64,000 nucleotides of DNA from Crenobacter oryzisoli (GTDB lineage: Bacteria; Pseudomonadota; Gammaproteobacteria; Burkholderiales; Chromobacteriaceae), in NCBI RefSeq assembly GCF_030385785.1, contig NZ_JAUEDK010000015.1:1-64000 (forward strand). Reading direction: 5' to 3'. The translations under genes were made by a program, and so were the position numbers. The notes below the pieces were generated by a model. That model had not been told where the DNA came from. It saw only the letters and a program-made list of their open reading frames with translations, and did not search any database. Numbering within the stretch: position 1 is the stretch's first letter; every line of letters starts with the position of its first letter. Positions 1-64,000 of the stretch are shown here, one piece after another.

Positions 1-289
1 GTTTGTGATCGTCGATGGCCATCCGATCCACAAGGCGAAGCTGGTCAGGGACTATGTGGAGAGCTTGGAAGGCAAGCTCAACCTGTTCTACTTGCCGCCT
101 TACTCGCCGCAACTGAATCCGGACGAGCAGGTCTGGGCGCACGTGAAGCGCCAGGTATCAAAGCGTCTGGTGCAAAACCATGAGGAAATGAAGCGGCTAG
201 CAATCGGCGCCTTGCGTCGAATCCAAAAGCTACCCGGGCTGGTGAAATCGTTCTTCCGCCAGCCTGAGTGCCAATATGCCTGCCAGTGA
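1..289 (+). mobile_element. IS630-family transposase, 3' part (cut by window edge)
   Basis: Reads from the left edge to a stop at 287-289. The visible part is the C-terminal half of a DDE transposase of the IS630/Tc1-mariner type: a VDGHPIHKAK block carrying the second catalytic Asp, then YLPPYSPQLNPDEQVW, the family hallmark that carries the last acidic residue. The N-terminal helix-turn-helix and first Asp lie outside the window, so I cannot say whether the element is intact. Only about 17 bases separate its stop codon from a membrane-protein gene on the opposite strand, so the right end of the IS must lie within or just beside that gene. Confidence 0.85.
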
Positions 290-306
290 CAATACTTTTG
301 CAAAGC

Positions 307-513
307 TTAGTAACAGACAACACCCAATAAAAACGAAATGGCTACCACAAACACGATAAAGCCGGTCGGATGCTGTGCAGGGCGAAATATCAAACAACCT
401 ACTATCAGCGCCACGAGATAGACACCGAGAACAAGCCAGCCTTGCCAAGTGCTAGGCAACCCCCAGCCCCAGCCATAACGTTTTGCTGGAAACCAGTATT
501 TTGGAGCACTCAT
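307..513 (-). CDS. Small two-helix membrane protein, probably 3'-truncated by the IS630 element
   Basis: 68 codons starting MSAPKYWFPAKRYGWGWG, followed by two hydrophobic segments (about residues 26-43 and 50-66). The N-terminal YWFPAKRYGWGWGLP...WQGW pattern resembles a small conserved proteobacterial membrane protein that, as I remember it, continues after the second helix with a Trp/Pro-rich tail. Here the reading frame stops immediately after the second helix, next to the IS630 end. The simplest reading is that the insertion removed the C-terminal tail and supplied the stop codon. Function unknown. Confidence 0.55.
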   Translation of the reverse strand: MSAPKYWFPAKRYGWGWGLPSTWQGWLVLGVYLVALIVGCLIFRPAQHPTGFIVFVVAISFLLGVVCY

Positions 514-612
514 ATTGAATCTCCCGAATGGCTCATTGCTGCATCAGTGCAGCACTGTCCCCTAACGCCGGACATAATCGGCTTCCCACATGCCTGATGA
601 AAAGATCAGGAC

Positions 613-983
613 TCACGGGGCGAAGCAGGCTATGGCGATGTGCACTACTGAACCAACGAGCGCAGCTGGTTCGGCGTGTGCGCCACAGGCTGTGGGGACT
701 GCTGAAACCGAAGCACGCCAAGCTTCGAGATCGCTGGTGGCCTCGGAAAGGTCGGCGACGGCCGGGGCGCGACACGGACGAAATAGCGCTCGCCCGCCTC
801 GGTCAGGCCGACGCTGCGCGTGGTACGGTTGAACAGCCTCACTCCGAGACGCGTTTCCAACGCCCGCACCGCCTGACTCACTGTAGGTACCTTCACTTCG
901 AGCTGGGCTGCGGCCACGGTGAAACTGCGCTTTTGCGCCACCGTCACGAACGCCACGATGCCATCGAGTTGATCGAGCTTCAT
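613..983 (-). pseudogene. LysR-family regulator remnant (frameshifted and truncated)
   Basis: The first ~68 residues form a normal LysR winged-helix start (MKLDQLDGIVAFVTVAQ, then SFTVAAAQLEVKVPTVSQAV and LFNRTTRSVGLTEAGERYF). The frame then turns to Pro/Arg-rich nonsense near position 770. Shifting frame there restores a typical LysR linker (APAVADLSEATSDLEAW), which implies loss of one base in a GCGCCCC run. Even after correction, similarity fades after about 100 residues and a stop follows at 613-615, so the effector-binding domain is missing. It lies head to head with the aldo/keto reductase gene, the usual arrangement of a LysR gene and its target. Dead or at best a DNA-binding fragment. 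Confidence 0.75.
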
Positions 984-1000
984 TGCAAAGTTTTTGCTTA

Positions 1001-1018
1001 ATAACCTGAAAAGGTTAT
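1001..1018. promoter_or_regulatory. Inverted repeat in the LysR/aldo-keto reductase divergent region
   Basis: ATAACCT and AGGTTAT face each other across GAAA (7-bp arms). The site sits between the LysR remnant and the reductase gene, where a LysR protein would bind. If so it is now an orphan operator. Role inferred from position only. Confidence 0.35.
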
Positions 1019-1084
1019 CAGCATTTTTCTCTGCAAATGCACCGCCTATTATGCAGTTGTCTTTCCACCAGTCTGGAGCACGCC

Positions 1085-2191
1085 ATGTCCCTCGATCACT
1101 ACTACATCCTGGGCCGCAGCGGCCTGCGCGTCAGCCGGCTCTCGTTCGGCGCGATGACCTTCGGCACCGAATGGGGCTGGGGCTCGGACAAGACTGCCGC
1201 GCAGCTCTTGTTCGACACCTACCTCGATGCCGGCGGCAACTTCATCGACACCGCCGACGTGTACACCGGCGGCACCAGCGAGACTTGGCTGGGCGAATTC
1301 GTCGCTGCCCGTCAGGCGCGTGACAGGGTGGTGCTGGCGAGCAAGTTCACCTTCAACCTCGGTCCCGGCCAGAATGCGAACGGCGGCGGCAACGGCCGCA
1401 AGAACATCCTGCATGCCGTCGACGCATCGCTCAAACGCCTGAACACCGACTACCTCGACCTCTACTACCTGCACGCGTGGGACATGATCACGCCGGTCGA
1501 GGAAGTGATGCGCACGCTCGACGACCTAGTACGCGCCGGCAAGGTCCGTTACATCGGTTTCTCTGACGTGCCGGCCTGGTACGCGGCGCGGGCGCAAACG
1601 TTGGCCGAATGGCGCGGCTGGGAGCCGCTGACCGCGCTACAGCTGCAGTATTCGTTGGCCGAGCGCAATCTCGAACACGAGTTCACGCGCCTCGCCACCG
1701 AGCTTGGCATCGGCGTCACCGCCTGGAGCCCGCTCGCCAGCGGCCTGCTGTCCGGCAAGTACCGGGTCGATGGTGCAGGCACAGGACGGCTCGAGGCGCT
1801 GAAGGACAGCCCGAACCCGGCGTTCCGCAAGTTCACCGAACGCAACTGGGCGATCGTCGCCGAGCTGGAACGGGTGGCGAACGAGGCCGGCCAGACAATG
1901 TCGGCGGTGGCGCTCAACTGGGTTGCCAACCGGCCGGGCGTGGGCAGCGTGATCGTCGGCGCGACGCGGCCGGATCAGCTGGAGGCGAATCTGAAGGCGC
2001 TAGATTTCACGCTGCCGCTGGAGTTGACCGCGCGGCTCGATGCCGTCAGCGCGCCGGAGATCCCGTTCCCGTATTACTTCTTCAGCAACGAGATGCAGGG
2101 GATGATGTACGGCGGCGCAAACGTGGGCGACAAGCCGGCAGGCTATACCGCACCGGTACTGGTCACTGGCAATGGTGCCGGGGTGGACTGA
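1085..2191 (+). CDS. Aldo/keto reductase
   Basis: 368 residues. NADPH-dependent oxidoreductase of the aldo/keto reductase superfamily, (beta/alpha)8 barrel. Visible family marks: LRVSRLSFGAMTFG near the N-terminus, NFIDTADVYTGG with the catalytic Asp and Tyr, the ASKFTFN segment with the catalytic Lys, DYLDLYYLHAWD with the conserved His, the WSPLASGLLSGKY block, and VIVGATRPDQLEANL, which binds the cofactor 2'-phosphate. The start is the ATG preceded by TCTGGAG at 8 bases; an upstream in-frame ATG at 1037 adds 16 residues that do not belong to the family. Substrate unknown. It once had a divergent LysR neighbour, now broken. Confidence 0.9.
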   Translation: MSLDHYYILGRSGLRVSRLSFGAMTFGTEWGWGSDKTAAQLLFDTYLDAGGNFIDTADVYTGGTSETWLGEFVAARQARDRVVLASKFTFNLGPGQNANGGGNGRKNILHAVDASLKRLNTDYLDLYYLHAWDMITPVEEVMRTLDDLVRAGKVRYIGFSDVPAWYAARAQTLAEWRGWEPLTALQLQYSLAERNLEHEFTRLATELGIGVTAWSPLASGLLSGKYRVDGAGTGRLEALKDSPNPAFRKFTERNWAIVAELERVANEAGQTMSAVALNWVANRPGVGSVIVGATRPDQLEANLKALDFTLPLELTARLDAVSAPEIPFPYYFFSNEMQGMMYGGANVGDKPAGYTAPVLVTGNGAGVD

Positions 2192-2198
2192 TCTGCCT

Positions 2199-2395
2199 TC
2201 AACGCCGCCGAGGACGACGCGGCCAAGGGGAGTTGTCAGCGAGCACTGTCCGAGTGCCCGTATCGCCGGCGCGAGCTGTGCAGCCTCCCGTTGGCCGTGG
2301 CGTCCGCAGGGCAGCCCGCGGAGCGGGCCGGCATCGTCGGGATCTCTTTTCTTTGGGGCTTTTCTTTGACGAGACCGACAAGGTCACTAACCCAA
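2199..2395 (+). repeat. Interspersed repeat family 1, copy 1 (degenerate)
   Basis: This gap between the converging reductase and AsmA genes matches the sequence at 10,710-10,960 in order and orientation: a GCCGCCGAGGACG start, a GAGCACTGTYCGAGTGCC block, CCGTTGGCCGTGGCG, then a TTTTCTTTGG... segment and GACCGACAA. The central hairpin that is perfect in the other two copies has decayed here. Confidence 0.7.
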
Positions 2396-2459
2396 CCTCC
2401 TGTTCCCTACAAATTCCACGAATTTTCTCAATGCCCGCAGCTTCCGACACCACGCGAAC

Positions 2460-4556
2460 TCAGCGGCCGGCCTTTGCGGGCACCCGTGGCGGCGTCCGCA
2501 TCCTCGCTAGCATCGTCTGACACGACGTGTCCGAGCCTGGGCTTATTGCTGTCAGCGGCAGCAGCGCGGCCAGTGGTGGGGCAAGCAGCACCAACCCCAG
2601 AGCCGAGCCGCCACGCAGCAGCAGCACGCCAGTGTTGACGCCGACATCGGGCTTGGAGAACGAGCCCTTCACATACAGCGGCGAGCGCAACGACAACACG
2701 CGCAGCCCCTTCGCCTGCGGGTGCACCGTCAGATCCATCCGCTCGGTCGCGAGGTTGATCTGGCCGCTTATCGTGATCAGCGCGTCTTCGGTGTCGATCG
2801 CGAACAGCCGCGAATCGAGCCGGCCCTGGGTCGCGACGAAATCAGCCGCCGCGCAGTGGATCTTCACCGTCTTGTCGCCGAACAGCTTATACAACACGAT
2901 GTTCGCGACATTGAGCCCCGCTTCTTCGAGCAGCGTCCCACTGATCGCCCCATTGTTCATCAGCAGCTTCACCTCACCGTTCGACGACCCCAACAGCGCC
3001 GCGATCGAATTACCGGTCGCCGACAACACGGCATCGCCCTGCAGTTCGCCGAAACTGCTCTGCATCACCGCGATGGTCGGAAACAGCTGCTTCAGCTTCA
3101 CATGCCGCACGCTGAGATTCATCCGCCCGGCCATCGGCGTGCGGCGGCCGTCGAGCCGCAGCGTTGAATCGAGCTCCCCGCCCGCGACGCCGAAGCGCAG
3201 CGGATCGAGCGACAGCACGCCGTCCTTCAGCGTCAAATGGGTGGAGAGGTTCTGGAGCGGCAGGCTGGCCTGCCGGATGATTCGCTGGCCGGTGAAGCGC
3301 ACGTCCGCGTCGATAGACGCCCAGCGCTCGGTCCGGAATCGCTCGACCGGCAGCTTCTTGCCGGCCGGCTGCGCCGTCGTGTCGCCGCGCTGCAGCTTGC
3401 TCGCCTTGGTATCGGCGCCGATCAGCGGTGCCAGGTCGACGAAGCGCAGCTGTTTCGACACGACGTCTCCGGTCAGCAACGGGCGCGGTTGCCGCGCGGC
3501 ATAGGTCAGCGAACCGCTCAGATCGCTGCCGCCGACCCTGCCGGTAAAATTTTCGTACTTGAAGACGCTGCCGGACGAGCGCAGCTGGCCGGACAGGTGT
3601 CCGTCGGTCGCGTATGGCGGGGTTGCGGGCAGCGTCAGGCCGGTGAGCGGGTAAAGATGCGCCATGCTGACGCCGGACAGCCACAGGCGCAGATCGAGCG
3701 CGGCCAGATGCATCGGATAAGTCAACGTGCCGACCGCCACGATGCGCGTATCGCCGTAACGCAGATTGGCGTGGATCGGGAACGGCCGACTCGCGTCCTG
3801 CAGTGCCAGCAAGCCGCCGAGCTTGCCGTCGCCGTCCACCGCCGTGTCTTTGTAGCTGCCCTTCACGACCAGCCCGAGTGCGTAAGGCTGTGCACCCGCC
3901 GGTGCCGGATTGGCTCGCACCGCAGCGCCGGACGGCGTCGACCGTCCCGCCTGTTGCTTCAGCACCTCGGCGAACGGGATCGGCTTGCCGAGCGTATCGA
4001 CGGTTGCCTGTAGATTCGCCTGTGCCAATTCATCGGCGTAAGCGATGTGGCCCTTCGCGAATGCGATGTCGTGCAGAGCGAGCGTCCAGCCTGTCGGCTT
4101 GGCCGATGGCGGCTTGAACGTCCAGTTGTTGCGGCCGTCTCGCAGCCGTTCGAAGTCGAGCGAGGGGTTCACCAGATTGATGACCGGGATCACGATCCGC
4201 TGCTCGGTCAGCGGCCACGCTTCGACCTCGAAGTCGACCTGGTCGAGCGTCGCGAAGTCCTTGCGTTTCGCCCAGTCCGGGTTGCCGATGACAATGCGGC
4301 TGGCCGAGAAACGCGGCCACGGCACCCAGGCGCGCCAGCCCGTTTCGCCGCTAGGGCACCGCCAGCTTATCTTCAGGTCGCCGTTGATCGCAAACGGGCG
4401 AGCGATCGCCTGCGACACCTTGTCGTCGACCCAGGGGCGCACGCGGTTCCAATCGAACGTGGCGAGAACGACGACGGCTACCGCGATCAGCACGGCCAAC
4501 AGCGCAATCAGCGCAACGACGGTTCGCGTAATGATTCTGCCCGTTCGGCTGTGCAC
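2460..4556 (-). CDS. AsmA-family protein
   Basis: 698 residues. One N-terminal membrane anchor (about residues 11-33), then a long periplasmic part. The N-terminus matches AsmA proteins (TFDWNRVRPWVDDKVSQA, RPFAINGDLKI), and the C-terminal AsmA_2-type domain is seen in the TLRLDGRRTPMAGRMNLSVRHVKLKQLFP stretch, the IAALLGSSNGEVKLLM segment and the ...LTVHPQAKGLRVLSLRSPLYVKGSFSKPDVG end. The family is linked to outer-membrane lipid homeostasis and probably bridges the envelope for phospholipid movement. It starts 5 bases after the stop of cytochrome oxidase subunit IV, so it probably shares that transcript. The final ~45 residues are low-complexity and may not be conserved. Confidence 0.85.
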   Translation of the reverse strand: MHSRTGRIITRTVVALIALLAVLIAVAVVVLATFDWNRVRPWVDDKVSQAIARPFAINGDLKISWRCPSGETGWRAWVPWPRFSASRIVIGNPDWAKRKDFATLDQVDFEVEAWPLTEQRIVIPVINLVNPSLDFERLRDGRNNWTFKPPSAKPTGWTLALHDIAFAKGHIAYADELAQANLQATVDTLGKPIPFAEVLKQQAGRSTPSGAAVRANPAPAGAQPYALGLVVKGSYKDTAVDGDGKLGGLLALQDASRPFPIHANLRYGDTRIVAVGTLTYPMHLAALDLRLWLSGVSMAHLYPLTGLTLPATPPYATDGHLSGQLRSSGSVFKYENFTGRVGGSDLSGSLTYAARQPRPLLTGDVVSKQLRFVDLAPLIGADTKASKLQRGDTTAQPAGKKLPVERFRTERWASIDADVRFTGQRIIRQASLPLQNLSTHLTLKDGVLSLDPLRFGVAGGELDSTLRLDGRRTPMAGRMNLSVRHVKLKQLFPTIAVMQSSFGELQGDAVLSATGNSIAALLGSSNGEVKLLMNNGAISGTLLEEAGLNVANIVLYKLFGDKTVKIHCAAADFVATQGRLDSRLFAIDTEDALITISGQINLATERMDLTVHPQAKGLRVLSLRSPLYVKGSFSKPDVGVNTGVLLLRGGSALGLVLLAPPLAALLPLTAISPGSDTSCQTMLARMRTPPRVPAKAGR

Positions 4557-4561
4557 CCGAG

Positions 4562-4951
4562 TTACTCCCTAGTACCGCCTCCCTTCGCCTTCGTGCTATC
4601 CGCCACCGGGGCGTTGCTGAAAAACTGGCCGCGCGTCGAGTAGGTGTAACGAGCCTCCGCCTGCATCATGCCGATCAGCACCATCAAGCACAGCGGCGGC
4701 AGCAGGATCGCGACCATCAGCGCCAGCCGCTCCCAACGCATGTGCATGAACACGCCGATGATCAGCCCGGCCTTCATCAACATGAACGCGACGATCAGGA
4801 ACCAGCGCAAGAAGCCCTGGATGTTGAAGTAGTCGACCAGGTAGGAAAACGTGCTCAGCACGAATAGCATCCCCCATACCTTCAGGTACAGGCTAATCGG
4901 GTGCTGCTGACCGCTGGCGTGGCCGCCGGGATGGGTGTGTTGTGCCGACAT
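4562..4951 (-). CDS. Cytochrome c oxidase subunit IV (prokaryotic COX4 type)
   Basis: 129 residues: a His-rich N-terminus (MSAQHTHPGGHASGQQH) and three predicted membrane helices (about 23-41, 47-68, 76-97), as in the small fourth subunit of bacterial caa3/aa3 oxidases. It lacks metal ligands and probably helps assemble or stabilise the core. The ATG at 4949-4951 was chosen because it gives the family length; an earlier in-frame start would add 27 Cys-rich residues lying inside the subunit III gene. Ten bases separate it from subunit III. Confidence 0.85.
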   Translation of the reverse strand: MSAQHTHPGGHASGQQHPISLYLKVWGMLFVLSTFSYLVDYFNIQGFLRWFLIVAFMLMKAGLIIGVFMHMRWERLALMVAILLPPLCLMVLIGMMQAEARYTYSTRGQFFSNAPVADSTKAKGGGTRE

Positions 4952-4961
4952 CTCGCTCACC

Positions 4962-5657
4962 TCACCACAGATAGAACAACGCAAAAATAAACACCCACAC
5001 CAGATCAACAAAGTGCCAGTACAGGCCGGCAATCTCGACGATCTGGTAGTTGCCGCTCTTCTCGTAGCGGCCCTTCAGCACCCGGTACGCGACGGTCAGG
5101 AGGTAGATCACTCCGGCGGTGACATGCAGGCCGTGAAAGCCGGTGATCATGAAGAAGCTCGCGCCGAACTGCGCCGCCCCCAGCGAGCTGCCCCAAGGCC
5201 GCACCCCTTCGCCGAGGATCAGATGGGTCCATTCGAACGCCTGCAAGCTGACGAAGGTCGCTCCAAACGCAGCGGTGGCAAGCATCAGCGCAGCGGCCTT
5301 GGCCCGATCGCGCAGGTAGGCGAAGTGCACCGCCATCGCCATCGTGCCGCTGCTGCTGATCAGGATGAAGGTCATGATGGCGATCAACAGCAGCGGCACC
5401 GACACGCCACCGATCGACAGCGCAAACACTTCGCGCGGCTTGGGCCAGACTACGGTGGTGGAGATCCGCACCGTCATGTAGCCGATCAGGAAGCAGCTGA
5501 ACACGAAGGTGTCGCTGACGAGGAAGATCCACATCATCGCCTTGCCCCACGACACCTTGAACGCCCGTTGGTCCGATGACCAGTCGGCGACGAAGCCCCG
5601 CCAGCCGGAGGGCAGGCCAGAAAGGTCCTGAGCGGTGGGTTGGGAGTGCTGCTCCAT
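4962..5657 (-). CDS. ctaE: Cytochrome c oxidase subunit III
   Basis: 231 residues with a predicted six or seven membrane helices. Typical subunit III blocks are present: MMWIFLVSDTFVFSCFLIGY, FEWTHLI with the conserved Glu, GFHGLHVTAGVIYLL, and the C-terminal IAGLYWHFVDLVWVFIF. The subunit carries no redox centre; it stabilises subunit I and supports proton uptake through the D channel. It is the third-last gene of the leftward oxidase operon. A second, shorter subunit III-like gene lies just upstream. Confidence 0.92.
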   Translation of the reverse strand: MEQHSQPTAQDLSGLPSGWRGFVADWSSDQRAFKVSWGKAMMWIFLVSDTFVFSCFLIGYMTVRISTTVVWPKPREVFALSIGGVSVPLLLIAIMTFILISSSGTMAMAVHFAYLRDRAKAAALMLATAAFGATFVSLQAFEWTHLILGEGVRPWGSSLGAAQFGASFFMITGFHGLHVTAGVIYLLTVAYRVLKGRYEKSGNYQIVEIAGLYWHFVDLVWVFIFALFYLW

Positions 5658-5702
5658 GTCCGTTCACCTCTTCATGCACTGCGGGTGACGAGTCGGCCGA
5701 CC

Positions 5703-6320
5703 TTAACTAAGCAAACCGCCGCAGATCGACCTCGCCAGCGCTGGCGTCACCGTCCCCATCACCGTGAACAGCACCAGCCATACCGCGAACAGAAAGTGCC
5801 AGTAGCGGGCGCACAGCTGCACGTACCCGCCGGCCTGCTCACTGCCGCGCCTCAGTCGGGCCATGGTCAGCGCGAGGCCGATCAGGCCACCGAGCACGTG
5901 CAGGCCGTGCAGGCCGGTGAGCAGGTAGAAGAAGCTGTTGGCCGGATTGCCCGCGACCAGATAATGCTGCTCGGCCAGCTGCTGCCATGCCCAGAGCTGG
6001 CCGGCGACGAAAGCGGCGGCACAGGCGCCGCCCGCCAGCACGAACGCGCGCACCTCGCGCCACCTCCCGCGCTGCACGCACCGGTGAGCGATGAACAACG
6101 CGGTGCTGCTCGCAGCAAGCAGCACCGTGCTCAACCACAGCTGCCACGGCAGCGGCAGCGCGCGCCAGTCGGCAAACTGCATGCGCATCAGGTAGGCGAA
6201 CAGCAGCAGCGTGAACAACATCGTCACCACCGCCAGGAACACCCACAGGCCCACCTTGCCGGGACGCGAACGACCGCTCTGGCTTCGAACTCCATCCATC
6301 GGGATTACCGTGCCCATCAT
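5703..6320 (-). CDS. Second, shorter cytochrome c oxidase subunit III-like protein
   Basis: 205 residues, about five membrane helices. It shares the FFYLLTGLHGLHVLGGLIGL and YVQLCARYWHFLFAVWLVLF blocks with the subunit III family but lacks the N-terminal helices and the Glu-containing segment of the 231-residue gene next to it. It begins 8 bases downstream of subunit I, so translation is probably coupled. Paired subunit III genes occur in some caa3 operons, where the complete and short forms probably both assemble. Whether both are in one complex here cannot be read from sequence. Confidence 0.8.
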   Translation of the reverse strand: MMGTVIPMDGVRSQSGRSRPGKVGLWVFLAVVTMLFTLLLFAYLMRMQFADWRALPLPWQLWLSTVLLAASSTALFIAHRCVQRGRWREVRAFVLAGGACAAAFVAGQLWAWQQLAEQHYLVAGNPANSFFYLLTGLHGLHVLGGLIGLALTMARLRRGSEQAGGYVQLCARYWHFLFAVWLVLFTVMGTVTPALARSICGGLLS

Positions 6321-6328
6321 CCTCGCTC

Positions 6329-8056
6329 CTACTCGCCTTCGCCCTCACCTTCCGGCGCCAGGTTCTGCGGCACGAAGTCCCGGGCTTCCCCGGGAACGCT
6401 GTATTCATAGGCCCAGCGGTACACCACCGGCAGCGTCTCCCCCCAGTTGCCGTGCACCGGTGGGGTGTCGGGTGTTTGCCATTCCAGCGTGGTTCCTCCC
6501 CACGGGTTGCTGCTAGCCGCCCGGCCCTTGAACACGCTCCACGCCAGGTTGAACACGAACAAGAACTGGGCAACGCCGACGATCAGCGCGACAACGGTGA
6601 TGAACTCGTTCAGCACCTGCGCCGAAGGCGGGATGAACTGGTAGTTCTCATAGGCGTAGTAGCGCCTCGGCATACCGAGAAAGCCCAGGTAGTGCATCGG
6701 AAAATAGATCAGGTAGGTGCCGATGAAGGTAATCCAGAAATGCAGCTGGCCGAGCGTGTCGTTCAGCATCCGCCCGGTCACCTTGGGGAACCAGTGGTAG
6801 ATGCCGCCGAACACCACCAGGATCGGCGCCACCCCCATCACCATGTGGAAGTGCGCCACCACGAAATAGGTATTGGACAGCGGGATGTCGACACTGACGT
6901 TGCCGAGGAACAGCCCGGTAAGGCCGCCGATCGCGAACATGCTGATAAAGCCGATCGCGAACAGCATCGGCACCGTCAGGTGTATGTTGCCGCGCCACAG
7001 CGTCAGCACCCAGTTGTAGACCTTGATCGCGGTCGGGATCGCGATGATCAGCGTGGTCGTTGCGAAGAAGAAACCGAAGTACGGGTTCATGCCGCTGACG
7101 AACATATGGTGCGCCCACACCACCACGCTTAACACGCCGATCGCCACGATCGCCCACACCATCAACCGATAGCCGAAGATGTTCTTGCGCGCATGGGTGC
7201 TGATCAGGTCGGACACGATACCGAAAGCCGGCAACGCGACGATGTACACCTCGGGGTGGCCGAAGAACCAGAACAAGTGCTGGAACAGCAAGGGGCTGCC
7301 GCCCTTGTAACCGAGCGCCTGCCCCAGCGACATCAGCGCGGGCATGAAGAAGCTGGTGCCGAGCGTCTTGTCGAGCAGCATCATTACCCCACTGACGAAC
7401 AACGCCGGAAACGCCAACAGCGCCAGAATGGTCGCCATGAAGATGCCCCACACCGTCAGCGGCAACCGCATCAGTGTCATCCCCTCGGTGCGTGCCTGCA
7501 GCACCGTGGTCACATAGTTGAGCCCGCCCATCGTCGCCGCGACGATGAAGATCAGCAGCGACACCAGCATCAGGATGATGCCGGCGCCGTCGCCGGGTGT
7601 GCCGGGCAGGATCGCCTGTGGCGGGTACAGCGTCCAGCCGGCACCGGTCGGCCCCCCGGGCGTGAAGAAACTGGCGACCAGCACCAGCACCGCGAGCAGG
7701 TAAACCCAGTAGCTGAGCATGTTCAGGAACGGGAACACCATGTCGCGCGCACCGACCATCAGCGGGATCAGGTAGTTGCCGAAGCCGCCGAGGAACAAGG
7801 CGGTGAGCAGATAGATCACCATGATCATGCCGTGCATGGTGACGAACTGGTAATAGTGAGCGGGATCGATAAAGGGAACGAGGCCCGGAAAGCCCAGCTG
7901 CAGCCGCATCAGGTTGGACAATACAAGGCCGACCAGCCCGATCACGATCGCGGTGATTGTGTACTGGATCGAGATGACCTTGTGATCCTGACTCCAGACG
8001 TAACGGGTCCAGAAGCTTTGCGGCGGGTGATGCCCGTCGCCGTGGGAGTAAGCCAT
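6329..8056 (-). CDS. ctaD: Cytochrome c oxidase subunit I
   Basis: 575 residues, about 12 membrane helices. Catalytic subunit of an A-type haem-copper oxidase: reduces O2 to water at the haem a3-CuB site and pumps protons. Visible ligands: the haem His in VTMHGMIM, the CuB His and cross-linked Tyr in FFGHPEVYIVALP (Glu in this motif marks the A1 subgroup), the His pair in WAHHMFVSG, and the two haem His in VVAHFHMVMG. The Asp of GARDMVFPFLN matches the D-channel entrance. The C-terminal tail is acidic (PEGEGEGE). Preceded by subunit II with an 83-base gap. Confidence 0.95.
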   Translation of the reverse strand: MAYSHGDGHHPPQSFWTRYVWSQDHKVISIQYTITAIVIGLVGLVLSNLMRLQLGFPGLVPFIDPAHYYQFVTMHGMIMVIYLLTALFLGGFGNYLIPLMVGARDMVFPFLNMLSYWVYLLAVLVLVASFFTPGGPTGAGWTLYPPQAILPGTPGDGAGIILMLVSLLIFIVAATMGGLNYVTTVLQARTEGMTLMRLPLTVWGIFMATILALLAFPALFVSGVMMLLDKTLGTSFFMPALMSLGQALGYKGGSPLLFQHLFWFFGHPEVYIVALPAFGIVSDLISTHARKNIFGYRLMVWAIVAIGVLSVVVWAHHMFVSGMNPYFGFFFATTTLIIAIPTAIKVYNWVLTLWRGNIHLTVPMLFAIGFISMFAIGGLTGLFLGNVSVDIPLSNTYFVVAHFHMVMGVAPILVVFGGIYHWFPKVTGRMLNDTLGQLHFWITFIGTYLIYFPMHYLGFLGMPRRYYAYENYQFIPPSAQVLNEFITVVALIVGVAQFLFVFNLAWSVFKGRAASSNPWGGTTLEWQTPDTPPVHGNWGETLPVVYRWAYEYSVPGEARDFVPQNLAPEGEGEGE

Positions 8057-8139
8057 GTGGCCTCCTTGGTTTGCCGCGAAGCGACGCCTTGCTTGCCTCC
8101 CCCTGATGTCCGAAAGCGGCCCTGCGCCGCGACTTGCTG

Positions 8140-9267
8140 TTATTTTTGAGCCACGGCGTCCTTGCCTTTGCCCAATGATTCAATATACGCAACCAGCGCC
8201 GCCAGCTGCTGATCGCTCAGGTCGAACTTGGGCATGATGGGCGGATAGCCCTTGGGCACCTTGGCGGTCGGGTTGCGGATGAAATGATGCAGATAGGCCT
8301 CGTCGACCTTGGCCGTCGTCTCGTCGCTGAAGGTTTCCGTCTTGCCGTACAGACCCTTCCAGGTCGGGCCGACCCGGGCGCTGCCATCGGTGCTGTGGCA
8401 GGCGAAGCAGCCCTGCGACTGAGCGAGCATAGCCCCCTGCTTGACCAAGGCTTCTCCCCCCATCGTCTTCGCCGACGTGGTCATCGTCTGATGGAACGTC
8501 GGCTGGCTGGCGAACCAGCGCTGGAACGCGGCCTCGTCCTCCACCACAACCATGCCGCGCATATTGTAGTGACCGACCCCACACAGCTGCGCGCACAGGA
8601 TTTCGAAGCGCCCGACCTTGGTCGGGGTGAACCAGAAATGCGTGACCATGCCCGGCACCAGGTTCATCCGGGCACGGAACGGCTGCACGTAAAAGTCGTG
8701 CAGTACGTCCTTGGATCGCAGCAACACCTTGACCGGCCGCCCCAATGGCAAGTGCACTTCATTGCCCTGTACCAGCACATCGTCCTGACCGCGAGGGTCG
8801 AGCGGATTCAGGCCGAACGGATTGCCCGCGTTGATGTGCTCGACGCCGGAGCTGCCCAGTTGGCCGTCCTTGCCGGGAAAGCGGAAGCTCCACTGCCACT
8901 GCTGGCCTACCACCTCCAGGACCAGCGCATTGTCTGGCGGGTTGATCAGCTTGGCATACACGAGCAGCCCAGGTGCCAGCATGGCGACAATGCCCACCGT
9001 GGTGATCCCGATCAGCCAGCTCTCCAGTTTCTTGTTCTCGGGCTGGTATGCAGCCCGCTGGCCGCTGTGATGGCGGTAGCGGATCACCGCGTAGGCCACG
9101 AACAGATTGATGATGATGAAGACAACCCCGGTGATCACGATGGTGATGGCGAGCGTGAAATCGATCTGACCCCAGTTCGACGCCAATGGGGTCAGCCACC
9201 ACGGACTCATGACGTGGAATAGGACGGCGGCAACAACGATGAGAACCAGTGCGATTGCGAGTGCCAT
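8140..9267 (-). CDS. ctaC: Cytochrome c oxidase subunit II with fused cytochrome c (caa3 type)
   Basis: 375 residues. Two N-terminal membrane helices (about 38-60 and 84-104), then a periplasmic cupredoxin domain with the CuA ligands His190, Cys225, Cys229, His233 and Met236 (CAQLCGVGHYNM). A mono-haem cytochrome c domain follows with CFACH at 287-291 and a distal Met in the PPIMPKFD segment. The fusion makes this a caa3 oxidase, able to take electrons from soluble or membrane cytochrome c. First gene of the leftward operon. No assembly genes (Cox11/CtaG, haem A synthase) are in the window. Confidence 0.95.
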   Translation of the reverse strand: MALAIALVLIVVAAVLFHVMSPWWLTPLASNWGQIDFTLAITIVITGVVFIIINLFVAYAVIRYRHHSGQRAAYQPENKKLESWLIGITTVGIVAMLAPGLLVYAKLINPPDNALVLEVVGQQWQWSFRFPGKDGQLGSSGVEHINAGNPFGLNPLDPRGQDDVLVQGNEVHLPLGRPVKVLLRSKDVLHDFYVQPFRARMNLVPGMVTHFWFTPTKVGRFEILCAQLCGVGHYNMRGMVVVEDEAAFQRWFASQPTFHQTMTTSAKTMGGEALVKQGAMLAQSQGCFACHSTDGSARVGPTWKGLYGKTETFSDETTAKVDEAYLHHFIRNPTAKVPKGYPPIMPKFDLSDQQLAALVAYIESLGKGKDAVAQK

Positions 9268-9669
9268 TTGCTCGACCCTGCGTGGCCACCTACCCTCCCC
9301 ACCCCATCAGGGCGGCGGGTTGACATCACCGGTCAGAGAACAGGCCGGATCACGTTGGCGAGCAAATCGGCCGCATCCGCCCCCTCAAGCGGAGCGAGGG
9401 AAAGCGCCCTGCAACGACTCGCCAAACTGGTTTCAACTTAGCACATCGCGTGTCGCGGCCGGACCGCAGGACGCGGACAATGGCAGCGTAGACCGAACGG
9501 CTTGCACCCTCGGTGACAAGCGGATTCAGCACAGCGATGGGAGGCGGTCGCGGCCGCGTTCCCAACCGCCCGGCAGCCGGTTCGGTATGCCGGGAGGCGA
9601 AGTATATAAATAGTAGAAGTACCTCGCGTGGTGGCTAACACTGTTTCAATGGAATCCGGGAGGTGCAGC
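9268..9669. other. 402-base divergent intergenic region
   Basis: Lies between ctaC (leftward) and the small membrane-protein gene (rightward), so it should hold both promoters. I see no confident operator or ORF. A short A/T-rich stretch (AGTATATAAATAGTAG, 9,601-9,616) may be part of the rightward promoter. Confidence 0.4.
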
Positions 9670-10185
9670 ATGCGCAAACGGATCTACTACCTCATCCCCG
9701 AGCTCCTCAGCGCGCAGCGGATCATGAACGACCTGTTGCTCGCCAAGATCGAAGAAAAGCACATCCACTTTCTCGCCAAGGACGGCCTGGACCTGTCCAC
9801 CCTGCACCGGGCGAACCTGCTGCAAGAATCCGATATCGTGCACGGCGCCGAGTTGGGCGCGGTAGTCGGCGGGGCCACCGGTTTGTTCGCGGGTCTGGTC
9901 GGCGCCTTCGTCGTGCTGTCCGACACGGGGTTGCCATGGGGCAGCGTGGTGCTGGCCACCGGCGTGGCCGGTGTGCTGTTTGGCGCTTGGTCGTCGAGCA
10001 TGATCGGCAGTTCGGCCCCCAATACCCGGCTGAAGCCGTTCCGGCGTGCGATTGAACGTGGTCAGATCCTGCTGATGGTCGACGTACCACGCTGGCGCGT
10101 CGTCGAGATCGAGAAGCTGCTACAGCGCACCCATCCCGAGGCAGTGTTGGGCGGGGTCGAACCGTCGATCCTTGCATGGCCGTAA
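9670..10185 (+). CDS. DUF1269-like membrane protein
   Basis: 171 residues from the ATG that follows GGGAGG by 6 bases; a longer frame from 9,628 lacks a comparable ribosome site. The first 60 residues are soluble and charged (RKRIYYLIPELLSAQRIMNDLLLAKIEEKHIHFL). Two adjacent glycine-rich membrane helices follow (about 63-88 and 91-109), then a soluble C-terminus with LLMVDVPRWRVVEIEKLL. This soluble-hairpin-soluble layout resembles DUF1269 proteins, many of which are linked to envelope or oxidative stress. No enzymatic motif is visible. It stands alone, with oxidase genes on one side and repeats on the other. Confidence 0.6.
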   Translation: MRKRIYYLIPELLSAQRIMNDLLLAKIEEKHIHFLAKDGLDLSTLHRANLLQESDIVHGAELGAVVGGATGLFAGLVGAFVVLSDTGLPWGSVVLATGVAGVLFGAWSSSMIGSSAPNTRLKPFRRAIERGQILLMVDVPRWRVVEIEKLLQRTHPEAVLGGVEPSILAWP

Positions 10186-10349
10186 CGTGACATTGCGGAC
10201 ACACCCTGGCCTCTCGTGCGCCAGCCAGCAGGTCAGGGCGTATTTGTCCGGCTGCCAGCATCGCATTCAGCCTCTTCTCTCTCTAGATCACCTGTGCAGC
10301 ATGCTGCCCGCAAACGACAGGGTTCTTTGCGAAATTTAGGGGAGGTCGG

Positions 10350-10600
10350 TTTGGACTGTAGCTTTGTCGGTCTCGCCCGACCGGCGACTTCCTTTCTTTG
10401 CTTTGCCAAAGAAAGGAAGCAAAGAAAGGCGACCCCCGATGCGCTGACCTTCGGCTTCCCTCGCGCCTGCCAAGCGTCCGGGCGCCGCCGAACTCGCACC
10501 GCGCCAACGTCGCGGCGCTCGAACATGCGGCGGCTTAAAACCCGGCCGCTTGACGATCGCTCGGCAGCGCAAAAGGGGATGGGCAGGATCATTGCAGCAA
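10350..10600 (-). repeat. Interspersed repeat family 1, copy 2 (inverted)
   Basis: Reads as the reverse complement of the copy at 10,710-10,960: TTTGTCGGTCTCGCCCGACCGGCGA, then a perfect 10-bp hairpin (CCTTTCTTTG / CAAAGAAAGG, 10,391-10,416), a second AAAGAAAGG, and the GACCCC...TTCCCTCGCGCC block. Together with copy 3 it forms a large inverted pair around about 110 bases. Confidence 0.7.
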
Positions 10601-10709
10601 AAGTGAATTCGGACGGTTAAAAAGCCGGCAGCCAATCTATGAGCCGAATGACACGCAGCTTTTCAAACCGGGCAATGTCGTGGGCATCACCTACGGTCAC
10701 CGATTTCCC

Positions 10710-10960
10710 TTCGACGCCGCCGAGGACGGCGCGGCCAACGGGGGTAGTCGGCGAGCACTGTTCGAGTGCCGACGTAGTCGGCTCGAGTTGCGCAGCCGCC
10801 CGTTGGCCGTGGCGCCCGCAGGGAAGCCCGCAAAGCGGGCCGGCGTCGTGGGGTCACCTTTTCTTTGGCTCCTTTCTTTTGGTGAAGCAAAAGAAAGGAC
10901 CTCGCCGGTCGGGCAAGACCGACAAAACCCCAGTTCGCAGAAACGCGCCCTTTGGTCGCC
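10710..10960 (+). repeat. Interspersed repeat family 1, copy 3
   Basis: Best-preserved copy. It contains a perfect 11-bp hairpin at 10,871-10,898 (CCTTTCTTTTG / CAAAAGAAAGG, loop GTGAAG), preceded by TTTTCTTTGGCT and followed by CGCCGGTCGGGCAAGACCGACAAAA. Open frames that cross it are Arg/Pro-rich and have no protein-like composition, so I treat it as non-coding. It lies directly upstream of the BASS transporter and gives that gene a spurious in-frame 5' extension. Confidence 0.7.
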
Positions 10961-11070
10961 CAGCCCCGAATTCCCTAGATTCCATGCAGAACCAACAATA
11001 TGCACAGGAAATGCAATTCGGTAGCATGGCGCCTCTGCCATCACCAGGCCCGCCGATCGGGCTCGAGGAT

Positions 11071-12024
11071 ATGCTTGCCAACATCACCCGCCTTTTCCCG
11101 CTCTGGGCCATTCTGCTGTCGACCGTCGCCTACTTCACCCCGGCCAGCTTCACCCCCGTCCTGCCACATACCGGTCTGATGCTGGCGGTGATCATGTTCG
11201 CGATGGGGCTGACGCTGACCCCGGCCGACTTCAAGCGCGTGCTCACCCGCCCCGGCCCGGTCGCCGCCGGCATCGTGCTGCACTATCTGGTGATGCCGCT
11301 GGCCGCCTGGCTGATCGCCAAGGCCTTCCAGCTGCCGCCGGAACTCACCACCGGCATGGTGCTGGTCGGTAGCGTCGCCAGCGGTACCGCATCGAATGTG
11401 ATCATCTATCTCGCCCGCGGCGACGTGGCGCTGTCAGTGACGATCTCCTCGCTGTCGACGCTGGTCGGCGTCATCGCTACCCCTCTGCTCACCCGACTGT
11501 ATGTCGACGCGGCCATCGCCGTCGACATGGTCGGCATGCTCACCGGCATCCTGCAGATCGTCATCCTGCCTATCGGCCTGGGCCTGTTGGCGTTCCGGCT
11601 GTTCTCGGCCCAGGTACGCCGCATCGAGCCGTGGCTGCCGCTGGTCTCGATGATTGCGATCGTCACGCTGATCGCGGCTATCGTCGCCGGCAGCCAGGCC
11701 CACATCGCCAGTGTCGGCCTGACGGTGATCGCAGCGGTGATCCTGCACAATGGGTTGGGGCTGTTGGGAGGTTACTGGGGCGGGCGACTGCTGGGCTTCG
11801 ACGAATCGGTGTGCCGCACGCTGGCGATCGAGGTCGGCATGCAGAACTCCGGCCTCGCCGCCCAGCTCGGCAAGACCTATTTCACCGTACTGACCGCCCT
11901 GCCCGGCGCGCTGTTCTCGGTGTGGCACAACATCTCGGGCTCGCTGCTGGCCGGCTACTGGCAGGGCAAGCCTGCTGGGATTGCCGACAAGGGCACGGCG
12001 CTGGCCGAACCGGCCGAGCACTGA
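11071..12024 (+). CDS. Bile acid:sodium symporter (BASS) family transporter
   Basis: 317 residues, nine or ten membrane helices. Inner-membrane sodium-coupled carrier for organic anions. Family marks include [16 protein letters not shown] after the second helix, [29 protein letters not shown] in the core, and [16 protein letters not shown] near the C-terminus. The start is uncertain: ATG codons at 10,984, 11,011, 11,026 and 11,071 are in frame and none has a well-spaced ribosome site. I chose 11,071 because [17 protein letters not shown] matches the usual family N-terminus, while upstream sequence is repeat-derived. Substrate not predictable. Confidence 0.85.
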
Positions 12025-12044
12025 GTCGGGCTTAGCGCCGCTAA

Positions 12045-12187
12045 GAGCCTGTTTACGATCTGCTGCACTCGGGTGATCCTGCGTTGAAATGACGCTCAAC
12101 ATGCTTATCTACTCGATAAGTACACTCCGCTTTTTCGCGCCATTTCGCCTTGGCTGACCCTTCCTTCGCGAGATCGTAAACAGGCTC
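12045..12187 (-). mobile_element. MITE-like element, copy A (143 bp)
   Basis: Ends are GAGCCTGTTTACGATCT and its exact inverse; TAA is duplicated on both sides (12,042-12,044 and 12,188-12,190). The interior matches copies at 43,418 and 51,371 read on the other strand and holds a CTTATC/GATAAG hairpin. It encodes no protein. Terminal repeats plus a 3-bp TNA target duplication suggest mobilisation by an IS5-type transposase. The insertion point is inside the outer arm of the palindromic element at 12,034-12,292. Confidence 0.85.
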
Positions 12188-12292
12188 TAACAAAACTCAG
12201 CGAAGCGGCCTTGGCTAGGCATGCGGCCGCAGACAGTACAAGTAGTACGGCAAGGTCGCATAACAACACCAAGGGGTTTTGTTAGCGGCGCT
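12187..12292 (-). repeat. Stem-loop repeat family 2, copy 1; probable bidirectional terminator
   Basis: Nested inverted repeat between two convergent genes. Outer arm GTTTTGTTAGCGGCGCT (12,276-12,292) pairs perfectly with AGCGCCGCTAACAAAAC once the MITE is removed (12,034-12,044 joined to 12,188-12,196). Inside are CCTTGG/CCAAGG, an ATGCG/CGCAT stem and a loop with the family core CTTGTACTG on the minus strand. The stop codon of the DUF2889 gene (12,282-12,284) lies in the arm. Confidence 0.75.
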
Positions 12293-12851
12293 CGCCTTCG
12301 CCGCGATACCAGCGCGGATAGAAACGCGCCACTATCGGGCCGGTGGTATCAAGCGCATGGCAGCCGTCGAGCTGGAAAGGCTTTCGGTCCTCCGGCATCG
12401 GCAGCTGGCCCACCAGGGTCTGGTAAGCCCCGGTGGCCACCGTGCCGATCAGCTCGGTGATGTGGGTACAGCCGCGCACCCCGCCAAACAGCTCGCGCAC
12501 CTTCTTGGTAAAGCCCGGCGCGATGCGCAGGCCGATCAACTGGCGATAGACCGCAGTGATAGTGTCGCAGCTGTCCTGATAAGGCATCGCATCGGTGGCG
12601 GCACAGGCATCGCGGATGGTCAGCGTGGCGTCGACGGTCAGGCGCAGCCACATCTCGTGGATGGGCAGGCCGGCAGCACGCGGCCCCGAAGCCAGCTGTA
12701 CCTCATGGTCCTTCACGTCGGTGAGGTGGCCTTCGATATCCCAGAGGCCGTCGTCGCGGCGATAGCCCTGGATACGGATGTGGCGGGTGTGAAGGCGTTC
12801 ACGCGGAGCGGCGGGAGCGGGCAAAGGCATGGGGCGATCCTGTTTCGGCAA
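12282..12851 (-). CDS. DUF2889 family protein
   Basis: 189 residues, soluble, no signal peptide. Recognised from the RLHTRHIRIQGYRRDDGLWDIEGHLTDVKDHE block near the N-terminus and from the FGGVRGCTHITELIGTVATGAYQTL segment, both typical of DUF2889. Family function unknown; no catalytic pattern stands out, although conserved His/Cys residues (GCTHITEL) could bind metal. 65 bases downstream of the LysR gene on the same strand, so the two may be co-transcribed. Its stop codon is inside a palindromic repeat. Confidence 0.8.
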   Translation of the reverse strand: MPKQDRPMPLPAPAAPRERLHTRHIRIQGYRRDDGLWDIEGHLTDVKDHEVQLASGPRAAGLPIHEMWLRLTVDATLTIRDACAATDAMPYQDSCDTITAVYRQLIGLRIAPGFTKKVRELFGGVRGCTHITELIGTVATGAYQTLVGQLPMPEDRKPFQLDGCHALDTTGPIVARFYPRWYRGEGERR

Positions 12852-12916
12852 AAATGATCAACCCCGTTAGTATGTCGGTTTCTGCCGTGCGGCACCAGCA
12901 CGGGTGCGGCGCGGTT

Positions 12917-13840
12917 TCAGTTGCACTGCACCTCAGCACCGACGCCGAAATCGTAATTGCGCATCACTTTGAACACCGCAGCGCGGAAGTCCTGCACCAG
13001 TTCCGAGCGCAGTCCATTGCTCGGACAGGCCACCACATAGTCGAGGCGCAGCTCCGTCTGGAACGGCCTTAGCACTACCCCGTGCGCCTGCCAGATACTG
13101 GCCGCGAACGGCTCGACGATCGACACGCCCAGGCCGTTCGCCACCATCGCATAGCGGGTGTGCGAGGTTTGGGTCTTCACCATGAAGCGCGGGCTAACCC
13201 CGGCATCGTGCAGGCTGCCCTGCTCCGCCGCGTAGGTCTGCGCCTTGTTGGGCAGCCAGCCAATCATCATCTCGCCCTGCAGATCTTCCGGCGTCACCAC
13301 ATCAAGCTCGGCCAAGCGGTGGTCGGCCGGCATGGCGCACAACTGGCGCGCGCTCAGCAAGGGCTCGACCTCGATGCCGGCAATAGGCGGAAAGGCCAGG
13401 CTCAGCGCCACGTCGGCCTTCAGGTCTTGCAAGGACACCATGATCTCCGGTACGGTGTTCGAGTCGACCTTGATCGGCGCGTCCGGGTGATGTTGGAAAA
13501 ACTCCTTCAGGATCAACGGCAGCACCGAGCTGGCGATCACAGGCAGACAGGCCACCGTCAGCCCCTCTGCGGCTGACTCGCGGATGTTGGCCGCTTCCTG
13601 TTTCAGCCGTTCCAGCCCCAGGAAGTTCTCCTCCACGGCATTGAAGAAGCGCACGCCGGCCACTGTCGGCTCAAGCCGCCCCTTGTTACGGTTGAACAGG
13701 CGAAAGCCCAGGTCTTCTTCCAGATCGGCAATCAGACGGCTGATGGCCGGTTGGGTCACATGCATACGCCGCGCTGCACCAACGCTGGTACCGGCGATCA
13801 TCAGGCAGCGAAACGCTTCTAGCTGGCGAAATCGGATCAT
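12917..13840 (-). CDS. LysR-family transcriptional regulator
   Basis: 307 residues, full length for the family. N-terminal winged helix-turn-helix at about 1-60 (MIRFRQLEAFRCLMIAGTSVGAARRMHVTQPAISRLIADLEEDLGFRLFNR pattern, shown by AARRMHVTQPAISRLI), then a two-lobed effector domain with VACLPVIASSVLPLIL and ISIVEP-like GLGVSIVEPFAAS. Such regulators usually act on a divergent neighbour; here the divergent gene, 460 bases away, is oppA, so peptide-uptake control is possible but unproven. The gene immediately downstream encodes DUF2889. Confidence 0.88.
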   Translation of the reverse strand: MIRFRQLEAFRCLMIAGTSVGAARRMHVTQPAISRLIADLEEDLGFRLFNRNKGRLEPTVAGVRFFNAVEENFLGLERLKQEAANIRESAAEGLTVACLPVIASSVLPLILKEFFQHHPDAPIKVDSNTVPEIMVSLQDLKADVALSLAFPPIAGIEVEPLLSARQLCAMPADHRLAELDVVTPEDLQGEMMIGWLPNKAQTYAAEQGSLHDAGVSPRFMVKTQTSHTRYAMVANGLGVSIVEPFAASIWQAHGVVLRPFQTELRLDYVVACPSNGLRSELVQDFRAAVFKVMRNYDFGVGAEVQCN

Positions 13841-14300
13841 GTCGGACCCCTGTACGGTAGAACCTCAACATATAACACGCCTCAACAAAAAATTAAAATT
13901 CGATAAGCAAATATTATAGTAACAACATGCACTATCACGGCGGTTTAGTAAGTCGTTTGCACCACTTCGCCGAAAATGCCTCCAGCCATGCTGTCGACAC
14001 TTACACGATCTGCCTGCCACAAGCCACCTTCCCACTCCCTCTCCCCTGCCGGTTTCAAGTAGGCCCGCCCCTATAACAAAACCGCATTCCACATAAAATT
14101 TTGTGAGTAGATCGGCCCAAATCCTTCTGAAATACTCGCAGCCTGATTGTCGGGCGGTCCGAATGCGTCGTTCATAAGCCGCCAGCACCGCTCCGCCAAT
14201 CACGACGACGACCCGATCGCGTCGACACAAATCAGCACTGGCCAAGGGGCGGCAGACCCCGCTCCAACCGGTGACGAGAAATAGAGGGAGATTCGCTTAA
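13841..14300. other. 460-base divergent intergenic region (LysR / oppA)
   Basis: The first 80 bases are strikingly A/T-rich (CAACAAAAAATTAAAATTCG region, 13,880-13,930), likely the LysR promoter. The rest is ordinary composition with no ORF, repeat or clear operator that I can defend. The oppA promoter should lie in its right half. Confidence 0.4.
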
Positions 14301-15914
14301 ATGCACAACAAGACCACGCTGCACCTGCTCGCCGCTTCGCTGACCCTGGCCTTCGCCGGCAGCGCCTTCGCCGCCAAGGTTCCGGCCGGCGTCCAGCTCG
14401 ACGCCAAGCAGGAACTGATCCGCAATAACGCTTCCGAAACCGAGACGCTCGACCCGGCACTGGCCGAGTCGGTCGGCGCCAACAACATCACCCGCGACCT
14501 GTTCGAAGGCCTCACCGCCACCAACAGCGACGGCGTGGTGGTACCGGGCGTGGCCGAGAAGTGGGAACAGAAAGACCCGACTACCTGGGTGTTCCACCTG
14601 CGTAAGAACGCGGTGTGGTCGAACGGCGACCCGGTGGTCGCCGGCGACTTCGTCTACGGCTGGCAGCGCTTCGTCGATCCGAAGACCGCTTCGCCGTACG
14701 CCTCGACCTACGGCATCTTCATCCTGAACGGCCAGGAAATCACCGAGGGCAAGAAGCCGGTGACCGCACTGGGCGTGAAGGCGATCGACAAGTACACGCT
14801 GGAAGTGAAGACCCCGTACCCGGTGGCGTTCATGCCGGACCTGGTGTCCAACCTGAACCTCGGCCCGGTCAACAAGGCCGTGGTCGACAAGTTCGGCAAG
14901 GACTGGACCAAGCCGGGCAAGATGGTCAGCAACGGCGCCTTCGTGCTGAAAGACTGGCAGGTCAACAGCAAGCTGATCATGGAAAAGAACCCGAAGTACT
15001 GGGACGTCAAGAACGTGCAGCTGACCCGCGTGACCTACCTGCCGGTCGAGGATGAGAACACCGACGTGAAGCTGTTCCAGTCCGGCCAGAACGACTGGGT
15101 GTACCAGCTGCCGTCCGGCACCTACTCCAAGTACAAGCAGGAATTCCCGAAAGAGATCAAGAACGCACCGATGCTCGGCCTGCGCTACTACTCGTTCAAC
15201 AACAAGGACCCGTTGCTGAAGGACGTGCGCGTGCGCAAGGCGCTGACCATGGTGATCGACCGTGACGTACTGGCGCAGAAGGTCACCGCCGACGGCCAAA
15301 TGCCGTCCTACGGCGTGGTCGTGCGCGGCGTCAAGGGCGCCGATGTGACCACCTACGAGTGGTCGAAGTGGCCGATGGCCAAGCGCGTCGAAGAGGCCAA
15401 GAAGCTGCTGGCCGACGCAGGCGTGAAGCCGGGCACCAAGATCCGCTTCGCGTATAACACCAGCGAATACCATAAGAAGATGGCGATCTTCGCCGCCTCC
15501 GAGTGGAAGACCAAGCTCGGTCTAGACACCCAGATGGAGAGCATGGAATTCAAGGTGCTGCTGAAGAAGCGTCACGACGGCGACTACCAGATCGCCCGCA
15601 ACGGCTGGGTGGCCGACTACAACGACGCTACCACCTTCCTGACCCTGGTGCAGTGCGGTTCGACCCAGAACGACAACTTCAACTGCAACCAAAAGGCCGA
15701 AGCGCTGATCAAGCAGGGCAACGAAACCCAAGACGTGGCCAAGCGCAAGGCACTGCTGACCCAAGCGGCCAAGCTGGTGATGGACGACTACCCGATGCTG
15801 CCGCTGTTGCAATACACGCTGCCGCGTCTGGTGAAGCCGTATGTCGGTGGCTACTCGCTGAAGAACCCGATGGACCGGTATCGCAGCAAGGACCTGTACA
15901 TCGTCAAGCGCTAA
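14301..15914 (+). CDS. oppA: Periplasmic oligopeptide-binding protein
   Basis: 537 residues. Sec signal peptide (MHNKTTLHLLAASLTLAFAGSAFA, cleavage after AFA), no lipobox Cys, so a soluble periplasmic receptor. SBP family 5: NNASETETLDPALAESVGANNITRDLFEGL at the mature N-terminus, FHLRKNAVWSNGDPVVAGDFVYGWQR, and the C-terminal YPMLPLLQYTLPRLVKPYVGGY. Binds short peptides with little sequence preference and delivers them to OppBC. First gene of the oppABCDF cluster; 336 bases separate it from oppB, consistent with oppA being expressed above the membrane genes. Confidence 0.93.
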   Translation: MHNKTTLHLLAASLTLAFAGSAFAAKVPAGVQLDAKQELIRNNASETETLDPALAESVGANNITRDLFEGLTATNSDGVVVPGVAEKWEQKDPTTWVFHLRKNAVWSNGDPVVAGDFVYGWQRFVDPKTASPYASTYGIFILNGQEITEGKKPVTALGVKAIDKYTLEVKTPYPVAFMPDLVSNLNLGPVNKAVVDKFGKDWTKPGKMVSNGAFVLKDWQVNSKLIMEKNPKYWDVKNVQLTRVTYLPVEDENTDVKLFQSGQNDWVYQLPSGTYSKYKQEFPKEIKNAPMLGLRYYSFNNKDPLLKDVRVRKALTMVIDRDVLAQKVTADGQMPSYGVVVRGVKGADVTTYEWSKWPMAKRVEEAKKLLADAGVKPGTKIRFAYNTSEYHKKMAIFAASEWKTKLGLDTQMESMEFKVLLKKRHDGDYQIARNGWVADYNDATTFLTLVQCGSTQNDNFNCNQKAEALIKQGNETQDVAKRKALLTQAAKLVMDDYPMLPLLQYTLPRLVKPYVGGYSLKNPMDRYRSKDLYIVKR

Positions 15915-16250
15915 GCGTATGACCGTGTAGGCAGCGTTCTCCACCGTCGCGAGCGGCGGGCAGGCAGGGCGGATAGTGCTGCGACACCGAAGTGGGCATC
16001 AGGTCCATGAGGATGTCGAGCACTGCCCGGCACTGCCTTCCCTTGCAGCAGGTGGATGACGGTGCCGGGTCGGGGGCTACCCGCCCCCACTGAGATCCAG
16101 GCGCCCGCCGGCCCAGCCGGCGGCGTGCCCGAGTTTGACGTATTGTCGGTCCGTCGTGGTGTTCGCCTGCCCTCACGAGGGGATGGGCGGTGTCGGTGCG
16201 CCTGCACCTGCGCCTGCGACCCATGCGCGAGGCCGACCGGAGTTACTCCC
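15915..16250. other. oppA-oppB intergenic region with stable hairpin
   Basis: No protein-like ORF. It contains an 8-bp perfect GC hairpin at 16,105-16,123 (CCGCCGGC / GCCGGCGG, loop CCA) with no T-run after it. Such a hairpin behind oppA commonly protects the upstream message from 3' decay or lowers read-through into oppB. oppB has its own ribosome site (GGAG at about 16,237). Confidence 0.5.
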
Positions 16251-17171
16251 ATGTGGTCCTATACTTTCCGCCGCGTGCTGATGACCATCCCGACGCTGTT
16301 GCTGGTCGTCACTGTCTGCTACCTGATGCTGCACGCCACCCCTGGCGGCCCGTTCGATGGTGAACGCAAGCTGTCCGCCGCGGTGCTGGCCAACCTGCAA
16401 GCCAAGTACCATCTCGACCTGCCCCTGTGGCAGCAATATCTCTACTACCTGAAGAGCCTGCTTGAAGGCGATCTGGGCGCCTCGTTCCGTTACGCCGACT
16501 GGAGCGTCAACGATCTGGTGGCCAAAGCCCTGCCGGTGTCGCTGGCGATCGGTGGCGGCTCGCTGCTGATCTCGGTCGTGATCGGCGTCGGCCTCGGCAT
16601 CCTCTCCGCACTGCGCCAGAACAGCCTGGTCGACTACCTGGTGATGCTGATCGGCAACATCGGTAGCGCCTTCCCCTCCTTCGTGATCGGCCCGGTGCTG
16701 ATCATGGTGTTCGCCATCTGGTTCAAGTGGCTGCCGGCCGGCGGCTGGGACGACTTCAAGTTCGCCTACATGGTGCTGCCGATGGCCTTGCTGACCTTCA
16801 TCAACATCTCGACGATCGGCCGGGTAATGCGCGGCAGCCTGATCGAGGTGCTGAACAGCAACTTCATCCGCACCGCCCGCGCCAAGGGCCTGGGGCTGTC
16901 CACCATAGTGTTCCGCCACGCCCTCAAGCCGGCGCTGATGCCGGTGGTGTCGGTGATCGGCCCGCTGGCGATCTCGTCGATCACCGCCGCGGTGGTGACC
17001 GAATCGGTGTTCTCGCTGCCGGGCATCGGCAAGCTGATCGTCAACGGCGCCAGCAACCGCGACTACACGCTGGTGCTCGGCCTGGTGGTGCTGGTGACCG
17101 TGGTCGCCGTGCTGCTCAACCTGCTGGTCGACCTCGCCTACGCGCTGCTCGATCCGAAGATCCGCTACTGA
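16251..17171 (+). CDS. oppB: Oligopeptide ABC transporter permease
   Basis: 306 residues, the usual OppB length. Six membrane helices; N-terminus MWSYTFRRVLMTIPTLLLVV, then the HATPGGPFDGERKLS periplasmic stretch typical of OppB. The cytoplasmic EAA loop is seen in NFIRTARAKGLGLSTIVFRHALKPALMPVV, which contacts the ATPases OppD/OppF. The ATG at 16,251 was chosen from the ribosome site and family N-terminus; an upstream in-frame start would add 65 non-conserved residues. Fourteen bases from oppC. Confidence 0.94.
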   Translation: MWSYTFRRVLMTIPTLLLVVTVCYLMLHATPGGPFDGERKLSAAVLANLQAKYHLDLPLWQQYLYYLKSLLEGDLGASFRYADWSVNDLVAKALPVSLAIGGGSLLISVVIGVGLGILSALRQNSLVDYLVMLIGNIGSAFPSFVIGPVLIMVFAIWFKWLPAGGWDDFKFAYMVLPMALLTFINISTIGRVMRGSLIEVLNSNFIRTARAKGLGLSTIVFRHALKPALMPVVSVIGPLAISSITAAVVTESVFSLPGIGKLIVNGASNRDYTLVLGLVVLVTVVAVLLNLLVDLAYALLDPKIRY

Positions 17172-17185
17172 GGTGAGGCCCGATT

Positions 17186-18100
17186 ATGTTCAAAGCTAAA
17201 CAAAGCACCCTGGCCGACACCCTGTCGGCCAACCTCGCGGCCGCGCCGGTCGAGGGCCGCAGCCCGTGGCGCGACGCGCGCGAGCGTTTCCTGCGCAACA
17301 AGGCCGCCGTCGCCAGCCTGGTCATCCTGGTGCTGATCACGCTCGCCTGTGTGTTCGGCCCGATGTTCCTGCCGCACACCTACTCCGACACCGACTGGGA
17401 CGCGATGAGCATGGCGCCGACCGCCCAGAGCTGGCACCTGTTCGGCACCGACGAGCTCGGCCGCGACCTGCTGGTGCGCTGCCTGATCGGCGGCCGCATC
17501 TCGCTGATGGTCGGCTTCCTGGCCACCCTGTCCTCGGTCACCGTCGGCATCGTCTGGGGCGCCACCGCCGGCTTCCTTGGCGGCAAGGTCGACACGGTGA
17601 TGATGCGCCTGGTGGACATGATGTACGCGGTACCGTACCTGTTGATCGCCATCCTGATGGTGACCCTGCTTGGCCGCGAGTTCTATCTGGTGGTGCTGAC
17701 CATCACCGTGTTCTCGTGGATGGACATGGCGCGCGTGGTGCGCGGCCAGACGCTGTCGATCAAGTCCAAGGAGTACATCGAGGCGGCGCGCGCCATCGGC
17801 GTGTCGACCAGCAGCATCATCTTCCGCCACGTGGTACCCAACCTGCTGGGCATCGTGGTGATCTACACCACCGTCACCGTGCCGGGCGTGATTCTCACCG
17901 AATCGGTGCTGTCCTTCCTGGGCCTGGGCGTGCAAGAGCCAATGACCAGCTGGGGCGTACTGATCCAGGACGGCACCGGCGTGATGGAGAGCACTCCGTG
18001 GATCCTGCTGTTCCCGGCCGGCCTGCTGTCGGTCACCCTGTATTGCGCCAACTATATCGGCGACGGCATGCGCGACGCGCTCGACCCGAAAGATCGTTGA
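17186..18100 (+). CDS. oppC: Oligopeptide ABC transporter permease
   Basis: 304 residues. OppC-type N-terminal cytoplasmic extension (SPWRDARERFLRNKAAVASLVILVLI), then GTDELGRDLLVRCLIGGRISL, a hallmark of the DppC/OppC group, and the EAA loop SKEYIEAARAIGVSTSSIIFRHVVPN. Six helices predicted. Pairs with OppB to form the peptide channel in the inner membrane. Ten bases separate it from oppD. Confidence 0.94.
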   Translation: MFKAKQSTLADTLSANLAAAPVEGRSPWRDARERFLRNKAAVASLVILVLITLACVFGPMFLPHTYSDTDWDAMSMAPTAQSWHLFGTDELGRDLLVRCLIGGRISLMVGFLATLSSVTVGIVWGATAGFLGGKVDTVMMRLVDMMYAVPYLLIAILMVTLLGREFYLVVLTITVFSWMDMARVVRGQTLSIKSKEYIEAARAIGVSTSSIIFRHVVPNLLGIVVIYTTVTVPGVILTESVLSFLGLGVQEPMTSWGVLIQDGTGVMESTPWILLFPAGLLSVTLYCANYIGDGMRDALDPKDR

Positions 18101-18110
18101 GGAGACCCCG

Positions 18111-20100
<1,990 letters not shown>

Positions 20101-20103
20101 GGA

Positions 20104-21681
20104 ATGAACATGTTGAACAAGCCAACAACGGAATTTACCGTCACCAGTGGCCGACCGGACAAGCAGCGTACCGACTGCGTGATTGTCGGCGTGTATGAAT
20201 CGGGCAAACTGAGCATCGCGGCCTGCGCACTGAACCGCGACGGCGACGGCGCGCTCTCCGAGGCGGTGAAGCGCGGCAGCTTCGACGCCAAGCTCGGCAG
20301 CACCCTGCTCTTGCCCTATGTGCCGAAACTGCCGTGCAGCCGGGTGTTGCTGGTGGGCCTCGGCAAGGAGAAGGATTTCCACGGTGCCGAGTACACGAAG
20401 GCCTGCCAAGCCGCCGGCACCGCCCTCGCCGGACTCAAGGCCACCGAGGTGGTCGCCTATCTGCCCGAGCTCTATGTGCGCGAGCGCAGCCTCGACTGGA
20501 AGGTCGAACAGGCGGTGGTGGCGTTTGCCGAAGCGCTGTACCGCTTCGAGCCGTTCAAGCGCCGCAGCGAACCTGCCCCCGGCGTGGTGAAGATCGCGCT
20601 GGGCGTGCCGGGTCGACGCGAGCTAAAGGACGGAGAGACCGGCCTGGTGCGTGGCCGCGCCACTGCCGATGGCCTGGTGCTGACCCGCGACCTCGCGAAC
20701 CTGCCGGGTAATGTCTGCACCCCGTCCTATCTTGCCGACGTGGCGCAGCAGTTAGCCGAAGGCACTGCTAGCCGCGTGGAGGTGCTGGACGAGACGCAGA
20801 TCGCCGAGCTCAAGATGGGCTCCTTCCTGGCGGTGGCCCAAGGTTCGGTAGAGCCGCCTCGGCTGATCGTGCTGGAGCATCGCGGCGCGGCCAACTCCGA
20901 TGAAGCACCAGTGGTGCTGGTCGGCAAGGGCATCACCTTCGACGCCGGCGGCATCTCACTGAAGCCGGCCGCCGACATGGACGCGATGAAGTACGACATG
21001 GCCGGCGCCGCCGCGCTGCTCGGAGTGTTCCGCGCGGTGCAGGCGCTGATGCTACCGCTGAACCTGGTGGTGGTTATCCCGACCTGCGAAAACCTGCCCT
21101 CGGGCCAGGCACTGCGCCCGGGCGATATCGTCACCACGATGTCCGGTCAGACCATCGAGGTGCTCAACACCGACGCCGAAGGGCGGCTCTTGCTGTGCGA
21201 CGCGCTGACCTACGCGTTGCGCTTCAAGCCGGCGGTGCTGATCGACGTGGCGACGCTGACCGGCGCCTGCGTGGTGGCACTCGGCCATGTGGCCAGCGGC
21301 CTGTTCTGCAACAAGCAGTCGCTGGCACGCGAGCTGATCGCCGCGGGGGACGACAGCGGCGACCGCGTCTGGCCGATGCCGCTGTTCGACGACTACCAGA
21401 AGCAGCTCGACAGCCCGTTTGCGGATCTCGCCAACATCGGCGGCAAGGCGGCCGGCAGCATCACCGCTGCCTGCTTCCTGTCGCGCTTCGTCGGCGAGAC
21501 CGACTGGGCGCACCTGGACATCGCCGGCACCGCCAGCCGCAAGGAAGGCGCCACCGGCCGGCCGGTACGCATGCTGCTGCAGTATCTGCAGCACCGCGTC
21601 GAGCGTCGCAATGGTGGCACCCCCTCCCCTGCTCCGGCTCAGGACAGCGCCGCGCTGCTGTGGGAAAATGCCGACCGCTGA
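20104..21681 (+). CDS. pepA: Leucyl aminopeptidase (M17)
   Basis: 525 residues. Cytosolic dinuclear-metal aminopeptidase removing N-terminal residues from peptides. The C-terminal catalytic domain is intact: VGKGITFDAGGISLKPAADMD.MKYDMAGAA supplies the metal and Lys ligands, and NTDAEGRLLLCDAL is the M17 signature. The extra C-terminal tail (RRNGGTPSPAPAQDSAALLWENADR region) is not conserved. Placement 3 bases behind oppF shows a peptide import-and-hydrolysis operon. In other bacteria PepA also binds DNA; I see nothing to support or exclude that here. A strong terminator follows at 21,743. Confidence 0.94.
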   Translation: MNMLNKPTTEFTVTSGRPDKQRTDCVIVGVYESGKLSIAACALNRDGDGALSEAVKRGSFDAKLGSTLLLPYVPKLPCSRVLLVGLGKEKDFHGAEYTKACQAAGTALAGLKATEVVAYLPELYVRERSLDWKVEQAVVAFAEALYRFEPFKRRSEPAPGVVKIALGVPGRRELKDGETGLVRGRATADGLVLTRDLANLPGNVCTPSYLADVAQQLAEGTASRVEVLDETQIAELKMGSFLAVAQGSVEPPRLIVLEHRGAANSDEAPVVLVGKGITFDAGGISLKPAADMDAMKYDMAGAAALLGVFRAVQALMLPLNLVVVIPTCENLPSGQALRPGDIVTTMSGQTIEVLNTDAEGRLLLCDALTYALRFKPAVLIDVATLTGACVVALGHVASGLFCNKQSLARELIAAGDDSGDRVWPMPLFDDYQKQLDSPFADLANIGGKAAGSITAACFLSRFVGETDWAHLDIAGTASRKEGATGRPVRMLLQYLQHRVERRNGGTPSPAPAQDSAALLWENADR

Positions 21682-21742
21682 CCGGGACGCGCCGCCTTCT
21701 GCCTGAGAAATCGCGCGGCACGACCGCTTGTCATCCGAACGA

Positions 21743-21769
21743 GGCCCGATCATGATCGGGCCTTTTTTT
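21743..21769 (+). terminator. Rho-independent terminator of the opp-pepA operon
   Basis: GGCCCGAT / ATCGGGCC stem (8 bp, loop CATG) followed by seven T. It ends the peptide operon and precedes the glutaminase start at 21,833, so glutaminase needs its own promoter or read-through. Confidence 0.9.
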
Positions 21770-21832
21770 ATTCCGGTGCCCCCGGTGCACTTAGCGGGGC
21801 CTTCGGCCAACGTTTCACAGACGAGCGCAACC

Positions 21833-22759
21833 ATGACCGCCTCCCCCGACTATCAAGCCATCCTAGAGACCATCGCTGCCAAAGTGCGCCCGCTCGCCGC
21901 GCAGGGCCGGGTCGCCGACTACATTCCGGAGCTGGCCAAGGTGCCGGCCGACAAGTTCGCGATGGCGGTGCATACGCTGGATGGTCGGCGCTTTGCAGTG
22001 GGCGACGCCGACGAGCGCTTCTCCATCCAGAGTATCTCCAAGCTGTTCACGCTACTCATGGCGCTGCGGATGAAGAAGGAAACCCTGTGGCAGCGAGTGG
22101 GCCGCGAGCCGTCGGGCAACCCGTTCAACTCACTGGTACAGCTGGAGCATGAGCAAGGCATCCCGCGCAACCCGTTCATCAATGCCGGCGCCCTGGTGAT
22201 CACCGACGTGCTGTGCCGCCACTTCGTGCAGGCCGACCGCGCCGTGCTGGAATTTCTGCGGCGCTTGAGCGGTGCCACCGATCTCAACTTCGACTCGGCG
22301 GTGGCCGAATCTGAGGCCGAGCACGGCTATCGCAACGCGGCGATGGCCAACTTCATCAAGAGCTTTGGTAATCTCGACAGCCCGGTCGACACGGTGCTGC
22401 AAAGCTACTTCCGCCAGTGCGCAGTGCGGATGAGCTGCCAGGAGCTCGCCACCGCCGGACTGTTACTAGCCAACCACGGTACCGTACCCGCCAGCGGCGA
22501 GGCGCTGTTGACCCCGAGCGAGGCCAAACGGATCAACGCCATCCTGTTGACCTGCGGCACCTACGACGCAGCCGGCGACTTCGCCTTCCGGGTAGGCCTG
22601 CCAGCCAAGAGTGGCGTTGGCGGCGGCATCCTGGCAATCCTGCCGGGCGAACTCGCCGTCGCGGTGTGGTCACCGGCCCTCGACGAGAACGGCAACTCGC
22701 TGGCTGGCGCGATGGCGCTGGAGCACTTCACCACGCTGACCGGCCGTTCGGTGTTCTGA
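21833..22759 (+). CDS. glsA: Glutaminase
   Basis: 308 residues, standard for the serine-dependent glutaminase family. Hydrolyses L-glutamine to glutamate and ammonia. The beta-lactamase-like fold is shown by the catalytic SISKLF (Ser-x-x-Lys) near residue 63, the NPFINAGALVITD block, NFIKSFGNLDSP, and GLPAKSGVGGGILAILPG near the C-terminus. The ATG at 21,833 is used because an earlier frame would begin inside the terminator of the preceding operon. Fits with the neighbouring amino-acid and peptide catabolism genes. Confidence 0.93.
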   Translation: MTASPDYQAILETIAAKVRPLAAQGRVADYIPELAKVPADKFAMAVHTLDGRRFAVGDADERFSIQSISKLFTLLMALRMKKETLWQRVGREPSGNPFNSLVQLEHEQGIPRNPFINAGALVITDVLCRHFVQADRAVLEFLRRLSGATDLNFDSAVAESEAEHGYRNAAMANFIKSFGNLDSPVDTVLQSYFRQCAVRMSCQELATAGLLLANHGTVPASGEALLTPSEAKRINAILLTCGTYDAAGDFAFRVGLPAKSGVGGGILAILPGELAVAVWSPALDENGNSLAGAMALEHFTTLTGRSVF

Positions 22760-22877
22760 ATATGTAACATGTCAATAAAATAATTACACCAAAAACAACA
22801 ATCCATATGATTTATTAACTGAATTATAGGAAAACCTTATAAAATTCAGGGCCTCATCCATTACCAAACTGACCCCC

Positions 22878-24260
22878 ATGCAGGATGGCTTTACAGCGGC
22901 GCCGACTCGCTTGAGCCGGCTGACCGCAGGCTCGGTCGCCACGCTGATGACCATTGCCGCCGCAGCGATCTTTCCGTATGCCAGCGCCCAGGCACCCAAG
23001 GTGCCTGTCCTGTTCCCGGTATTCGCCACCGCCCTGGCCGTCAACAACAGCATCATCGCCTACCTGATCACGTTGCAGTTTTACCTCACCCGTCGGACCA
23101 CGGTCGGCCTGTTGGGTAGCGCGTTCGGCTATTCCGCGCTGATGGCGGCAATGCAGGTTGCCACTTCGCCCGGGGTGTTCAGCGAGGTGGGCTATCTGGG
23201 CAGCCGCAGCCATGTCGGCGTATGGATGTGGATCACCCGGCTCTGCGGCTTTCCGTTGCTGATCGTGCTGGCGATGCTGCTGCTCAAACTGTCGCCCAAT
23301 CACACTGTCCCCAAGCGCCACCTGAACTGGGCGCTGGGCGGCTTTGTCTTCGGACCGGCCGTCGTCACGCTGGCACTGGACCGGTTCCTCTTCATTGAAG
23401 GCACCCGGCTACCGCTGTTGATCAGCCCGTCGGGCAGCTACGCTACGCTTGCCTACGGCGGGGTCGGCTTCATGATGGTAATGGCCTGGGTCGCCGCCCT
23501 CACCAGCATTCTGTGGGTGACACGACTGCGTCACAGCTTCTATGGCTGGCTGGCCCTGGGCAGCTACTCCTACATCCTGTATCTGCTGGTGAACTTCGCT
23601 GGCGCGGCACGCTTCACCGTCGGCTGGTACACCTCGCGCTTCTTCGAGTTGTCCGCCGCGGCAATCATCCTGGGCGCCCTGCTCTACGAGGTGCTGAAGA
23701 TGCAGCAGCGGCTGCGATCCTCCTACCTGCATGCCTACGAAGAATCGATCCGCGACGGGCTGACCGGCTTGTTCTCGCGTCGCTATTTCGACACCGCGCT
23801 GAGCCGCGAAGTCGCTTCGCAGCGACGCCATGGCCGCCCGTTTTCACTCTTAATGGTGGACATTGATTTCTTCAAGCAATACAACGACCGCCACGGCCAC
23901 CTGGCCGGTGACCGGTGCATCCGCAAGATTGCCCGCTGCCTGGCCAGCCAGCTGCGCGAAGGCGATGTAGTGGCCCGTTTCGGCGGGGAGGAGTTTGTCG
24001 CGATCCTGCCGAATACCGACGAGGACACGGCACTCAAGATCGCCGAGCGCTTCCGTTGTGCCGTCATGGCGCTACAGTTGGCCCGGGACCGCAATGACAA
24101 GGGGAATGTGACGGTGAGTGCAGGGCTCTACACCTGCCGTAGCGAAGCGGCAATGACACCGGAACAGATGCTCGCCCAAGCAGATGCCGCGCTTTACCGG
24201 GCCAAACATGCCGGCCGCAACCGGGTCTTCACCAGCCGTGCCGACATGGTTGTTGCATAA
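22878..24260 (+). CDS. Membrane-anchored diguanylate cyclase (GGDEF)
   Basis: 460 residues. About eight membrane helices in residues 15-270 form a sensor module of the MASE4-like type, followed by a GGDEF domain (about 290-455). The active-site loop reads FGGEEF and the inhibitory RxxD site (REGD) lies five residues before it, so the enzyme should make cyclic di-GMP and be product-inhibited. The substrate motif DIDFFKQYNDRHGHLAGD is also intact. The ATG has no clear ribosome site. The upstream 118 bases are A/T-rich and hold no ORF. Signal sensed is unknown. Confidence 0.9.
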   Translation: MQDGFTAAPTRLSRLTAGSVATLMTIAAAAIFPYASAQAPKVPVLFPVFATALAVNNSIIAYLITLQFYLTRRTTVGLLGSAFGYSALMAAMQVATSPGVFSEVGYLGSRSHVGVWMWITRLCGFPLLIVLAMLLLKLSPNHTVPKRHLNWALGGFVFGPAVVTLALDRFLFIEGTRLPLLISPSGSYATLAYGGVGFMMVMAWVAALTSILWVTRLRHSFYGWLALGSYSYILYLLVNFAGAARFTVGWYTSRFFELSAAAIILGALLYEVLKMQQRLRSSYLHAYEESIRDGLTGLFSRRYFDTALSREVASQRRHGRPFSLLMVDIDFFKQYNDRHGHLAGDRCIRKIARCLASQLREGDVVARFGGEEFVAILPNTDEDTALKIAERFRCAVMALQLARDRNDKGNVTVSAGLYTCRSEAAMTPEQMLAQADAALYRAKHAGRNRVFTSRADMVVA

Positions 24261-24340
24261 AAATGGCTAAAATTTTCCACTCTGTCAGCCCCGATGCCAT
24301 GCTATCCGACAGGTGGGGTGGAATTCGCTGCAAGTACGAC

Positions 24341-24370
24341 TTGCCCCCGCATTTTCTTCGTCTTTACACT
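24341..24370 (+). promoter_or_regulatory. Candidate promoter of folE-BLUF
   Basis: TTGCCC and TACACT separated by 18 bases resemble sigma-70 -35 and -10 elements, about 150 bases upstream of folE. Found by eye; not verified. Confidence 0.3.
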
Positions 24371-24520
24371 AACGGGGGAGGACGGCCTGACCGCCCCGGT
24401 TCCGCCATGGGCTTGCCCGGCGCTGACCGAATGACCGAAGCCCGTCCGGACCCGAAAATGGCTCGGCCACATAGTCAATCCCGACAGATCAACTAGGCTG
24501 AAGCTAGCCACTTCAGCAAT

Positions 24521-25231
24521 ATGAATCCCATGCCCATAGACACTTCTTCCGGCAGTACCCCAGAACAACCGGTATCGGAACGCATTCGCGCACGGATCCA
24601 GGCTGCGGGGGCCCGCTTTCACGCCAATGACAATATCTCCGCCTTCGTGAAAGAAGGCGAGCTCGACCTGCTTCAGGAAGAGGTTCGCAGCAAGCTGCAA
24701 GGGGTGCTGGAAAGCCTGGTCATCGATACCGATAGCGACCACAACACCCAGGACACCGCGCGCCGCGTCGCCAAAATGTACATCCAGGAAGTGTTCCGAG
24801 GCCGTTACAAGCAGATCCCGCCGGTGACCGAGTTTCCGAACATCGAGCAGCTGAATGAGCTGATGATCGTCGGCCCGATCCGGGTGCGTAGCGCCTGCTC
24901 GCATCACCTGTGCCCGATCATTGGCAAGGTGTGGGTCGGCGTAATGCCGAACGAGCACTCCAACCTGATCGGCCTGTCGAAGTATGCCCGCCTGATCGAG
25001 TGGGTGATGAGCCGCCCGCAGATTCAGGAAGAGGCCGTGTCGCAAGTGGCCGACCTCTTGATGGAGCGTCTGCAGCCGGACGGCCTCGCCATCGTGATGG
25101 AAGCCGACCACTTCTGCATGCACTGGCGCGGCGTGAAGGACACCGAATCGAAGATGATCAACAGCGTGATGCGCGGCTCGTTCCTGCGCGACGCCAACCT
25201 GCGGCGCGAGTTCCTGGCGCTGATGAAATGA
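24521..25231 (+). CDS. folE: GTP cyclohydrolase I
   Basis: 236 residues. Converts GTP to 7,8-dihydroneopterin triphosphate, first step of folate and tetrahydrobiopterin synthesis. Zinc ligands Cys126 and His129 in RSACSHHLCPIIG and Cys199 in DHFCMHWRGV match the E. coli pattern (Cys110, His113, Cys181). The segment SNLIGLSKYARLIEWV and the R.Q.QE motif (SRPQIQEEAVSQVADLL) are typical. It could supply the pterin cofactor of PhhA, encoded 9 kb away. It sits 18 bases upstream of a BLUF photoreceptor gene; in Pseudomonas putida a folE gene is light-inducible (from memory), so light control is plausible here. Confidence 0.93.
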   Translation: MNPMPIDTSSGSTPEQPVSERIRARIQAAGARFHANDNISAFVKEGELDLLQEEVRSKLQGVLESLVIDTDSDHNTQDTARRVAKMYIQEVFRGRYKQIPPVTEFPNIEQLNELMIVGPIRVRSACSHHLCPIIGKVWVGVMPNEHSNLIGLSKYARLIEWVMSRPQIQEEAVSQVADLLMERLQPDGLAIVMEADHFCMHWRGVKDTESKMINSVMRGSFLRDANLRREFLALMK

Positions 25232-25249
25232 CCTGAAGCGGGAGGTAGC

Positions 25250-25675
25250 ATGCTGGTACGCTTGATATACGCCAGTCGGGCCTGCAAGCCCATCGGCCAC
25301 GAGCTCATCGAAGAGATCATCGCTGCCTCGTCCCGTCACAACCTCGCCAACGGCATCACCGGCATGCTCGGCTTCAGCGGGGATGTGTTCGTACAGGTAT
25401 TGGAAGGTGGGCGTGAACAGGTAAACCGCCTGTTCGCCACCCTGCAGCACGACCCGCGTCACACCGGTCTGACCCTGTTGCAGTATCAGGAGATCGACTC
25501 CCGCCATTACGCCAACTGGACCATGGCCAAGGTGCGACTCGACAAGGTCAACCTGTCGCTGCTGCTGAAATATTCGACCACCCCGGCGCTTGATCCGTTC
25601 ACGGTCAGCGGCAGCGCTACCGCCGCGCTGCTCGAGGAGCTGGCCGCAGCCGGCGCCTGCGCAGCCCGCGAATAA
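25250..25675 (+). CDS. BLUF-domain blue-light sensor
   Basis: 141 residues with a single FAD-binding BLUF domain (about 1-95) and a short tail. Key photocycle residues are visible: Tyr7 in RLIYASR, Asn31, Gln49 in FVQVLEGG, and Trp90/Met92 in YANWTMA. The ITGMLGFSGDVFVQVLEG block is the family signature. Without an output domain it must act through a partner protein. The ribosome site GGGAGG is strong. Co-transcription with folE (18-base gap) and convergence 8 bases from the lipid-modification operon suggest shared light or redox physiology. Confidence 0.93.
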   Translation: MLVRLIYASRACKPIGHELIEEIIAASSRHNLANGITGMLGFSGDVFVQVLEGGREQVNRLFATLQHDPRHTGLTLLQYQEIDSRHYANWTMAKVRLDKVNLSLLLKYSTTPALDPFTVSGSATAALLEELAAAGACAARE

Positions 25676-25682
25676 GCCCTCT

Positions 25683-26462
25683 CTAGCCACCCAGCGCCCT
25701 GCCTAGCTGCCTGAGCCTCAGACGGTAGGGCAGCAGCTGCGCCAGCTTCATCCACAGGGTGAAACGGCGCGGAAAGTGAATCTCGAAACGGCCGCGCTCG
25801 ATGCCGTGCAAAATCGCGGTGGCCGCCTGTTCCGGCGTCTGCAGCGCCGGCATGGCGAAGGCGTTCTTGGCGGTAAGCGGCGTCTTCACGAAGCCAGGGT
25901 TGATCAAGTACACTGCCAGGCCCTTGCCGTGTAGGTCGCAGTAGAGCAGCTCAGCCAGGTTGATCAGCGCCGCCTTGGTCGGCCCGTATACGGTGGCGCC
26001 GGGCAGACCGAGATAGCCGGCCACGCTGGCGATCACCGCGATACCGCCGCGGCCTTCGGCCAGCATGGCAGGCAGCACTGTTTCCACCCCGTAATAGACG
26101 CTCGCCAGGTTCACCTCCAGCATGCGCTTCACCTCGGCCGCCTGTAGCTCCCAGCTGCGTTGCGGTCGGTATTCGGCGGCACAGAACAGTATCAGGTCCA
26201 GCCCGCCCCAGTGCTGATGCACTGTGGCATACGCGTCGGACCAGGCAGCAAGATCAGCGGCATCCAGCGGCAGCACCAGCGCCATGGCCGAACCGGCTGC
26301 CACCTCATCCAGACGCTCGGCATGGCGGGCTGACAGGGCCACGCGCGCACCCTGCGCCAGCAGCGACTGCGCCAGCGCCCGGCCGATGCCGCTGGAGGCG
26401 CCGATGATCCAGACCCGGCAGCCCCGCCAGTCGTGGCGCGGAGGGTTGTAGGGAAGCAGCAT
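25683..26462 (-). CDS. Short-chain dehydrogenase/reductase
   Basis: 259 residues. Rossmann fold with VWIIGASSGIGRALAQSL at the N-terminus (NAD(P)-binding TGxxxGIG variant), the catalytic tetrad region ASVAGYLGLPGATVYGPTKAAL (Ser, Tyr-x-x-x-Lys), and LINPGFVKTPLT. Last gene of the seven-gene leftward operon. Start taken at the ATG at 26,460-26,462; a TTG two codons upstream, overlapping the DUF3833 stop, is the alternative. Related SDRs occur in the same gene set in other proteobacteria; substrate probably a lipid intermediate, but that is inference. Confidence 0.88.
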   Translation of the reverse strand: MLLPYNPPRHDWRGCRVWIIGASSGIGRALAQSLLAQGARVALSARHAERLDEVAAGSAMALVLPLDAADLAAWSDAYATVHQHWGGLDLILFCAAEYRPQRSWELQAAEVKRMLEVNLASVYYGVETVLPAMLAEGRGGIAVIASVAGYLGLPGATVYGPTKAALINLAELLYCDLHGKGLAVYLINPGFVKTPLTAKNAFAMPALQTPEQAATAILHGIERGRFEIHFPRRFTLWMKLAQLLPYRLRLRQLGRALGG

Positions 26463-26464
26463 GA

Positions 26465-26998
26465 TCAATCTTTCTGCCGCTTGCGGAAGAACAGCGTCAC
26501 ATTGCCGAGCTCGAAGCCGAGCTTGCTCATGCGGGTGCGGTTGACCAGCGTGTCGGCATCGATCAGGTACATCCAGTCGTCCATCGCCACCTCGTACTCG
26601 CTGCCGTCCACCGGCAGGCGCAGCGTGTACTGCCAGTGCAACGCATTGCCGGCGCCCTCGCCGCGCGCCACGCCGACCACGTCGCCGGCGGTGCCCTGCC
26701 AGCGCCCATCAGGCTGCTTCACCAGGATCCAGACGCGCCGCTGCGTGCTGCCGTCGCTGTAACGGAAGCTCTCGTCGAGAATCAGCCGTCCGTCGTCCAG
26801 CCGACCTTTCACCACCACCCGGAAGCGCTTCACCACCTCGCCGCTGCGCTTCTGGAACATCCCCCAGGCGTCGGTAGTGCCAACAAAGTAGCTGGCCGGA
26901 TCGAAGGCCGGCTGCTCGTTACGGTAGTGACTGACGTCAGGCGATACACAGGCTCCAAGCAGCATACTCACCCCAAGCAACACAGCAGAACGCTTCAT
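26465..26998 (-). CDS. DUF3833 lipoprotein
   Basis: 177 residues. Lipoprotein signal with lipobox LLGAC (Cys17), so anchored in the envelope. The domain carries WGMFQKRSGEVVKRFRVVVKGR and DESFRYSDGSTQRRVW, typical of DUF3833, and ends with LGNVTLFFRKRQKD. Predicted all-beta, lipocalin-like lipid carrier; no biochemical function is established. It recurs with the FAD oxidoreductase, DUF1365 and Cfa-like genes in many proteobacteria, which is the best clue to its role. Confidence 0.85.
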   Translation of the reverse strand: MKRSAVLLGVSMLLGACVSPDVSHYRNEQPAFDPASYFVGTTDAWGMFQKRSGEVVKRFRVVVKGRLDDGRLILDESFRYSDGSTQRRVWILVKQPDGRWQGTAGDVVGVARGEGAGNALHWQYTLRLPVDGSEYEVAMDDWMYLIDADTLVNRTRMSKLGFELGNVTLFFRKRQKD

Positions 26999-27020
26999 GA
27001 TCTCCTCCTGAAGGCGGCGG

Positions 27021-28262
27021 CTAAGATGCGGCAGCCACAGGCCTCTCCAGCCAGCCGCCCCGCAGGGTCACGAGCGCCAGCAGTTTGATCAGACAGGGCA
27101 GACCTGCATACACCAGCGCCAGAGCCAGGCCGGCTTCCCCGGCATGGCCGGGCCGGTACCCCAGCTGAGCGAGCAACGGCAGCGCCAAGCCGGACAGGGC
27201 CAATGCCAGCTTGCCGAGCAAGCTCCACAGACCGAAATAGCCGGCCGGTGCCTGCTCTGCCGGAATCAGCCGTGCCAGCAGCACCGGCGGCAATGCCAGG
27301 TCCGCCCCCAGCGCCAAGCCAGCCAACACGCACACGGCGAGGTAGGCCCATGCCTCGCCCGGCCCCAGCGTGACGGCCGAGGCGAAGGCGACCACCGCCG
27401 CCAGCATGCCCCAGCGCCAGGCGCTAGCCACGCCGAGCCAGCCCGCCAAGCGGGTCCAGGCCGGCAAGCCGGCCGCACCGGCCAGGAAATAGGCGGCCAG
27501 GAAGCCGCCGGCCCACTGAGGGGCGCCGATGCGATCGTCGATGAAGAACAGCGCCAGCGTCGCCGGAATCGACACCGACAGCGCATTGAGAAAATACGGC
27601 AGCAGCAGACGGCGAAACGCCGGATTGGCCAGTGGCGCGCGCCAGTTGGAGCGGGCCGGCTCGCCGCGCTCGCACCACACCGGCGCGGCGGCAAACAGCG
27701 CGGCCAGCGCCACGCCCAGCAGCAGAGCAAAACCCAGCACGAATCCGCCCAGGCCGCGTTCGGCCAAGGCTGCCGGCTGATGTAGCAGCCAGGCCGGCAC
27801 CACGCTGGCGACCACCACACCGACCAGCCCCGCGCCTTCGCGCCACGCGGCGGCGGCGACCCGCTGGCGTTCGGCCAACCTAGCCCCCCAGGCGAGATAG
27901 GCGATGTTGAGCACACTGTGCGCCAGATAGCAGCCCGCCAGCATTAGCGCGAACCAGACCGCCAGTGCGGTCGCGCCGCCTAGCGGAGGCCGCCACAGCC
28001 CGTAGAAGGCCAGCGCGAGCAGCAGCGCCGCACCCCACAGCAGGCGGCGTAGCTGACCCCGCTGGTACAGCGCATCTATCAGCCGGCCCAGCCACGGATC
28101 CTGCACCGTGTCGAACAGCCGCGCGGCAAACAGCACCATGCCGGTCAGCCCCAGCGGCAGGCCGAGCCGCGCGGCGTAGAAGGTCGGCGCCTGCACGTAC
28201 ACCGGCAGGGCCACCATCGCCAGCGGCAAGCCAAGCAGGCCGTAGGCAAACAGTGCTTTCAC
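27021..28262 (-). CDS. MFS / GPH-type membrane carrier
   Basis: 413 residues, 12 predicted helices, extremely Ala/Leu-rich. The N-terminus KALFAYGLLGLPLAMVALPVYVQAPTFYA and the RLFDTVQDPWLGRLID motif are characteristic of the glycoside-pentoside-hexuronide branch. In this gene neighbourhood, members of the branch are usually annotated as MFS transporters of unknown substrate, perhaps lipid or lipid-precursor flippases. Its start overlaps the stop of the chalcone-isomerase-like gene by four bases, and DUF3833 follows after 22 bases. Confidence 0.85.
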   Translation of the reverse strand: MKALFAYGLLGLPLAMVALPVYVQAPTFYAARLGLPLGLTGMVLFAARLFDTVQDPWLGRLIDALYQRGQLRRLLWGAALLLALAFYGLWRPPLGGATALAVWFALMLAGCYLAHSVLNIAYLAWGARLAERQRVAAAAWREGAGLVGVVVASVVPAWLLHQPAALAERGLGGFVLGFALLLGVALAALFAAAPVWCERGEPARSNWRAPLANPAFRRLLLPYFLNALSVSIPATLALFFIDDRIGAPQWAGGFLAAYFLAGAAGLPAWTRLAGWLGVASAWRWGMLAAVVAFASAVTLGPGEAWAYLAVCVLAGLALGADLALPPVLLARLIPAEQAPAGYFGLWSLLGKLALALSGLALPLLAQLGYRPGHAGEAGLALALVYAGLPCLIKLLALVTLRGGWLERPVAAAS

Positions 28263-28780
28263 GGCGCACCCCCGGTCAATTGCGCACGCAATCCGGTGTC
28301 GCGGGTATTGGGTGCCAGCCAGATGGCGAAAAAAGCCCGCGCGAACTCGGTGTCGCGCACCACCGCGAGCAAGCGGTCACGGCTGTAGAAGCGGCAACCC
28401 TGGCCCGGCAGGAACACGCCGACCAGCTGATCGCCCGGCTCCACGTCGATGAAAGCCAGCGTCATCAACTCGCGCCAGCGCGCCAGCTTGCCCTCGCTCA
28501 GCGCGTTGCCGAACAGCCGGCGCAGCTCGTCGATGCTGCTGTCGACGAAGCGTTCGCGGCTGATCGAGCGGTGGTAGGTCAGTTCCAGCGCGAACGGCGC
28601 ATTGTGGTCGAAGGGCAGCCGGGTGCTCCACAGCCGCGCGGTGTAGATGTCGAAGCCCAGGTAGCGGAACTCGCCCTGGCCCACCAGGCGCGACCCCGGC
28701 ACATCGCTGCCCCACAGGGTGTCGGCGCCTGCCGGCATGGCCAGGCTCAGCAGCGCAGCTAACAACAATGGTCTGAGCAT
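28259..28780 (-). CDS. Chalcone-isomerase-like periplasmic protein
   Basis: 173 residues with a Sec signal peptide (MLRPLLLAALLSLAMPAGA). The mature part shows the bacterial chalcone isomerase-like fold: GEFRYLGFDIYTARLWST near its start, ALELTYHRSISRERFVDSSIDELRRL, and DQLVGVFLPGQGCRFYSRD. Such bacterial homologues probably bind fatty acids rather than isomerise chalcones. Three bases downstream of the Cfa-like gene and overlapping the carrier gene by ATGA, so firmly part of the operon. Confidence 0.85.
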   Translation of the reverse strand: MLRPLLLAALLSLAMPAGADTLWGSDVPGSRLVGQGEFRYLGFDIYTARLWSTRLPFDHNAPFALELTYHRSISRERFVDSSIDELRRLFGNALSEGKLARWRELMTLAFIDVEPGDQLVGVFLPGQGCRFYSRDRLLAVVRDTEFARAFFAIWLAPNTRDTGLRAQLTGGAP

Positions 28781-28783
28781 GGC

Positions 28784-29986
28784 TTACTCCTTGCGCAGCA
28801 GGAACTGGCTCACTCCAGTGCGGCCGGCATCGAAGCCGACCTCGCAGTAGCAGAGGTAGAGCAGCCAGGTCCGTATGAAGGCTTCGTCGAAACCCAGCGC
28901 CCGCACTGCCTCGCGCTGCGCCTCGAAGGCGGCCCGCCAGCGCCGCAGCGTTTCGGCATAGTCGGTGCCGAAGTCGGCCCGGTCACGCAGCACTAGCCTT
29001 TGGCGGGAGGCGGCGGACTGGAAGCGTTCGCGGCTGGGGAGCATGCCGCCGGGGAAGATGAACTGCTGGATGAAGTCGCTGCCGTGCCGATAGCGCTCGA
29101 ACAGCACCTCGTCTATGGTGATGCTCTGCACCAGCGCCTGGCCTCCTGGCCTCAGGCAGCGGCGCAGCGTCTTGAAGTAGCCCGGCCAGTAACGCTCGCC
29201 CACTGCCTCGAACATCTCGACCGACACGATGGCGTCGTATTCGCCGTGCAGGTCGCGGTAGTCACACAGAGTCAGCGTCGCCAGCGACTGGCCAGCCAGC
29301 CGGCGACTGGCGAAGGCCATCTGCGAGGGTGACAGCGTCACACCGTGCACCGCGATGCCCTGCCGGCAGGCCTGTTCGGCAAAGCCGCCCCAGCCGCAGC
29401 CGATCTCGAGCACACGCATGCCCGGCTGCAAACCCAGCACCTCAATGATGCGCTGATTCTTGGCCCGCTGCGCCGCCGTCAGACTCTGGCCGAAGTCGCC
29501 GCCGAACCAGGCGCAGGAGTAGCTCCAGCTTTCGTCGAGCCAAAGCCGGTAGAAGTCGTTGCCCAGATCGTAGTGAGCATGGATGTTGCGGCGGCTGCCC
29601 GCCCGGCTGTTCGTCCGCAACCAGTGCCGCAGCCAGTACCAGACGCCGGCCAGCACCCCGCCATGCAGCGCACGCCCCATCGCCGCCTCGTTCTGCAGCA
29701 CCAGACTCAACAGCGCCACCAGGTCAGGGGTATCGAGCCAGCCATCGCGCCAGGCCTCCGCGAAGCCGATGTCGCCGCCGCGCAGGATCGCGGCACAAGC
29801 CCGCCAGTCGTAGAGCTGCAGCTCCGCCCGCACCGGGTGGTGCAGGTCGCCGAACAGCAGCCGGCTGCCGTCCGGCGCGATCAGGCGCAGGTGGCCGTGA
29901 CGCAGTCGCCCAAGCAGACGGAGGAAAACGCGGGCTGCGGCCGGCGCCGCACCGGTTGGCCGGACAAGGGTGTGGGTGCTGGTCAT
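28784..29986 (-). CDS. Cyclopropane-fatty-acyl-phospholipid synthase family methyltransferase
   Basis: 400 residues. SAM-dependent methyltransferase: SAM site VLEIGCGWGGFAEQACRQGI, N-terminal helical domain with YDLGNDFYRLWLDESWSYSCAWF, and VSVEMFEAVGERYWPGYF, all Cfa hallmarks. It should add a methylene or methyl group across a lipid double bond; given its DUF1365 and FAD partners, a methylase of the UfaM type (furan fatty acids) is as likely as cyclopropane formation. Start is the ATG that overlaps the DUF1365 stop (ATGA). A longer frame running to 30,550 is a read-through into another gene's frame and was rejected. Confidence 0.9.
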   Translation of the reverse strand: MTSTHTLVRPTGAAPAAARVFLRLLGRLRHGHLRLIAPDGSRLLFGDLHHPVRAELQLYDWRACAAILRGGDIGFAEAWRDGWLDTPDLVALLSLVLQNEAAMGRALHGGVLAGVWYWLRHWLRTNSRAGSRRNIHAHYDLGNDFYRLWLDESWSYSCAWFGGDFGQSLTAAQRAKNQRIIEVLGLQPGMRVLEIGCGWGGFAEQACRQGIAVHGVTLSPSQMAFASRRLAGQSLATLTLCDYRDLHGEYDAIVSVEMFEAVGERYWPGYFKTLRRCLRPGGQALVQSITIDEVLFERYRHGSDFIQQFIFPGGMLPSRERFQSAASRQRLVLRDRADFGTDYAETLRRWRAAFEAQREAVRALGFDEAFIRTWLLYLCYCEVGFDAGRTGVSQFLLRKE

Positions 29987-30759
29987 GGCAGTACCTCCGG
30001 ACCATGGCTGAGAGAGTGTTCCGGCGCGGCCGGCTTGCGGTGAAACGGCACGCGCTTGAGCCAGAGGCGCAGCGCCTGCCAGTGGATGCGCACGATCACC
30101 GCCAGCGCCTGCCACGGTTGGCCGAACAGGGCATTGCGCAGACTGGCCGGCGTCCACGGTTGCAGCCGCCCGCCAATCGAGGTGCGCAGCAGCAGTCCGG
30201 CCTCGTCTTCGTAGTCGATGCCGACAAAGCTTTTCCCGGGCCGGTCGACGAAGCGGAAGCGATAGCCGCCGACCACCTCGCAGAACGGCGACACGTGCAG
30301 TCGCTTGCGGCAGCCCAGTTTGGTGCCAGGCCCGATCGGCCCGCCGTCGGCGGTGCTGAGCAGGTAGCGGTGGTGTTCGCCGAAGGTGTTGTTGACCTCG
30401 GCCAGTACCGCGCGCAGCGTCCCGCCGGCATCGTGGCAGTACCAGAAGCTGACCGGGTTGAACACGTAGCCGAACAGGCGCGGAAAGGTCTGCAGCCACA
30501 CTTCGCCGTCGGCCGGCAACCCGGCGTCGGACAGCACCCCGCGTATCCACGTCAGCAGATCGGAACCGTCGCGCGGGCCATAGTCGCGCAGCCGAAGCGA
30601 CATCGGCCGGCGGCGGTCGATGCCGAACCAGCGATTCTCCAGACTGGCCAGTTCGGCCAGGTTGAGGCGCAGGCAGAACACCGGGTAGGTGAAGCGGTGC
30701 GCGACCGGGCGCAGGCGCGCGTGCATCACCCGTCCGATCAGCAGATAACCGGCCGCCAT
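29983..30759 (-). CDS. DUF1365 family protein
   Basis: 258 residues. Recognised by LLIGRVMHARLRPVAHRFTYPVFCLRLNLAEL, LFGYVFNPVSFWYCHDAGG, AEVNNTFGEHHRYLL and KRLHVSPFCEVVGGYRFRF. DUF1365 proteins almost always sit between an FAD oxidoreductase and a Cfa-like gene, as here. Function not established; probably a partner in lipid modification. ATG at 30,757-30,759 has GAGG upstream and lies one base after the preceding stop; an upstream in-frame start would overlap the FAD gene. Confidence 0.88.
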   Translation of the reverse strand: MAAGYLLIGRVMHARLRPVAHRFTYPVFCLRLNLAELASLENRWFGIDRRRPMSLRLRDYGPRDGSDLLTWIRGVLSDAGLPADGEVWLQTFPRLFGYVFNPVSFWYCHDAGGTLRAVLAEVNNTFGEHHRYLLSTADGGPIGPGTKLGCRKRLHVSPFCEVVGGYRFRFVDRPGKSFVGIDYEDEAGLLLRTSIGGRLQPWTPASLRNALFGQPWQALAVIVRIHWQALRLWLKRVPFHRKPAAPEHSLSHGPEVLP

Positions 30760-30760
30760 C

Positions 30761-32047
30761 TCAGCACCTCGCCCAATGCGGCGCCAGGCCGAAGTCATCG
30801 GCGACCCGCAGCGCCGATTTCAGCCCGTCCTCGTGGAAGCCGTAGCCGGTCCAGGCGCCGGCAAACCAGGTCCGTCGCCGTCCCTGCAGGCCCGGCAGAC
30901 GCTGCTGAGCGGCGATGGCCGCCTGGTCGAACAGCGGATGGTGGTAGTCGAAGCGGGCGAGCTCCTGGCGAGGATCGGGCATCGTGAAGGGGTTGAGGGT
31001 CACGATCACTGGCCTGGCGAAGGGCAACGGCTGCAGCTTGTTGATCAGGTAGCTGACGCAGGTCGGCCGGGCGCCGTCGCGCTGCGCCCCGCCCAGATAG
31101 TTCCAGGCCGACCACACCTTGCGGCGGCGTGGCAGCAGATGCGGGTCGGTGTGCAGCACGGCCACGTTGGGCTGGTAGCGCACCGCGCCGAGCAGCGACA
31201 TCTCGTCGGCGTCGGCATCGGCCAGCAGCCGCAGCGTCTCGGGCGCGTGGGTGGCCAGCACCACCGCGTCGTAGCGTTCGCGCCCGCCGGTGCCGAACAC
31301 CTCCACGCCCTGCTCGTCGCGCCGCACCTGCCAGACCCGGTAATCCAGCTTCACCAGCGCCAACCGCGCGGCCAGCCGCTGCACGTAATTGCGCCCGCCT
31401 CCCAGCACGGTGCGCCACTGCGGCCGGTTGCGGATCTGCAGCAGGCCGTGGTTGAGACAGAAGCGCAGGAAGGTCTGGGCCGGGAAGCGCAGGATGTCGT
31501 TGGTGGCGCTCGACCAGATCGCCGCCGCCATCGGCAGCAAGTAGGCGTCCCGGAAGGCCGTGCCATAGCCGCCGCCGTCCAGCAGCTGCCCCAGTGTGAC
31601 GCCACTGCGGCTCACCTCGGCCAGATGGCGTTCGGCAGCGGTATTGAAGCGCAGGATGTCGCGCAGCATGCCGAGAAAACGCGGCGACAGCAGGTGGCGG
31701 CGCTGCGCGAACAAGGTATCGAAGTCGGTGCCGGCCCACTCGCTGGCACCGTTGTCCAGCGACACGGCAAACGACATGTCACTGGGATAGACGTCCACGC
31801 CGAGCTCGGCGAACAGCGCAATCAGATTGGGATAGGTGCAATCGTTGAACACCAGAAAACCGGTGTCGACCGGGTGGGTCTGACCATCCAGCGTCACATC
31901 CACCGTGTTGGTATGGCCGCCCAGGTAGCGGTTGGCCTCGTACAGCGTCACTTCGTGACGGCGGCTCAGAAAGTAGGCACTGGCCAGCCCGGCGATACCC
32001 GCACCGATTACGGCGATACGTTGGCGGTGCTCCGTGCTCTGCTTCAC
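30761..32047 (-). CDS. FAD-dependent amine-oxidase-type oxidoreductase (lipid desaturase-like)
   Basis: 428 residues. Dinucleotide-binding N-terminus RIAVIGAGIAGLASAYFLSRRHEVTLYEA and GGHTNTVDV; C-terminal FAD contact AGAWTGYGFHEDGLKSALRVA. Belongs to the COG2907 group. A Rhodobacter sphaeroides relative works with a methylase in making furan fatty acids (from memory of the UfaD/UfaM work). Start assigned to GTG at 32,045-32,047, preceded by GAGGAG at 6 bases. First gene of the leftward operon, divergent from a TetR gene with a likely shared operator. Confidence 0.88.
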   Translation of the reverse strand: MKQSTEHRQRIAVIGAGIAGLASAYFLSRRHEVTLYEANRYLGGHTNTVDVTLDGQTHPVDTGFLVFNDCTYPNLIALFAELGVDVYPSDMSFAVSLDNGASEWAGTDFDTLFAQRRHLLSPRFLGMLRDILRFNTAAERHLAEVSRSGVTLGQLLDGGGYGTAFRDAYLLPMAAAIWSSATNDILRFPAQTFLRFCLNHGLLQIRNRPQWRTVLGGGRNYVQRLAARLALVKLDYRVWQVRRDEQGVEVFGTGGRERYDAVVLATHAPETLRLLADADADEMSLLGAVRYQPNVAVLHTDPHLLPRRRKVWSAWNYLGGAQRDGARPTCVSYLINKLQPLPFARPVIVTLNPFTMPDPRQELARFDYHHPLFDQAAIAAQQRLPGLQGRRRTWFAGAWTGYGFHEDGLKSALRVADDFGLAPHWARC

Positions 32048-32093
32048 GTCGACTCCTCGCTGACCCTGGGTGGATTTGCCGCTTGGCGGTGCT

Positions 32094-32122
32094 TTGGACG
32101 ATGCTAAGATGAAGCGTAGAAC
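32094..32122 (+). promoter_or_regulatory. Candidate promoter of the TetR gene
   Basis: TTGGAC (32,094) and TAGAAC (32,117) are separated by 17 bases, reading toward the TetR gene. Identified by eye; consistent with the position of the palindrome that follows. Confidence 0.4.
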
Positions 32123-32139
32123 TAGGTTGGAAAAAAATC

Positions 32140-32151
32140 TACCGATCAGTA
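32140..32151. promoter_or_regulatory. Probable TetR operator
   Basis: TACCGATCAGTA is a 12-bp near-palindrome (five of six pairs match) of the TACYGRYCRGTA kind bound by many TetR-family repressors. It lies between the TetR gene and the divergent lipid operon, just past the candidate -10 of the TetR promoter, where bound protein would block transcription. Confidence 0.5.
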
Positions 32152-32164
32152 AAAGGTGGTACCG

Positions 32165-32800
32165 ATGAGTATCTTGAGCAAACTCAGCTTCAAGGATCAG
32201 GCTTTCCAGCTGCGCGAAAGCGCGGTGCTGGATGCCACCACCCGGCTTCTGGCCAGCAAGGGCTTCGATCTGATGACGATGGACGATGTCGCCAACGAGG
32301 TGGGCATCTCCAAGCCCAGCCTGTACAAGCACTTCAAGTCCAAGGAAGAGCTGGTCAGCGAGGTGATGATCCGCCTGCTCGATGCCACGCTCGACTACCT
32401 GGCCGCCCAGCCGGCCGAGCTGTCACCGCTGGACCGGCTGCGCGACCTGCTCGAATCAGCGATGCGGGTGCGGCTGGCCGGTGGCCTGCCCTTCCTGCCG
32501 TCCACCAGCCCGCAGGTGCGCGAGATGCTGACGCGCAACCTGCGCTATGTGCCGCGGGTGCTGAAGCTGAACAAGACGCTGGAGATGATCGTCGAAGAGG
32601 CCAAGCAGGCCGGCGAGCTGCGACGCGACCTGCCCAACGACGTGATCCTGTTCAGCTACTACGCGCGTAGCTGCGACCCGGCGGTGGAATACCTGCGCCT
32701 CTACGGCAAACTCGACGACGACGCCATCGTCGCCCACATGCTGAGCGTGTGTTTCGACGGGCTGGGCGGCCGGGCCGAGCTGGCGCGGAGCCAGCCGTGA
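32165..32800 (+). CDS. TetR-family transcriptional regulator
   Basis: 211 residues. N-terminal helix-turn-helix: SAVLDATTRLLASKGFDLMTMDDVANEVGISKPSLYKHFKSK pattern (seen as DDVANEVGISKPSLYKHF), then an alpha-helical ligand domain. Start taken at the ATG following AAGGTGG; a GTG three codons upstream is possible. Divergent from the FAD-DUF1365-Cfa operon and preceded by a palindrome, so it probably represses that operon and itself. Its last four bases overlap the start of the homocysteine methyltransferase gene (GTGA). Ligand unknown; an oxidised lipid or fatty acid would fit the target genes. Confidence 0.88.
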   Translation: MSILSKLSFKDQAFQLRESAVLDATTRLLASKGFDLMTMDDVANEVGISKPSLYKHFKSKEELVSEVMIRLLDATLDYLAAQPAELSPLDRLRDLLESAMRVRLAGGLPFLPSTSPQVREMLTRNLRYVPRVLKLNKTLEMIVEEAKQAGELRRDLPNDVILFSYYARSCDPAVEYLRLYGKLDDDAIVAHMLSVCFDGLGGRAELARSQP

Positions 32801-33762
32801 GCCTCGATCCCTTGCTCGCGCCGTTCCTGAAGCGGCAACATGTGCTGGTACTGGATGGCGCGCTCGCCTCCGAGTTGGAACGGCGCGGTGCCGACTTGGC
32901 CGACCCGCTCTGGTCGGCGCGGTTGCTGATCGAGCAACCGGCGCTGATTCGTGACGTTCATCGCGACTATTTTCGCGCCGGTGCCGATGTGGCGACCAGC
33001 GCCAGCTATCAGGCGAGTTTCGCCGGCTTTGCCCGGCGAGGGCTGTCGGATGAAGAAGCCGAGGCGCTACTGCACTTGTCGGTGACGCTGGCCCGCGAGG
33101 CGCGCGACGACTTCTGGGCCGACCCGGCCAACCGGGAAGGCCGGTTGCGACCGCTGGTGGCGGCCTCGGTTGGCCCCTATGGGGCGACACTGGCCGACGG
33201 CTCGGAATACCGGGGCCATTACGGCCTGAGCGAAACAGCGCTGATGGATTTTCACCGCCCGCGCCTCGCTGCCCTTCTGGCGGCCGGACCAGATCTGCTG
33301 GCCTGTGAGACGCTGCCCTGCCCGAGCGAGGCACGCGCGCTGGCGCGGTTGTTGACCGAGGAATTTCCCGACGTCCGCGCCTGGCTGAGCTTCTCCTGCT
33401 GCGACGAACACCATGTCAGCGAAGGTCAGCCGCTGGCCGACTGTCTGGCCGAACTCGACGACTGCACTCAACTGATCGCGGTCGGCGTCAACTGCACCGC
33501 CCCCCGGCACATCCCGCCACTGCTACAGGACGCACGCCAGGCCACTCGCAAGCCGTTGCTGGTCTACCCCAACTCCGGCGAGGACTACGACACCGTGCAC
33601 AAATGCTGGCACGGCACCCACGACGCTACCGCATTTGCCGACAACGCGCGCGGCTGGGCCGCAGCCGGAGCACGGTTGATCGGCGGTTGCTGCCGCACCG
33701 GCCCGACCGACATCCACGCCATCGCTGCCTGGGCAAGGGCCCCGCACCGGCTCGGGGCTTGA
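32797..33762 (+). CDS. mmuM: Homocysteine S-methyltransferase
   Basis: 321 residues. Zinc-dependent transfer of a methyl group from S-methylmethionine (or SAM) to homocysteine, giving methionine. Zinc ligands Cys233 in VGVNC and Cys298/Cys299 in LIGGCCRTGP are present; the LVLDGALASELERRG start and TSASYQASFAGF are typical of the MmuM branch. GTG start overlaps the TetR stop, so it is co-transcribed with the regulator. A link to SAM recycling for the divergent methyltransferase is conceivable but only inference. No S-methylmethionine permease gene is adjacent. Confidence 0.9.
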   Translation: MSLDPLLAPFLKRQHVLVLDGALASELERRGADLADPLWSARLLIEQPALIRDVHRDYFRAGADVATSASYQASFAGFARRGLSDEEAEALLHLSVTLAREARDDFWADPANREGRLRPLVAASVGPYGATLADGSEYRGHYGLSETALMDFHRPRLAALLAAGPDLLACETLPCPSEARALARLLTEEFPDVRAWLSFSCCDEHHVSEGQPLADCLAELDDCTQLIAVGVNCTAPRHIPPLLQDARQATRKPLLVYPNSGEDYDTVHKCWHGTHDATAFADNARGWAAAGARLIGGCCRTGPTDIHAIAAWARAPHRLGA

Positions 33763-33768
33763 CCGCTC

Positions 33769-34245
33769 TCAGTGCGGCGGCAGCGGCAGCCGGCTGGTCT
33801 GCTTGATCGCCTCCAGCGTCACCGTCGATTTCACGCTGCGCACCAGCGGCAGGCTCATCAGCTTGTTCATCACGAAGCGCGACAGCGACGGCAGGTCCGG
33901 CACCACGATGCGCAGCAGGTAATCGGCCTCGCCGGCTGCCGCATAGCAGTCCAGCACCTCGGGCAGCTCGGCAATTGCCTCGGCAAATTCGCGCAGCGAG
34001 CTTTCCATATGCTTTTCAAGGCTGACGTTGGCAAATGCCACCACCGACAGACCGAGCCGCTCGGCGCGCAGCGACACATGGTAGCCCTCGATCACGCCGG
34101 ATTCCTCCAGCCGCTGAATACGCCGGCCGATCTGCGATGGTGACAGCGGCACTTCCTGCGACAGTTTCTGATGCGTGGCGCGCGCATCGCGCTGCAGCGC
34201 CTCCAGAATCAGACAATCGAAGCGATCCAAATCGACATTGCTCAT
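33769..34245 (-). CDS. Lrp/AsnC-family regulator, probably controlling phhA
   Basis: 158 residues, typical Lrp length. N-terminal helix-turn-helix (LDRFDCLILEALQRDARATHQKLSQEVPLSPSQIGRRIQRLEESGVI, shown by LSPSQIGRRIQRLEESG), then the RAM effector domain with VLDCYAAAGEADYLLRIVVPDL. Start at the ATG at 34,243-34,245; upstream in-frame codons run into the phhA leader. It is divergent from phhA with 130 bases between, a standard arrangement for regulating phenylalanine catabolism. Likely ligand an aromatic amino acid, by inference. Confidence 0.88.
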   Translation of the reverse strand: MSNVDLDRFDCLILEALQRDARATHQKLSQEVPLSPSQIGRRIQRLEESGVIEGYHVSLRAERLGLSVVAFANVSLEKHMESSLREFAEAIAELPEVLDCYAAAGEADYLLRIVVPDLPSLSRFVMNKLMSLPLVRSVKSTVTLEAIKQTSRLPLPPH

Positions 34246-34375
34246 TTCACGCACCAATACCCACTCTAATGCGGGAAGTATGCAAAATAGCGCAGCCACA
34301 GGCAAATTTTGCGGCCCTGCCGCGCGCGTGGCTGCGTACACTGATAGTTCCAACCCTAGCCGGATTTGTCGTGCC

Positions 34376-35266
34376 ATGAACGCCCCCAGCGAGTTTGTCG
34401 CTCCCGATATCACCGCCCGCAAAAACACTGGCCTCGAGCATGCCGCCGACTTCACGCTGCCACAGCCGCTCGAACGCTACAGCGCCGAAGATCATGCCAC
34501 CTGGGCAACGCTGTACCGTCGCCAGTGCGCCTTGCTGCCGGGCCGGGTCTGTGATGAATTCCTGGATGGCCTCGCCGCGCTCGATGTCGACGCCGACCGG
34601 GTGCCTAATTTCGAACGGCTCAACGAAAAGCTCGTCGCGGCGACCGGCTGGCGCCTGATCGCGGTGCCGGGACTGATTCCGGACGAGGTGTTCTTCGAGC
34701 ACCTGGCCAACCGCCGCTTCCCGGTCACCTGGTGGATTCGCGAGCCGCATCAGCTCGACTACCTGCAGGAGCCGGACGTATTCCACGACCTGTTCGGCCA
34801 TGTGCCGCTGCTGATGAACCCGGTGTTCGCCGACTACCTGCAGGCCTACGGCCAGGGCGGGATGAAAGCCAAGGCGCTCGGCGCGCTGCCGATGCTGGCT
34901 CGGCTCTACTGGTACACCGTCGAGTTCGGCCTGATCGTCACCCCGAACGGCCTTCGCATCTACGGCGCCGGCATCGTGTCGAGCCAGTCCGAGTCGGTGT
35001 ATTGTCTGGAGAGCGCCAGCCCGAACCGGATCGGTTTCGATCTGGAGCGGATCATGCGTACCCGCTACCGCATCGACACCTTCCAGAAGAGTTACTTCGT
35101 GATCGACAGCTTCGCCCAGCTGTTCGATGCCACCGCGCCGGACTTCACGCCGATCTACACTGCCCTCAAATCACAGGAAACGATAGGCGCCGGCGACATC
35201 GTGCCCGAAGACAGGGTGCTGCAGGTGGGCGACCGCGAGGGATGGTCGGACAGTGCCGATGCCTGA
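34376..35266 (+). CDS. phhA: Phenylalanine 4-hydroxylase
   Basis: 296 residues. Tetrahydropterin- and iron-dependent monooxygenase converting phenylalanine to tyrosine. Fe(II) ligands His137 and His142 (DVFHDLFGHVPLL) and Glu183 (YTVEFGL) match the monomeric Chromobacterium-type enzyme in spacing and length. No regulatory ACT domain, as usual for bacteria. Start is the ATG at 34,376. A hairpin terminator follows at 35,309. The cofactor-recycling dehydratase is not adjacent; the only candidate lies 20 kb away at 54,644, and folE is 9 kb upstream. Confidence 0.95.
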   Translation: MNAPSEFVAPDITARKNTGLEHAADFTLPQPLERYSAEDHATWATLYRRQCALLPGRVCDEFLDGLAALDVDADRVPNFERLNEKLVAATGWRLIAVPGLIPDEVFFEHLANRRFPVTWWIREPHQLDYLQEPDVFHDLFGHVPLLMNPVFADYLQAYGQGGMKAKALGALPMLARLYWYTVEFGLIVTPNGLRIYGAGIVSSQSESVYCLESASPNRIGFDLERIMRTRYRIDTFQKSYFVIDSFAQLFDATAPDFTPIYTALKSQETIGAGDIVPEDRVLQVGDREGWSDSADA

Positions 35267-35308
35267 GAGCCGATCCACCCTCTGTCCCTCTGGGCCGAAG
35301 CCATAAGA

Positions 35309-35332
35309 AAGCCCGGCTCAGCGCCGGGTTTC
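35309..35332 (+). terminator. Hairpin terminator after phhA
   Basis: AAGCCCGGC and GCCGGGTTT form a GC stem with A/T flanks between the convergent phhA and chemoreceptor genes; it can serve both strands. Confidence 0.6.
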
Positions 35333-35351
35333 ACCCCCTTGGTTTTCGCCC

Positions 35352-36680
35352 CTAGTGCGTGCTTTTCAACGCCGAGACCGCCGAAAACTCGTTGATCACC
35401 CGCACCACCTGGTTGGTGCTTTCACGAATCTTGCCGATCGCCTCGCCCGCATCGTTGGCCAGCACTACGCCCTGCTCGGCCTGCTTCAGCATCGATGTCA
35501 TGCTGTCGATCGCGGTGTGGGTACCTTCGCGGATCTTGTCGATCATGCCGGCGATTTCGGTGGTCGAGCTGCTGGTGCGCTCGGCCAGCTTGCGCACCTC
35601 GTCGGCCACCACGGCGAAGCCCCGCCCCTGCTCGCCGGCTCGTGCCGCCTCTATCGCCGCGTTCAGCGCCAGCAGGTTGGTCTGGTCGGCAATATCGTGA
35701 ATGGTGTTGACGATCGAAGTGATCTGGGATGACTGCGCGCCCAATTCCTCGATCATGCTCGCCGACTGACGCGCACTGTCGGCGATACGGCGCATCTCGG
35801 CGGCGGCCGTTTCGATCACCGACGCGCCCTGGGCCGAGATGGTCTCGGTGCTCTCCGAGATCTTGTACGCTTGCTTGGCATTTTCGACGTCCTTGTTGAC
35901 GCTTATCACATGCGCGGAGATGTCCATGGCGAACTTCACCACCTTGTAAACCTTGCCGTCCTCGTTGAACACCGGGTTGTACGAGGCCTCGAGCCACAGG
36001 GGGCGGCCACTGCGATGCATCCGCTGAAACTGCCCGGACACGAACTCGCCACGGTTTAGCTTGTTCCAGAACTCGACGTACTCATGTGAACTGGCATAGC
36101 CAGGCTCACAGAACAGACGGTGATGCTTGCCCTGAATCTCACTCAGCGAGAAACCCACCGTGTTCAGGAAATTGTCGTTAGCAGTGATGACGGTGCCGTC
36201 GAGATTGAACTCGATCGTCGCCATGGCGCGGCTAATCGCATTGATCTTGCTGTGATGCTCGTGCGCCTCATGGACTGTCTTGGTCACGTCGGAGGCGAAC
36301 TTGACGACCTTCACGACACGACCATCACGACCGATCACCGGATTGTAAGAGGCCTCCAGCCACAAGACATGGCCCGAACGATTCACGCGCTTGAACTCCC
36401 CCGCGACAAACTCGCCGCGTCCAAGCTTGGCCCAGAACTCGCCATAGGCTACCGAGCGGGTGTACTGCTCTTCGCAGAAGATCCGGTGATGCTTGCCCTG
36501 GACCTCCTGCAGCGTGTACCCCACCGTGTTCAGGAAGTTGTCGTTGGCAGTAAGAATAGTGCCATCCGGCTTGAACTCGATCACCGCCATCGAGCGGTTG
36601 ATCGCAGCCAGCATCGCATCCTGCTCGACGATTCTGTCGGCCTGAACTGAAAGCTCGCGCTTTAGCTTGTTGTTGAACAT
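35352..36680 (-). CDS. Soluble methyl-accepting chemotaxis protein with two PAS domains
   Basis: 442 residues, no membrane helix. Two tandem PAS domains (about 25-135 and 147-257) so alike that they look duplicated: FKPDGTILTANDNFLNTVGY and FNLDGTVITANDNFLNTVGF, both followed by QGKHHRIFC/QGKHHRLFC. An MCP signalling domain follows with the conserved tip NLLALNAAIEAARAGEQGRGFAVVADEVRKLAERT around residue 340. The region after the tip is short, so the coiled coil is of a compact class. Probably senses an internal redox or ligand cue through the PAS pair. No che genes nearby. Confidence 0.9.
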   Translation of the reverse strand: MFNNKLKRELSVQADRIVEQDAMLAAINRSMAVIEFKPDGTILTANDNFLNTVGYTLQEVQGKHHRIFCEEQYTRSVAYGEFWAKLGRGEFVAGEFKRVNRSGHVLWLEASYNPVIGRDGRVVKVVKFASDVTKTVHEAHEHHSKINAISRAMATIEFNLDGTVITANDNFLNTVGFSLSEIQGKHHRLFCEPGYASSHEYVEFWNKLNRGEFVSGQFQRMHRSGRPLWLEASYNPVFNEDGKVYKVVKFAMDISAHVISVNKDVENAKQAYKISESTETISAQGASVIETAAAEMRRIADSARQSASMIEELGAQSSQITSIVNTIHDIADQTNLLALNAAIEAARAGEQGRGFAVVADEVRKLAERTSSSTTEIAGMIDKIREGTHTAIDSMTSMLKQAEQGVVLANDAGEAIGKIRESTNQVVRVINEFSAVSALKSTH

Positions 36681-37119
36681 TGGCGTATCCTTCTGACATT
36701 AACTGGTCTGACATGGCATGGTTTATTTATTTTTTAGCTACCCGCCTTGTTTTTTAAATCTAGTCGAACCGTTTGGAAACCTACACAAAAAAAGTAGATT
36801 AAATACCACTTTGACATTGGCTAATGTCTTAAAGACGCAACGCCATCATGGTGACGCTGTTGTTGCCACAAGGCTCTCGCCTGCCCTTGCCCACTCCCAT
36901 CGTCTTGCCAATGAAAAGACCAAATCAATAATTGACTACGTAGACCCAGGGTAACGAGACTGCTGGCTTTATGTAGCCTAGCCTTATTCATCGAAGGTTC
37001 CCTAATACCAAACATCCCCATATTTTCTGATGTTATTAATTTTAAATGTCAATTAAATATCTTCATTTACATTGAAAAATGAAGCTATTAGCTGGAATGC
37101 CGCCCAGCCTGGCGGCAAA
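36681..37119. other. A/T-rich intergenic region
   Basis: About 440 bases of clearly lower GC than the surroundings (for example TTTATTTATTTTTTAGC at 36,721 and the ATTAATTTTAAATGTCAATTAAAT tract near 37,030). It should contain the chemoreceptor promoter at its left end. I see no ORF with protein-like composition and no repeat shared with the rest of the window. Confidence 0.4.
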
Positions 37120-37154
37120 CAAAAAAAACGGCTCCACCAAAACGGTAGGAGCCG
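37120..37154 (-). terminator. Rho-independent terminator of the AEP transporter operon
   Basis: On the minus strand CGGCTCC / GGAGCCG (7 bp) is followed by eight T. It lies 27 bases beyond the permease stop codon. Confidence 0.85.
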
Positions 37155-37181
37155 CGCAAGGCCTGATGCACTGGATGGGAT

Positions 37182-38873
37182 TCAGCGCCGGCGACGCGCC
37201 ATCCACGCCTCCACGAGTGAGAACAGCACCGACACCAGCGCCGAGGTGAGCACCACCATCGTCGCCATCGCGGCGGCGGCGGCGGTGTTACCGGTATCGT
37301 CGATGGTGATGATCGCCACCGCCGACACGCTGCTGTCCGGCGAGTACAGGAAGATCAGCGCCGACACCGTGGTCATGCCGGCGATGAAGAAGTAGCGCGC
37401 CACGTCGACCAGCGCCGGCAGGCAGATCGGCAGCGTCACCCGACGCAGCGTCACCCAGAACGGCACCTTCAGCGAGGCGGCCACCGCCTCGAACTCGTTG
37501 TCGAGCTGCTTGAGCGCAGTCGCGGCGGTCAGGTGGGCGGTGGTGTAGTAGTGCGCCACCGTGCACACCACCATCAGCGCAAGGCTGCCGTACAGGCCGT
37601 TCAGCGGGTTGGCCGGGTGGTTGAAGAAGAACACGTAACCGAGCCCCAGCACCAGGCCCGGCACCGCCATCGGCAGCATCGCGAAGAAGCGCAGCACCTG
37701 GCGGCCGACGCCGGCCACCTTGAGCTTTTCCACCCAGTAGGCGCCCAGAAACACCAGCGGGGTGCCGAGCAGCGCGGTGGCGGTGGCCAGCTTCAGGCTG
37801 TTGAAGTACACCGCCCAGCCACCGTCGATCTGGCTGAAGTCGTAGTGATCCAGCGTCAGCTTGAGGTTGTACGGCCAGTAGCCAATGAACGAGGCGACGA
37901 TGCCGACGCCGAGCAGCGCCAACAGCAGCACCGACACGCCCGACAGCAGGCCAAACGCCGCCACGTCGCGCAGCGGATCGCGGCCCGGGGTGTACTGCAC
38001 CGCCCGCGCCGTGATCGCCGCCTGCTGGCGCCGCGCAGTGCGACGCTCCAGCACGAAGGCCAGCACCGCCGGCAACAGCAGCATCAGGCCGACCACCGCG
38101 CCACGTTCGAAGTTCTGCTGGCCGATCACCTGCTTGTACGCTTCCACTGCCAGCACGTTGTAGTTGCCGCCCACTACCTTGGGTACGCCGAAGTCGGTGA
38201 TGACCAGAGTGAATACCACCAGGCCCGCCGACAGCAGGCCGTAGCGCGCGCCCGGCAAGGTGATGGTGAAGAACTGCCGCCAGGCACTGGCGCCCATGCT
38301 GCGCGCCGCCTCGAATAGCCGCGCATCGGCGCTGGCAAGCGCGGTCACCAGGATCAGCAGCGCGTGCGGGAAGGTGTAGAACAGCTCGCCGAGCACGATG
38401 CCCCAGAAGCCGTAGATGCTGCCGCCATCCAGCCAGCTTTTCAGCATGCCCTGGTTGCCAAACAGATAAACGATGGAAATCGCCGGCATCAGCGATGGGG
38501 CCAAGAGCGGCGTCAGCGCAATCTGGCGGAACACCGCGCGGCCGACCACCCGGCTGCGCATCAGCGCCCAGGCAAAGCCGAAAGCCAGCGGCAGCACGAT
38601 GGTGGTCACCGTCAGCGACACCACGAAGCTGTTCAGCGTGGCCTGCATCAGGCCGGGCGAATCGAGCACCTCGCCGAAATGGCCAAAGCCGAGACGGCCG
38701 TCGCCCTGCAACAGCGCGCGGCCGAGGATGGCCAGCAGCGGCAGGCCCAACAGCAGCGCCAACAGCGCCACCCACAGCCACACCAGGCCTTGCGCCGTCC
38801 GGGTTTCGCCGTCGGCAGCCTGGCCTAACGCGCCCAGCCGCGCCAGTAGGGGGCGTCGTACCACGCTGCTCAT
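37182..38873 (-). CDS. 2-Aminoethylphosphonate-type ABC transporter permease (fused double permease)
   Basis: 563 residues with about 12 helices: two binding-protein-dependent permease domains in one chain, as in FbpB-like and phosphonate PhnU2-like permeases. EAA loops: LFEAARSMGASAWRQFFTITLPGARYG (first half) and FEAVAASLKVPFWVTLRRVTLPICLP (second half). ATG overlaps the ATPase stop (ATGA). Position beside phnF-phnN and the C-P lyase operon, plus its binding protein, support phosphonate rather than iron as substrate. A longer frame extending to 39,818 is read-through against the ATPase gene. Confidence 0.85.
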   Translation of the reverse strand: MSSVVRRPLLARLGALGQAADGETRTAQGLVWLWVALLALLLGLPLLAILGRALLQGDGRLGFGHFGEVLDSPGLMQATLNSFVVSLTVTTIVLPLAFGFAWALMRSRVVGRAVFRQIALTPLLAPSLMPAISIVYLFGNQGMLKSWLDGGSIYGFWGIVLGELFYTFPHALLILVTALASADARLFEAARSMGASAWRQFFTITLPGARYGLLSAGLVVFTLVITDFGVPKVVGGNYNVLAVEAYKQVIGQQNFERGAVVGLMLLLPAVLAFVLERRTARRQQAAITARAVQYTPGRDPLRDVAAFGLLSGVSVLLLALLGVGIVASFIGYWPYNLKLTLDHYDFSQIDGGWAVYFNSLKLATATALLGTPLVFLGAYWVEKLKVAGVGRQVLRFFAMLPMAVPGLVLGLGYVFFFNHPANPLNGLYGSLALMVVCTVAHYYTTAHLTAATALKQLDNEFEAVAASLKVPFWVTLRRVTLPICLPALVDVARYFFIAGMTTVSALIFLYSPDSSVSAVAIITIDDTGNTAAAAAMATMVVLTSALVSVLFSLVEAWMARRRR

Positions 38874-39964
38874 GCGCGCTCCTCCGGATAGGCCACCAGC
38901 AGTTCGGCCGGCAGCTCGATCGGCACGATCTCGCCCGGCACCAGCGGTTGGCGGTTGAGCATGGACGGGCACACCTCCGCGATCAGCATCACCCCAGGCA
39001 TGCCTTCGGGCAACAGCTGCAGGCGGGTCATCGCGCCGGCGAAGCTGACATCGGCGATGCGCGCCAGCAGCGTGTTCGGTGCCGCTTCCCAGCGCGGCTT
39101 GACCAGGATGTCCTCGGGGCGGACGAACAGGGTGCACGCCTCGCCGGCCGGCACGCCGGCCAGCTTCAGGGTGTGAGCCCCCACCGTCACGCTGTAGGCA
39201 TCGGCGCGGCGTGCCGGCAGCCAGTTGGCCTCGCCGACAAACTCGGCGACGAAGCGGCTGGCCGGACGGCGGTAGATCTCGGCCGGCGTGCCGACCTGTT
39301 CGATGCGGCCGTTGTTCATCACCACCACCCGGTCGGCAATTGCCAGCGCCTCGGCCTGGTCGTGGGTCACCATCAAGGTGGTGACGCCGAGCTTCTTCTG
39401 CAAACGCTTCAGTTCGTCGCGCAGCTTGTCGCGCACCCGCGCATCCAGCGCCGACAAGGGCTCGTCGAGCAGCAAGAGGCCCGGCGAGGTGGCGAGCGCG
39501 CGCGCCAGCGCGACGCGCTGCTGCTGGCCGCCGGACAGCTGCGATGGGTATTTGTCCTCGCTGCCGGGCAGGCCGACCATGTCCAAGAGCTCGCGGACCC
39601 GCTCGCGATGACGGGCGCGCTCGCGGCGCGGGGTCAGACCGTAGGCGATGTTGTCGGCCACGGTCAGGTTGGGGAACAGCGCATAGCTCTGGAACACGAT
39701 GCCATAATCGCGCTTGGCCGGTGGCAGCCGGGTGATGTCGCGATCCTGCAGGGTGATGCGGCCGTCGTCGGGCAGGTCGAGGCCCGCGATCTGGCGCAAC
39801 AGCGTGGTCTTGCCACATCCGGACGGGCCGAGCAGGCAGACGAACTCGCCATGGCGCAGCGCCAGTGATACGCCGTCGAGGGCGGTGAACGCGCCGTAGC
39901 GACGGGTCAGCCCGTGCACGGCAAGATAGGGGGAAGCAGTGAGTATGGTATCGGCGGGTTTCAT
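38870..39964 (-). CDS. 2-Aminoethylphosphonate-type ABC transporter ATP-binding protein
   Basis: 364 residues. Walker A GPSGCGKTT, Q-loop FQSYALFPNLTVADNIAYGL, signature LSGGQQQRVALARAL, Walker B LLLLDEPLSALDARVRDKL, H-loop VTHDQAEAL, and a C-terminal TOBE domain (FVRPEDILVKPRW). Typical of the PotA/FbpC group that includes phosphonate PhnT-like ATPases. Start ATG at 39,962-39,964 with GGAGAG upstream. Middle gene of the three-gene importer. Confidence 0.88.
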   Translation of the reverse strand: MKPADTILTASPYLAVHGLTRRYGAFTALDGVSLALRHGEFVCLLGPSGCGKTTLLRQIAGLDLPDDGRITLQDRDITRLPPAKRDYGIVFQSYALFPNLTVADNIAYGLTPRRERARHRERVRELLDMVGLPGSEDKYPSQLSGGQQQRVALARALATSPGLLLLDEPLSALDARVRDKLRDELKRLQKKLGVTTLMVTHDQAEALAIADRVVVMNNGRIEQVGTPAEIYRRPASRFVAEFVGEANWLPARRADAYSVTVGAHTLKLAGVPAGEACTLFVRPEDILVKPRWEAAPNTLLARIADVSFAGAMTRLQLLPEGMPGVMLIAEVCPSMLNRQPLVPGEIVPIELPAELLVAYPEERA

Positions 39965-40054
39965 CGGGCTCTCCGGAAGCTCACCAAAGCCGGCCAGGCG
40001 GCCGGCTTCAGTCAACGTCCGCGTAACGGGACGATCAGGCAAGAGGAGCTCCCG

Positions 40055-41071
40055 TCAGCTCTTCGGTGCAGCCTTGCTTTCGTAACGCTTGCTCCACTCC
40101 TTCAGGATGGAATCGCGCTCCTGGGCGGCCCACGAGAAGTTGTTCTTCACCAGACGCTTGGAGTAGTCGGCCGGAATGAACGGGTTCTGCTTGGCCACGC
40201 CCGGCATGGCCAGCACGGCGTAGTTCTTGTCGTACTGCTCCATCGCCTCGCGGCTGGCTGCGAAGTCGGCCAGCTTCTTGGCGGCGTCCAGGTTCTTGGT
40301 GCCCTTCATGATGGCAGTGGCTTCCAGATCCCAGCCCAGGCCTTCTTTCGGGAAGATCAGGTCAATCGGGGCGCCCTTCTCTTTCAGCTGTGCGCCGCGG
40401 TATTCGAACGAGATGCCGATCGGGTACTCACCCGAAGCGGCCATGGTGCACGGCTTGGAGCCCGAGTGCAGGTACTGGGCGATGTTGCCGTGCAGGCGGT
40501 CCATGTAGTCCCAGCCCTTCTTCTCGCCGAACATCTGCAGCCAGGCCGATACGTCGAGGAAGCCGGTGCCGCTCGAAGCCGGGTGCGGCATCACGATCTG
40601 GCCCTTGTAGATCGGCTTGGTCAGGTCTTCCCAGCTGGTCGGCTTCGGCAGGCCCTTCTTGGCCGCTTCTACTGTGTTGAAACAGACGGTGGCAGCCCAA
40701 ACGTCCATGCCCACCCACTTCGGCGGGTTAGCCGAGTCGCGGAAGTGCGGGGTGATCTGGCCCAGACCCTTCGGCGCGTACGGCTGCAGCATGTTCTGGT
40801 TCGCGAGCACCTGCAGGCTGGTGGCGGCCAGGCCCCACACCACATCGGCCTGCGGGTTGTTCTTCTCGGACAGCAGCTTGGCGGTGATCACGCCGGTCGA
40901 TTCGCGCACCCAGCGGATCTTGATGTCCGGGTTGGCCTTGGCGAACGCTTCTTCATACGGCTTGATCTGGTCCGCTTCCAGGGCAGTGTAGACGGTCAGC
41001 GTGCTGGCGGCAGTGGCGCTCAGCGAAACGAGGGCCACGGCGGTCGCGGCGAACAGGGACTTGAGCTGCAT
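40055..41071 (-). CDS. 2-Aminoethylphosphonate-type ABC transporter substrate-binding protein
   Basis: 338 residues. Signal peptide MQLKSLFAATAVALVSLSATAA, then a family-1 binding fold: STLTVYTALEADQIKPYEEAFAKANPDI, RWVRESTGVITAKLLSEKNNPQADVVWGLAATS, and GIPHPASSGTGFLDV-like VMPHPASSGTGF. Sequence character (VRESTGVITAKLL, SGTGFLDVSAWLQ) fits the 2-aminoethylphosphonate group more than ferric iron. First gene of the importer operon; a PhnF-type palindromic site lies just upstream at 41,089. Confidence 0.85.
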   Translation of the reverse strand: MQLKSLFAATAVALVSLSATAASTLTVYTALEADQIKPYEEAFAKANPDIKIRWVRESTGVITAKLLSEKNNPQADVVWGLAATSLQVLANQNMLQPYAPKGLGQITPHFRDSANPPKWVGMDVWAATVCFNTVEAAKKGLPKPTSWEDLTKPIYKGQIVMPHPASSGTGFLDVSAWLQMFGEKKGWDYMDRLHGNIAQYLHSGSKPCTMAASGEYPIGISFEYRGAQLKEKGAPIDLIFPKEGLGWDLEATAIMKGTKNLDAAKKLADFAASREAMEQYDKNYAVLAMPGVAKQNPFIPADYSKRLVKNNFSWAAQERDSILKEWSKRYESKAAPKS

Positions 41072-41088
41072 GGTTACACTCCAAAAGG

Positions 41089-41118
41089 TTAGACGTATAG
41101 ATGAATTTGTCTACGTAA
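41089..41118. promoter_or_regulatory. Probable PhnF operator upstream of the phosphonate importer
   Basis: TTAGACGTATAGAT (41,089-41,102) followed at 41,109 by GTCTACGTAA: TAGAC and GTCTA face each other. The core TAGACGTNTAG also occurs as a perfect palindrome at 43,301 next to phnF, so one GntR/HutC-type regulator may control both operons. Confidence 0.55.
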
Positions 41119-41270
41119 CTGCACACAACAAAGCTGAGTAACGCCGCTACCTTAAATCTCGCTCGTTACAGCCCAGTGACGGCATCGTGACAATTCGATT
41201 CGAATAAGCGTCGCCAATCCAATCTAGGGTGTGTCAGCGACTCTCCAACCCCGGCCGCGCCACCGACCTC

Positions 41271-41834
41271 TCAGTGCGGAACCGTTTCTCCGCGCAGCCA
41301 AGCAAGCAACGTCTCGCCCGCTTCCGCCAGCTCCCCATCATTCAGCAGCACCCGTGCATTCGTCGGCGGGCTGAATGCGCCGGCTTCGGCCAACCTCTGG
41401 TGTATCTGCTCCTCGCTTTCTCGACCGCGTGCTGCCAGCCGCTGCGCCAGCACCTCGGAACTGGCACCGATCCACAGCGGGATCAATCCGGGGAAGCGTC
41501 GCTCGGCTAAAGGCAGTGCAGAACGCGAGCCGTTCACCACCACATCCAGACCCCGCGCCAGCCACTGCTCCACCTCGATGCCGATACCGTAGGACAAGTC
41601 GTTGCGATGCCATGTCAGTACGAACAGGCCGGCTCGCTCGCGCAGGGCAAACTCGTCGGGGCGCAGCGCCACATGGTTCTCGCCGCCGGCATCGGCCGGT
41701 CGGGTGATATAGCGGTGTGCAAACAGCACGCACGCCTCGGCACCTAGCCGCTCGCGCGCGTAGTTGATCACCGAGTCCTTGCCGGCGCCGGACGGGCCGA
41801 GCACATACCAGAGACGTCCGCGTTTAGTGGTCAT
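41271..41834 (-). CDS. phnN: Ribose 1,5-bisphosphate phosphokinase
   Basis: 187 residues. ATP-dependent conversion of ribose 1,5-bisphosphate to PRPP, last step of the C-P lyase pathway. Guanylate-kinase-like fold: P-loop GPSGAGKDS (about 13-21), HRYITRPADAGGENHVAL, FVLTWHRNDLSYGI, and VVVNGSRSALPLAERRF. All match PhnN. ATG overlaps the DUF1045 gene end by 11 bases, so the two are coupled. Last gene of the phnF-DUF1045-phnN operon, which is divergent from phnG. Confidence 0.92.
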   Translation of the reverse strand: MTTKRGRLWYVLGPSGAGKDSVINYARERLGAEACVLFAHRYITRPADAGGENHVALRPDEFALRERAGLFVLTWHRNDLSYGIGIEVEQWLARGLDVVVNGSRSALPLAERRFPGLIPLWIGASSEVLAQRLAARGRESEEQIHQRLAEAGAFSPPTNARVLLNDGELAEAGETLLAWLRGETVPH

Positions 41835-42525
41835 GGCGTTGCACCTCCCCGTCGAAGCCGATGTGGGCGACGCAGTGGAACGGCGCGCCAGGCGCCGGCT
41901 CGACGAACAGCGCGATCGCGTCGATCTCGGCAGTTAGCGCACCACCGGCGAAGTGTGTCTCCGCCAACGTGGCGAGCCGCTCGGCCTCGGCCGGGTCGGC
42001 CAACCGGTCGCTCAGCGTCAGGTGGAAGCGGTAATACTCGAACACGTAGGGATAGCCCCAGCGCGCCAGCAGCGCCCGCTCGCGTGCGGTCAGGCTGGCG
42101 GCCCGGCGCGCTTGGGCGGCGGCGTCCGGCAACTGGGCCAGTGGCGCAAGGCCGACCATGCAGGCGGCAGCCAGTTCGGCCAGGCTTGCGGTGCCGTCCG
42201 CAGGGCGCAGCGCCAGGAAGCCGGCCAAGGTCTCGATGCGCAGCGGTACGGTGAACGGCGCGAAGCGTTGCGCCAGTGCCTGCGTCGTGGCGATCAGTTC
42301 GGCCTCGCCGATCTCCGGCACCGGCGCGAATGGCGCCTTCAGCGTGGCATGCCAGCCGTAGCAGGCAGGCGCGGCGGTGAGCTGGCTAAAACGTTCGGCC
42401 GACAGGCTGTCCATGATCGGCCGAGCCACCGCCTGGCCGCTCACCGCATCGCGGCCAAGCCAAGCGGCGCCGCGCTCTGCCAAGTCACTGCCCGGACGCG
42501 GCGCGTAATAGAGCGCGTAGCGCAT
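41824..42525 (-). CDS. DUF1045 phosphonate-metabolism protein, 2H-phosphoesterase-like
   Basis: 233 residues. Two H-x-T motifs, His59-Ala-Thr61 in YGWHATLKAPF and His168-Leu-Thr170 in YYRFHLTLSD, are the catalytic pattern of 2H phosphoesterases. DUF1045 genes regularly occur in C-P lyase clusters that lack PhnP, and no PhnP-like gene is present here. It therefore probably opens the cyclic ribose phosphate made by PhnJ, giving the substrate for PhnN; this is inference. Start taken at ATG 42,523-42,525 (a GTG one codon earlier is equally placed); it overlaps the phnF stop. Confidence 0.85.
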   Translation of the reverse strand: MRYALYYAPRPGSDLAERGAAWLGRDAVSGQAVARPIMDSLSAERFSQLTAAPACYGWHATLKAPFAPVPEIGEAELIATTQALAQRFAPFTVPLRIETLAGFLALRPADGTASLAELAAACMVGLAPLAQLPDAAAQARRAASLTARERALLARWGYPYVFEYYRFHLTLSDRLADPAEAERLATLAETHFAGGALTAEIDAIALFVEPAPGAPFHCVAHIGFDGEVQRHDH

Positions 42526-43253
42526 CACTCGCCCTCCTCTTCCATCACCAGCTGCACCAGGTCGCCGTTGAAACGGGTGACGCCGTACTGCACCGGGACG
42601 CCCTGGGCGTCGACGTTCAGCGACTTCACGTGCAGCACCGGGCGGTTCTTCGGCAGATGCAGGTAATCGACCGTCTCGGCATCGGGCAGCCGCGCGCTGA
42701 CCTTGGTGAAGCGTCGGGTGTAGTCGGCTACGCCGAAGTGCGCCAGCGTGCGTGTCACCGAATGCAACTCGGCGTACACAGCCGGCAGCCCCGGGAAGCG
42801 CGCAGCTGGGAAGAACAAGGTCGCGGTGTCGACGATGCGACCGTCGACGCGGCTGACGGTCTTAATGCGGTACAGCTCGCTGCCCGGTGCCACGTCGAGC
42901 AGTTCGGCCAGCTCGGCGTTGGCCGGCACCGTGTCGCTCGCCATGAGCTCAATGTCGGAGCGCAGGTTCTGGCGCGCCATGTTCTGCGAGAAGCGAGTGC
43001 GCTTGCTGATCGCGTAGTCGATGGCGTTTTCCTGCACGAAGGTGCCGCGCCCCTGCTCGACGCGTAGCAGGCCGCGTTCGACCAGCGCCGACACCGCGCG
43101 GCGGATGGTGTGGCGGTTCACCGCGAAGCGTTCGGCCAGCTGCAGTTCGGTGGGGATGCGTTCGCCGGTCGGCATCGCGCCACTGGCGATGTCTTCTGCC
43201 AGGGCGCCTTCGATCTGGCGCCATACGGCGATGCCCGAGCCACGTTCGATCAT
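42525..43253 (-). CDS. phnF: GntR/HutC-family phosphonate regulator
   Basis: 242 residues. N-terminal winged helix (IPTELQLAERFAVNRHTIRRAVSALVERGLLRVEQGRGTFV, shown by FAVNRHTIRRAVSALVERG) and a C-terminal UTRA ligand domain. Strong ribosome site AAGGAG. Located between the two arms of the phosphonate region, with palindromes upstream of itself, of phnG and of the importer, so it probably represses all three units. Its stop overlaps the DUF1045 start. Confidence 0.92.
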   Translation of the reverse strand: MIERGSGIAVWRQIEGALAEDIASGAMPTGERIPTELQLAERFAVNRHTIRRAVSALVERGLLRVEQGRGTFVQENAIDYAISKRTRFSQNMARQNLRSDIELMASDTVPANAELAELLDVAPGSELYRIKTVSRVDGRIVDTATLFFPAARFPGLPAVYAELHSVTRTLAHFGVADYTRRFTKVSARLPDAETVDYLHLPKNRPVLHVKSLNVDAQGVPVQYGVTRFNGDLVQLVMEEEGE

Positions 43254-43296
43254 GGAATCTCCTTCTTTATGGATGCGGTGCGAACGGCTTGCACCA

Positions 43297-43314
43297 AGCC
43301 TAGACGTCTAGGCT
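43297..43314. promoter_or_regulatory. Perfect 18-bp palindrome upstream of phnF: probable PhnF operator
   Basis: AGCCTAGACGTCTAGGCT is its own reverse complement. It lies 44 bases upstream of the phnF start codon, in the phnF-phnG divergent region, a position fit for autoregulation. Its core recurs at the importer promoter. Confidence 0.7.
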
Positions 43315-43385
43315 CGACATTGAACCGTCACAAATATTTCACCGGATTGTGCTGTTAAAACCGTGTTGCTGGCTATTATCATTCA

Positions 43386-43404
43386 GTCGTCTATACGTTT
43401 ATAT
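43386..43404. promoter_or_regulatory. Second probable PhnF site, phnG side
   Basis: GTCGTCTATACGTTTATAT contains GTCTATAC, an exact fit to the GTnTAnAC pattern of HutC-subfamily regulators. It lies just before the MITE that separates it from phnG. Confidence 0.5.
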
Positions 43405-43417
43405 GAATTTTTTCTGA

Positions 43418-43558
43418 GAATCTGTTTACGATCTTGCGAACGAAGGGTCAGCCAAGGCGAAATGACGCGAAAACGCGGAGTGGACATGAAGTCCATGAGC
43501 AGTTTGAGCGGCATTTCAACGCAGGATCACCCGAGTGCAGCAGATCGTGAACAGGTTC
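43418..43558 (+). mobile_element. MITE-like element, copy B (141 bp), in the phnG leader
   Basis: Diverged copy: ends GAATCTGTTTACGATCT and CAGATCGTGAACAGGTTC, flanked by TGA and GGA (one mismatch). Its central hairpin is TGGAC/GTCCA instead of CTTATC/GATAAG of the other copies. It ends 22 bases before the phnG start, so the phn operon leader is mostly MITE. It is the oldest-looking of the three. Confidence 0.8.
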
Positions 43559-43580
43559 GGATAACGACGCGACGGTAACC

Positions 43581-44030
43581 ATGACCTCAATCACGATCCC
43601 GCAACGTCAGCACTGGATGCGCATCCTGGCGCTGACCCCGCCCGAGCGGCTGGCCGAGGCGCTGGCCCCGGCCCTGTCCGCCCATCCCGGACACCACTGG
43701 CTGCGCCGCCCCGAAACCGGCCTAGTCATGCTTCGCGGCCGCGCCGGCGGTACCGGCGCCCAGTTCAACCTCGGCGAGGCCAGCGTCACCCGTGCCTCGG
43801 TGTCGCTGGCGGGCCAGATCGGCCACGCTTGGGTACGCGGCTCCAACGCCCGCCACGCCGAACTGGCCGCGCTGGCCGACGCACTCTTGCAATGCCCGGC
43901 CCACCATGCCGACCTGATGGCCGGCGTGATCGCGCCGCTGGAGGCCGAGTTGGTCGAACGCCGCGCCACGGTCAGCCGCGCCGCCGCGGCGAGCAAGGTC
44001 GAGTTCTTTACGATGGTCCGGGGGGAATGA
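43581..44030 (+). CDS. phnG: C-P lyase core subunit PhnG
   Basis: 149 residues, family length. Part of the PhnGHIJ core complex; with PhnI, PhnH and PhnL it makes ribose phosphonate triphosphate from ATP and alkylphosphonate. Marks: HHWLRRPETGLVMLRGRAGGTGAQFNLGEASVTRASVSL, seen as GGTGAQFNLGEASVTR, and GHAWVRGSNARHAELAALADALLQ. First gene of the rightward phn operon; the MITE ends 22 bases upstream. Stop overlaps phnH. Confidence 0.95.
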   Translation: MTSITIPQRQHWMRILALTPPERLAEALAPALSAHPGHHWLRRPETGLVMLRGRAGGTGAQFNLGEASVTRASVSLAGQIGHAWVRGSNARHAELAALADALLQCPAHHADLMAGVIAPLEAELVERRATVSRAAAASKVEFFTMVRGE

Positions 44031-44605
44031 TGTTACTGCCGCAATTTGACAAGCCGGTGCACGACGCCCAACGCACCTTCCGCATCGTCCTCTCCGCCTT
44101 GGCCGAACCGCTCGCGCCGCTTGCATTGCCGGTGCTGCCGCCAGCCCCACAGGGCCTGTTGCCCGGCACCGCCGCCGTGCTGCTGACCCTGCTCGACCAG
44201 GAAGTGAGCCTGTTTTCGGCCAACCTGCCCGCCGACACCAACGACTGGCTGCGCTTTCACACCGGCGTGCGCCTTGCCGACACCGTCGCCGACGGCGACT
44301 TCGTGTTGGTACGCGACGGCGAGACCGTGCCGCAGCTCGCCTCCCTCAAGGCCGGCGAGGCCGCCTACCCGGACCGCTCGGCGACCGTGATCATCGAGAC
44401 CGCCCGCTTCGGCACCGACCAGGTCGAGGGCTGCGGCCCCGGTTTCGCCGCGCCGCGCCGCTTCGGCGCCAGCGCGCTCTCCGCCGCCTTCTGGGCCGAC
44501 TGGTGGATCAACCACGCGCGCTTCCCGCTCGGCGTCGACCTGCTGCTGGTCAGCGCCGACGCGGTGGCCGGTCTGCCACGGACTACCCAAGTGACGGAGA
44601 TCTAA
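44027..44605 (+). CDS. phnH: C-P lyase core subunit PhnH
   Basis: 192 residues. PhnH domain: FDKPVHDAQRTFRIVLSALAEP at the N-terminus and LFSANLPADTNDWLRFHTG further on, both typical. Essential structural subunit of the PhnGHIJ complex. ATG overlaps the phnG stop (AATGATG; the second ATG is an alternative start). Two bases before phnI. Confidence 0.95.
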   Translation: MMLLPQFDKPVHDAQRTFRIVLSALAEPLAPLALPVLPPAPQGLLPGTAAVLLTLLDQEVSLFSANLPADTNDWLRFHTGVRLADTVADGDFVLVRDGETVPQLASLKAGEAAYPDRSATVIIETARFGTDQVEGCGPGFAAPRRFGASALSAAFWADWWINHARFPLGVDLLLVSADAVAGLPRTTQVTEI

Positions 44606-44607
44606 TC

Positions 44608-45696
44608 ATGTATGTAGCCGTCAAAGGCGGGGAAACCGCCATCCTGAATTCCTACGAGCTGCTCGCCGCCGACCGCCGCGGCGATCAGGACACCCCCGAG
44701 CTGACCCTCGCCCAGATCAAGGGGCAGATGCGCCTGGCGCTGGCGCGGGTGATGCAGGAAGGCTCGCTGTACGACGAGGACCTGGCCGCGCTGGCGTTGA
44801 AACAGGCGTCCGGCGATGTGACCGAAGCGGTGTTCCTGCTGCGCGCCTTCCGCACCACGCTGCCGCGCCTGGGCTACAGCCTGCCGCTCGACACCGCCGC
44901 AATGCGGGTGCGCCGCCGCGTGTCCGGCACCTTCAAGGATGTGCCAGGCGGCCAGGTGCTCGGCCCGACCCCGGACTACACCCAGCGCCTGCTCGACTTC
45001 GGCCTGACCGGCAGCGACAGCGCGCCGAGCCCGACCTTGGCCGAACAGCCGCTGCCGGAGCGCCTGCCCTGCGTGCTCGACGTGCTGGGCAGCGAGGGGC
45101 TGATCGAGCCGGAACGCCCGGCCGACGGCGACCCGGCCCCGAAGGACCTGACCCGCGAGCCGCTGATGTTCCCGGCCGACCGCGCCACCCGCCTGCAGAA
45201 CCTGGCGCGCGGCGACGAGGGCTACCTGCTCGGCCTCGCCTACTCCACCCAGCGCGGCTACGCCGAGAGCCACCCCTTCGCCGGCGAGATCCGCATGGGC
45301 GAAGTGGCGGTGACGGTGTGCCCGGAAGAGCTCGGTTTCGAGATCGAGATCGGCGAAGTGACGCTGACCGAATGCCAGATGATCAACCAGTTCGCCGGCA
45401 GCCGCACCGCGCCGCCACAGTTCACCCGCGGCTACGGCCTGTCGTTCGGCGAGGGCGAGCGCAAGGCGATGGCGATGGCGCTGGTCGACCGCAGCCTGCG
45501 CGCCGCCGAGCTGGGCGAAGACGTCCACGCCCCGGCGCAGCAGCAGGAATTCGTCCTGTACCACACCGACAACGTCGAAGCGTCCGGCTTCGTGCAGCAC
45601 CTGAAACTGCCGCACTACGTGGACTTCCAGGCCGAACTGTCGCTGATCCGCACCCTGCGCAAGCAATTCGACGCCCAGCAAGGGGACGAGGCATGA
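44608..45696 (+). CDS. phnI: C-P lyase core subunit PhnI
   Basis: 362 residues. Central subunit and nucleosidase-like component that displaces adenine from ATP. Opens MYVAVKGGETAILNSYELL; has EPLMFPADRATRLQNLARGDEGYLLGLAYSTQRGYAESHPFAGEIR and TECQMINQF, typical of PhnI. C-terminus LPHYVDFQAELSLIRTLRKQF also matches. Overlaps phnJ by four bases. Confidence 0.95.
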   Translation: MYVAVKGGETAILNSYELLAADRRGDQDTPELTLAQIKGQMRLALARVMQEGSLYDEDLAALALKQASGDVTEAVFLLRAFRTTLPRLGYSLPLDTAAMRVRRRVSGTFKDVPGGQVLGPTPDYTQRLLDFGLTGSDSAPSPTLAEQPLPERLPCVLDVLGSEGLIEPERPADGDPAPKDLTREPLMFPADRATRLQNLARGDEGYLLGLAYSTQRGYAESHPFAGEIRMGEVAVTVCPEELGFEIEIGEVTLTECQMINQFAGSRTAPPQFTRGYGLSFGEGERKAMAMALVDRSLRAAELGEDVHAPAQQQEFVLYHTDNVEASGFVQHLKLPHYVDFQAELSLIRTLRKQFDAQQGDEA

Positions 45697-46532
45697 ACAT
45701 CGAATACAACTACGGCTTCCTCGATGAAAACACCAAGCGCATGCTGCGCCGTGGCCTGCTCAAGGCGGTCGCCATCCCCGGCTACCAAGTACCGTTCGGC
45801 AGCCGTGAAATGCCGCTGCCCTACGGCTGGGGCACCGGGGGCATCCAGGTCACCGCCAGCATCATCGGCGAGGCCGACACCCTGAAAGTGATCGACCAGG
45901 GCGCCGACGACACCACCAACGCGGTCAACATCCGCCGCTTCTTCGGCCGCGTCGCCCAGGTGCAGACCACCGAGAAGACCGGCGAGGCGACGGTGATCCA
46001 GACCCGCCACCGCATCCCGGAAACCGCGCTGCAGGCCGGCCAGGTGGTGGTGTTCCAGGTGCCGGAACCGGAGCCGCTGCGCACGCTGGAGTCGAGCGAG
46101 GTGGAAACCCGCCAGCTGCACGCCCACCAGGAATACGGCCTGATGCACGTGAAGCTGTACGAGGACATCGCCCGCTACGGCCACATCGCCACCAGCTACG
46201 ACTACCCGGTGATGGTGAACGGCCGATATCTCACCTCGCCGTCGCCGATCCCGAAGTTCGACAACCCGAAGCTGCACCAGAGCCCGGCGCTGCTGCTATT
46301 CGGCGCCGGCCGAGAGAAGCGCCTGTACGCGATCCCGCCCTATACCGACGTGGAAAGCCTGGCCTTCGACGACCACCCGTTCGACGTGCAGACCTGGGAC
46401 AGCCACTGCGCGCTGTGCGGCTCGACCGAGTCCTACCTCGACGAAATCATCACCGACGACGCCGGCAGCCGGATGTTCGTCTGCTCCGACACCGATTACT
46501 GCGCCACGCACCAGCAGGAGGCGAAGCAATGA
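45693..46532 (+). CDS. phnJ: C-P lyase radical SAM subunit PhnJ
   Basis: 279 residues. Cleaves the C-P bond by a SAM radical reaction, yielding the alkane and a cyclic ribose phosphate. The unusual CX2CX21CX5C cluster motif is exact: Cys239, Cys242, Cys264, Cys270. The GYQVPFGSREMPLPYGWGTGG block that carries the glycyl region is intact, so the enzyme should be functional. Overlaps phnI upstream and phnK downstream by four bases each. Confidence 0.96.
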   Translation: MNIEYNYGFLDENTKRMLRRGLLKAVAIPGYQVPFGSREMPLPYGWGTGGIQVTASIIGEADTLKVIDQGADDTTNAVNIRRFFGRVAQVQTTEKTGEATVIQTRHRIPETALQAGQVVVFQVPEPEPLRTLESSEVETRQLHAHQEYGLMHVKLYEDIARYGHIATSYDYPVMVNGRYLTSPSPIPKFDNPKLHQSPALLLFGAGREKRLYAIPPYTDVESLAFDDHPFDVQTWDSHCALCGSTESYLDEIITDDAGSRMFVCSDTDYCATHQQEAKQ

Positions 46533-47299
46533 CCCCGATTCTTTCCGTCCGTCAGGTCGCCAAACGCTACGGCCAACGTTACGGCTGCCGCGAAGTCAGC
46601 TTCGACCTCTACCCCGGCGAAGTGCTGTGCATCGTCGGCGAATCCGGCTCGGGCAAGTCGACGCTGCTGTCGACGCTGGCCGGCAAGCTGGCCGCCGACG
46701 AGGGCGAGGTCACCTTCCGTGACGTCAACGGCACCGAGCACGACCTGCTCACCTTGGCCGAAGCCGACCGCCGCCGCCTGGCGCGCACCGAATGGGGCTT
46801 CGTCACCCAGCACGCCCGCGACGGCCTGCGCATGAACGTGTCGGCCGGCGCCAACGTCAGCGAACGGCTGATGGCGCTGGGCCAGCGTCACTACGGCGAG
46901 CTGCGCGCCACCGCCGGCGAATGGCTGGAAAAGGTCGAGATCAGCGCCGAGCGCCTGGACGATCGCCCGAGCCAGTTCTCCGGCGGCATGCAGCAGCGCC
47001 TGCAGATCGCCCGCAACCTAGTGACCAAGCCACGCCTGGTGTTCATGGACGAGCCGACCGGCGGCCTCGACGTGTCGGTACAGGCGCGCTTCCTCGACCT
47101 GCTCCGACGACTGGTTCACGAGACCGGTATCGCTGTCATCATGGTGACGCACGATCTGGGCGTGGCGCGACTGCTGGCACACCGCACGCTGGTGATGCAG
47201 CAGGGCCGCGTGGTCGAGGCCGGGCTGACTGATCAGATTCTCGATGACCCGCAGCACCCGTATACGCAGCTGCTGGTCTCCTCGATCCTGCAAGCCTAA
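46529..47299 (+). CDS. phnK: C-P lyase ABC-type ATPase PhnK
   Basis: 256 residues. ABC ATPase without a membrane partner; docks on the PhnGHIJ core. Walker A GESGSGKSTL, signature FSGGMQQRLQIARNL, Walker B LVFMDEPTGGLDVSVQARFL, H-loop VTHDLGVARLL, and the PhnK-specific WGFVTQHARDGLRMNVSAGANVSERLM. Overlaps phnJ. Unlike the tight spacing before it, 175 bases separate it from phnL. Confidence 0.95.
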   Translation: MTPILSVRQVAKRYGQRYGCREVSFDLYPGEVLCIVGESGSGKSTLLSTLAGKLAADEGEVTFRDVNGTEHDLLTLAEADRRRLARTEWGFVTQHARDGLRMNVSAGANVSERLMALGQRHYGELRATAGEWLEKVEISAERLDDRPSQFSGGMQQRLQIARNLVTKPRLVFMDEPTGGLDVSVQARFLDLLRRLVHETGIAVIMVTHDLGVARLLAHRTLVMQQGRVVEAGLTDQILDDPQHPYTQLLVSSILQA

Positions 47300-47354
47300 T
47301 TCCAGTGCGCCTCCGATCCGATAGCCGCACAGCAAAGTGTGATCAGACATGCAG

Positions 47355-47405
47355 CGGCGGCCGCTCCTTGCCGTACGGCCTGTACTGTCTGCGTCGCGGC
47401 CACCT
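47355..47405 (+). repeat. Stem-loop repeat family 2, copy 2, between phnK and phnL
   Basis: GGCCGC (47,359) and GCGGCC (47,396) form the stem; the loop keeps the family core TTGCCGTAC...CTGTACTGTCT. It occupies the only sizeable gap in the phnG-phnM operon, and the phnL ribosome site that follows is weak. Confidence 0.6.
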
Positions 47406-47474
47406 TGCTTTCGCGCTCTCGGGCCGGATGCTTGCTGGAATCGATGGTCAAGAAAACAGATTATTGGATTAGTG

Positions 47475-48197
47475 ATGACGACCCTACTGATCGACGCTCA
47501 GAACGTGAGCAAGACTTTCGTGCTGCACCAGCAGGACGGCCTGGCGCTGCCGGTACTCGACGACGTGTCGCTGCAAGTCGCCGCCGGCGAGTGCGTGGCG
47601 CTGGTCGGCCCGTCCGGTGCCGGCAAGAGCACCTTTTTGAAGGCGCTGTACGCCAACTACCTGGTGCAGGCCGGCACCATCGGCATCTTCCACCGTGGAG
47701 CCTGGGTCAACATGGCCACCGCACTGCCGCACCAGATCGTCGAGGTGCGCCGCCACACCCTCGGCTACGTCAGCCAGTTCCTGCGGGTGATCCCGCGCGT
47801 GTCGGCGCTCGACATCGTCGCCGAGCCCTTGGTCGAATGGGGGGAAAGCCAGGAGGCCGCCCGCGTGGTCGCCGGCGAATGGCTGGCGCGCCTGAACATC
47901 TCCGAGCGGCTGTGGAGCCTGCCGCCGGCCACCTTCTCCGGCGGCGAGCAGCAGCGCGTCAACATCGCCCGTGGCATGATCGCCCCACGCCCTATCCTGC
48001 TGCTCGACGAGCCGACCGCCTCGCTCGACGCCGCCAACCGCGCGGTGGTGATTGCGCTGATGCAGGAAGCCAAGGCGCGCGGCGCCGCGCTGGTGGGCAT
48101 CTTCCATGACGAAGCCACCCGCGACACCATCGCCGACCGACTGTTTACCGTGCCGCTGGCACGCCGACTCGACACCGCCAAGGAACTGACCGCATGA
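47475..48197 (+). CDS. phnL: C-P lyase ABC-type ATPase PhnL
   Basis: 240 residues. Walker [20 protein letters not shown], PhnL-specific [26 protein letters not shown], signature [15 protein letters not shown], Walker [21 protein letters not shown], and [16 protein letters not shown] near the end. Second ATPase of the C-P lyase machine. ATG at 47,475 chosen from family length; an in-frame start upstream would lie in the repeat. Overlaps phnM. Confidence 0.95.
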
Positions 48198-49336
48198 ACC
48201 TGACCCTGACCAATGCCCGCATCGTGCTGCCGGACGGCGTGATCGAACGCGGCACCGTCACCGTCGAAAACGGCCTGATCGCCGACATCACCGACACCGT
48301 TTCGGCCAAGCCCGATGCCGTCGACTGCCAGGGTGGCGACCTGATCCCGGGCTTGGTCGAGATCCACACCGACAATCTGGAAAAGCACCTGATGCCGCGC
48401 AACGGCGTGCTGTGGCCGGTGCTGCCGGCGGTGATCACCCACGACGCGCAATGCGTGGCGGCCGGCATCACCACCGTATTCGACGCATTGGCAGTGGGCG
48501 ACCTGGAGCAAGACAGCGTGCGCCTCGACACCTTGCACACCTCCTTCGAGGCGATCAACCGCGGCAACGAGGCCGGCGTGTTCCGCGCCGACCACCTGTT
48601 CCACCTGCGCTGCGAACTGGCCTACCCGGAACTGCTGCGCGAGCTGCAGCCGCTGATCGATCACCCGGCGGTGAAACTGATATCGGTGATGGACCACACC
48701 CCGGGCCAGCGCCAGTACCGCGACCTGGAGCAGTACAAGAAGTACTACGCCAAGAAGAAGGTCGCCTGGAGCGACGACACCTTCCTCGACGCGGTGGAAG
48801 ACCGCCGCCAGCTGCAGGCCACCTACTCCGACCGCCACAAGCAGGCGGTGGTGGAACTGGCGCGCGCCCGCGGCATCGCACTGGCCAGCCACGACGATAC
48901 CGAGATCGTCCACATCACCGAGGCGGTGAAGGACGGCGTGGCGATCTCGGAATTCCCGACCACGCTGGAAGCGGCCGACGCCGCCCGCCAGGCCGGCCTG
49001 TTGACCGTGATGGGCGCGCCCAACGTGGTACGCGGCGGTTCGCACTCCGGCAACGTGGCCGCGCTGGAGCTGGCCCGTGTCGGCCTGCTCGACATCCTGT
49101 CGTCCGACTACGTACCGGCCAGCCTGCTGCACGCCGCCTACCTGCTGGAACGCCAGGCCGGTTGGTCGCTCGATAAGGCGATCGCCACCGTCACCGCCAA
49201 CCCAGCGCGTGCGGTGAAGCTGGACGATCGCGGCACCATCGCGCTGGGCCGCCGCGCTGACCTGGTACTGGTCAAGGGCAACGGCGAAGTGCCGCTGGTG
49301 CAACAGGTCTGGAAAACCGGCGTGCGGGTGTTCTGA
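48194..49336 (+). CDS. phnM: C-P lyase pyrophosphatase PhnM
   Basis: 380 residues. Amidohydrolase-fold enzyme that removes pyrophosphate from ribose phosphonate triphosphate. Metal ligands: HTDNLEKH (His-x-Asp type), the carbamylated-lysine region around [26 protein letters not shown], and the late Asp in [26 protein letters not shown]-terminus [22 protein letters not shown] is typical. Overlaps phnL by four bases and the HD gene by one. Confidence 0.95.
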
Positions 49337-49893
49337 TGCAAGCGGCCGAACAGACCCTGACCGCAGTGCGCGGCCTGCTCGAAACCTACGGCCCGCGCCA
49401 CTACGGCGAGGCGGTCACCCAGCTCGACCACGCAGTGCAAGGCGCGGTGCTGGCTCGCGAGGCCGGCGACGACGAGGAGATCATCCTCGCCGCCTTCCTG
49501 CACGATGTCGGCCACCTGCTGGAGCACGATGGGGTGGAGACCATGGGCGACTACGGCGTAATGGCGCACGACAAGCTCGGCGCCGACTGGCTGCGCGCGC
49601 ACGGTTTCAGCGAGCGGGTGGCGCAATTGGTGGCGCTGCACGTGCCGGCCAAGCGCTACTTGTGCGCGATCGATGCGGGTTACTACGCCGAGCTGTCCGA
49701 GGCGAGCAAGATCACGCTGGGCTATCAGGGCGGGCCGATGAACGCGAACGAGGTCGCCGCCTTCGCCGCCCTGCCCGACTGCGAGGCAGCGCTGCGGGTG
49801 CGCCGGCTCGACGAGGCCGCCAAGGACGGCGGCTGGAGCCTTGCCGACGTGGAGTGGATCTGGCCGATGATGGCAGCGCATCTGGCCCGCTGA
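49336..49893 (+). CDS. PhnZ-like HD-domain oxygenase associated with phosphonate operons
   Basis: 185 residues. HD domain with all six di-iron ligands of PhnZ at a constant offset of -2: His32, His56, Asp57, His78, His102, Asp159. PhnZ oxidatively cleaves hydroxy-aminoethylphosphonate made by PhnY. Of the two substrate-lid residues I remember for PhnZ (Tyr24, Glu27), Glu25 is kept but the Tyr position is His22. No PhnY-type dioxygenase gene is in the window. So it is a di-iron oxygenase with possibly different substrate, translated with phnM (TGATG overlap). Confidence 0.85.
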   Translation: MQAAEQTLTAVRGLLETYGPRHYGEAVTQLDHAVQGAVLAREAGDDEEIILAAFLHDVGHLLEHDGVETMGDYGVMAHDKLGADWLRAHGFSERVAQLVALHVPAKRYLCAIDAGYYAELSEASKITLGYQGGPMNANEVAAFAALPDCEAALRVRRLDEAAKDGGWSLADVEWIWPMMAAHLAR

Positions 49894-49912
49894 ACCGCAC
49901 TGTCGCCAACAG

Positions 49913-49950
49913 AAAGCCCAGGTGCGCTGCTGCGCACCTGGGCTTTGTTC
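49913..49950. terminator. Strong bidirectional terminator after the phn operon
   Basis: A perfect 15-bp stem, AAAGCCCAGGTGCGC and its inverse around TGCT, with A and T flanks. It closes the rightward phn operon and the leftward HbpS/GlcG-like gene. Confidence 0.88.
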
Positions 49951-49995
49951 TTCTCTACCCTAGCCGAAACGCGATCGTCCCCCGGCCGGCCCGAC

Positions 49996-50403
49996 TTACA
50001 GCGCGAGCGAAGCGATAGCCACCTTGGCGATGCGGGCGTCCAGTTCCGGGGTCAGGCCGGAGATGCCCACCGCGCCAACCACCTGGCCGTCCACCAGCAC
50101 CGGCACACCGCCTTCCAGCATGGCATGCAGCACCGGCGCCGACAGGAAGGCGGTGCGGCCACTATTGATCATGTCTTCGAAGGCCTTCGACTCGCGGCGG
50201 CCCAGCGCGGCGGAGCGTGCCTTCTCGGTGGCGATGTGGGCGGACAGCGGTGCGCAATTGTCCATGCGCGACAGGCCCAGCGGATGGCCGCCGTCATCGA
50301 CCACGGCGACCGAGATGTTCCAGTTGTTGGCGGCGGCCTCGGCACGGGCAGCCTGCAGCAGTTGCTCGACTTCGACCAGGGTCAGCACAGCTTTGTGTTG
50401 CAT
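49996..50403 (-). CDS. HbpS/GlcG-like (DUF336) protein
   Basis: 135 residues, single-domain alpha/beta protein. Marks: ISVAVVDDGGHPLGLSRMDNCAPLSAHIATEKARSAALGR and GGVPVLVDGQVVGAVGISGLTPELDARIAKVAI. The family includes haem-binding HbpS and the GlcG protein of glycolate operons; precise role here unclear. Stand-alone gene whose upstream 250 bases contain no recognisable operator. Confidence 0.85.
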   Translation of the reverse strand: MQHKAVLTLVEVEQLLQAARAEAAANNWNISVAVVDDGGHPLGLSRMDNCAPLSAHIATEKARSAALGRRESKAFEDMINSGRTAFLSAPVLHAMLEGGVPVLVDGQVVGAVGISGLTPELDARIAKVAIASLAL

Positions 50404-50659
50404 GTCTCTATTCCTAATTGTGATGAATGATGACGGGTTCGCGCCCAGGACCGTTCGGCGCTCTTGTTGTTATGGCAGGCGGCGGTGCCCACCAGCGTGT
50501 GTCCTTGACCACCATAACCATTCACCGCAATTTCGGAAAGCATTTCCGAATAAACGATTGGATCCATTCCAACCAATACCGCCCTACCTCAACCTTGCAA
50601 CGGCCCATCCTTTTCAGAACTAGCCAACTACCATCCAACCACCAATTTGGAATCGACCG
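50404..50659. other. Intergenic region
   Basis: Must hold the promoter of the HbpS/GlcG-like gene at its left end. The sequence is less GC-rich than its neighbours. No ORF in any frame has convincing composition or a ribosome site. Confidence 0.35.
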
Positions 50660-50693
50660 CCAAAAACGCCAACAGCGACCCGAAGGTCGCTGT
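50660..50693 (-). terminator. Rho-independent terminator with UUCG loop
   Basis: On the minus strand ACAGCGACC and GGTCGCTGT (9 bp) close a TTCG tetraloop, followed by TGGCGTTTTTGG. It lies 70 bases after the stop of the small gene at 50,763 and supports that gene being real. Confidence 0.8.
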
Positions 50694-50762
50694 CTGTGAA
50701 CAGGAGGATGAAAGACCGAACTGTCGACGTTGCGGCCGTATTGCTTCGGTCGGGAAGCTAGG

Positions 50763-50957
50763 CTACCAAGGTTCCGCGCAACGCTCGGCCAACTGGCGAG
50801 CGTCATCCAGATCGTTCAACCGGGCTCGGATACGTTGACGCTTTTGCAAATGAACCGGATCCAGTTTTGGCTTCACAAGGATATAGAGCATCTTGTCGCG
50901 GCTTTCCACAACGCGCTGCCCCCGGAAACGTGCCGACGTACCTTTCAAGATCATCAT
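50763..50957 (-). CDS. Small basic protein of unknown function
   Basis: 64 residues (MMILKGTSARFRGQRVVE...). No similarity recognised. Reasons to accept it: AGGGAGG lies about 9 bases before the ATG, composition is protein-like with many Lys, Arg and Asp, the C-terminal half (LDPVHLQKRQRIRARLNDLDDARQLAERC) looks alpha-helical, and a textbook terminator follows. No membrane segment or signal peptide. Alone between a terminator and a degraded stretch. Confidence 0.55.
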   Translation of the reverse strand: MMILKGTSARFRGQRVVESRDKMLYILVKPKLDPVHLQKRQRIRARLNDLDDARQLAERCAEPW

Positions 50958-51370
50958 GCCGCCTGCCTCCCTAATGGGGTGGTAAGAACCTTCAAATCAT
51001 CTTGAAATCAGCTTACTCGCCCCTTGTTACAGGGTATAGACCAAGGGGCGGCATTGTTTGATCCGAGGCGCCGACTGGCCCTACCTGAGCAGCCAACTGT
51101 CGTTTTTTTGTTCAAAACACTGCCCAAAGTCATACCAGCACTCGACATCGGCACAGCCATCACACTCTGTGGGTTTGTACAGGACACTGACGAGCCCGAT
51201 TAATCATTCATAGCACGATAAAATAGAAACAAATACATCCAGCCCTCAGCCGACCTATTCCCTGACCCGTGCAGGGAGCCATGGCTGCAATCGATGCCGT
51301 CTGGCTAGCGGTCGCCCTGATGACGTTGCCTTGACGAGGCATGCTGCACAACGGCCCGGCCTGCCTCTTA
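50958..51370. other. Intergenic region with hairpin and possible IS66 remnant
   Basis: Contains CGCCCCTTG/CAAGGGGCG (51,018-51,050), a 9-bp hairpin lacking a T-run, then unstructured sequence. At 51,283 a short frame MAAIDAVWLAV is reminiscent of the N-terminus of IS66-type TnpB, but it stops after 17 residues; too short to be sure. Confidence 0.35.
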
Positions 51371-51513
51371 GAGCCTGTTTACGATCTCGCGAACGAAGGG
51401 TCAGCCAAGGCGAAATGGCGCGAAAAAGCGGAGTGTACTTATCGAGTAGATAAGCATGTTGAGCGTCATTTCAACGCAGGATCACCCGAGTGCAGCAGAT
51501 CGTAAACAGACTC
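51371..51513 (+). mobile_element. MITE-like element, copy C (143 bp)
   Basis: Ends GAGCCTGTTTACGATCT and AGATCGTAAACAGACTC; TTA is duplicated at both sides (51,368-51,370; 51,514-51,516). Same length as copy A and nearly identical to it, including the CTTATC/GATAAG central hairpin (51,438-51,454). It appears to interrupt coding-like sequence that resumes at 51,514. Confidence 0.85.
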
Positions 51514-51645
51514 TTACGGCTTGCCCAGCCGACACTGCGTCGTTACCGGCACGGCGAACGTTTTGCCGCCCTGCTGTCGGGATTGGCACTGCTACAGGTG
51601 TCCCTCTACCGGATCAATCTAGCCAAATGCGCCGAGCCCCAGTGA
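51514..51645 (+). pseudogene. 3' fragment of an unidentified gene cut by MITE copy C
   Basis: An open frame enters directly from the MITE end and reads LRLAQPTLRRYRHGERFAALLSGLALLQVSLYRINLAKCAEPQ in two pieces of protein-like composition to a stop at 51,643-51,645. No start codon or ribosome site. I do not recognise the family. Most likely the tail of a gene destroyed by the insertion or by earlier deletion. Confidence 0.35.
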
Positions 51646-51655
51646 CGCTTCGTCG

Positions 51656-51946
51656 TTGTGCGGCAGCGCGCTACAGGTGCTCTCACGGCCAAACCCCAGG
51701 GCTTTGTCGCGACCATCCTTCCACACCGCGCTGGACGTGCTGTTCTGCCTGGTGCTGCGGCACTGCCGGCTGGGCTGGCCATACCTGTTGCTCAATGCGC
51801 AGATAATCACCTCCACCCCGGAGATGGGCGGTCACTATCTGATCGATCCGCAGACCGAGGCGATGCTGCCGATGGCGCCGTTCTTCTCCCGCCACCAGAC
51901 AGCCCCGAGCAAGCAGGCCGAACCGGCCGCAGGCGATGTGGGTTAG
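51656..51946 (+). pseudogene. Unidentified ORF fragment
   Basis: The last ~60 residues (LLLNAQIITSTPEMGGHYLIDPQTE, then MLPMAPFFSRHQ) read like real protein, while the N-terminal part does not and has no ribosome site. It may be the C-terminus of a gene whose front has been lost. Stop TAG at 51,944-51,946 lies at the left edge of a family 2 repeat. No function can be given. Confidence 0.3.
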
Positions 51947-51959
51947 AGCCTCTACCCAC

Positions 51960-52036
51960 TCCCAACGTTGCTACGCTGCCTTGCCATACAACTTGTACTG
52001 TCTATGGCAGCGTGCCTAGCCGGGCCGCCACGCTGG
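51960..52036 (+). repeat. Stem-loop repeat family 2, copy 3
   Basis: ACGCTG (51,973) and CAGCGT (52,008) plus CCATA/TATGG form a stem interrupted by a 5-base bulge CCTTG; the loop is CAACTTGTACTGTC. Closest relative is the copy at 55,061. Confidence 0.7.
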
Positions 52037-52410
52037 ATTGTAGCTTTGCAGAAACTTCGCTTTGTCAGCGGCTCTTAGTCCCAGATGGGGCCCACGCCAG
52101 ACAACCCCGCCCCACGAGAAACGCGCCGATTCGTCGTTGAACCGGGCCCCGTGCCCCATCGCGGCCTTCACGTTGCCACGCAAGATGAATACGAACTCAT
52201 CGAGGTCGACCGGATTGTTAGTAGTGTCGACATACGGTCGCGCCTTGACGACGGCTTGCCCGACCGCATCGTGGGACATCCTCCCTCGCCGGTAGCGAGC
52301 CGGCCGAGCGAGGCCCGCTTGGCCTGAACCAGTTGGGTGAGCGCCATGAACGGTGGATTCGGCTCGCCAGCGGTGTAGCGCCGAAACGACAGTCTGCTGA
52401 CTCCGACAAG
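52016..52410 (-). pseudogene. Degraded unidentified gene
   Basis: Two frames with protein-like composition lie in series on the minus strand: one around 52,300-52,400 (RRYTAGEPNPPFMALTQLVQ) and a second from 52,279 to 52,016 (VGQAVVKARPYVDTTNNPVD, then DEFVFILRGNVKAAMGHG). They are joined only by a frameshift. No family recognised and no ribosome site at the second part. I read this as one broken gene. Confidence 0.35.
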
Positions 52411-52591
52411 CGGCGGATCAGCAACCTGCCCCGTTTTGGCCGACCGCTACAGGACACCTAGCACGACCCGAACACGTCGCACGCCGAGGAAGATGACAGA
52501 GGCAAAACAACCTCGGCCCTAACGCCCCTTGGCAGCCCAGCCGCCATCGCCAATAACGAAATTCGATCGTCAATCAACCGGAAAACATTTC

Positions 52592-53170
52592 ATGACAATC
52601 CTGGCTCTGGGTCTGCTGCTGTTTCTTGGCGTGCACTCGATCCGCATCGTCGCCGATCCGTGGCGTGAAGCGCAGATCGCCAGCCTGGGCCGCAACGTCT
52701 GGCGCGGCGGCTTTTCTCTCCTCTCCGCCGTCGGGTTCGGGCTGATCATCTGGGGATTCGCTCTAGCGCGCGGCCAGGGGTCGCAACTGTGGCTGCCGCA
52801 GCCGTGGGCGCGCCACATCACCATCCTGCTGACATTGCCGGCCTTCGTGCTCTTGGTGGCAGCCGACCTGCGCGGCAGCCGGCTGCGCGCCGCAGTGCGA
52901 CACCCGATGCTACTGGGCGTGCTGCTGTGGGCGCTGGCCCATCTGGCTTCCAACGGCAAACCCGCTGACCTGCTGCTGTTTGGCGGCTTCCTCGCGTGGG
53001 CGGCGGTTGACCTGTGGTCGGTGCGGCGACGCGACCGGCTGGCCGGCACGCCACCACCCGAGGTAAAGCCGGGGCGGGATTTCAAGGTGCTACTGGTCGG
53101 TGTTGCAGCTTGGCTGGTATTCGGCCTGTGGTTGCACGGCTGGCTGATTGGGGTGCGGCCGTTTGGCTGA
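52592..53170 (+). CDS. NnrU-family membrane protein
   Basis: 192 residues, five or six membrane helices. N-terminus MTILALGLLLFLGVHSIRIV and HPMLLGVLLWALAHLASNGKPADLLLFGGFLAWA match NnrU/NnrU-like proteins, originally linked to nitrite/nitric oxide reductase expression but widespread in non-denitrifiers. No denitrification genes are in the window. Start taken at the ATG before the hydrophobic segment; an upstream in-frame start adds 21 polar residues. Confidence 0.82.
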   Translation: MTILALGLLLFLGVHSIRIVADPWREAQIASLGRNVWRGGFSLLSAVGFGLIIWGFALARGQGSQLWLPQPWARHITILLTLPAFVLLVAADLRGSRLRAAVRHPMLLGVLLWALAHLASNGKPADLLLFGGFLAWAAVDLWSVRRRDRLAGTPPPEVKPGRDFKVLLVGVAAWLVFGLWLHGWLIGVRPFG

Positions 53171-53188
53171 TCAGGACGATAAGCAGGC

Positions 53189-54292
53189 TCAACCGAAGCG
53201 CACCGCGTAGACCGGCGGCAGGTGCGTCGATAGGCATTGCCACTGATCGCCTCCGTTTTCGGACAGCCACAATCCACCGGTAGTTGACCCCATCGCCAGC
53301 CTCTGGCCGGTATCATCCACGGCCAGCCCATGCCGATACACCAGATCGTAGACAGGCGGGGGCGGCAGGCCGGCGTCCAGCGCATCGAAGCTCTGCCCGC
53401 CGTCGCGGGTACGGTGCACGATGAAGCGTCCGCCCACCGGAATGCGACACTCGTCCTTCACTGCCGGCACGAACCAGGCGGTATCGGGTTCGTGCGGATG
53501 CACTGCCACCGCGAAGCCGAAGCTGGAGGTCGGCGCCACCACGTCCTGCCACAGCGCACCACCGTCGGAGGAACGGAAAATGCCGTTGTGGTGCTGTACC
53601 CACAGCGCGTCGGGCTGGCCGACGCATTGCGCCAGCCGGTGCGGGTCCTGGATGTTGGGATCGTCGCGCCGTTCCGGCGGCATGTAGTCGGCGTGCATGC
53701 CAGTGCTGGTACAGGTCCAGCTCGCGCCATCGTCGCGGCTCTGCCAGACGCCGCCGCAGGACACCGCCACCGTGACATGGCGACTGTCGCGCGGGTCGAC
53801 GCACACCGAGTGGATACCCGGGTAGTCGTAACCGCCACCGAACCAGCCAAGCCGCTCCGGCCTGTCCCACAGCGGCCGGTTCAACGACCAGCTGTCACCG
53901 CCGTCATCGGAGCAGAACAGCCCGCCGGGGATGGTACCGGCCCACAGGCGGCCAGGTTGGTCGGCGCCACCCGCCTCCAGCGACCAGAGCTGCTGCAGCG
54001 ACCACGGTGCCACTGGCGGGTTGCCCGGCTCCGCTTCGGGCAGCGATTCCGGCTGCGGCGGGTAGACCGGCACCGCGCATTCGCTCCAATCGGCCTCGCC
54101 AGCGCGGCGACGCCATAGTTTCACGCCGAAATGGCCTAGGTTGAGCGCGGCATACAGCGTGCCGTCGCGCGGGTCGGTCAGCACCATGCTGACCGGTTCG
54201 CCGACAAACTCGGGAGGACTGAGCGACCATCCACTCTGAGCGGAGAGGGTGAACAGGCCCTTGCGAGTGGCGACGAGCAGGCGGTCACGCAT
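53189..54292 (-). CDS. BNR/sialidase-like beta-propeller protein
   Basis: 367 residues, no signal peptide. Repeated blades with Asp-box-type SxDxGxxW motifs: CSDDGGDSWSL, QSRDDGASWTC, RSSDGGALWQD, HRTRDGGQSFDAL and LSENGGDQWQCL. Such cytosolic propellers are annotated as exo-alpha-sialidase or glycosyl hydrolase relatives, but sialidase catalytic residues are not evident. It lies downstream of a MoaD/ThiS-like gene (77-base gap), a pairing seen in other proteobacteria, hinting at a joint but unknown function. Confidence 0.82.
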   Translation of the reverse strand: MRDRLLVATRKGLFTLSAQSGWSLSPPEFVGEPVSMVLTDPRDGTLYAALNLGHFGVKLWRRRAGEADWSECAVPVYPPQPESLPEAEPGNPPVAPWSLQQLWSLEAGGADQPGRLWAGTIPGGLFCSDDGGDSWSLNRPLWDRPERLGWFGGGYDYPGIHSVCVDPRDSRHVTVAVSCGGVWQSRDDGASWTCTSTGMHADYMPPERRDDPNIQDPHRLAQCVGQPDALWVQHHNGIFRSSDGGALWQDVVAPTSSFGFAVAVHPHEPDTAWFVPAVKDECRIPVGGRFIVHRTRDGGQSFDALDAGLPPPPVYDLVYRHGLAVDDTGQRLAMGSTTGGLWLSENGGDQWQCLSTHLPPVYAVRFG

Positions 54293-54369
54293 ACGACTCT
54301 CCTGGGATTGGGTGCAGCAACCGGAAACGATGCGGCCCCCGGCCGGGCTGGCGGGGCTGCGCAGTCAGC

Positions 54370-54639
54370 TCAACCGCCGGTCAGTGCCTGCACCACGTAG
54401 ATCTCGCTACTTGGTGCAACCGGGTCGCTGAGCCGCTGCCGGTCGTGCACCGCCTTGCCGTCGACGAATACGCTCAGGTGGTGGCGCAGCCGGCCCTGAT
54501 CGTCGAACAGATAGCCGCGCAGCTCCGGTTGCAGCGTCAGCACCGCCTCCAGCACTGCGGCGACGCTGGCGCCGGCCACTTCGCGCGCCGGGCTTTCAAC
54601 ATATCGCTGGATGGCGGGGGCAAACACGATATGGGCCAT
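54370..54639 (-). CDS. MoaD/ThiS-like beta-grasp protein
   Basis: 89 residues. Ubiquitin-like sulfur-carrier fold; ends in ...VVQALTGG, the C-terminal Gly-Gly needed for adenylation and thiocarboxylate formation. LSVFVDGKAVHDRQRLSDPVAPSSEIYVVQAL is typical of the MoaD group. No MoaE, ThiG or ThiF neighbour, so it may serve a dedicated pathway with the BNR protein. Starts 4 bases after the dehydratase stop. Confidence 0.85.
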   Translation of the reverse strand: MAHIVFAPAIQRYVESPAREVAGASVAAVLEAVLTLQPELRGYLFDDQGRLRHHLSVFVDGKAVHDRQRLSDPVAPSSEIYVVQALTGG

Positions 54640-54643
54640 GGCG

Positions 54644-54991
54644 TTAGGGATGGTGCGACTCGGCCAGTGCGCTGGTCTTCGCAGCCATGATGAAATCGTT
54701 CTCGTGCAGCCCCTTGATCTTCTTGGTCTGCCACGACACGGTCGCCCATCCCCAGCCGAACGAGATGTCCGGGTGATGGCCCTGCGTCTCGGCCAGTTCG
54801 CCGACTGCCACCACAAAGTCGAACGCCTCGCGGAAGTTCTTGAACAGGAAGCTGCGCTCCAGCCGCTTGCCCGAGCCGGCCAACAGCCAGCCGGGGGCCT
54901 GAGCGAGCAGCGCTTCGGCTTCGTCCTTACCCAGCGGCGGGATGCCGCCCTGGCAGGGAGTACATTTCCTGCTTGTCAGATCGTCGCTCAT
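54644..54991 (-). CDS. phhB: Pterin-4a-carbinolamine dehydratase
   Basis: 115 residues. Dehydrates the 4a-hydroxy-tetrahydropterin released by phenylalanine hydroxylase. The active-site motif is intact: TQGHHPDISFGWGWATVSWQTKKIKGLHENDF (His-His-Pro and the later Trp, His). It is 20 kb from phhA and clustered with a MoaD-like gene, so besides pterin recycling it could act in molybdopterin-related metabolism, a role proposed for some COG2154 members. First gene of a three-gene leftward set. Confidence 0.9.
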   Translation of the reverse strand: MSDDLTSRKCTPCQGGIPPLGKDEAEALLAQAPGWLLAGSGKRLERSFLFKNFREAFDFVVAVGELAETQGHHPDISFGWGWATVSWQTKKIKGLHENDFIMAAKTSALAESHHP

Positions 54992-55060
54992 TGCACCTCC
55001 TCCCCTTTTTGCGCGCGCGTCACGGTACGTTATAGTCCGCCCCCGCTCGCCTGGTGTTAA

Positions 55061-55167
55061 TTAGAGTCGCTAATAAAACCCTCCCGGCGTTGTTACGCTG
55101 TCTTGTCATAGGACTTGTACTGCCTATGGCAGCGCCCCTAGCGGGAGCGCTACCCTGCGACTCTTAA
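55061..55167 (+). repeat. Stem-loop repeat family 2, copy 4
   Basis: Nested palindrome: TTAGAGTCGC (55,061) faces GCGACTCTTAA (55,157); inside are CTCCCG/CGGGAG, ACGCTG/CAGCG and CATAG/CTATG; the loop keeps ACTTGTACTG. The stop codon of the Lrp gene (55,164-55,166) is in the right arm, so it probably terminates that gene. Confidence 0.75.
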
Positions 55168-55652
55168 CCGTCCTCGCTAGGGGCGGTCAGCGGAATGCGC
55201 GTCTCGTACTTGGCGCAGTGCATCGCGAAGTTGCTCTTGAACTGGCGAACATTGTGGTCGCTGGTGAACAGCCGGCGGGTGAAGGCGTGGTAGGACTCCA
55301 TCGAGGCGGCAACGACGATCAGCATGAAGTCGGCCTCGCCGGCGATCTCATAACAAGCAGTCACCTCCACCTCGGCCTGCATCAGCCGCTCGAACTGGCG
55401 CAGCAGCGCATCGTTCTGCACCGCCAGCTCCACCGAGACGAACACGGTCAGCGGCCGGCCCACCTTGGCGCGGTCGACCAGCACCACCTCCTTCAGCAGC
55501 ACCCCGCTGGCGCGCAGCTGGGTGATGCGGCGCTGGCAGGTGGCCACCGACAGGTGCACCCGTTCTGCCAACTCACGCAATGGCACGCCGGCGTCCTGCT
55601 GCAGGGCGTCGAGGATCAGCCGGTCGTGGCGATCGAGGGTGATGGCGGGCAT
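55164..55652 (-). CDS. Lrp/AsnC-family regulator
   Basis: 162 residues. Helix-turn-helix LRELAERVHLSVATCQRRITQLRASGVL and RAM domain with VEVTACYEIAGEADFMLIVVAASMESYHAFTRRL. Divergent from a rarD-like exporter gene with 138 bases between, in which two overlapping inverted repeats lie. It probably controls that exporter in response to an amino acid. The stop codon is inside a palindromic repeat. Confidence 0.88.
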   Translation of the reverse strand: MPAITLDRHDRLILDALQQDAGVPLRELAERVHLSVATCQRRITQLRASGVLLKEVVLVDRAKVGRPLTVFVSVELAVQNDALLRQFERLMQAEVEVTACYEIAGEADFMLIVVAASMESYHAFTRRLFTSDHNVRQFKSNFAMHCAKYETRIPLTAPSEDG

Positions 55653-55694
55653 GGCGCACTCCTTGCGATGAATTTTTCATACTGTGCAAAATCT

Positions 55695-55734
55695 CGGTAA
55701 ATTTTCCCATTTTTACCGACATTCACGGGAAAAT
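55695..55734. promoter_or_regulatory. Overlapping inverted repeats between Lrp and rarD genes
   Basis: CGGTAAA (55,695) faces TTTACCG (55,712), and ATTTTCCC (55,701) faces GGGAAAAT (55,727). A/T-rich interrupted palindromes of this type are typical Lrp-family operators. Confidence 0.5.
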
Positions 55735-55790
55735 GATTCAGCGCTTTTGCTTACACTAGCGTCTTTCCATTGCATTGTTCGGGAGTGGCC

Positions 55791-56678
55791 GTGTTAAAGG
55801 GCGTCGTTCTGTCGGTGGGGGCCTCGGCCCTGTTCGGGGGGATGTACTACTTCTCCACCCTGCTGGAGCCGCTGACTGGCGAGCAGATCTTCGGCTGGCG
55901 CCTACTGCTAACCCTGCCGTTTCTGACCGGGCTGCTGTACGCCAGCGGCGATACAGCCAAGCTGCGCGCGTTGTTCGGGCGGCTACGCCGCCAGCCGTCG
56001 CTGCTGCTGGCCCTGATCACCTCGTCGGCGCTGGTCGGGGTGCAGCTGTGGCTGTTCATGTGGGCACCGCTGCACGGGCGCGGTCTGCAGGTGTCACTGG
56101 GCTACTTCCTGCTGCCTCTGGTCATGGTGCTGGCCGGCCGGTGGGTATACCGCGACAAGCTGTCGCGCTGGCAGTGGCTAGCGGCCGGCTGCGCAACGGC
56201 CGGCGTCGCCAACGAGCTCTTGCGCATCGGTGGGCTGTCGTGGGAGACGCTACTGGTAGCGCTGGGCTATCCAGCCTATTTTATGTTGCGCCGCCACCTC
56301 GGCACCGACCACTTGGGCGGGCTGTGGCTGGATATGCTGATCCAGCTGCCTGTCGCGCTGCTGTTCATCGGCGCCGCCCCGTTCGCGCCGTTTGTCAGTC
56401 ACCCCGCACTGTGGGGGCTGGTGCCGCTGTTGGGCGTAATCAGTGCCACCGCACTGGCCTGCTACATCTTCGCCAGTCGCCTCATCAGCTTCAGCCTGTT
56501 CGGCCTGCTCAGCTATGTGGAACCGGTACTGCTGGTGCTGGTGTCGCTGCTCTTGGGCGAGCGCATCGGCGCCAATGAGTGGCTGACCTACCTGCCGATC
56601 TGGACCGCGGTCGCGGTGCTGGTTCTGGAGGGCGCGTTGTACTTGAACAACCGCCGCGCCGCGCTGGCGGCGGCTTGA
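55791..56678 (+). CDS. rarD: RarD-type EamA transporter
   Basis: 295 residues, ten predicted helices. KGVVLSVGASALFGGMYYFSTLLEPLTGEQIFGWRLLLTLP at the N-terminus, with FGWR and WLFMWAPLHGRGLQVSLGYFLLPL, matches RarD rather than general EamA proteins. Probable exporter of amino acids or small metabolites. GTG start with GGGAG at 5 bases. Divergent Lrp-type regulator suggests amino-acid-responsive control. Confidence 0.88.
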   Translation: MLKGVVLSVGASALFGGMYYFSTLLEPLTGEQIFGWRLLLTLPFLTGLLYASGDTAKLRALFGRLRRQPSLLLALITSSALVGVQLWLFMWAPLHGRGLQVSLGYFLLPLVMVLAGRWVYRDKLSRWQWLAAGCATAGVANELLRIGGLSWETLLVALGYPAYFMLRRHLGTDHLGGLWLDMLIQLPVALLFIGAAPFAPFVSHPALWGLVPLLGVISATALACYIFASRLISFSLFGLLSYVEPVLLVLVSLLLGERIGANEWLTYLPIWTAVAVLVLEGALYLNNRRAALAAA

Positions 56679-56808
56679 GCGAGCGGATCTGTTCGGCGGG
56701 ACAGTATCGTCTATCTTGTAGGGTCGACGTCCTGGCAATCGCCCGACTCGCCCCCATGTCCAGCAGAACCGGGCCTTCGCCCGGTTCGACCCTACAGGAG
56801 CTCAACGC

Positions 56809-57315
56809 ATGTCCCTCTCCATGTATCAAGCGTCCATCCCGGTACTGATCCGCGGCATCAACAACCTGTCGGCCATCCTCGCCAAGGCCGCCGCTCACGC
56901 TGACGAAAAGCAGATTGCCCACGAGGTGTTCCTCAACGCCCGGCTCGCCCCCGACATGTTTGCGCTGACCCGCCAGGTGCAGAGCGTGTCCGACATCGCC
57001 AAGGGCTGTGGCGCGCGGCTGGCCGGCGTCGAAGTGCCGAGCTTCGCCGACACCGAGGCCAGCTTCGCCGAACTGCAGGAGCGGCTGGCCAAGACGGTGA
57101 CCTTCCTCGAGAGCCTGAGCCCGGCGCAGATCGATGGCAGCGAAGAGAAAGCGGTGGTGCTGACATTTCCCAGCCGTGAATTCCGCTTCACCGGCCAGAC
57201 CTATCTATTTGGCTTCGTACTGCCGAACTTCTACTTCCACCTGACCACTGCCTACGACATCCTTCGCCACAACGGCGTACCGCTGGGCAAGCCAGACTAC
57301 CTGGGCGCAAGCTGA
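56809..57315 (+). CDS. DUF1993 family protein
   Basis: 168 residues, soluble, mostly helical. Recognised from MSLSMYQASIPVLIRGINNLSAIL, NARLAPDMFALTRQVQSVSDIAKGCGARLAG and LPNFYFHLTTAYDILRHNGVPLGKPDYLG. Four-helix DinB-like fold is likely; no activity known. Good ribosome site CAGGAG. Own terminator follows. Confidence 0.88.
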   Translation: MSLSMYQASIPVLIRGINNLSAILAKAAAHADEKQIAHEVFLNARLAPDMFALTRQVQSVSDIAKGCGARLAGVEVPSFADTEASFAELQERLAKTVTFLESLSPAQIDGSEEKAVVLTFPSREFRFTGQTYLFGFVLPNFYFHLTTAYDILRHNGVPLGKPDYLGAS

Positions 57316-57330
57316 GCCCGCACTGACGCA

Positions 57331-57381
57331 ACGGGCGAGGTTGGCCAAACGTCCCGTTTGGTCAATCTCGCCCATCCGTTT
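57331..57381. terminator. Terminator hairpin between convergent genes
   Basis: CGGGCGAG pairs with CTCGCCC and, inside, CCAAACG with CGTTTGG, giving a long interrupted stem; it serves DUF1993 (+) and the EamA gene (-). Confidence 0.65.
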
Positions 57382-57387
57382 CCTTCC

Positions 57388-58356
57388 CTACGCCTCGTGC
57401 CCCTCCTCCGCCACCGGTTCCGGCTTCACCCACACCGCCTGCACCACCCCGACGATCAGCAACCCGATGCCGGCCAGCGTCAGCGGCTGCGGCCACTCAC
57501 CGCGCAGCAGGAAGGCATAGGCCAGCGCCGCCAGCGTCTCGAACACGATCAACTGCCCGACCAGCGCAGTGGGCAGACGCTGGCTGGCCTCGTTCCAGCA
57601 CAGCGTGCCGAGCCAGGAGGCAAACAGACCGATCGCCGCCATCAGCCCAATGAACACCAGCGGGCGTGGACCGAACGGCATTGAGAACGGACTGCCGGTG
57701 ACCTTCATCCCTGCCCATAGCAGCGCATAGCCAATGAGCGCCAAAGGCAGCGTCGCCACGCCCTGAGCGGTGGCCCAAGTGCGCGGGCTGCGGCCGGGGT
57801 GGTCGCGCAGCCAGTCGGCGTTGCGCAGCGGGTACCAAGTCCAGCACGCCACCGCCAACAGCGCCAGCAACGCGCCGCTGGCATAGCGCGCCAGGTCGGC
57901 ATTGGGGTCGTTGCGCAGCGCGGCCAGCTCCACCTGGTTGACGCAGGCGATGCCGACGGCGATCAAGAGCAGCGACGGCGCCAGCCGCGCCCATGGCAGC
58001 CGGCCGTCGCGGTGTGCACTGCGCAGGTTGGCGCAGATGGCGATCACCACCGGCAGCGTGCCGATGATCATCGTCGGCAGCGGACCGCCGGCGCGCTGGA
58101 TGGCACTGGCGAGGCACAGGTAATAGATCAGGTTGCCAATCAGGGCGAGCTTGAGCGCCTCCAGCCAGTCGGCGCGGCTCAACTGGCGCAGCGCGGCGCG
58201 GTCGAGCCAGGCGAGCGGCAGCGCGATCAATCCAAAGGCCAAATACCGCCCCACCGACTGCAACGCCGCCGGATACTCGGGCAGCAGCAAGGGGCCGACG
58301 AACACCAGCCCCCACATCAGGCCGGCGGCCAGTGCGTACAGGGCACCAGTCCACAT
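57388..58356 (-). CDS. EamA/DMT-family transporter
   Basis: 322 residues, ten helices, DMT superfamily. MWTGALYALAAGLMWGLVFVGPLLLPEYPAALQSVGRYLAFG and the later FASWLGTLCWNEASQRLPTALVGQLIVFETLAALAYAFLLRGEWP are typical EamA halves. Start at the ATG preceded by GGAGGAA; an earlier in-frame ATG five codons upstream overlaps that site. Inner-membrane exporter of unknown metabolite. Lies 104 bases beyond the AraC gene start region on the same strand as that regulator. Confidence 0.85.
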   Translation of the reverse strand: MWTGALYALAAGLMWGLVFVGPLLLPEYPAALQSVGRYLAFGLIALPLAWLDRAALRQLSRADWLEALKLALIGNLIYYLCLASAIQRAGGPLPTMIIGTLPVVIAICANLRSAHRDGRLPWARLAPSLLLIAVGIACVNQVELAALRNDPNADLARYASGALLALLAVACWTWYPLRNADWLRDHPGRSPRTWATAQGVATLPLALIGYALLWAGMKVTGSPFSMPFGPRPLVFIGLMAAIGLFASWLGTLCWNEASQRLPTALVGQLIVFETLAALAYAFLLRGEWPQPLTLAGIGLLIVGVVQAVWVKPEPVAEEGHEA

Positions 58357-58460
58357 TGCGAATTCCTCCATCGAGGCGGCCAGTCTAGGCGGCGCGGCGG
58401 TGGCGGTCTTGTACCAGATTGCGGCGGAGCCTTGGCCAACCTTGCCCGGCGGGATGCGCG

Positions 58461-59330
58461 CTAGCGGCGCACCTGACGCTGGTAGCGCGCCGGGGTCACA
58501 CCATAGCGGCGCACGAAGGCGCGGGTCAGGTGGGCCTGGTCGGCCAGCCCGGCCTCAGCGGCCACCTGAACCGGCGGCAGGCCCGTCGCCAGCAGCCGCT
58601 TGGCTTCGTAGAGACGCAGCGCCATCAGCATCTGCTGCGGCGTGGCATGGTACTGCGCCTGGAAACGGCGCAGGAAATGGAAGGGGCTGAGCCCGGCCAC
58701 GGCGGCCAGTTCGTCCAGCGTCAGCCGCCGCGACAGATGGGCGCGCAGGTAGTCGATCACCGGGGCAAAGCGCAACGCGCCCCCGACCGGCGCCGGGCGC
58801 GGCACCCGGGCATGATGGCGAAATTCGGCCAACAGCGCGTAGAGCAGGCTGTCGAAGGCCAGCGGCTCCTCGGCCTGCCACAGCGCATCGAGCAGACCGG
58901 TGACGCGCCGGGCGCTGGCGGCGTCCACCTGCACCGCGTCGCCGAACCACCAGCCCGGCTCGCCACTGACCCTCGCCACCACCTCGGGGTCGAGGTAGAC
59001 CATGCGATAGCGCCAGCCTCCCTCGGTTTCGGCACGGCCGGTGTGCAGCTCGTCCGGGTTCATCAGCACCACCGAGCCGGGCGGCGCCAGATGCTCCGCG
59101 CCGGCATAGCGGAAACGCTCCACCCCGCTTTCGATCGCGCCGAGGCCGAAGGCTTCGTGCGTATGCGGCTCGAAGGCGTGGCGAACGATGTGGGCGCGGT
59201 ACAGCTCGACGCCCGGCCGCTGCAGCGAGCGGCGAAACTCGGCGCGGTCCTCTGGAAATTCGAACAGGGCGGGCACGCCCGGCATCAGCGGCAAGCCCGC
59301 GCCGTCGCGCACCGGCGGCGCACTGGACAT
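58461..59330 (-). CDS. AraC-family transcriptional regulator
   Basis: 289 residues. N-terminal cupin sensor domain (VELYRAHIVRHAFEPHTHEAFGLGAIESG, with the His pair) and C-terminal double helix-turn-helix (LDELAAVAGLSPFHFLRRFQAQYHATPQQMLMALRLYEAKRLLATG and VAAEAGLADQAHLTRAFVRRYGVTPARYQRQ). Start at the ATG at 59,328-59,330. It precedes the EamA transporter gene on the same strand; AraC-EamA pairs often regulate and export the same compound. Confidence 0.9.
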   Translation of the reverse strand: MSSAPPVRDGAGLPLMPGVPALFEFPEDRAEFRRSLQRPGVELYRAHIVRHAFEPHTHEAFGLGAIESGVERFRYAGAEHLAPPGSVVLMNPDELHTGRAETEGGWRYRMVYLDPEVVARVSGEPGWWFGDAVQVDAASARRVTGLLDALWQAEEPLAFDSLLYALLAEFRHHARVPRPAPVGGALRFAPVIDYLRAHLSRRLTLDELAAVAGLSPFHFLRRFQAQYHATPQQMLMALRLYEAKRLLATGLPPVQVAAEAGLADQAHLTRAFVRRYGVTPARYQRQVRR

Positions 59331-59401
59331 GACAGGCCTCGCAAGGTGGATAAGCAAGGCGATTGTGCCGCTCGCCAGGCGCGCCGTCACCTGGCGATGG
59401 C

Positions 59402-60130
59402 TCAAGCCTCTAGCTCGGGATAGTGGCGGAACACGTCCTCCTCGCTGAATGGCAAGCGCCGGGGTGAGGCCAGATAAGCCGCCAGCCCCGGCAGCGCCCC
59501 CACCCGGTCGTACAGCGACAGCAGATTGGGCCAGGTCGGTTCGCGCCGCGCCATGGTGCGCGGAAACGCATAGCGCAGCCCGGCGATCACCTGGAACATC
59601 GACAGGTCGGCATAAGACAGCCGCGCGCCGACCAGGCAGCCGGCGCCGCGCGGATTGGCATCGATCACCCCCTCGAAGTAGTCGAGAAACTTCGGCAGCC
59701 GCAGCGCCAGGAAGTCGGCCGCACGGCTCTTCGCTTCGCGCTTCTGCTCCTCGTAGTAGCGGCTGCTGGCGATGGGGTGGTGGGTGTCGTGGATCTCGCC
59801 GACCAGGTCAGCGATGGTTAGCTGCAGCTGGTGCAGCCACAGCCGCTCCGGCTCCCCGCGCGGGGCTAGGCCCAGACGAGGACCGAGAAAGAGCAGGATG
59901 TTGGCAGTCTGGCCGATCAGCTGCTCACCCACACGCAGGAACGGCGGCGCGAACGGCGGGCGGGCTGCGCCCGCACCGTCCAGCAGCCGCAAGATCGCCG
60001 CCTCACCGCCGCCATCCTCCTCGGGCAGCCGCGCTACATCGACATAATCGGTGCCGGTAGCCTCGAAGGCCAGCCGGACGAATTCGCCGCGCCCCTGGAT
60101 GGTGGGCCAGTAATAGAGTTCGTAGCGCAT
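59402..60130 (-). CDS. Glutathione S-transferase family protein
   Basis: 242 residues. Thioredoxin-like N-domain with YELYYWPTIQGRGEFVRLAFEATGTDY (Tyr6 or Tyr7 as candidate catalytic residue) and a helical C-domain with GARLSYADLSMFQVIAGLRYAFP. Resembles the sigma-like bacterial GSTs. Start at the ATG at 60,128-60,130; upstream in-frame codons look non-coding. Likely a detoxification enzyme; no operon partner. Confidence 0.88.
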   Translation of the reverse strand: MRYELYYWPTIQGRGEFVRLAFEATGTDYVDVARLPEEDGGGEAAILRLLDGAGAARPPFAPPFLRVGEQLIGQTANILLFLGPRLGLAPRGEPERLWLHQLQLTIADLVGEIHDTHHPIASSRYYEEQKREAKSRAADFLALRLPKFLDYFEGVIDANPRGAGCLVGARLSYADLSMFQVIAGLRYAFPRTMARREPTWPNLLSLYDRVGALPGLAAYLASPRRLPFSEEDVFRHYPELEA

Positions 60131-60233
60131 CTGTGTCCTTTCCCTAACCAGCTGACCCAGTATGGACCAGGCGATGCGGCCCGACTGGTGTGTAGCGGTC
60201 ACATCCAACGATGCTGAATGACTTTCAACCTCA

Positions 60234-60249
60234 GAACCTGCTTACGATC
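60234..60249 (+). repeat. Solitary MITE-end-like sequence
   Basis: GAACCTGCTTACGATC matches 14 of 16 bases of the MITE terminal repeat. No partner end or internal MITE sequence follows within 200 bases. May be a decayed remnant or chance. Confidence 0.3.
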
Positions 60250-60412
60250 GGCCGTGCAGCTACACCTAGGCTATGCGGCAAAACCGGGCTGTCACATCGA
60301 GTGTCTAATTACCTGTCCAGTCGTACCCGATGACCTCGTCGCCACACGCCTTGGTCGCAGTGCTTTACTGATCCTGTTTCACCGCGACAAGAGGCTCCCT
60401 CTGGAGAACGCC

Positions 60413-60820
60413 ATGTCGTCACGTACCACATTCCTGAGCCGCCTGATCGGGCTCTACTGCCTGCTGATTTCGCTCGCGATGTTCGCCCACAAGCAAACCA
60501 TGGTGGCGGCTGTGACTGCGCTGGCTCACGATCCGCTACAGCTATACATGGTCGGTGTGATCGTGACACCGATCGGGCTGGCGATGGTCCTCGGCCACAA
60601 TGTCTGGTCCGGCGGCGCGCGCCCCGTGCTCGTCACCCTCATCGGCTGGGGAACGCTGATCAAGGGCCTGATCTACCTGTTCATCCCGCAGACCGCGGCG
60701 CCGGCGTTCTTTCTCGGCGGACTGCAATACGCATCACTCTTTTACCTCTACGCCACCGTGACACTGCTACTGGGGCTGTACCTGAGCATCGGCGCCGGTC
60801 GAGAACATGGTGCATCCTAA
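60413..60820 (+). CDS. Small four-helix membrane protein
   Basis: 135 residues with four predicted helices (about 12-28, 44-64, 74-92, 105-126) and short loops. ATG preceded by CTGGAGAACGCC. No signature recognised; IGLYCLLISLAMFAHKQTMVAAV and MVGVIVTPIGLAMVLGHNVWSGG suggest a conserved inner-membrane protein found in other proteobacteria. Function unknown. Separate from the dsdA gene by 140 bases. Confidence 0.7.
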   Translation: MSSRTTFLSRLIGLYCLLISLAMFAHKQTMVAAVTALAHDPLQLYMVGVIVTPIGLAMVLGHNVWSGGARPVLVTLIGWGTLIKGLIYLFIPQTAAPAFFLGGLQYASLFYLYATVTLLLGLYLSIGAGREHGAS

Positions 60821-60960
60821 CCCCTGCGCACCGGCCCCCACGAGCGACAGATGACCCAGCGTCATCCATGCGCTGAGCAATCGTCCTTTGTCAGCCGCAT
60901 GTCGCCCCGCTACAGTGCCGGCAGGCCGCAACGCAGCCACCACAACGATAAGGAGCCGTG

Positions 60961-62319
60961 ATGATTGCAGGAATGTCGCTCGCCGACTGGCGCGCCCGCT
61001 ACCCCTTGATCGAGACGCTGATGGCGCTCGAGGAGACCAGCTGGTTCAACCCCGCCATCGCCCCGACCGCCGAGGCACTGGCCGATGTCGGCCTGACCGC
61101 CGCCGATGTGGCCGACGCAAGCGACCGACTGGCACGCTTCGCCCCCTATATCGCCCGCGTCTTCCCCGAGACCCGCGCCGCCGGCGGGCTGATCGAGTCG
61201 CCGCTGGTGCCGGCACCGCGCCTGCAGCAGGCGCTGGCCGAACGCAGCGGCCTGACGCTGCCCGGCTCGCTGTGGCTGAAGCTCGACAGCCACCTGCCGA
61301 TCTCGGGCTCGATCAAAGCGCGCGGCGGCATCTACGAGGTGCTCAAGCATGCCGAGGACCTGGCATTGCAACATGGGCTGCTGACGCTTGACGACGACTA
61401 TGCCCTGCTCGATGGCGAGGCGGCACGGGCGCTGTTCGGCCAACATCGCATCGCGGTCGGCTCGACCGGCAACCTGGGCCTGTCGATCGGCATCATGAGC
61501 GCCCGCCTTGGGTTTCAGACCACGGTGCACATGTCGGCGGATGCCCGTCAGTGGAAGAAGGACCTGCTGCGCGCGCACGGCGTCACCGTGGTCGAATACG
61601 AGGCCGATTACAGCGTCGCCGTCACCGAGGGGCGACGCCTTGCCGAGGCCGACCCGCACTGCCATTTCGTCGACGACGAAAACTCTACCAGCCTGTTTCT
61701 CGGCTACGCGGTAGCGGCAGAGCGGTTGAAGCGACAGCTCGCGGCGGCGGGGGTGACGGTTGACGCCGAACATCCGCTGTTCGTCTACCTGCCCTGCGGC
61801 GTCGGCGGCGGCCCCGGCGGCGTGGCGTTCGGCCTGAAGCTCGCGTTCGGCGACACGGTGCACTGCCTGTTCGCCGAGCCGACCCATTCGCCCTGCATGC
61901 TGCTAGGCGTCTACACCGGCCAACACGACGCAGTGTCGGTGCAGGATTTCGGCATCGACAACCGCACCGCCGCCGACGGCCTGGCGGTCGGTCGCCCATC
62001 CGGCTTCGTCGGCCGCGCGATGCAGCGACTGATCGATGGTTATTACACGGTGAGCGACGAGGAGCTGTTCCGGCTCTTGGCGCTGCTCGAGCACAGCGAG
62101 GGCCTGCGCCTCGAACCATCGGCGCTGGCAGGCGTGCCCGGCATGGCACGGGTACTGACTGAGCAGCAGGGTTACCGGGAACGACTGGCGCTGAGCGATA
62201 CCCGACTGGCGCAGGCGACCCATCTGGTGTGGGCCACCGGCGGCAGCATGGTGCCAGAGACGGAAATGGACGGCTACCTGGCGCACGGCCGACAGCTGTT
62301 GCAGGGCGAGGCGCACTAG
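60961..62319 (+). CDS. dsdA: D-serine dehydratase
   Basis: 452 residues. PLP-dependent deamination of D-serine to pyruvate and ammonia. The cofactor lysine lies in [20 protein letters not shown]; the phosphate loop in [17 protein letters not shown]; the substrate region in [22 protein letters not shown]-terminus ending WFNPAIAP and [25 protein letters not shown] is typical of DsdA. ATG preceded by AAGGAG. Followed at once by a DsdC-type activator gene. Confidence 0.95.
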
Positions 62320-62353
62320 GCCGAGCCATCGCCCCGCCCTCTATAATGGCGCC

Positions 62354-63292
62354 ATGCTGAACCTTCCCCCGCGGCTGGGTGCCCGGCTCGACAGCACCCA
62401 GTTCGCCAACCTCCACACCTTCCTCGCCGCTGCGCGGCACCTGAGCTTCACGCGCGCGGCCGAGGAGCTATGCCTGACGCCCAGTGCGGTCAGCCACCGC
62501 ATCGGCAGGCTGGAACGCGCACTGGAGCAGCGGCTGTTCATCCGGCTGACACGCAAAGTGCAGCTGACCGAGGCCGGCGAGCGCATCTTCCAGATCCTGC
62601 AGGGCGCCATGGACGAACTGACCGAGGCACTGCAACCCGGTTCGGTCAACGAGGTCGCCGGCCCGCTCGCAGTGTACGTGCGCCCCTCGCTGGCGCAGGG
62701 CTGGCTGGTGCCGCAGCTGGCCGACTTCACCGAGCGCTACCCTGCGGTCACGCTGGACATCCGGGTCGGCAACGAGCAAGTCGACTTCCGCACTCAGCGT
62801 ATCGACCTTGCGCTGTACTACGCCGACGGCAACTTCCCGGGCCTTGCCAGCACCCGGCTGATGGACGAGAAGATCGCCCCGGTCTGCAGCCCGGACTACG
62901 CCCGGCGCCATGCGCTGATCGGCCGGCCGGACAACCTGCGCCACTGCACACTGCTGCACGACTCGCTGGCATGGCACAACGCCGCCCACGATGCCGAATG
63001 GACGCTGTGGGCCCGCCATCACGGCGTCGCCACGGCGCTGCCCGAGCGCGGCCTCAGCTTTGACCGCTCCGACCTTTGCGTACTGGCGGCGCAGAACCAC
63101 GCCGGTATCGCCATCGGCCGGCAGCGTCTGGTTCAGGCACAGCTCGACCGCGGCGAGTTGATGCTGCCCTTCGGTCCGTTTACCCTGTCCGGTCACTATG
63201 CCTACTACCTGGTGCACCCGTCCAAGGACGCGCTGCCGAAGCGGCTGCAGCTGTTCATCGACTGGCTGCACGAATGCGCCATGGCCGTTTAG
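62354..63292 (+). CDS. dsdC: LysR-type activator of D-serine catabolism
   Basis: 312 residues. Helix-turn-helix LHTFLAAARHLSFTRAAEELCLTPSAVSHRIGRLERAL and effector-domain blocks VRPSLAQGWLVPQLADFTERYPAVTLDIRVGN, MDEKIAPVCSPDYARRHAL, CTLLHDSLAW and LSFDRSDLCVLAAQNHAGIAIGRQRLVQ align along their length with E. coli DsdC. In E. coli dsdC is divergent from dsdXA; here it follows dsdA on the same strand, 34 bases away, and no dsdX permease is present. Confidence 0.92.
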   Translation: MLNLPPRLGARLDSTQFANLHTFLAAARHLSFTRAAEELCLTPSAVSHRIGRLERALEQRLFIRLTRKVQLTEAGERIFQILQGAMDELTEALQPGSVNEVAGPLAVYVRPSLAQGWLVPQLADFTERYPAVTLDIRVGNEQVDFRTQRIDLALYYADGNFPGLASTRLMDEKIAPVCSPDYARRHALIGRPDNLRHCTLLHDSLAWHNAAHDAEWTLWARHHGVATALPERGLSFDRSDLCVLAAQNHAGIAIGRQRLVQAQLDRGELMLPFGPFTLSGHYAYYLVHPSKDALPKRLQLFIDWLHECAMAV

Positions 63293-63325
63293 GCTGTCGT
63301 TCCTTCATTGCCTGGAGCTTCCTGC

Positions 63326-63820
63326 ATGCACGACATCACCCTCGCCACCGGCGCCGACATCGACGGACTGGCCGCGCTGTTGCAAGCCAACACCGCCGCG
63401 CAAGGCGGCCTGCTGACCGGCGAGTTTCCGCGGGAGCAGGTAGCGCGCTGGGTGAACGGCGACATGCCGGTGTTGGTCGCGCATCGCGACGACCGGGTGG
63501 TCGGCGCCTTGTTCAGCGGCCCCAAGGACGACCCGACCGCGCCGCCGCCGGTGCACGCGATGTGGACAGCCTGGCCGGGCGGGCCCGATGCCTATGTGTA
63601 CGGCCCGGTGTGCATCGCCGAAAGCGAGCGCGGCAGCGGCCTGTTGGCGCAGCTCTACGCGGCGCTGCGCGAGCGGCTGCCGGGGCGCGAGGCGGTGCTG
63701 TTCATCCGCTACGACAACCCGGCGTCGCTGCGCGCGCACCAGCGGCTCGGGATGGGAGAGGTGGCGAGCTTCACGCTCGACGGCCTCGAGTTCGCGGTGT
63801 TCAGCGACCGGCCGGGCTGA
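63326..63820 (+). CDS. GNAT-family N-acetyltransferase
   Basis: 164 residues. Acetyl-CoA-binding fold: central YVYGPVCIAESERGSGLLAQLYAALRERL has the motif A (R-x-x-G-x-G-like ERGSGLL), and VLFIRYDNPASLRAHQRLGMGEVASF gives the later conserved block. Start at ATG 63,326 with GGAG at 8 bases. Substrate not predictable. Same direction as dsdA-dsdC but 33 bases away, possibly co-transcribed. Confidence 0.88.
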   Translation: MHDITLATGADIDGLAALLQANTAAQGGLLTGEFPREQVARWVNGDMPVLVAHRDDRVVGALFSGPKDDPTAPPPVHAMWTAWPGGPDAYVYGPVCIAESERGSGLLAQLYAALRERLPGREAVLFIRYDNPASLRAHQRLGMGEVASFTLDGLEFAVFSDRPG

Positions 63821-63886
63821 ACTGCCGGCAATGGTTTACGCTGGTCGCGGCGTCCCTCGCCCACCCAGATCTCACAAAGGAGTCCC

Positions 63887-64000
63887 ATGTCCGCTACCGA
63901 ATCCACTTCCCCGTGGCGCTTGCTGTTGATCGGCGCCGGCGACGTCGCCCGCGAACTGGCCGAACTGGCACCGCGCCTCGGCTTCGCCGTCAGCCTCTGC
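63887..64000 (+). CDS. Probable XdhC/CoxI-family protein, start only (cut by right edge)
   Basis: 38 residues visible from ATG 63,887, preceded by AAAGGAGTCCC. They read MSATESTSPWRLLLIGAGD and VARELAELAPRLGFAVSLC: a Rossmann-type GAGDVARELAELA nucleotide-binding start as in XdhC proteins, which help insert molybdenum cofactor or act as NAD-binding regulators. Too little is present to be definite; another Rossmann-fold protein is possible. Confidence 0.6.
   Translation, partial: MSATESTSPWRLLLIGAGDVARELAELAPRLGFAVSLC

Follow-up and report, generated by a model that had tools for sequence, protein, structure and literature searches.

The window analysed here, a stretch of 64,000 nucleotides from Crenobacter oryzisoli, contains a hairpin that the initial annotation grouped with three others (near 12,187, 47,355 and 55,061) into one stem-loop family, possibly used as terminators or as landing sites. 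What kind of element is this, and what work, if any, does its conserved loop perform? A 25-base core pattern (up to three mismatches) occurs at four sites only in the window, at 12230–12254 on the minus strand and at 47367–47391, 51980–52004 and 55102–55126 on the plus strand, as compared with a mean of 0.01 in 100 shuffles. In the whole genome (4.93 Mb, 117 contigs) the pattern is matched 75 times and its reversed form never; one of the 75 (L071) is without arms and is probably due to chance. When a covariance model was built from genome-wide copies, as had been suggested, a model of 44 copies matched at least 124 genomic sites with E ≤ 0.01, including all four window sites; the best 150 candidates per genome were scored in such searches, so that all the match counts are lower bounds. 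The four stem-loops are thus real copies, since all match the core pattern and belong to a genome-wide family.

The 44 copies of alignment A1 were taken from a set of 67 elements, being chosen by length and by a recognisable core. In this alignment the written structure pairs 87.9% of the cells, as compared with at most 43.5% when the 3′ partners are slid. Both-sided changes affect 20 of the 34 pairs (at most 14 with slid partners) and 132 cells (at most 30), and the covariation score is 0.267 (at most 0.081). These changes are located in the inner stems and in the terminal stem. The GTAC/GTAC tip changed on both sides once, in one sequence, and therefore says little on pairing, so that the covariation is that of the stems below it. 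Identity across copies amounts to 92–95% in the core segments, 69% and 76% in the two inner stems and 88% in the terminal-repeat stem, a contrast that is biased within the genome because nearly all copies were chosen by their core. The proposed combination of a conserved loop with compensating stem changes is accordingly borne out. The contrary outcome, copies without covariation or with a loop no better conserved than the stems, did not materialize genome-wide, with the bias just mentioned attached to the core contrast. As RNA, one full copy folds at −52.9 kcal/mol (z −5.6); the focal copy, which is worn, does not stand out (z −0.4 and −1.6 for the two strands). Searches of Rfam gave no match over threshold in the window, the best one below it having an E value of 0.93, and a single tRNA in five loci.

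At full length the unit measures about 112 bp and reads TWA|GAGCCGCTAACAAAA ... core ... TTTTGTTAGCGGCTC|TWA. Between its terminal repeats it has two inner stems, a bulge on one side and, at the tip, the conserved core, which is nearly constant: TTGYCGTAC-N5-GTACTGYCTGCG. Alignment of the flanks delimits 15-bp terminal inverted repeats and a 3-bp target duplication. Among the 67 elements with both ends, the flanking 3-mers are identical at the boundary in 23, as compared with 0–2 at nine other offsets; partner shuffles that keep the preference for TTA/TAA gave a mean of 10.8 identical flanks and reached 23 once in 10,000. Empty sites point in the same direction. Ten joined flank pairs were compared with a congeneric genome (G001), and four gave matches spanning the junction, of which two were readable and two too diverged at the junction. 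At one of the readable sites (L302) the congeneric genome has a single TTA where the occupied locus (L027) has TTA-element-TTA; at the other (L305) it has GCCCTAGTC where the occupied locus (L074) has GCCTTA-element-TTAGTC. The repeat is, almost certainly, a non-autonomous transposon (MITE). Some elements keep the same ends around a core that is worn or missing: this is the case of 13 of the 67, with at least nine of 25 core positions mismatched (L105, L106, L110, L111, L113, L117 and others). A 384-aa ORF lies between two same-end elements in a composite-transposon-like arrangement (L105, 315–1859; G000:C41:103614–105158); this wide pair of ends was considered as an insertion sequence (IS) and rejected, as it encloses a host gene between two elements.

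These boundaries redefine the copies in the window. At the focal site the unit is larger than the annotated 51960–52036: a worn, 129-bp element at 51946–52074 on the plus strand (58.7 bits in the model for 51946–52046), flanked by duplicated TTA at 51943–51945 and 52075–52077. The TAG stop of a 96-aa ORF, which is not called as a gene, lies at 51944–51946 and survives because the element begins with G. A 100-bp element with a shortened right arm occupies 55064–55163 on the plus strand (52.9 bits), between TTA at 55061–55063 and at 55164–55166, and the latter is also the TAA stop of an AsnC-type gene on the minus strand (55164–55652). The copy near 12,187 is present as claimed, on the minus strand with its ends at 12035 and 12291, but it is interrupted: its first ten bases (12035–12044) are severed from the remainder, which includes the core (12191–12291; 109.3 bits for 12181–12291), by a nested second element at 12045–12187, whose duplicated target is the TAA at 12188–12190. 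The stop codon reported there is confirmed as well, the TAA of the minus-strand ORF 12282–12851 lying within the outer arm. The copy near 47,355 is likewise present, but only as a core hairpin at 47360–47400 on the plus strand, with no recognisable ends and with 41 of the 112 model positions matched (29.7 bits, E 0.0037). As to the idea of landing sites, it has mostly to be reversed, since it is the element itself that lands at TTA/TAA; the copy near 12,187 did nevertheless receive a second element.

That second element belongs to another palindromic, MITE-like family of 141–143 bp with ends GAGCCTGTTTACGATC. Its copies in the window lie at 12045–12187, nested in the arm of the Correia-type element 12035–12291, and at 43418–43558 and 51371–51513, with a partial end at 60234; the flanking TWA is identical in two of the three copies. 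Both MITE families are present in 50403–52529, about 2.1 kb without a called gene that looks decayed.

The stop codons at these hairpins had suggested a use as terminators, and gene 3′ ends do lie near the elements more often than gene starts: 14 of 46 neighbouring 3′ ends fall between −2 and +5 nt from an element, as compared with 2 of 46 starts. (Contexts were read with a codon-usage gene caller trained on the window; five elements shorter than 90 bp were dropped from the 67, and 22 of the remaining 62 have an edge or ORF-overlap context.) Moreover, the core strand follows that of the gene ending nearby in 24 cases against 10 (p 0.024). Taken together, these figures might speak for a hairpin that is kept behind genes to end transcripts or, at the 3′ end of the mRNA, to protect them. 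A second strand test was however weaker (19 to 10, p 0.14), and seven of the 62 contexts are divergent. A scan with loops of 3–8 detected no terminator-like site, in the sense of a G+C-rich hairpin with a T-run behind it, in the four window copies, the outer hairpin being followed by TWA instead, and the terminator claim is to this extent not supported. Besides, TWA near gene ends is a common target: of the 312 TTA/TAA sites of the window, 21 are no more than 6 nt away from the 3′ end of a gene and 8 near a 5′ end (146 are outside genes). We thus regard a terminator or stabilizer role as very improbable and read the association with stop codons as target choice plus tolerance. Stop codons are found at the element because TAA stops, like the TTAG at some TAG stops, contain the TWA target. 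A TAA hit by insertion is preserved through the target duplication, as in the gene at 55164–55652, and in a TTAG the TAG is preserved by the first base of the element, G. The TWA target accordingly accounts for the stop codons without invoking termination, while the strand bias of the core leaves room for an effect at the RNA level.

Which enzyme could have moved the repeat? In the genome of the window, an element of 735 bp shares the ends of the repeat, is flanked by TTA on either side and contains transposase frames; it is a shortened copy of an IS that reaches 864 bp and has the ends GAGCCGCTAACAAAA. DNA matches to this IS occur in 11 of 41 genomes and are near full length (555–701 of 701 bases) in nine. 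In the nine IS copies with both ends preserved, the flanking 3-mers are identical in five (TTA, TGA, TAA, TTA, TAA) and not identical in four. Two overlapping frames of a copy in G001 match Pfam PF13340 and PF01609 (DUF4096 and DDE_Tnp_1). The exact IS end is found at 8 left and 10 right ends of the 44 aligned elements. What the IS and the repeat have in common is their ends; the core was not seen in the IS. Since the repeat has no transposase and only the ends are common, it is no simple deletion of this IS. Among 25 family genomes searched for both, the IS is near full length in 7 of the 16 that carry the core pattern and in 2 of the 9 that do not; many carriers therefore lack it, as far as can be told from a search at the DNA level. 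Judging from the ends, the enzyme that moves the repeat probably comes from the same-ended IS. Its IS5-type transposase (DUF4096 and DDE_Tnp_1) would bind the ends of the repeat, which itself has no transposase gene, and the element would be inserted at TTA/TAA with duplication of three bases; both the chemistry and the use of this particular transposase are putative. The repeat is very probably an IS5-type MITE with a Correia-homologous core, inserted at TTA/TAA by the transposase of the same-ended IS.

The core itself extends far beyond this genome. When species genomes were scanned for the exact core, at least 109 stretches were obtained, of which 80 are named and largely betaproteobacterial, including Neisseria, Aquitalea, Vogesella, Chromobacterium, Cupriavidus, Acidovorax, Undibacterium and Methylotenera; some Gammaproteobacteria (Regiella, Avibacterium, Cardiobacteriaceae) are also among the matches listed. 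The exact core was further met in goat-gut MAGs labelled Clostridia and Oscillospiraceae (L130, L162), through horizontal spread or misbinned contigs. Within the window's family, a looser pattern matched 24 of 37 genomes; in other families of the order, it matched 1 of 24 (its reversed control gave four matches over the 61 genomes). In a class-wide sample, 3 of 369 genomes carry the exact core, including the window's own, and two of the three belong to the same order, beyond which the exact core is accordingly rare. Plasmid records contain the core in 7 of 72,556 cases, at 37 places (Cupriavidus, Eleftheria, Paraburkholderia), and the phage records searched gave no match.

A covariance model made from the window's genome alone found at least 130 matches in N. 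sicca, at least 56 in N. gonorrhoeae, at least 38 in N. bergeri, at least 38 in Undibacterium and at least 41 in Cupriavidus, at places that were not pre-selected by core, although the matched non-family genomes had themselves been reached as core carriers. In three genomes from the window's family that lack the core pattern, no match was obtained among the best 150 candidates scored in each. In N. bergeri, 16 of the 20 listed matches of model R1 sit on listed Correia ends, and the Correia repeat sequence TATAGTGGATTAAC is the one printed in PMC9778887. Homology between the core of the repeat and that of the Neisseria Correia element is well supported by these matches. Correia elements have been stated to be exclusive to Neisseria spp. 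(PMC5039591), and we found no report of Correia-type elements outside Neisseria in a literature search that was mostly open-access.

At least four distinct sets of ends enclose the same core: GAGCCGCTAACAAAA; GAGRCCGTTTCAAAATG in Cupriavidus; AGGACTTACGCAAAAC in Undibacterium; TATAGTGGATTAAC and TATAGTCGAAGAAATTAG in Neisseria; and ATTCCATTTCCAGTTC in Accumulibacter. Since the loci of the species scan were chosen by exact core, this comparison cannot reveal decayed cores. For one of these sets an IS with identical ends is at hand, and for another an IS whose ends are similar. The latter is a 986-bp element of Cupriavidus pampae with ends GAGACTGTTTCAAAA and TTA on both sides, whose transposase frame is 48% identical over 197 residues to that of the first IS. 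Its ends differ from core-element ends at 3 of 15 positions in the same genome (L148) and at 2 of 15 in a related strain (L197), and Cupriavidus IS ends show 2 to 9 mismatches in 15 to the repeat ends over nine Cupriavidus-type and other loci; the C. pampae IS ends resemble the core-element ends without equalling them. For Correia ends, 19 transposase places in six Neisseria genomes (N. bergeri not among them) had other ends or none, as judged on the best four inverted-repeat pairs per locus, and two wide pairs of Correia ends in N. bergeri were rejected as IS candidates, being neighbouring Correia elements. In Undibacterium, the eight loci read for an IS with the ends found there contain short elements or single ends only.

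Conservation around the core goes beyond the search pattern. GTTG and GCCTWG, which are outside it, jointly flank the core in 22 of 25, 25 of 29, 4 of 4 and 23 of 52 copies of four groups (a rough sort, in which 'other' mixes classes) and never in shuffles. The stem beside the core changes in sequence but stays paired across lineages, in 73.8% of the cells of 84 copies, as compared with at most 49.5% when slid, the C–G pair adjoining the core being fixed by the search pattern. Two core pyrimidines (TTGYC and TGYCTG) are anticorrelated (C/T 105, T/C 24, T/T 14, C/C 9), with a significance that is overstated, as the copies are related. On the other strand, this swap reads as A·G/G·A across an internal loop.

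It is tempting, if only tentatively, to see Correia as a branch of a larger betaproteobacterial superfamily of mobile hairpins, the core of which would be an independent functional module doing the same work everywhere between differing ends. If this is true, it is the core and not the ends that defines the element, and the end sets fit different transposases. The work in question may be done on RNA: RNase III cleavage of Correia transcripts is described in PMC10969869, together with IHF binding in the long form, and by analogy the double-stranded hairpin of the present repeat might also be cut by RNase III, a possibility well short of an even chance. Alternatively, the core might act as a hairpin of DNA, either cruciform or single-stranded, to which a protein aiding movement or replication binds. 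A near-constant core under covarying stems, kept between different ends, would suit such a role, but the binding protein is only putative and folding as DNA and as RNA are not separable here, and we consider this version rather unlikely. The same degree of doubt applies to a core without function, in which all elements would descend from one common ancestor whose ends drifted with their transposases, leaving the core as a relic or as something passively needed. While the CAAAA-like stretch and the similar spacing shared by several end classes are in line with common descent, the core and its GTTG/GCCTWG flanks were kept across genera in which stems and ends differ, contrary to what a relic would lead one to expect. 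Whatever the work of the core, comparing end sets separates the part needed for cutting from the part kept for another reason.

Among known systems, the IS5-family IS (DUF4096/DDE_Tnp_1) shares with the repeat identical 15-bp ends and the TWA duplication, in the same genome and genus, but carries a transposase and has the ends alone in common with it. REP sequences are tagged palindromes of 20–40 bp that go with a RAYT gene; this system was set aside, since the size, ends and target duplication of the repeat fit a MITE. An integron attC site, which the GCTAAC...GTTAGC arms had brought to mind, was provisionally set aside too. The BRE repeats (PMC3110155) are similarly dispersed, of about 90 bp and present in several of the same genera, for example Acidovorax and Delftia; as described there they measure 75–91 bp and are often in tandem (VNTR), and on this comparison by description they may or may not be identical to the repeat. 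A close counterpart is the Correia element (CREE, nemis), which has the same core and layout, the same size class of about 100 bp and a high copy number, and is described in print as mostly intergenic. It differs in its ends, TATAGTGGATTAACAAAA as compared with GAGCCGCTAACAAAA, and in its target, TA (PMC2649163) as compared with the three bases TTA or TAA of the repeat; the latter thus has the characteristic core of a CREE and lacks both the repeat ends TATAGTGGATTAAC and the TA duplication. The mechanism that mobilizes Correia elements has been given as undetermined (PMC2649163), and the occurrence of core relatives beside a same-ended IS provides a candidate type of enzyme for Correia-like movement.
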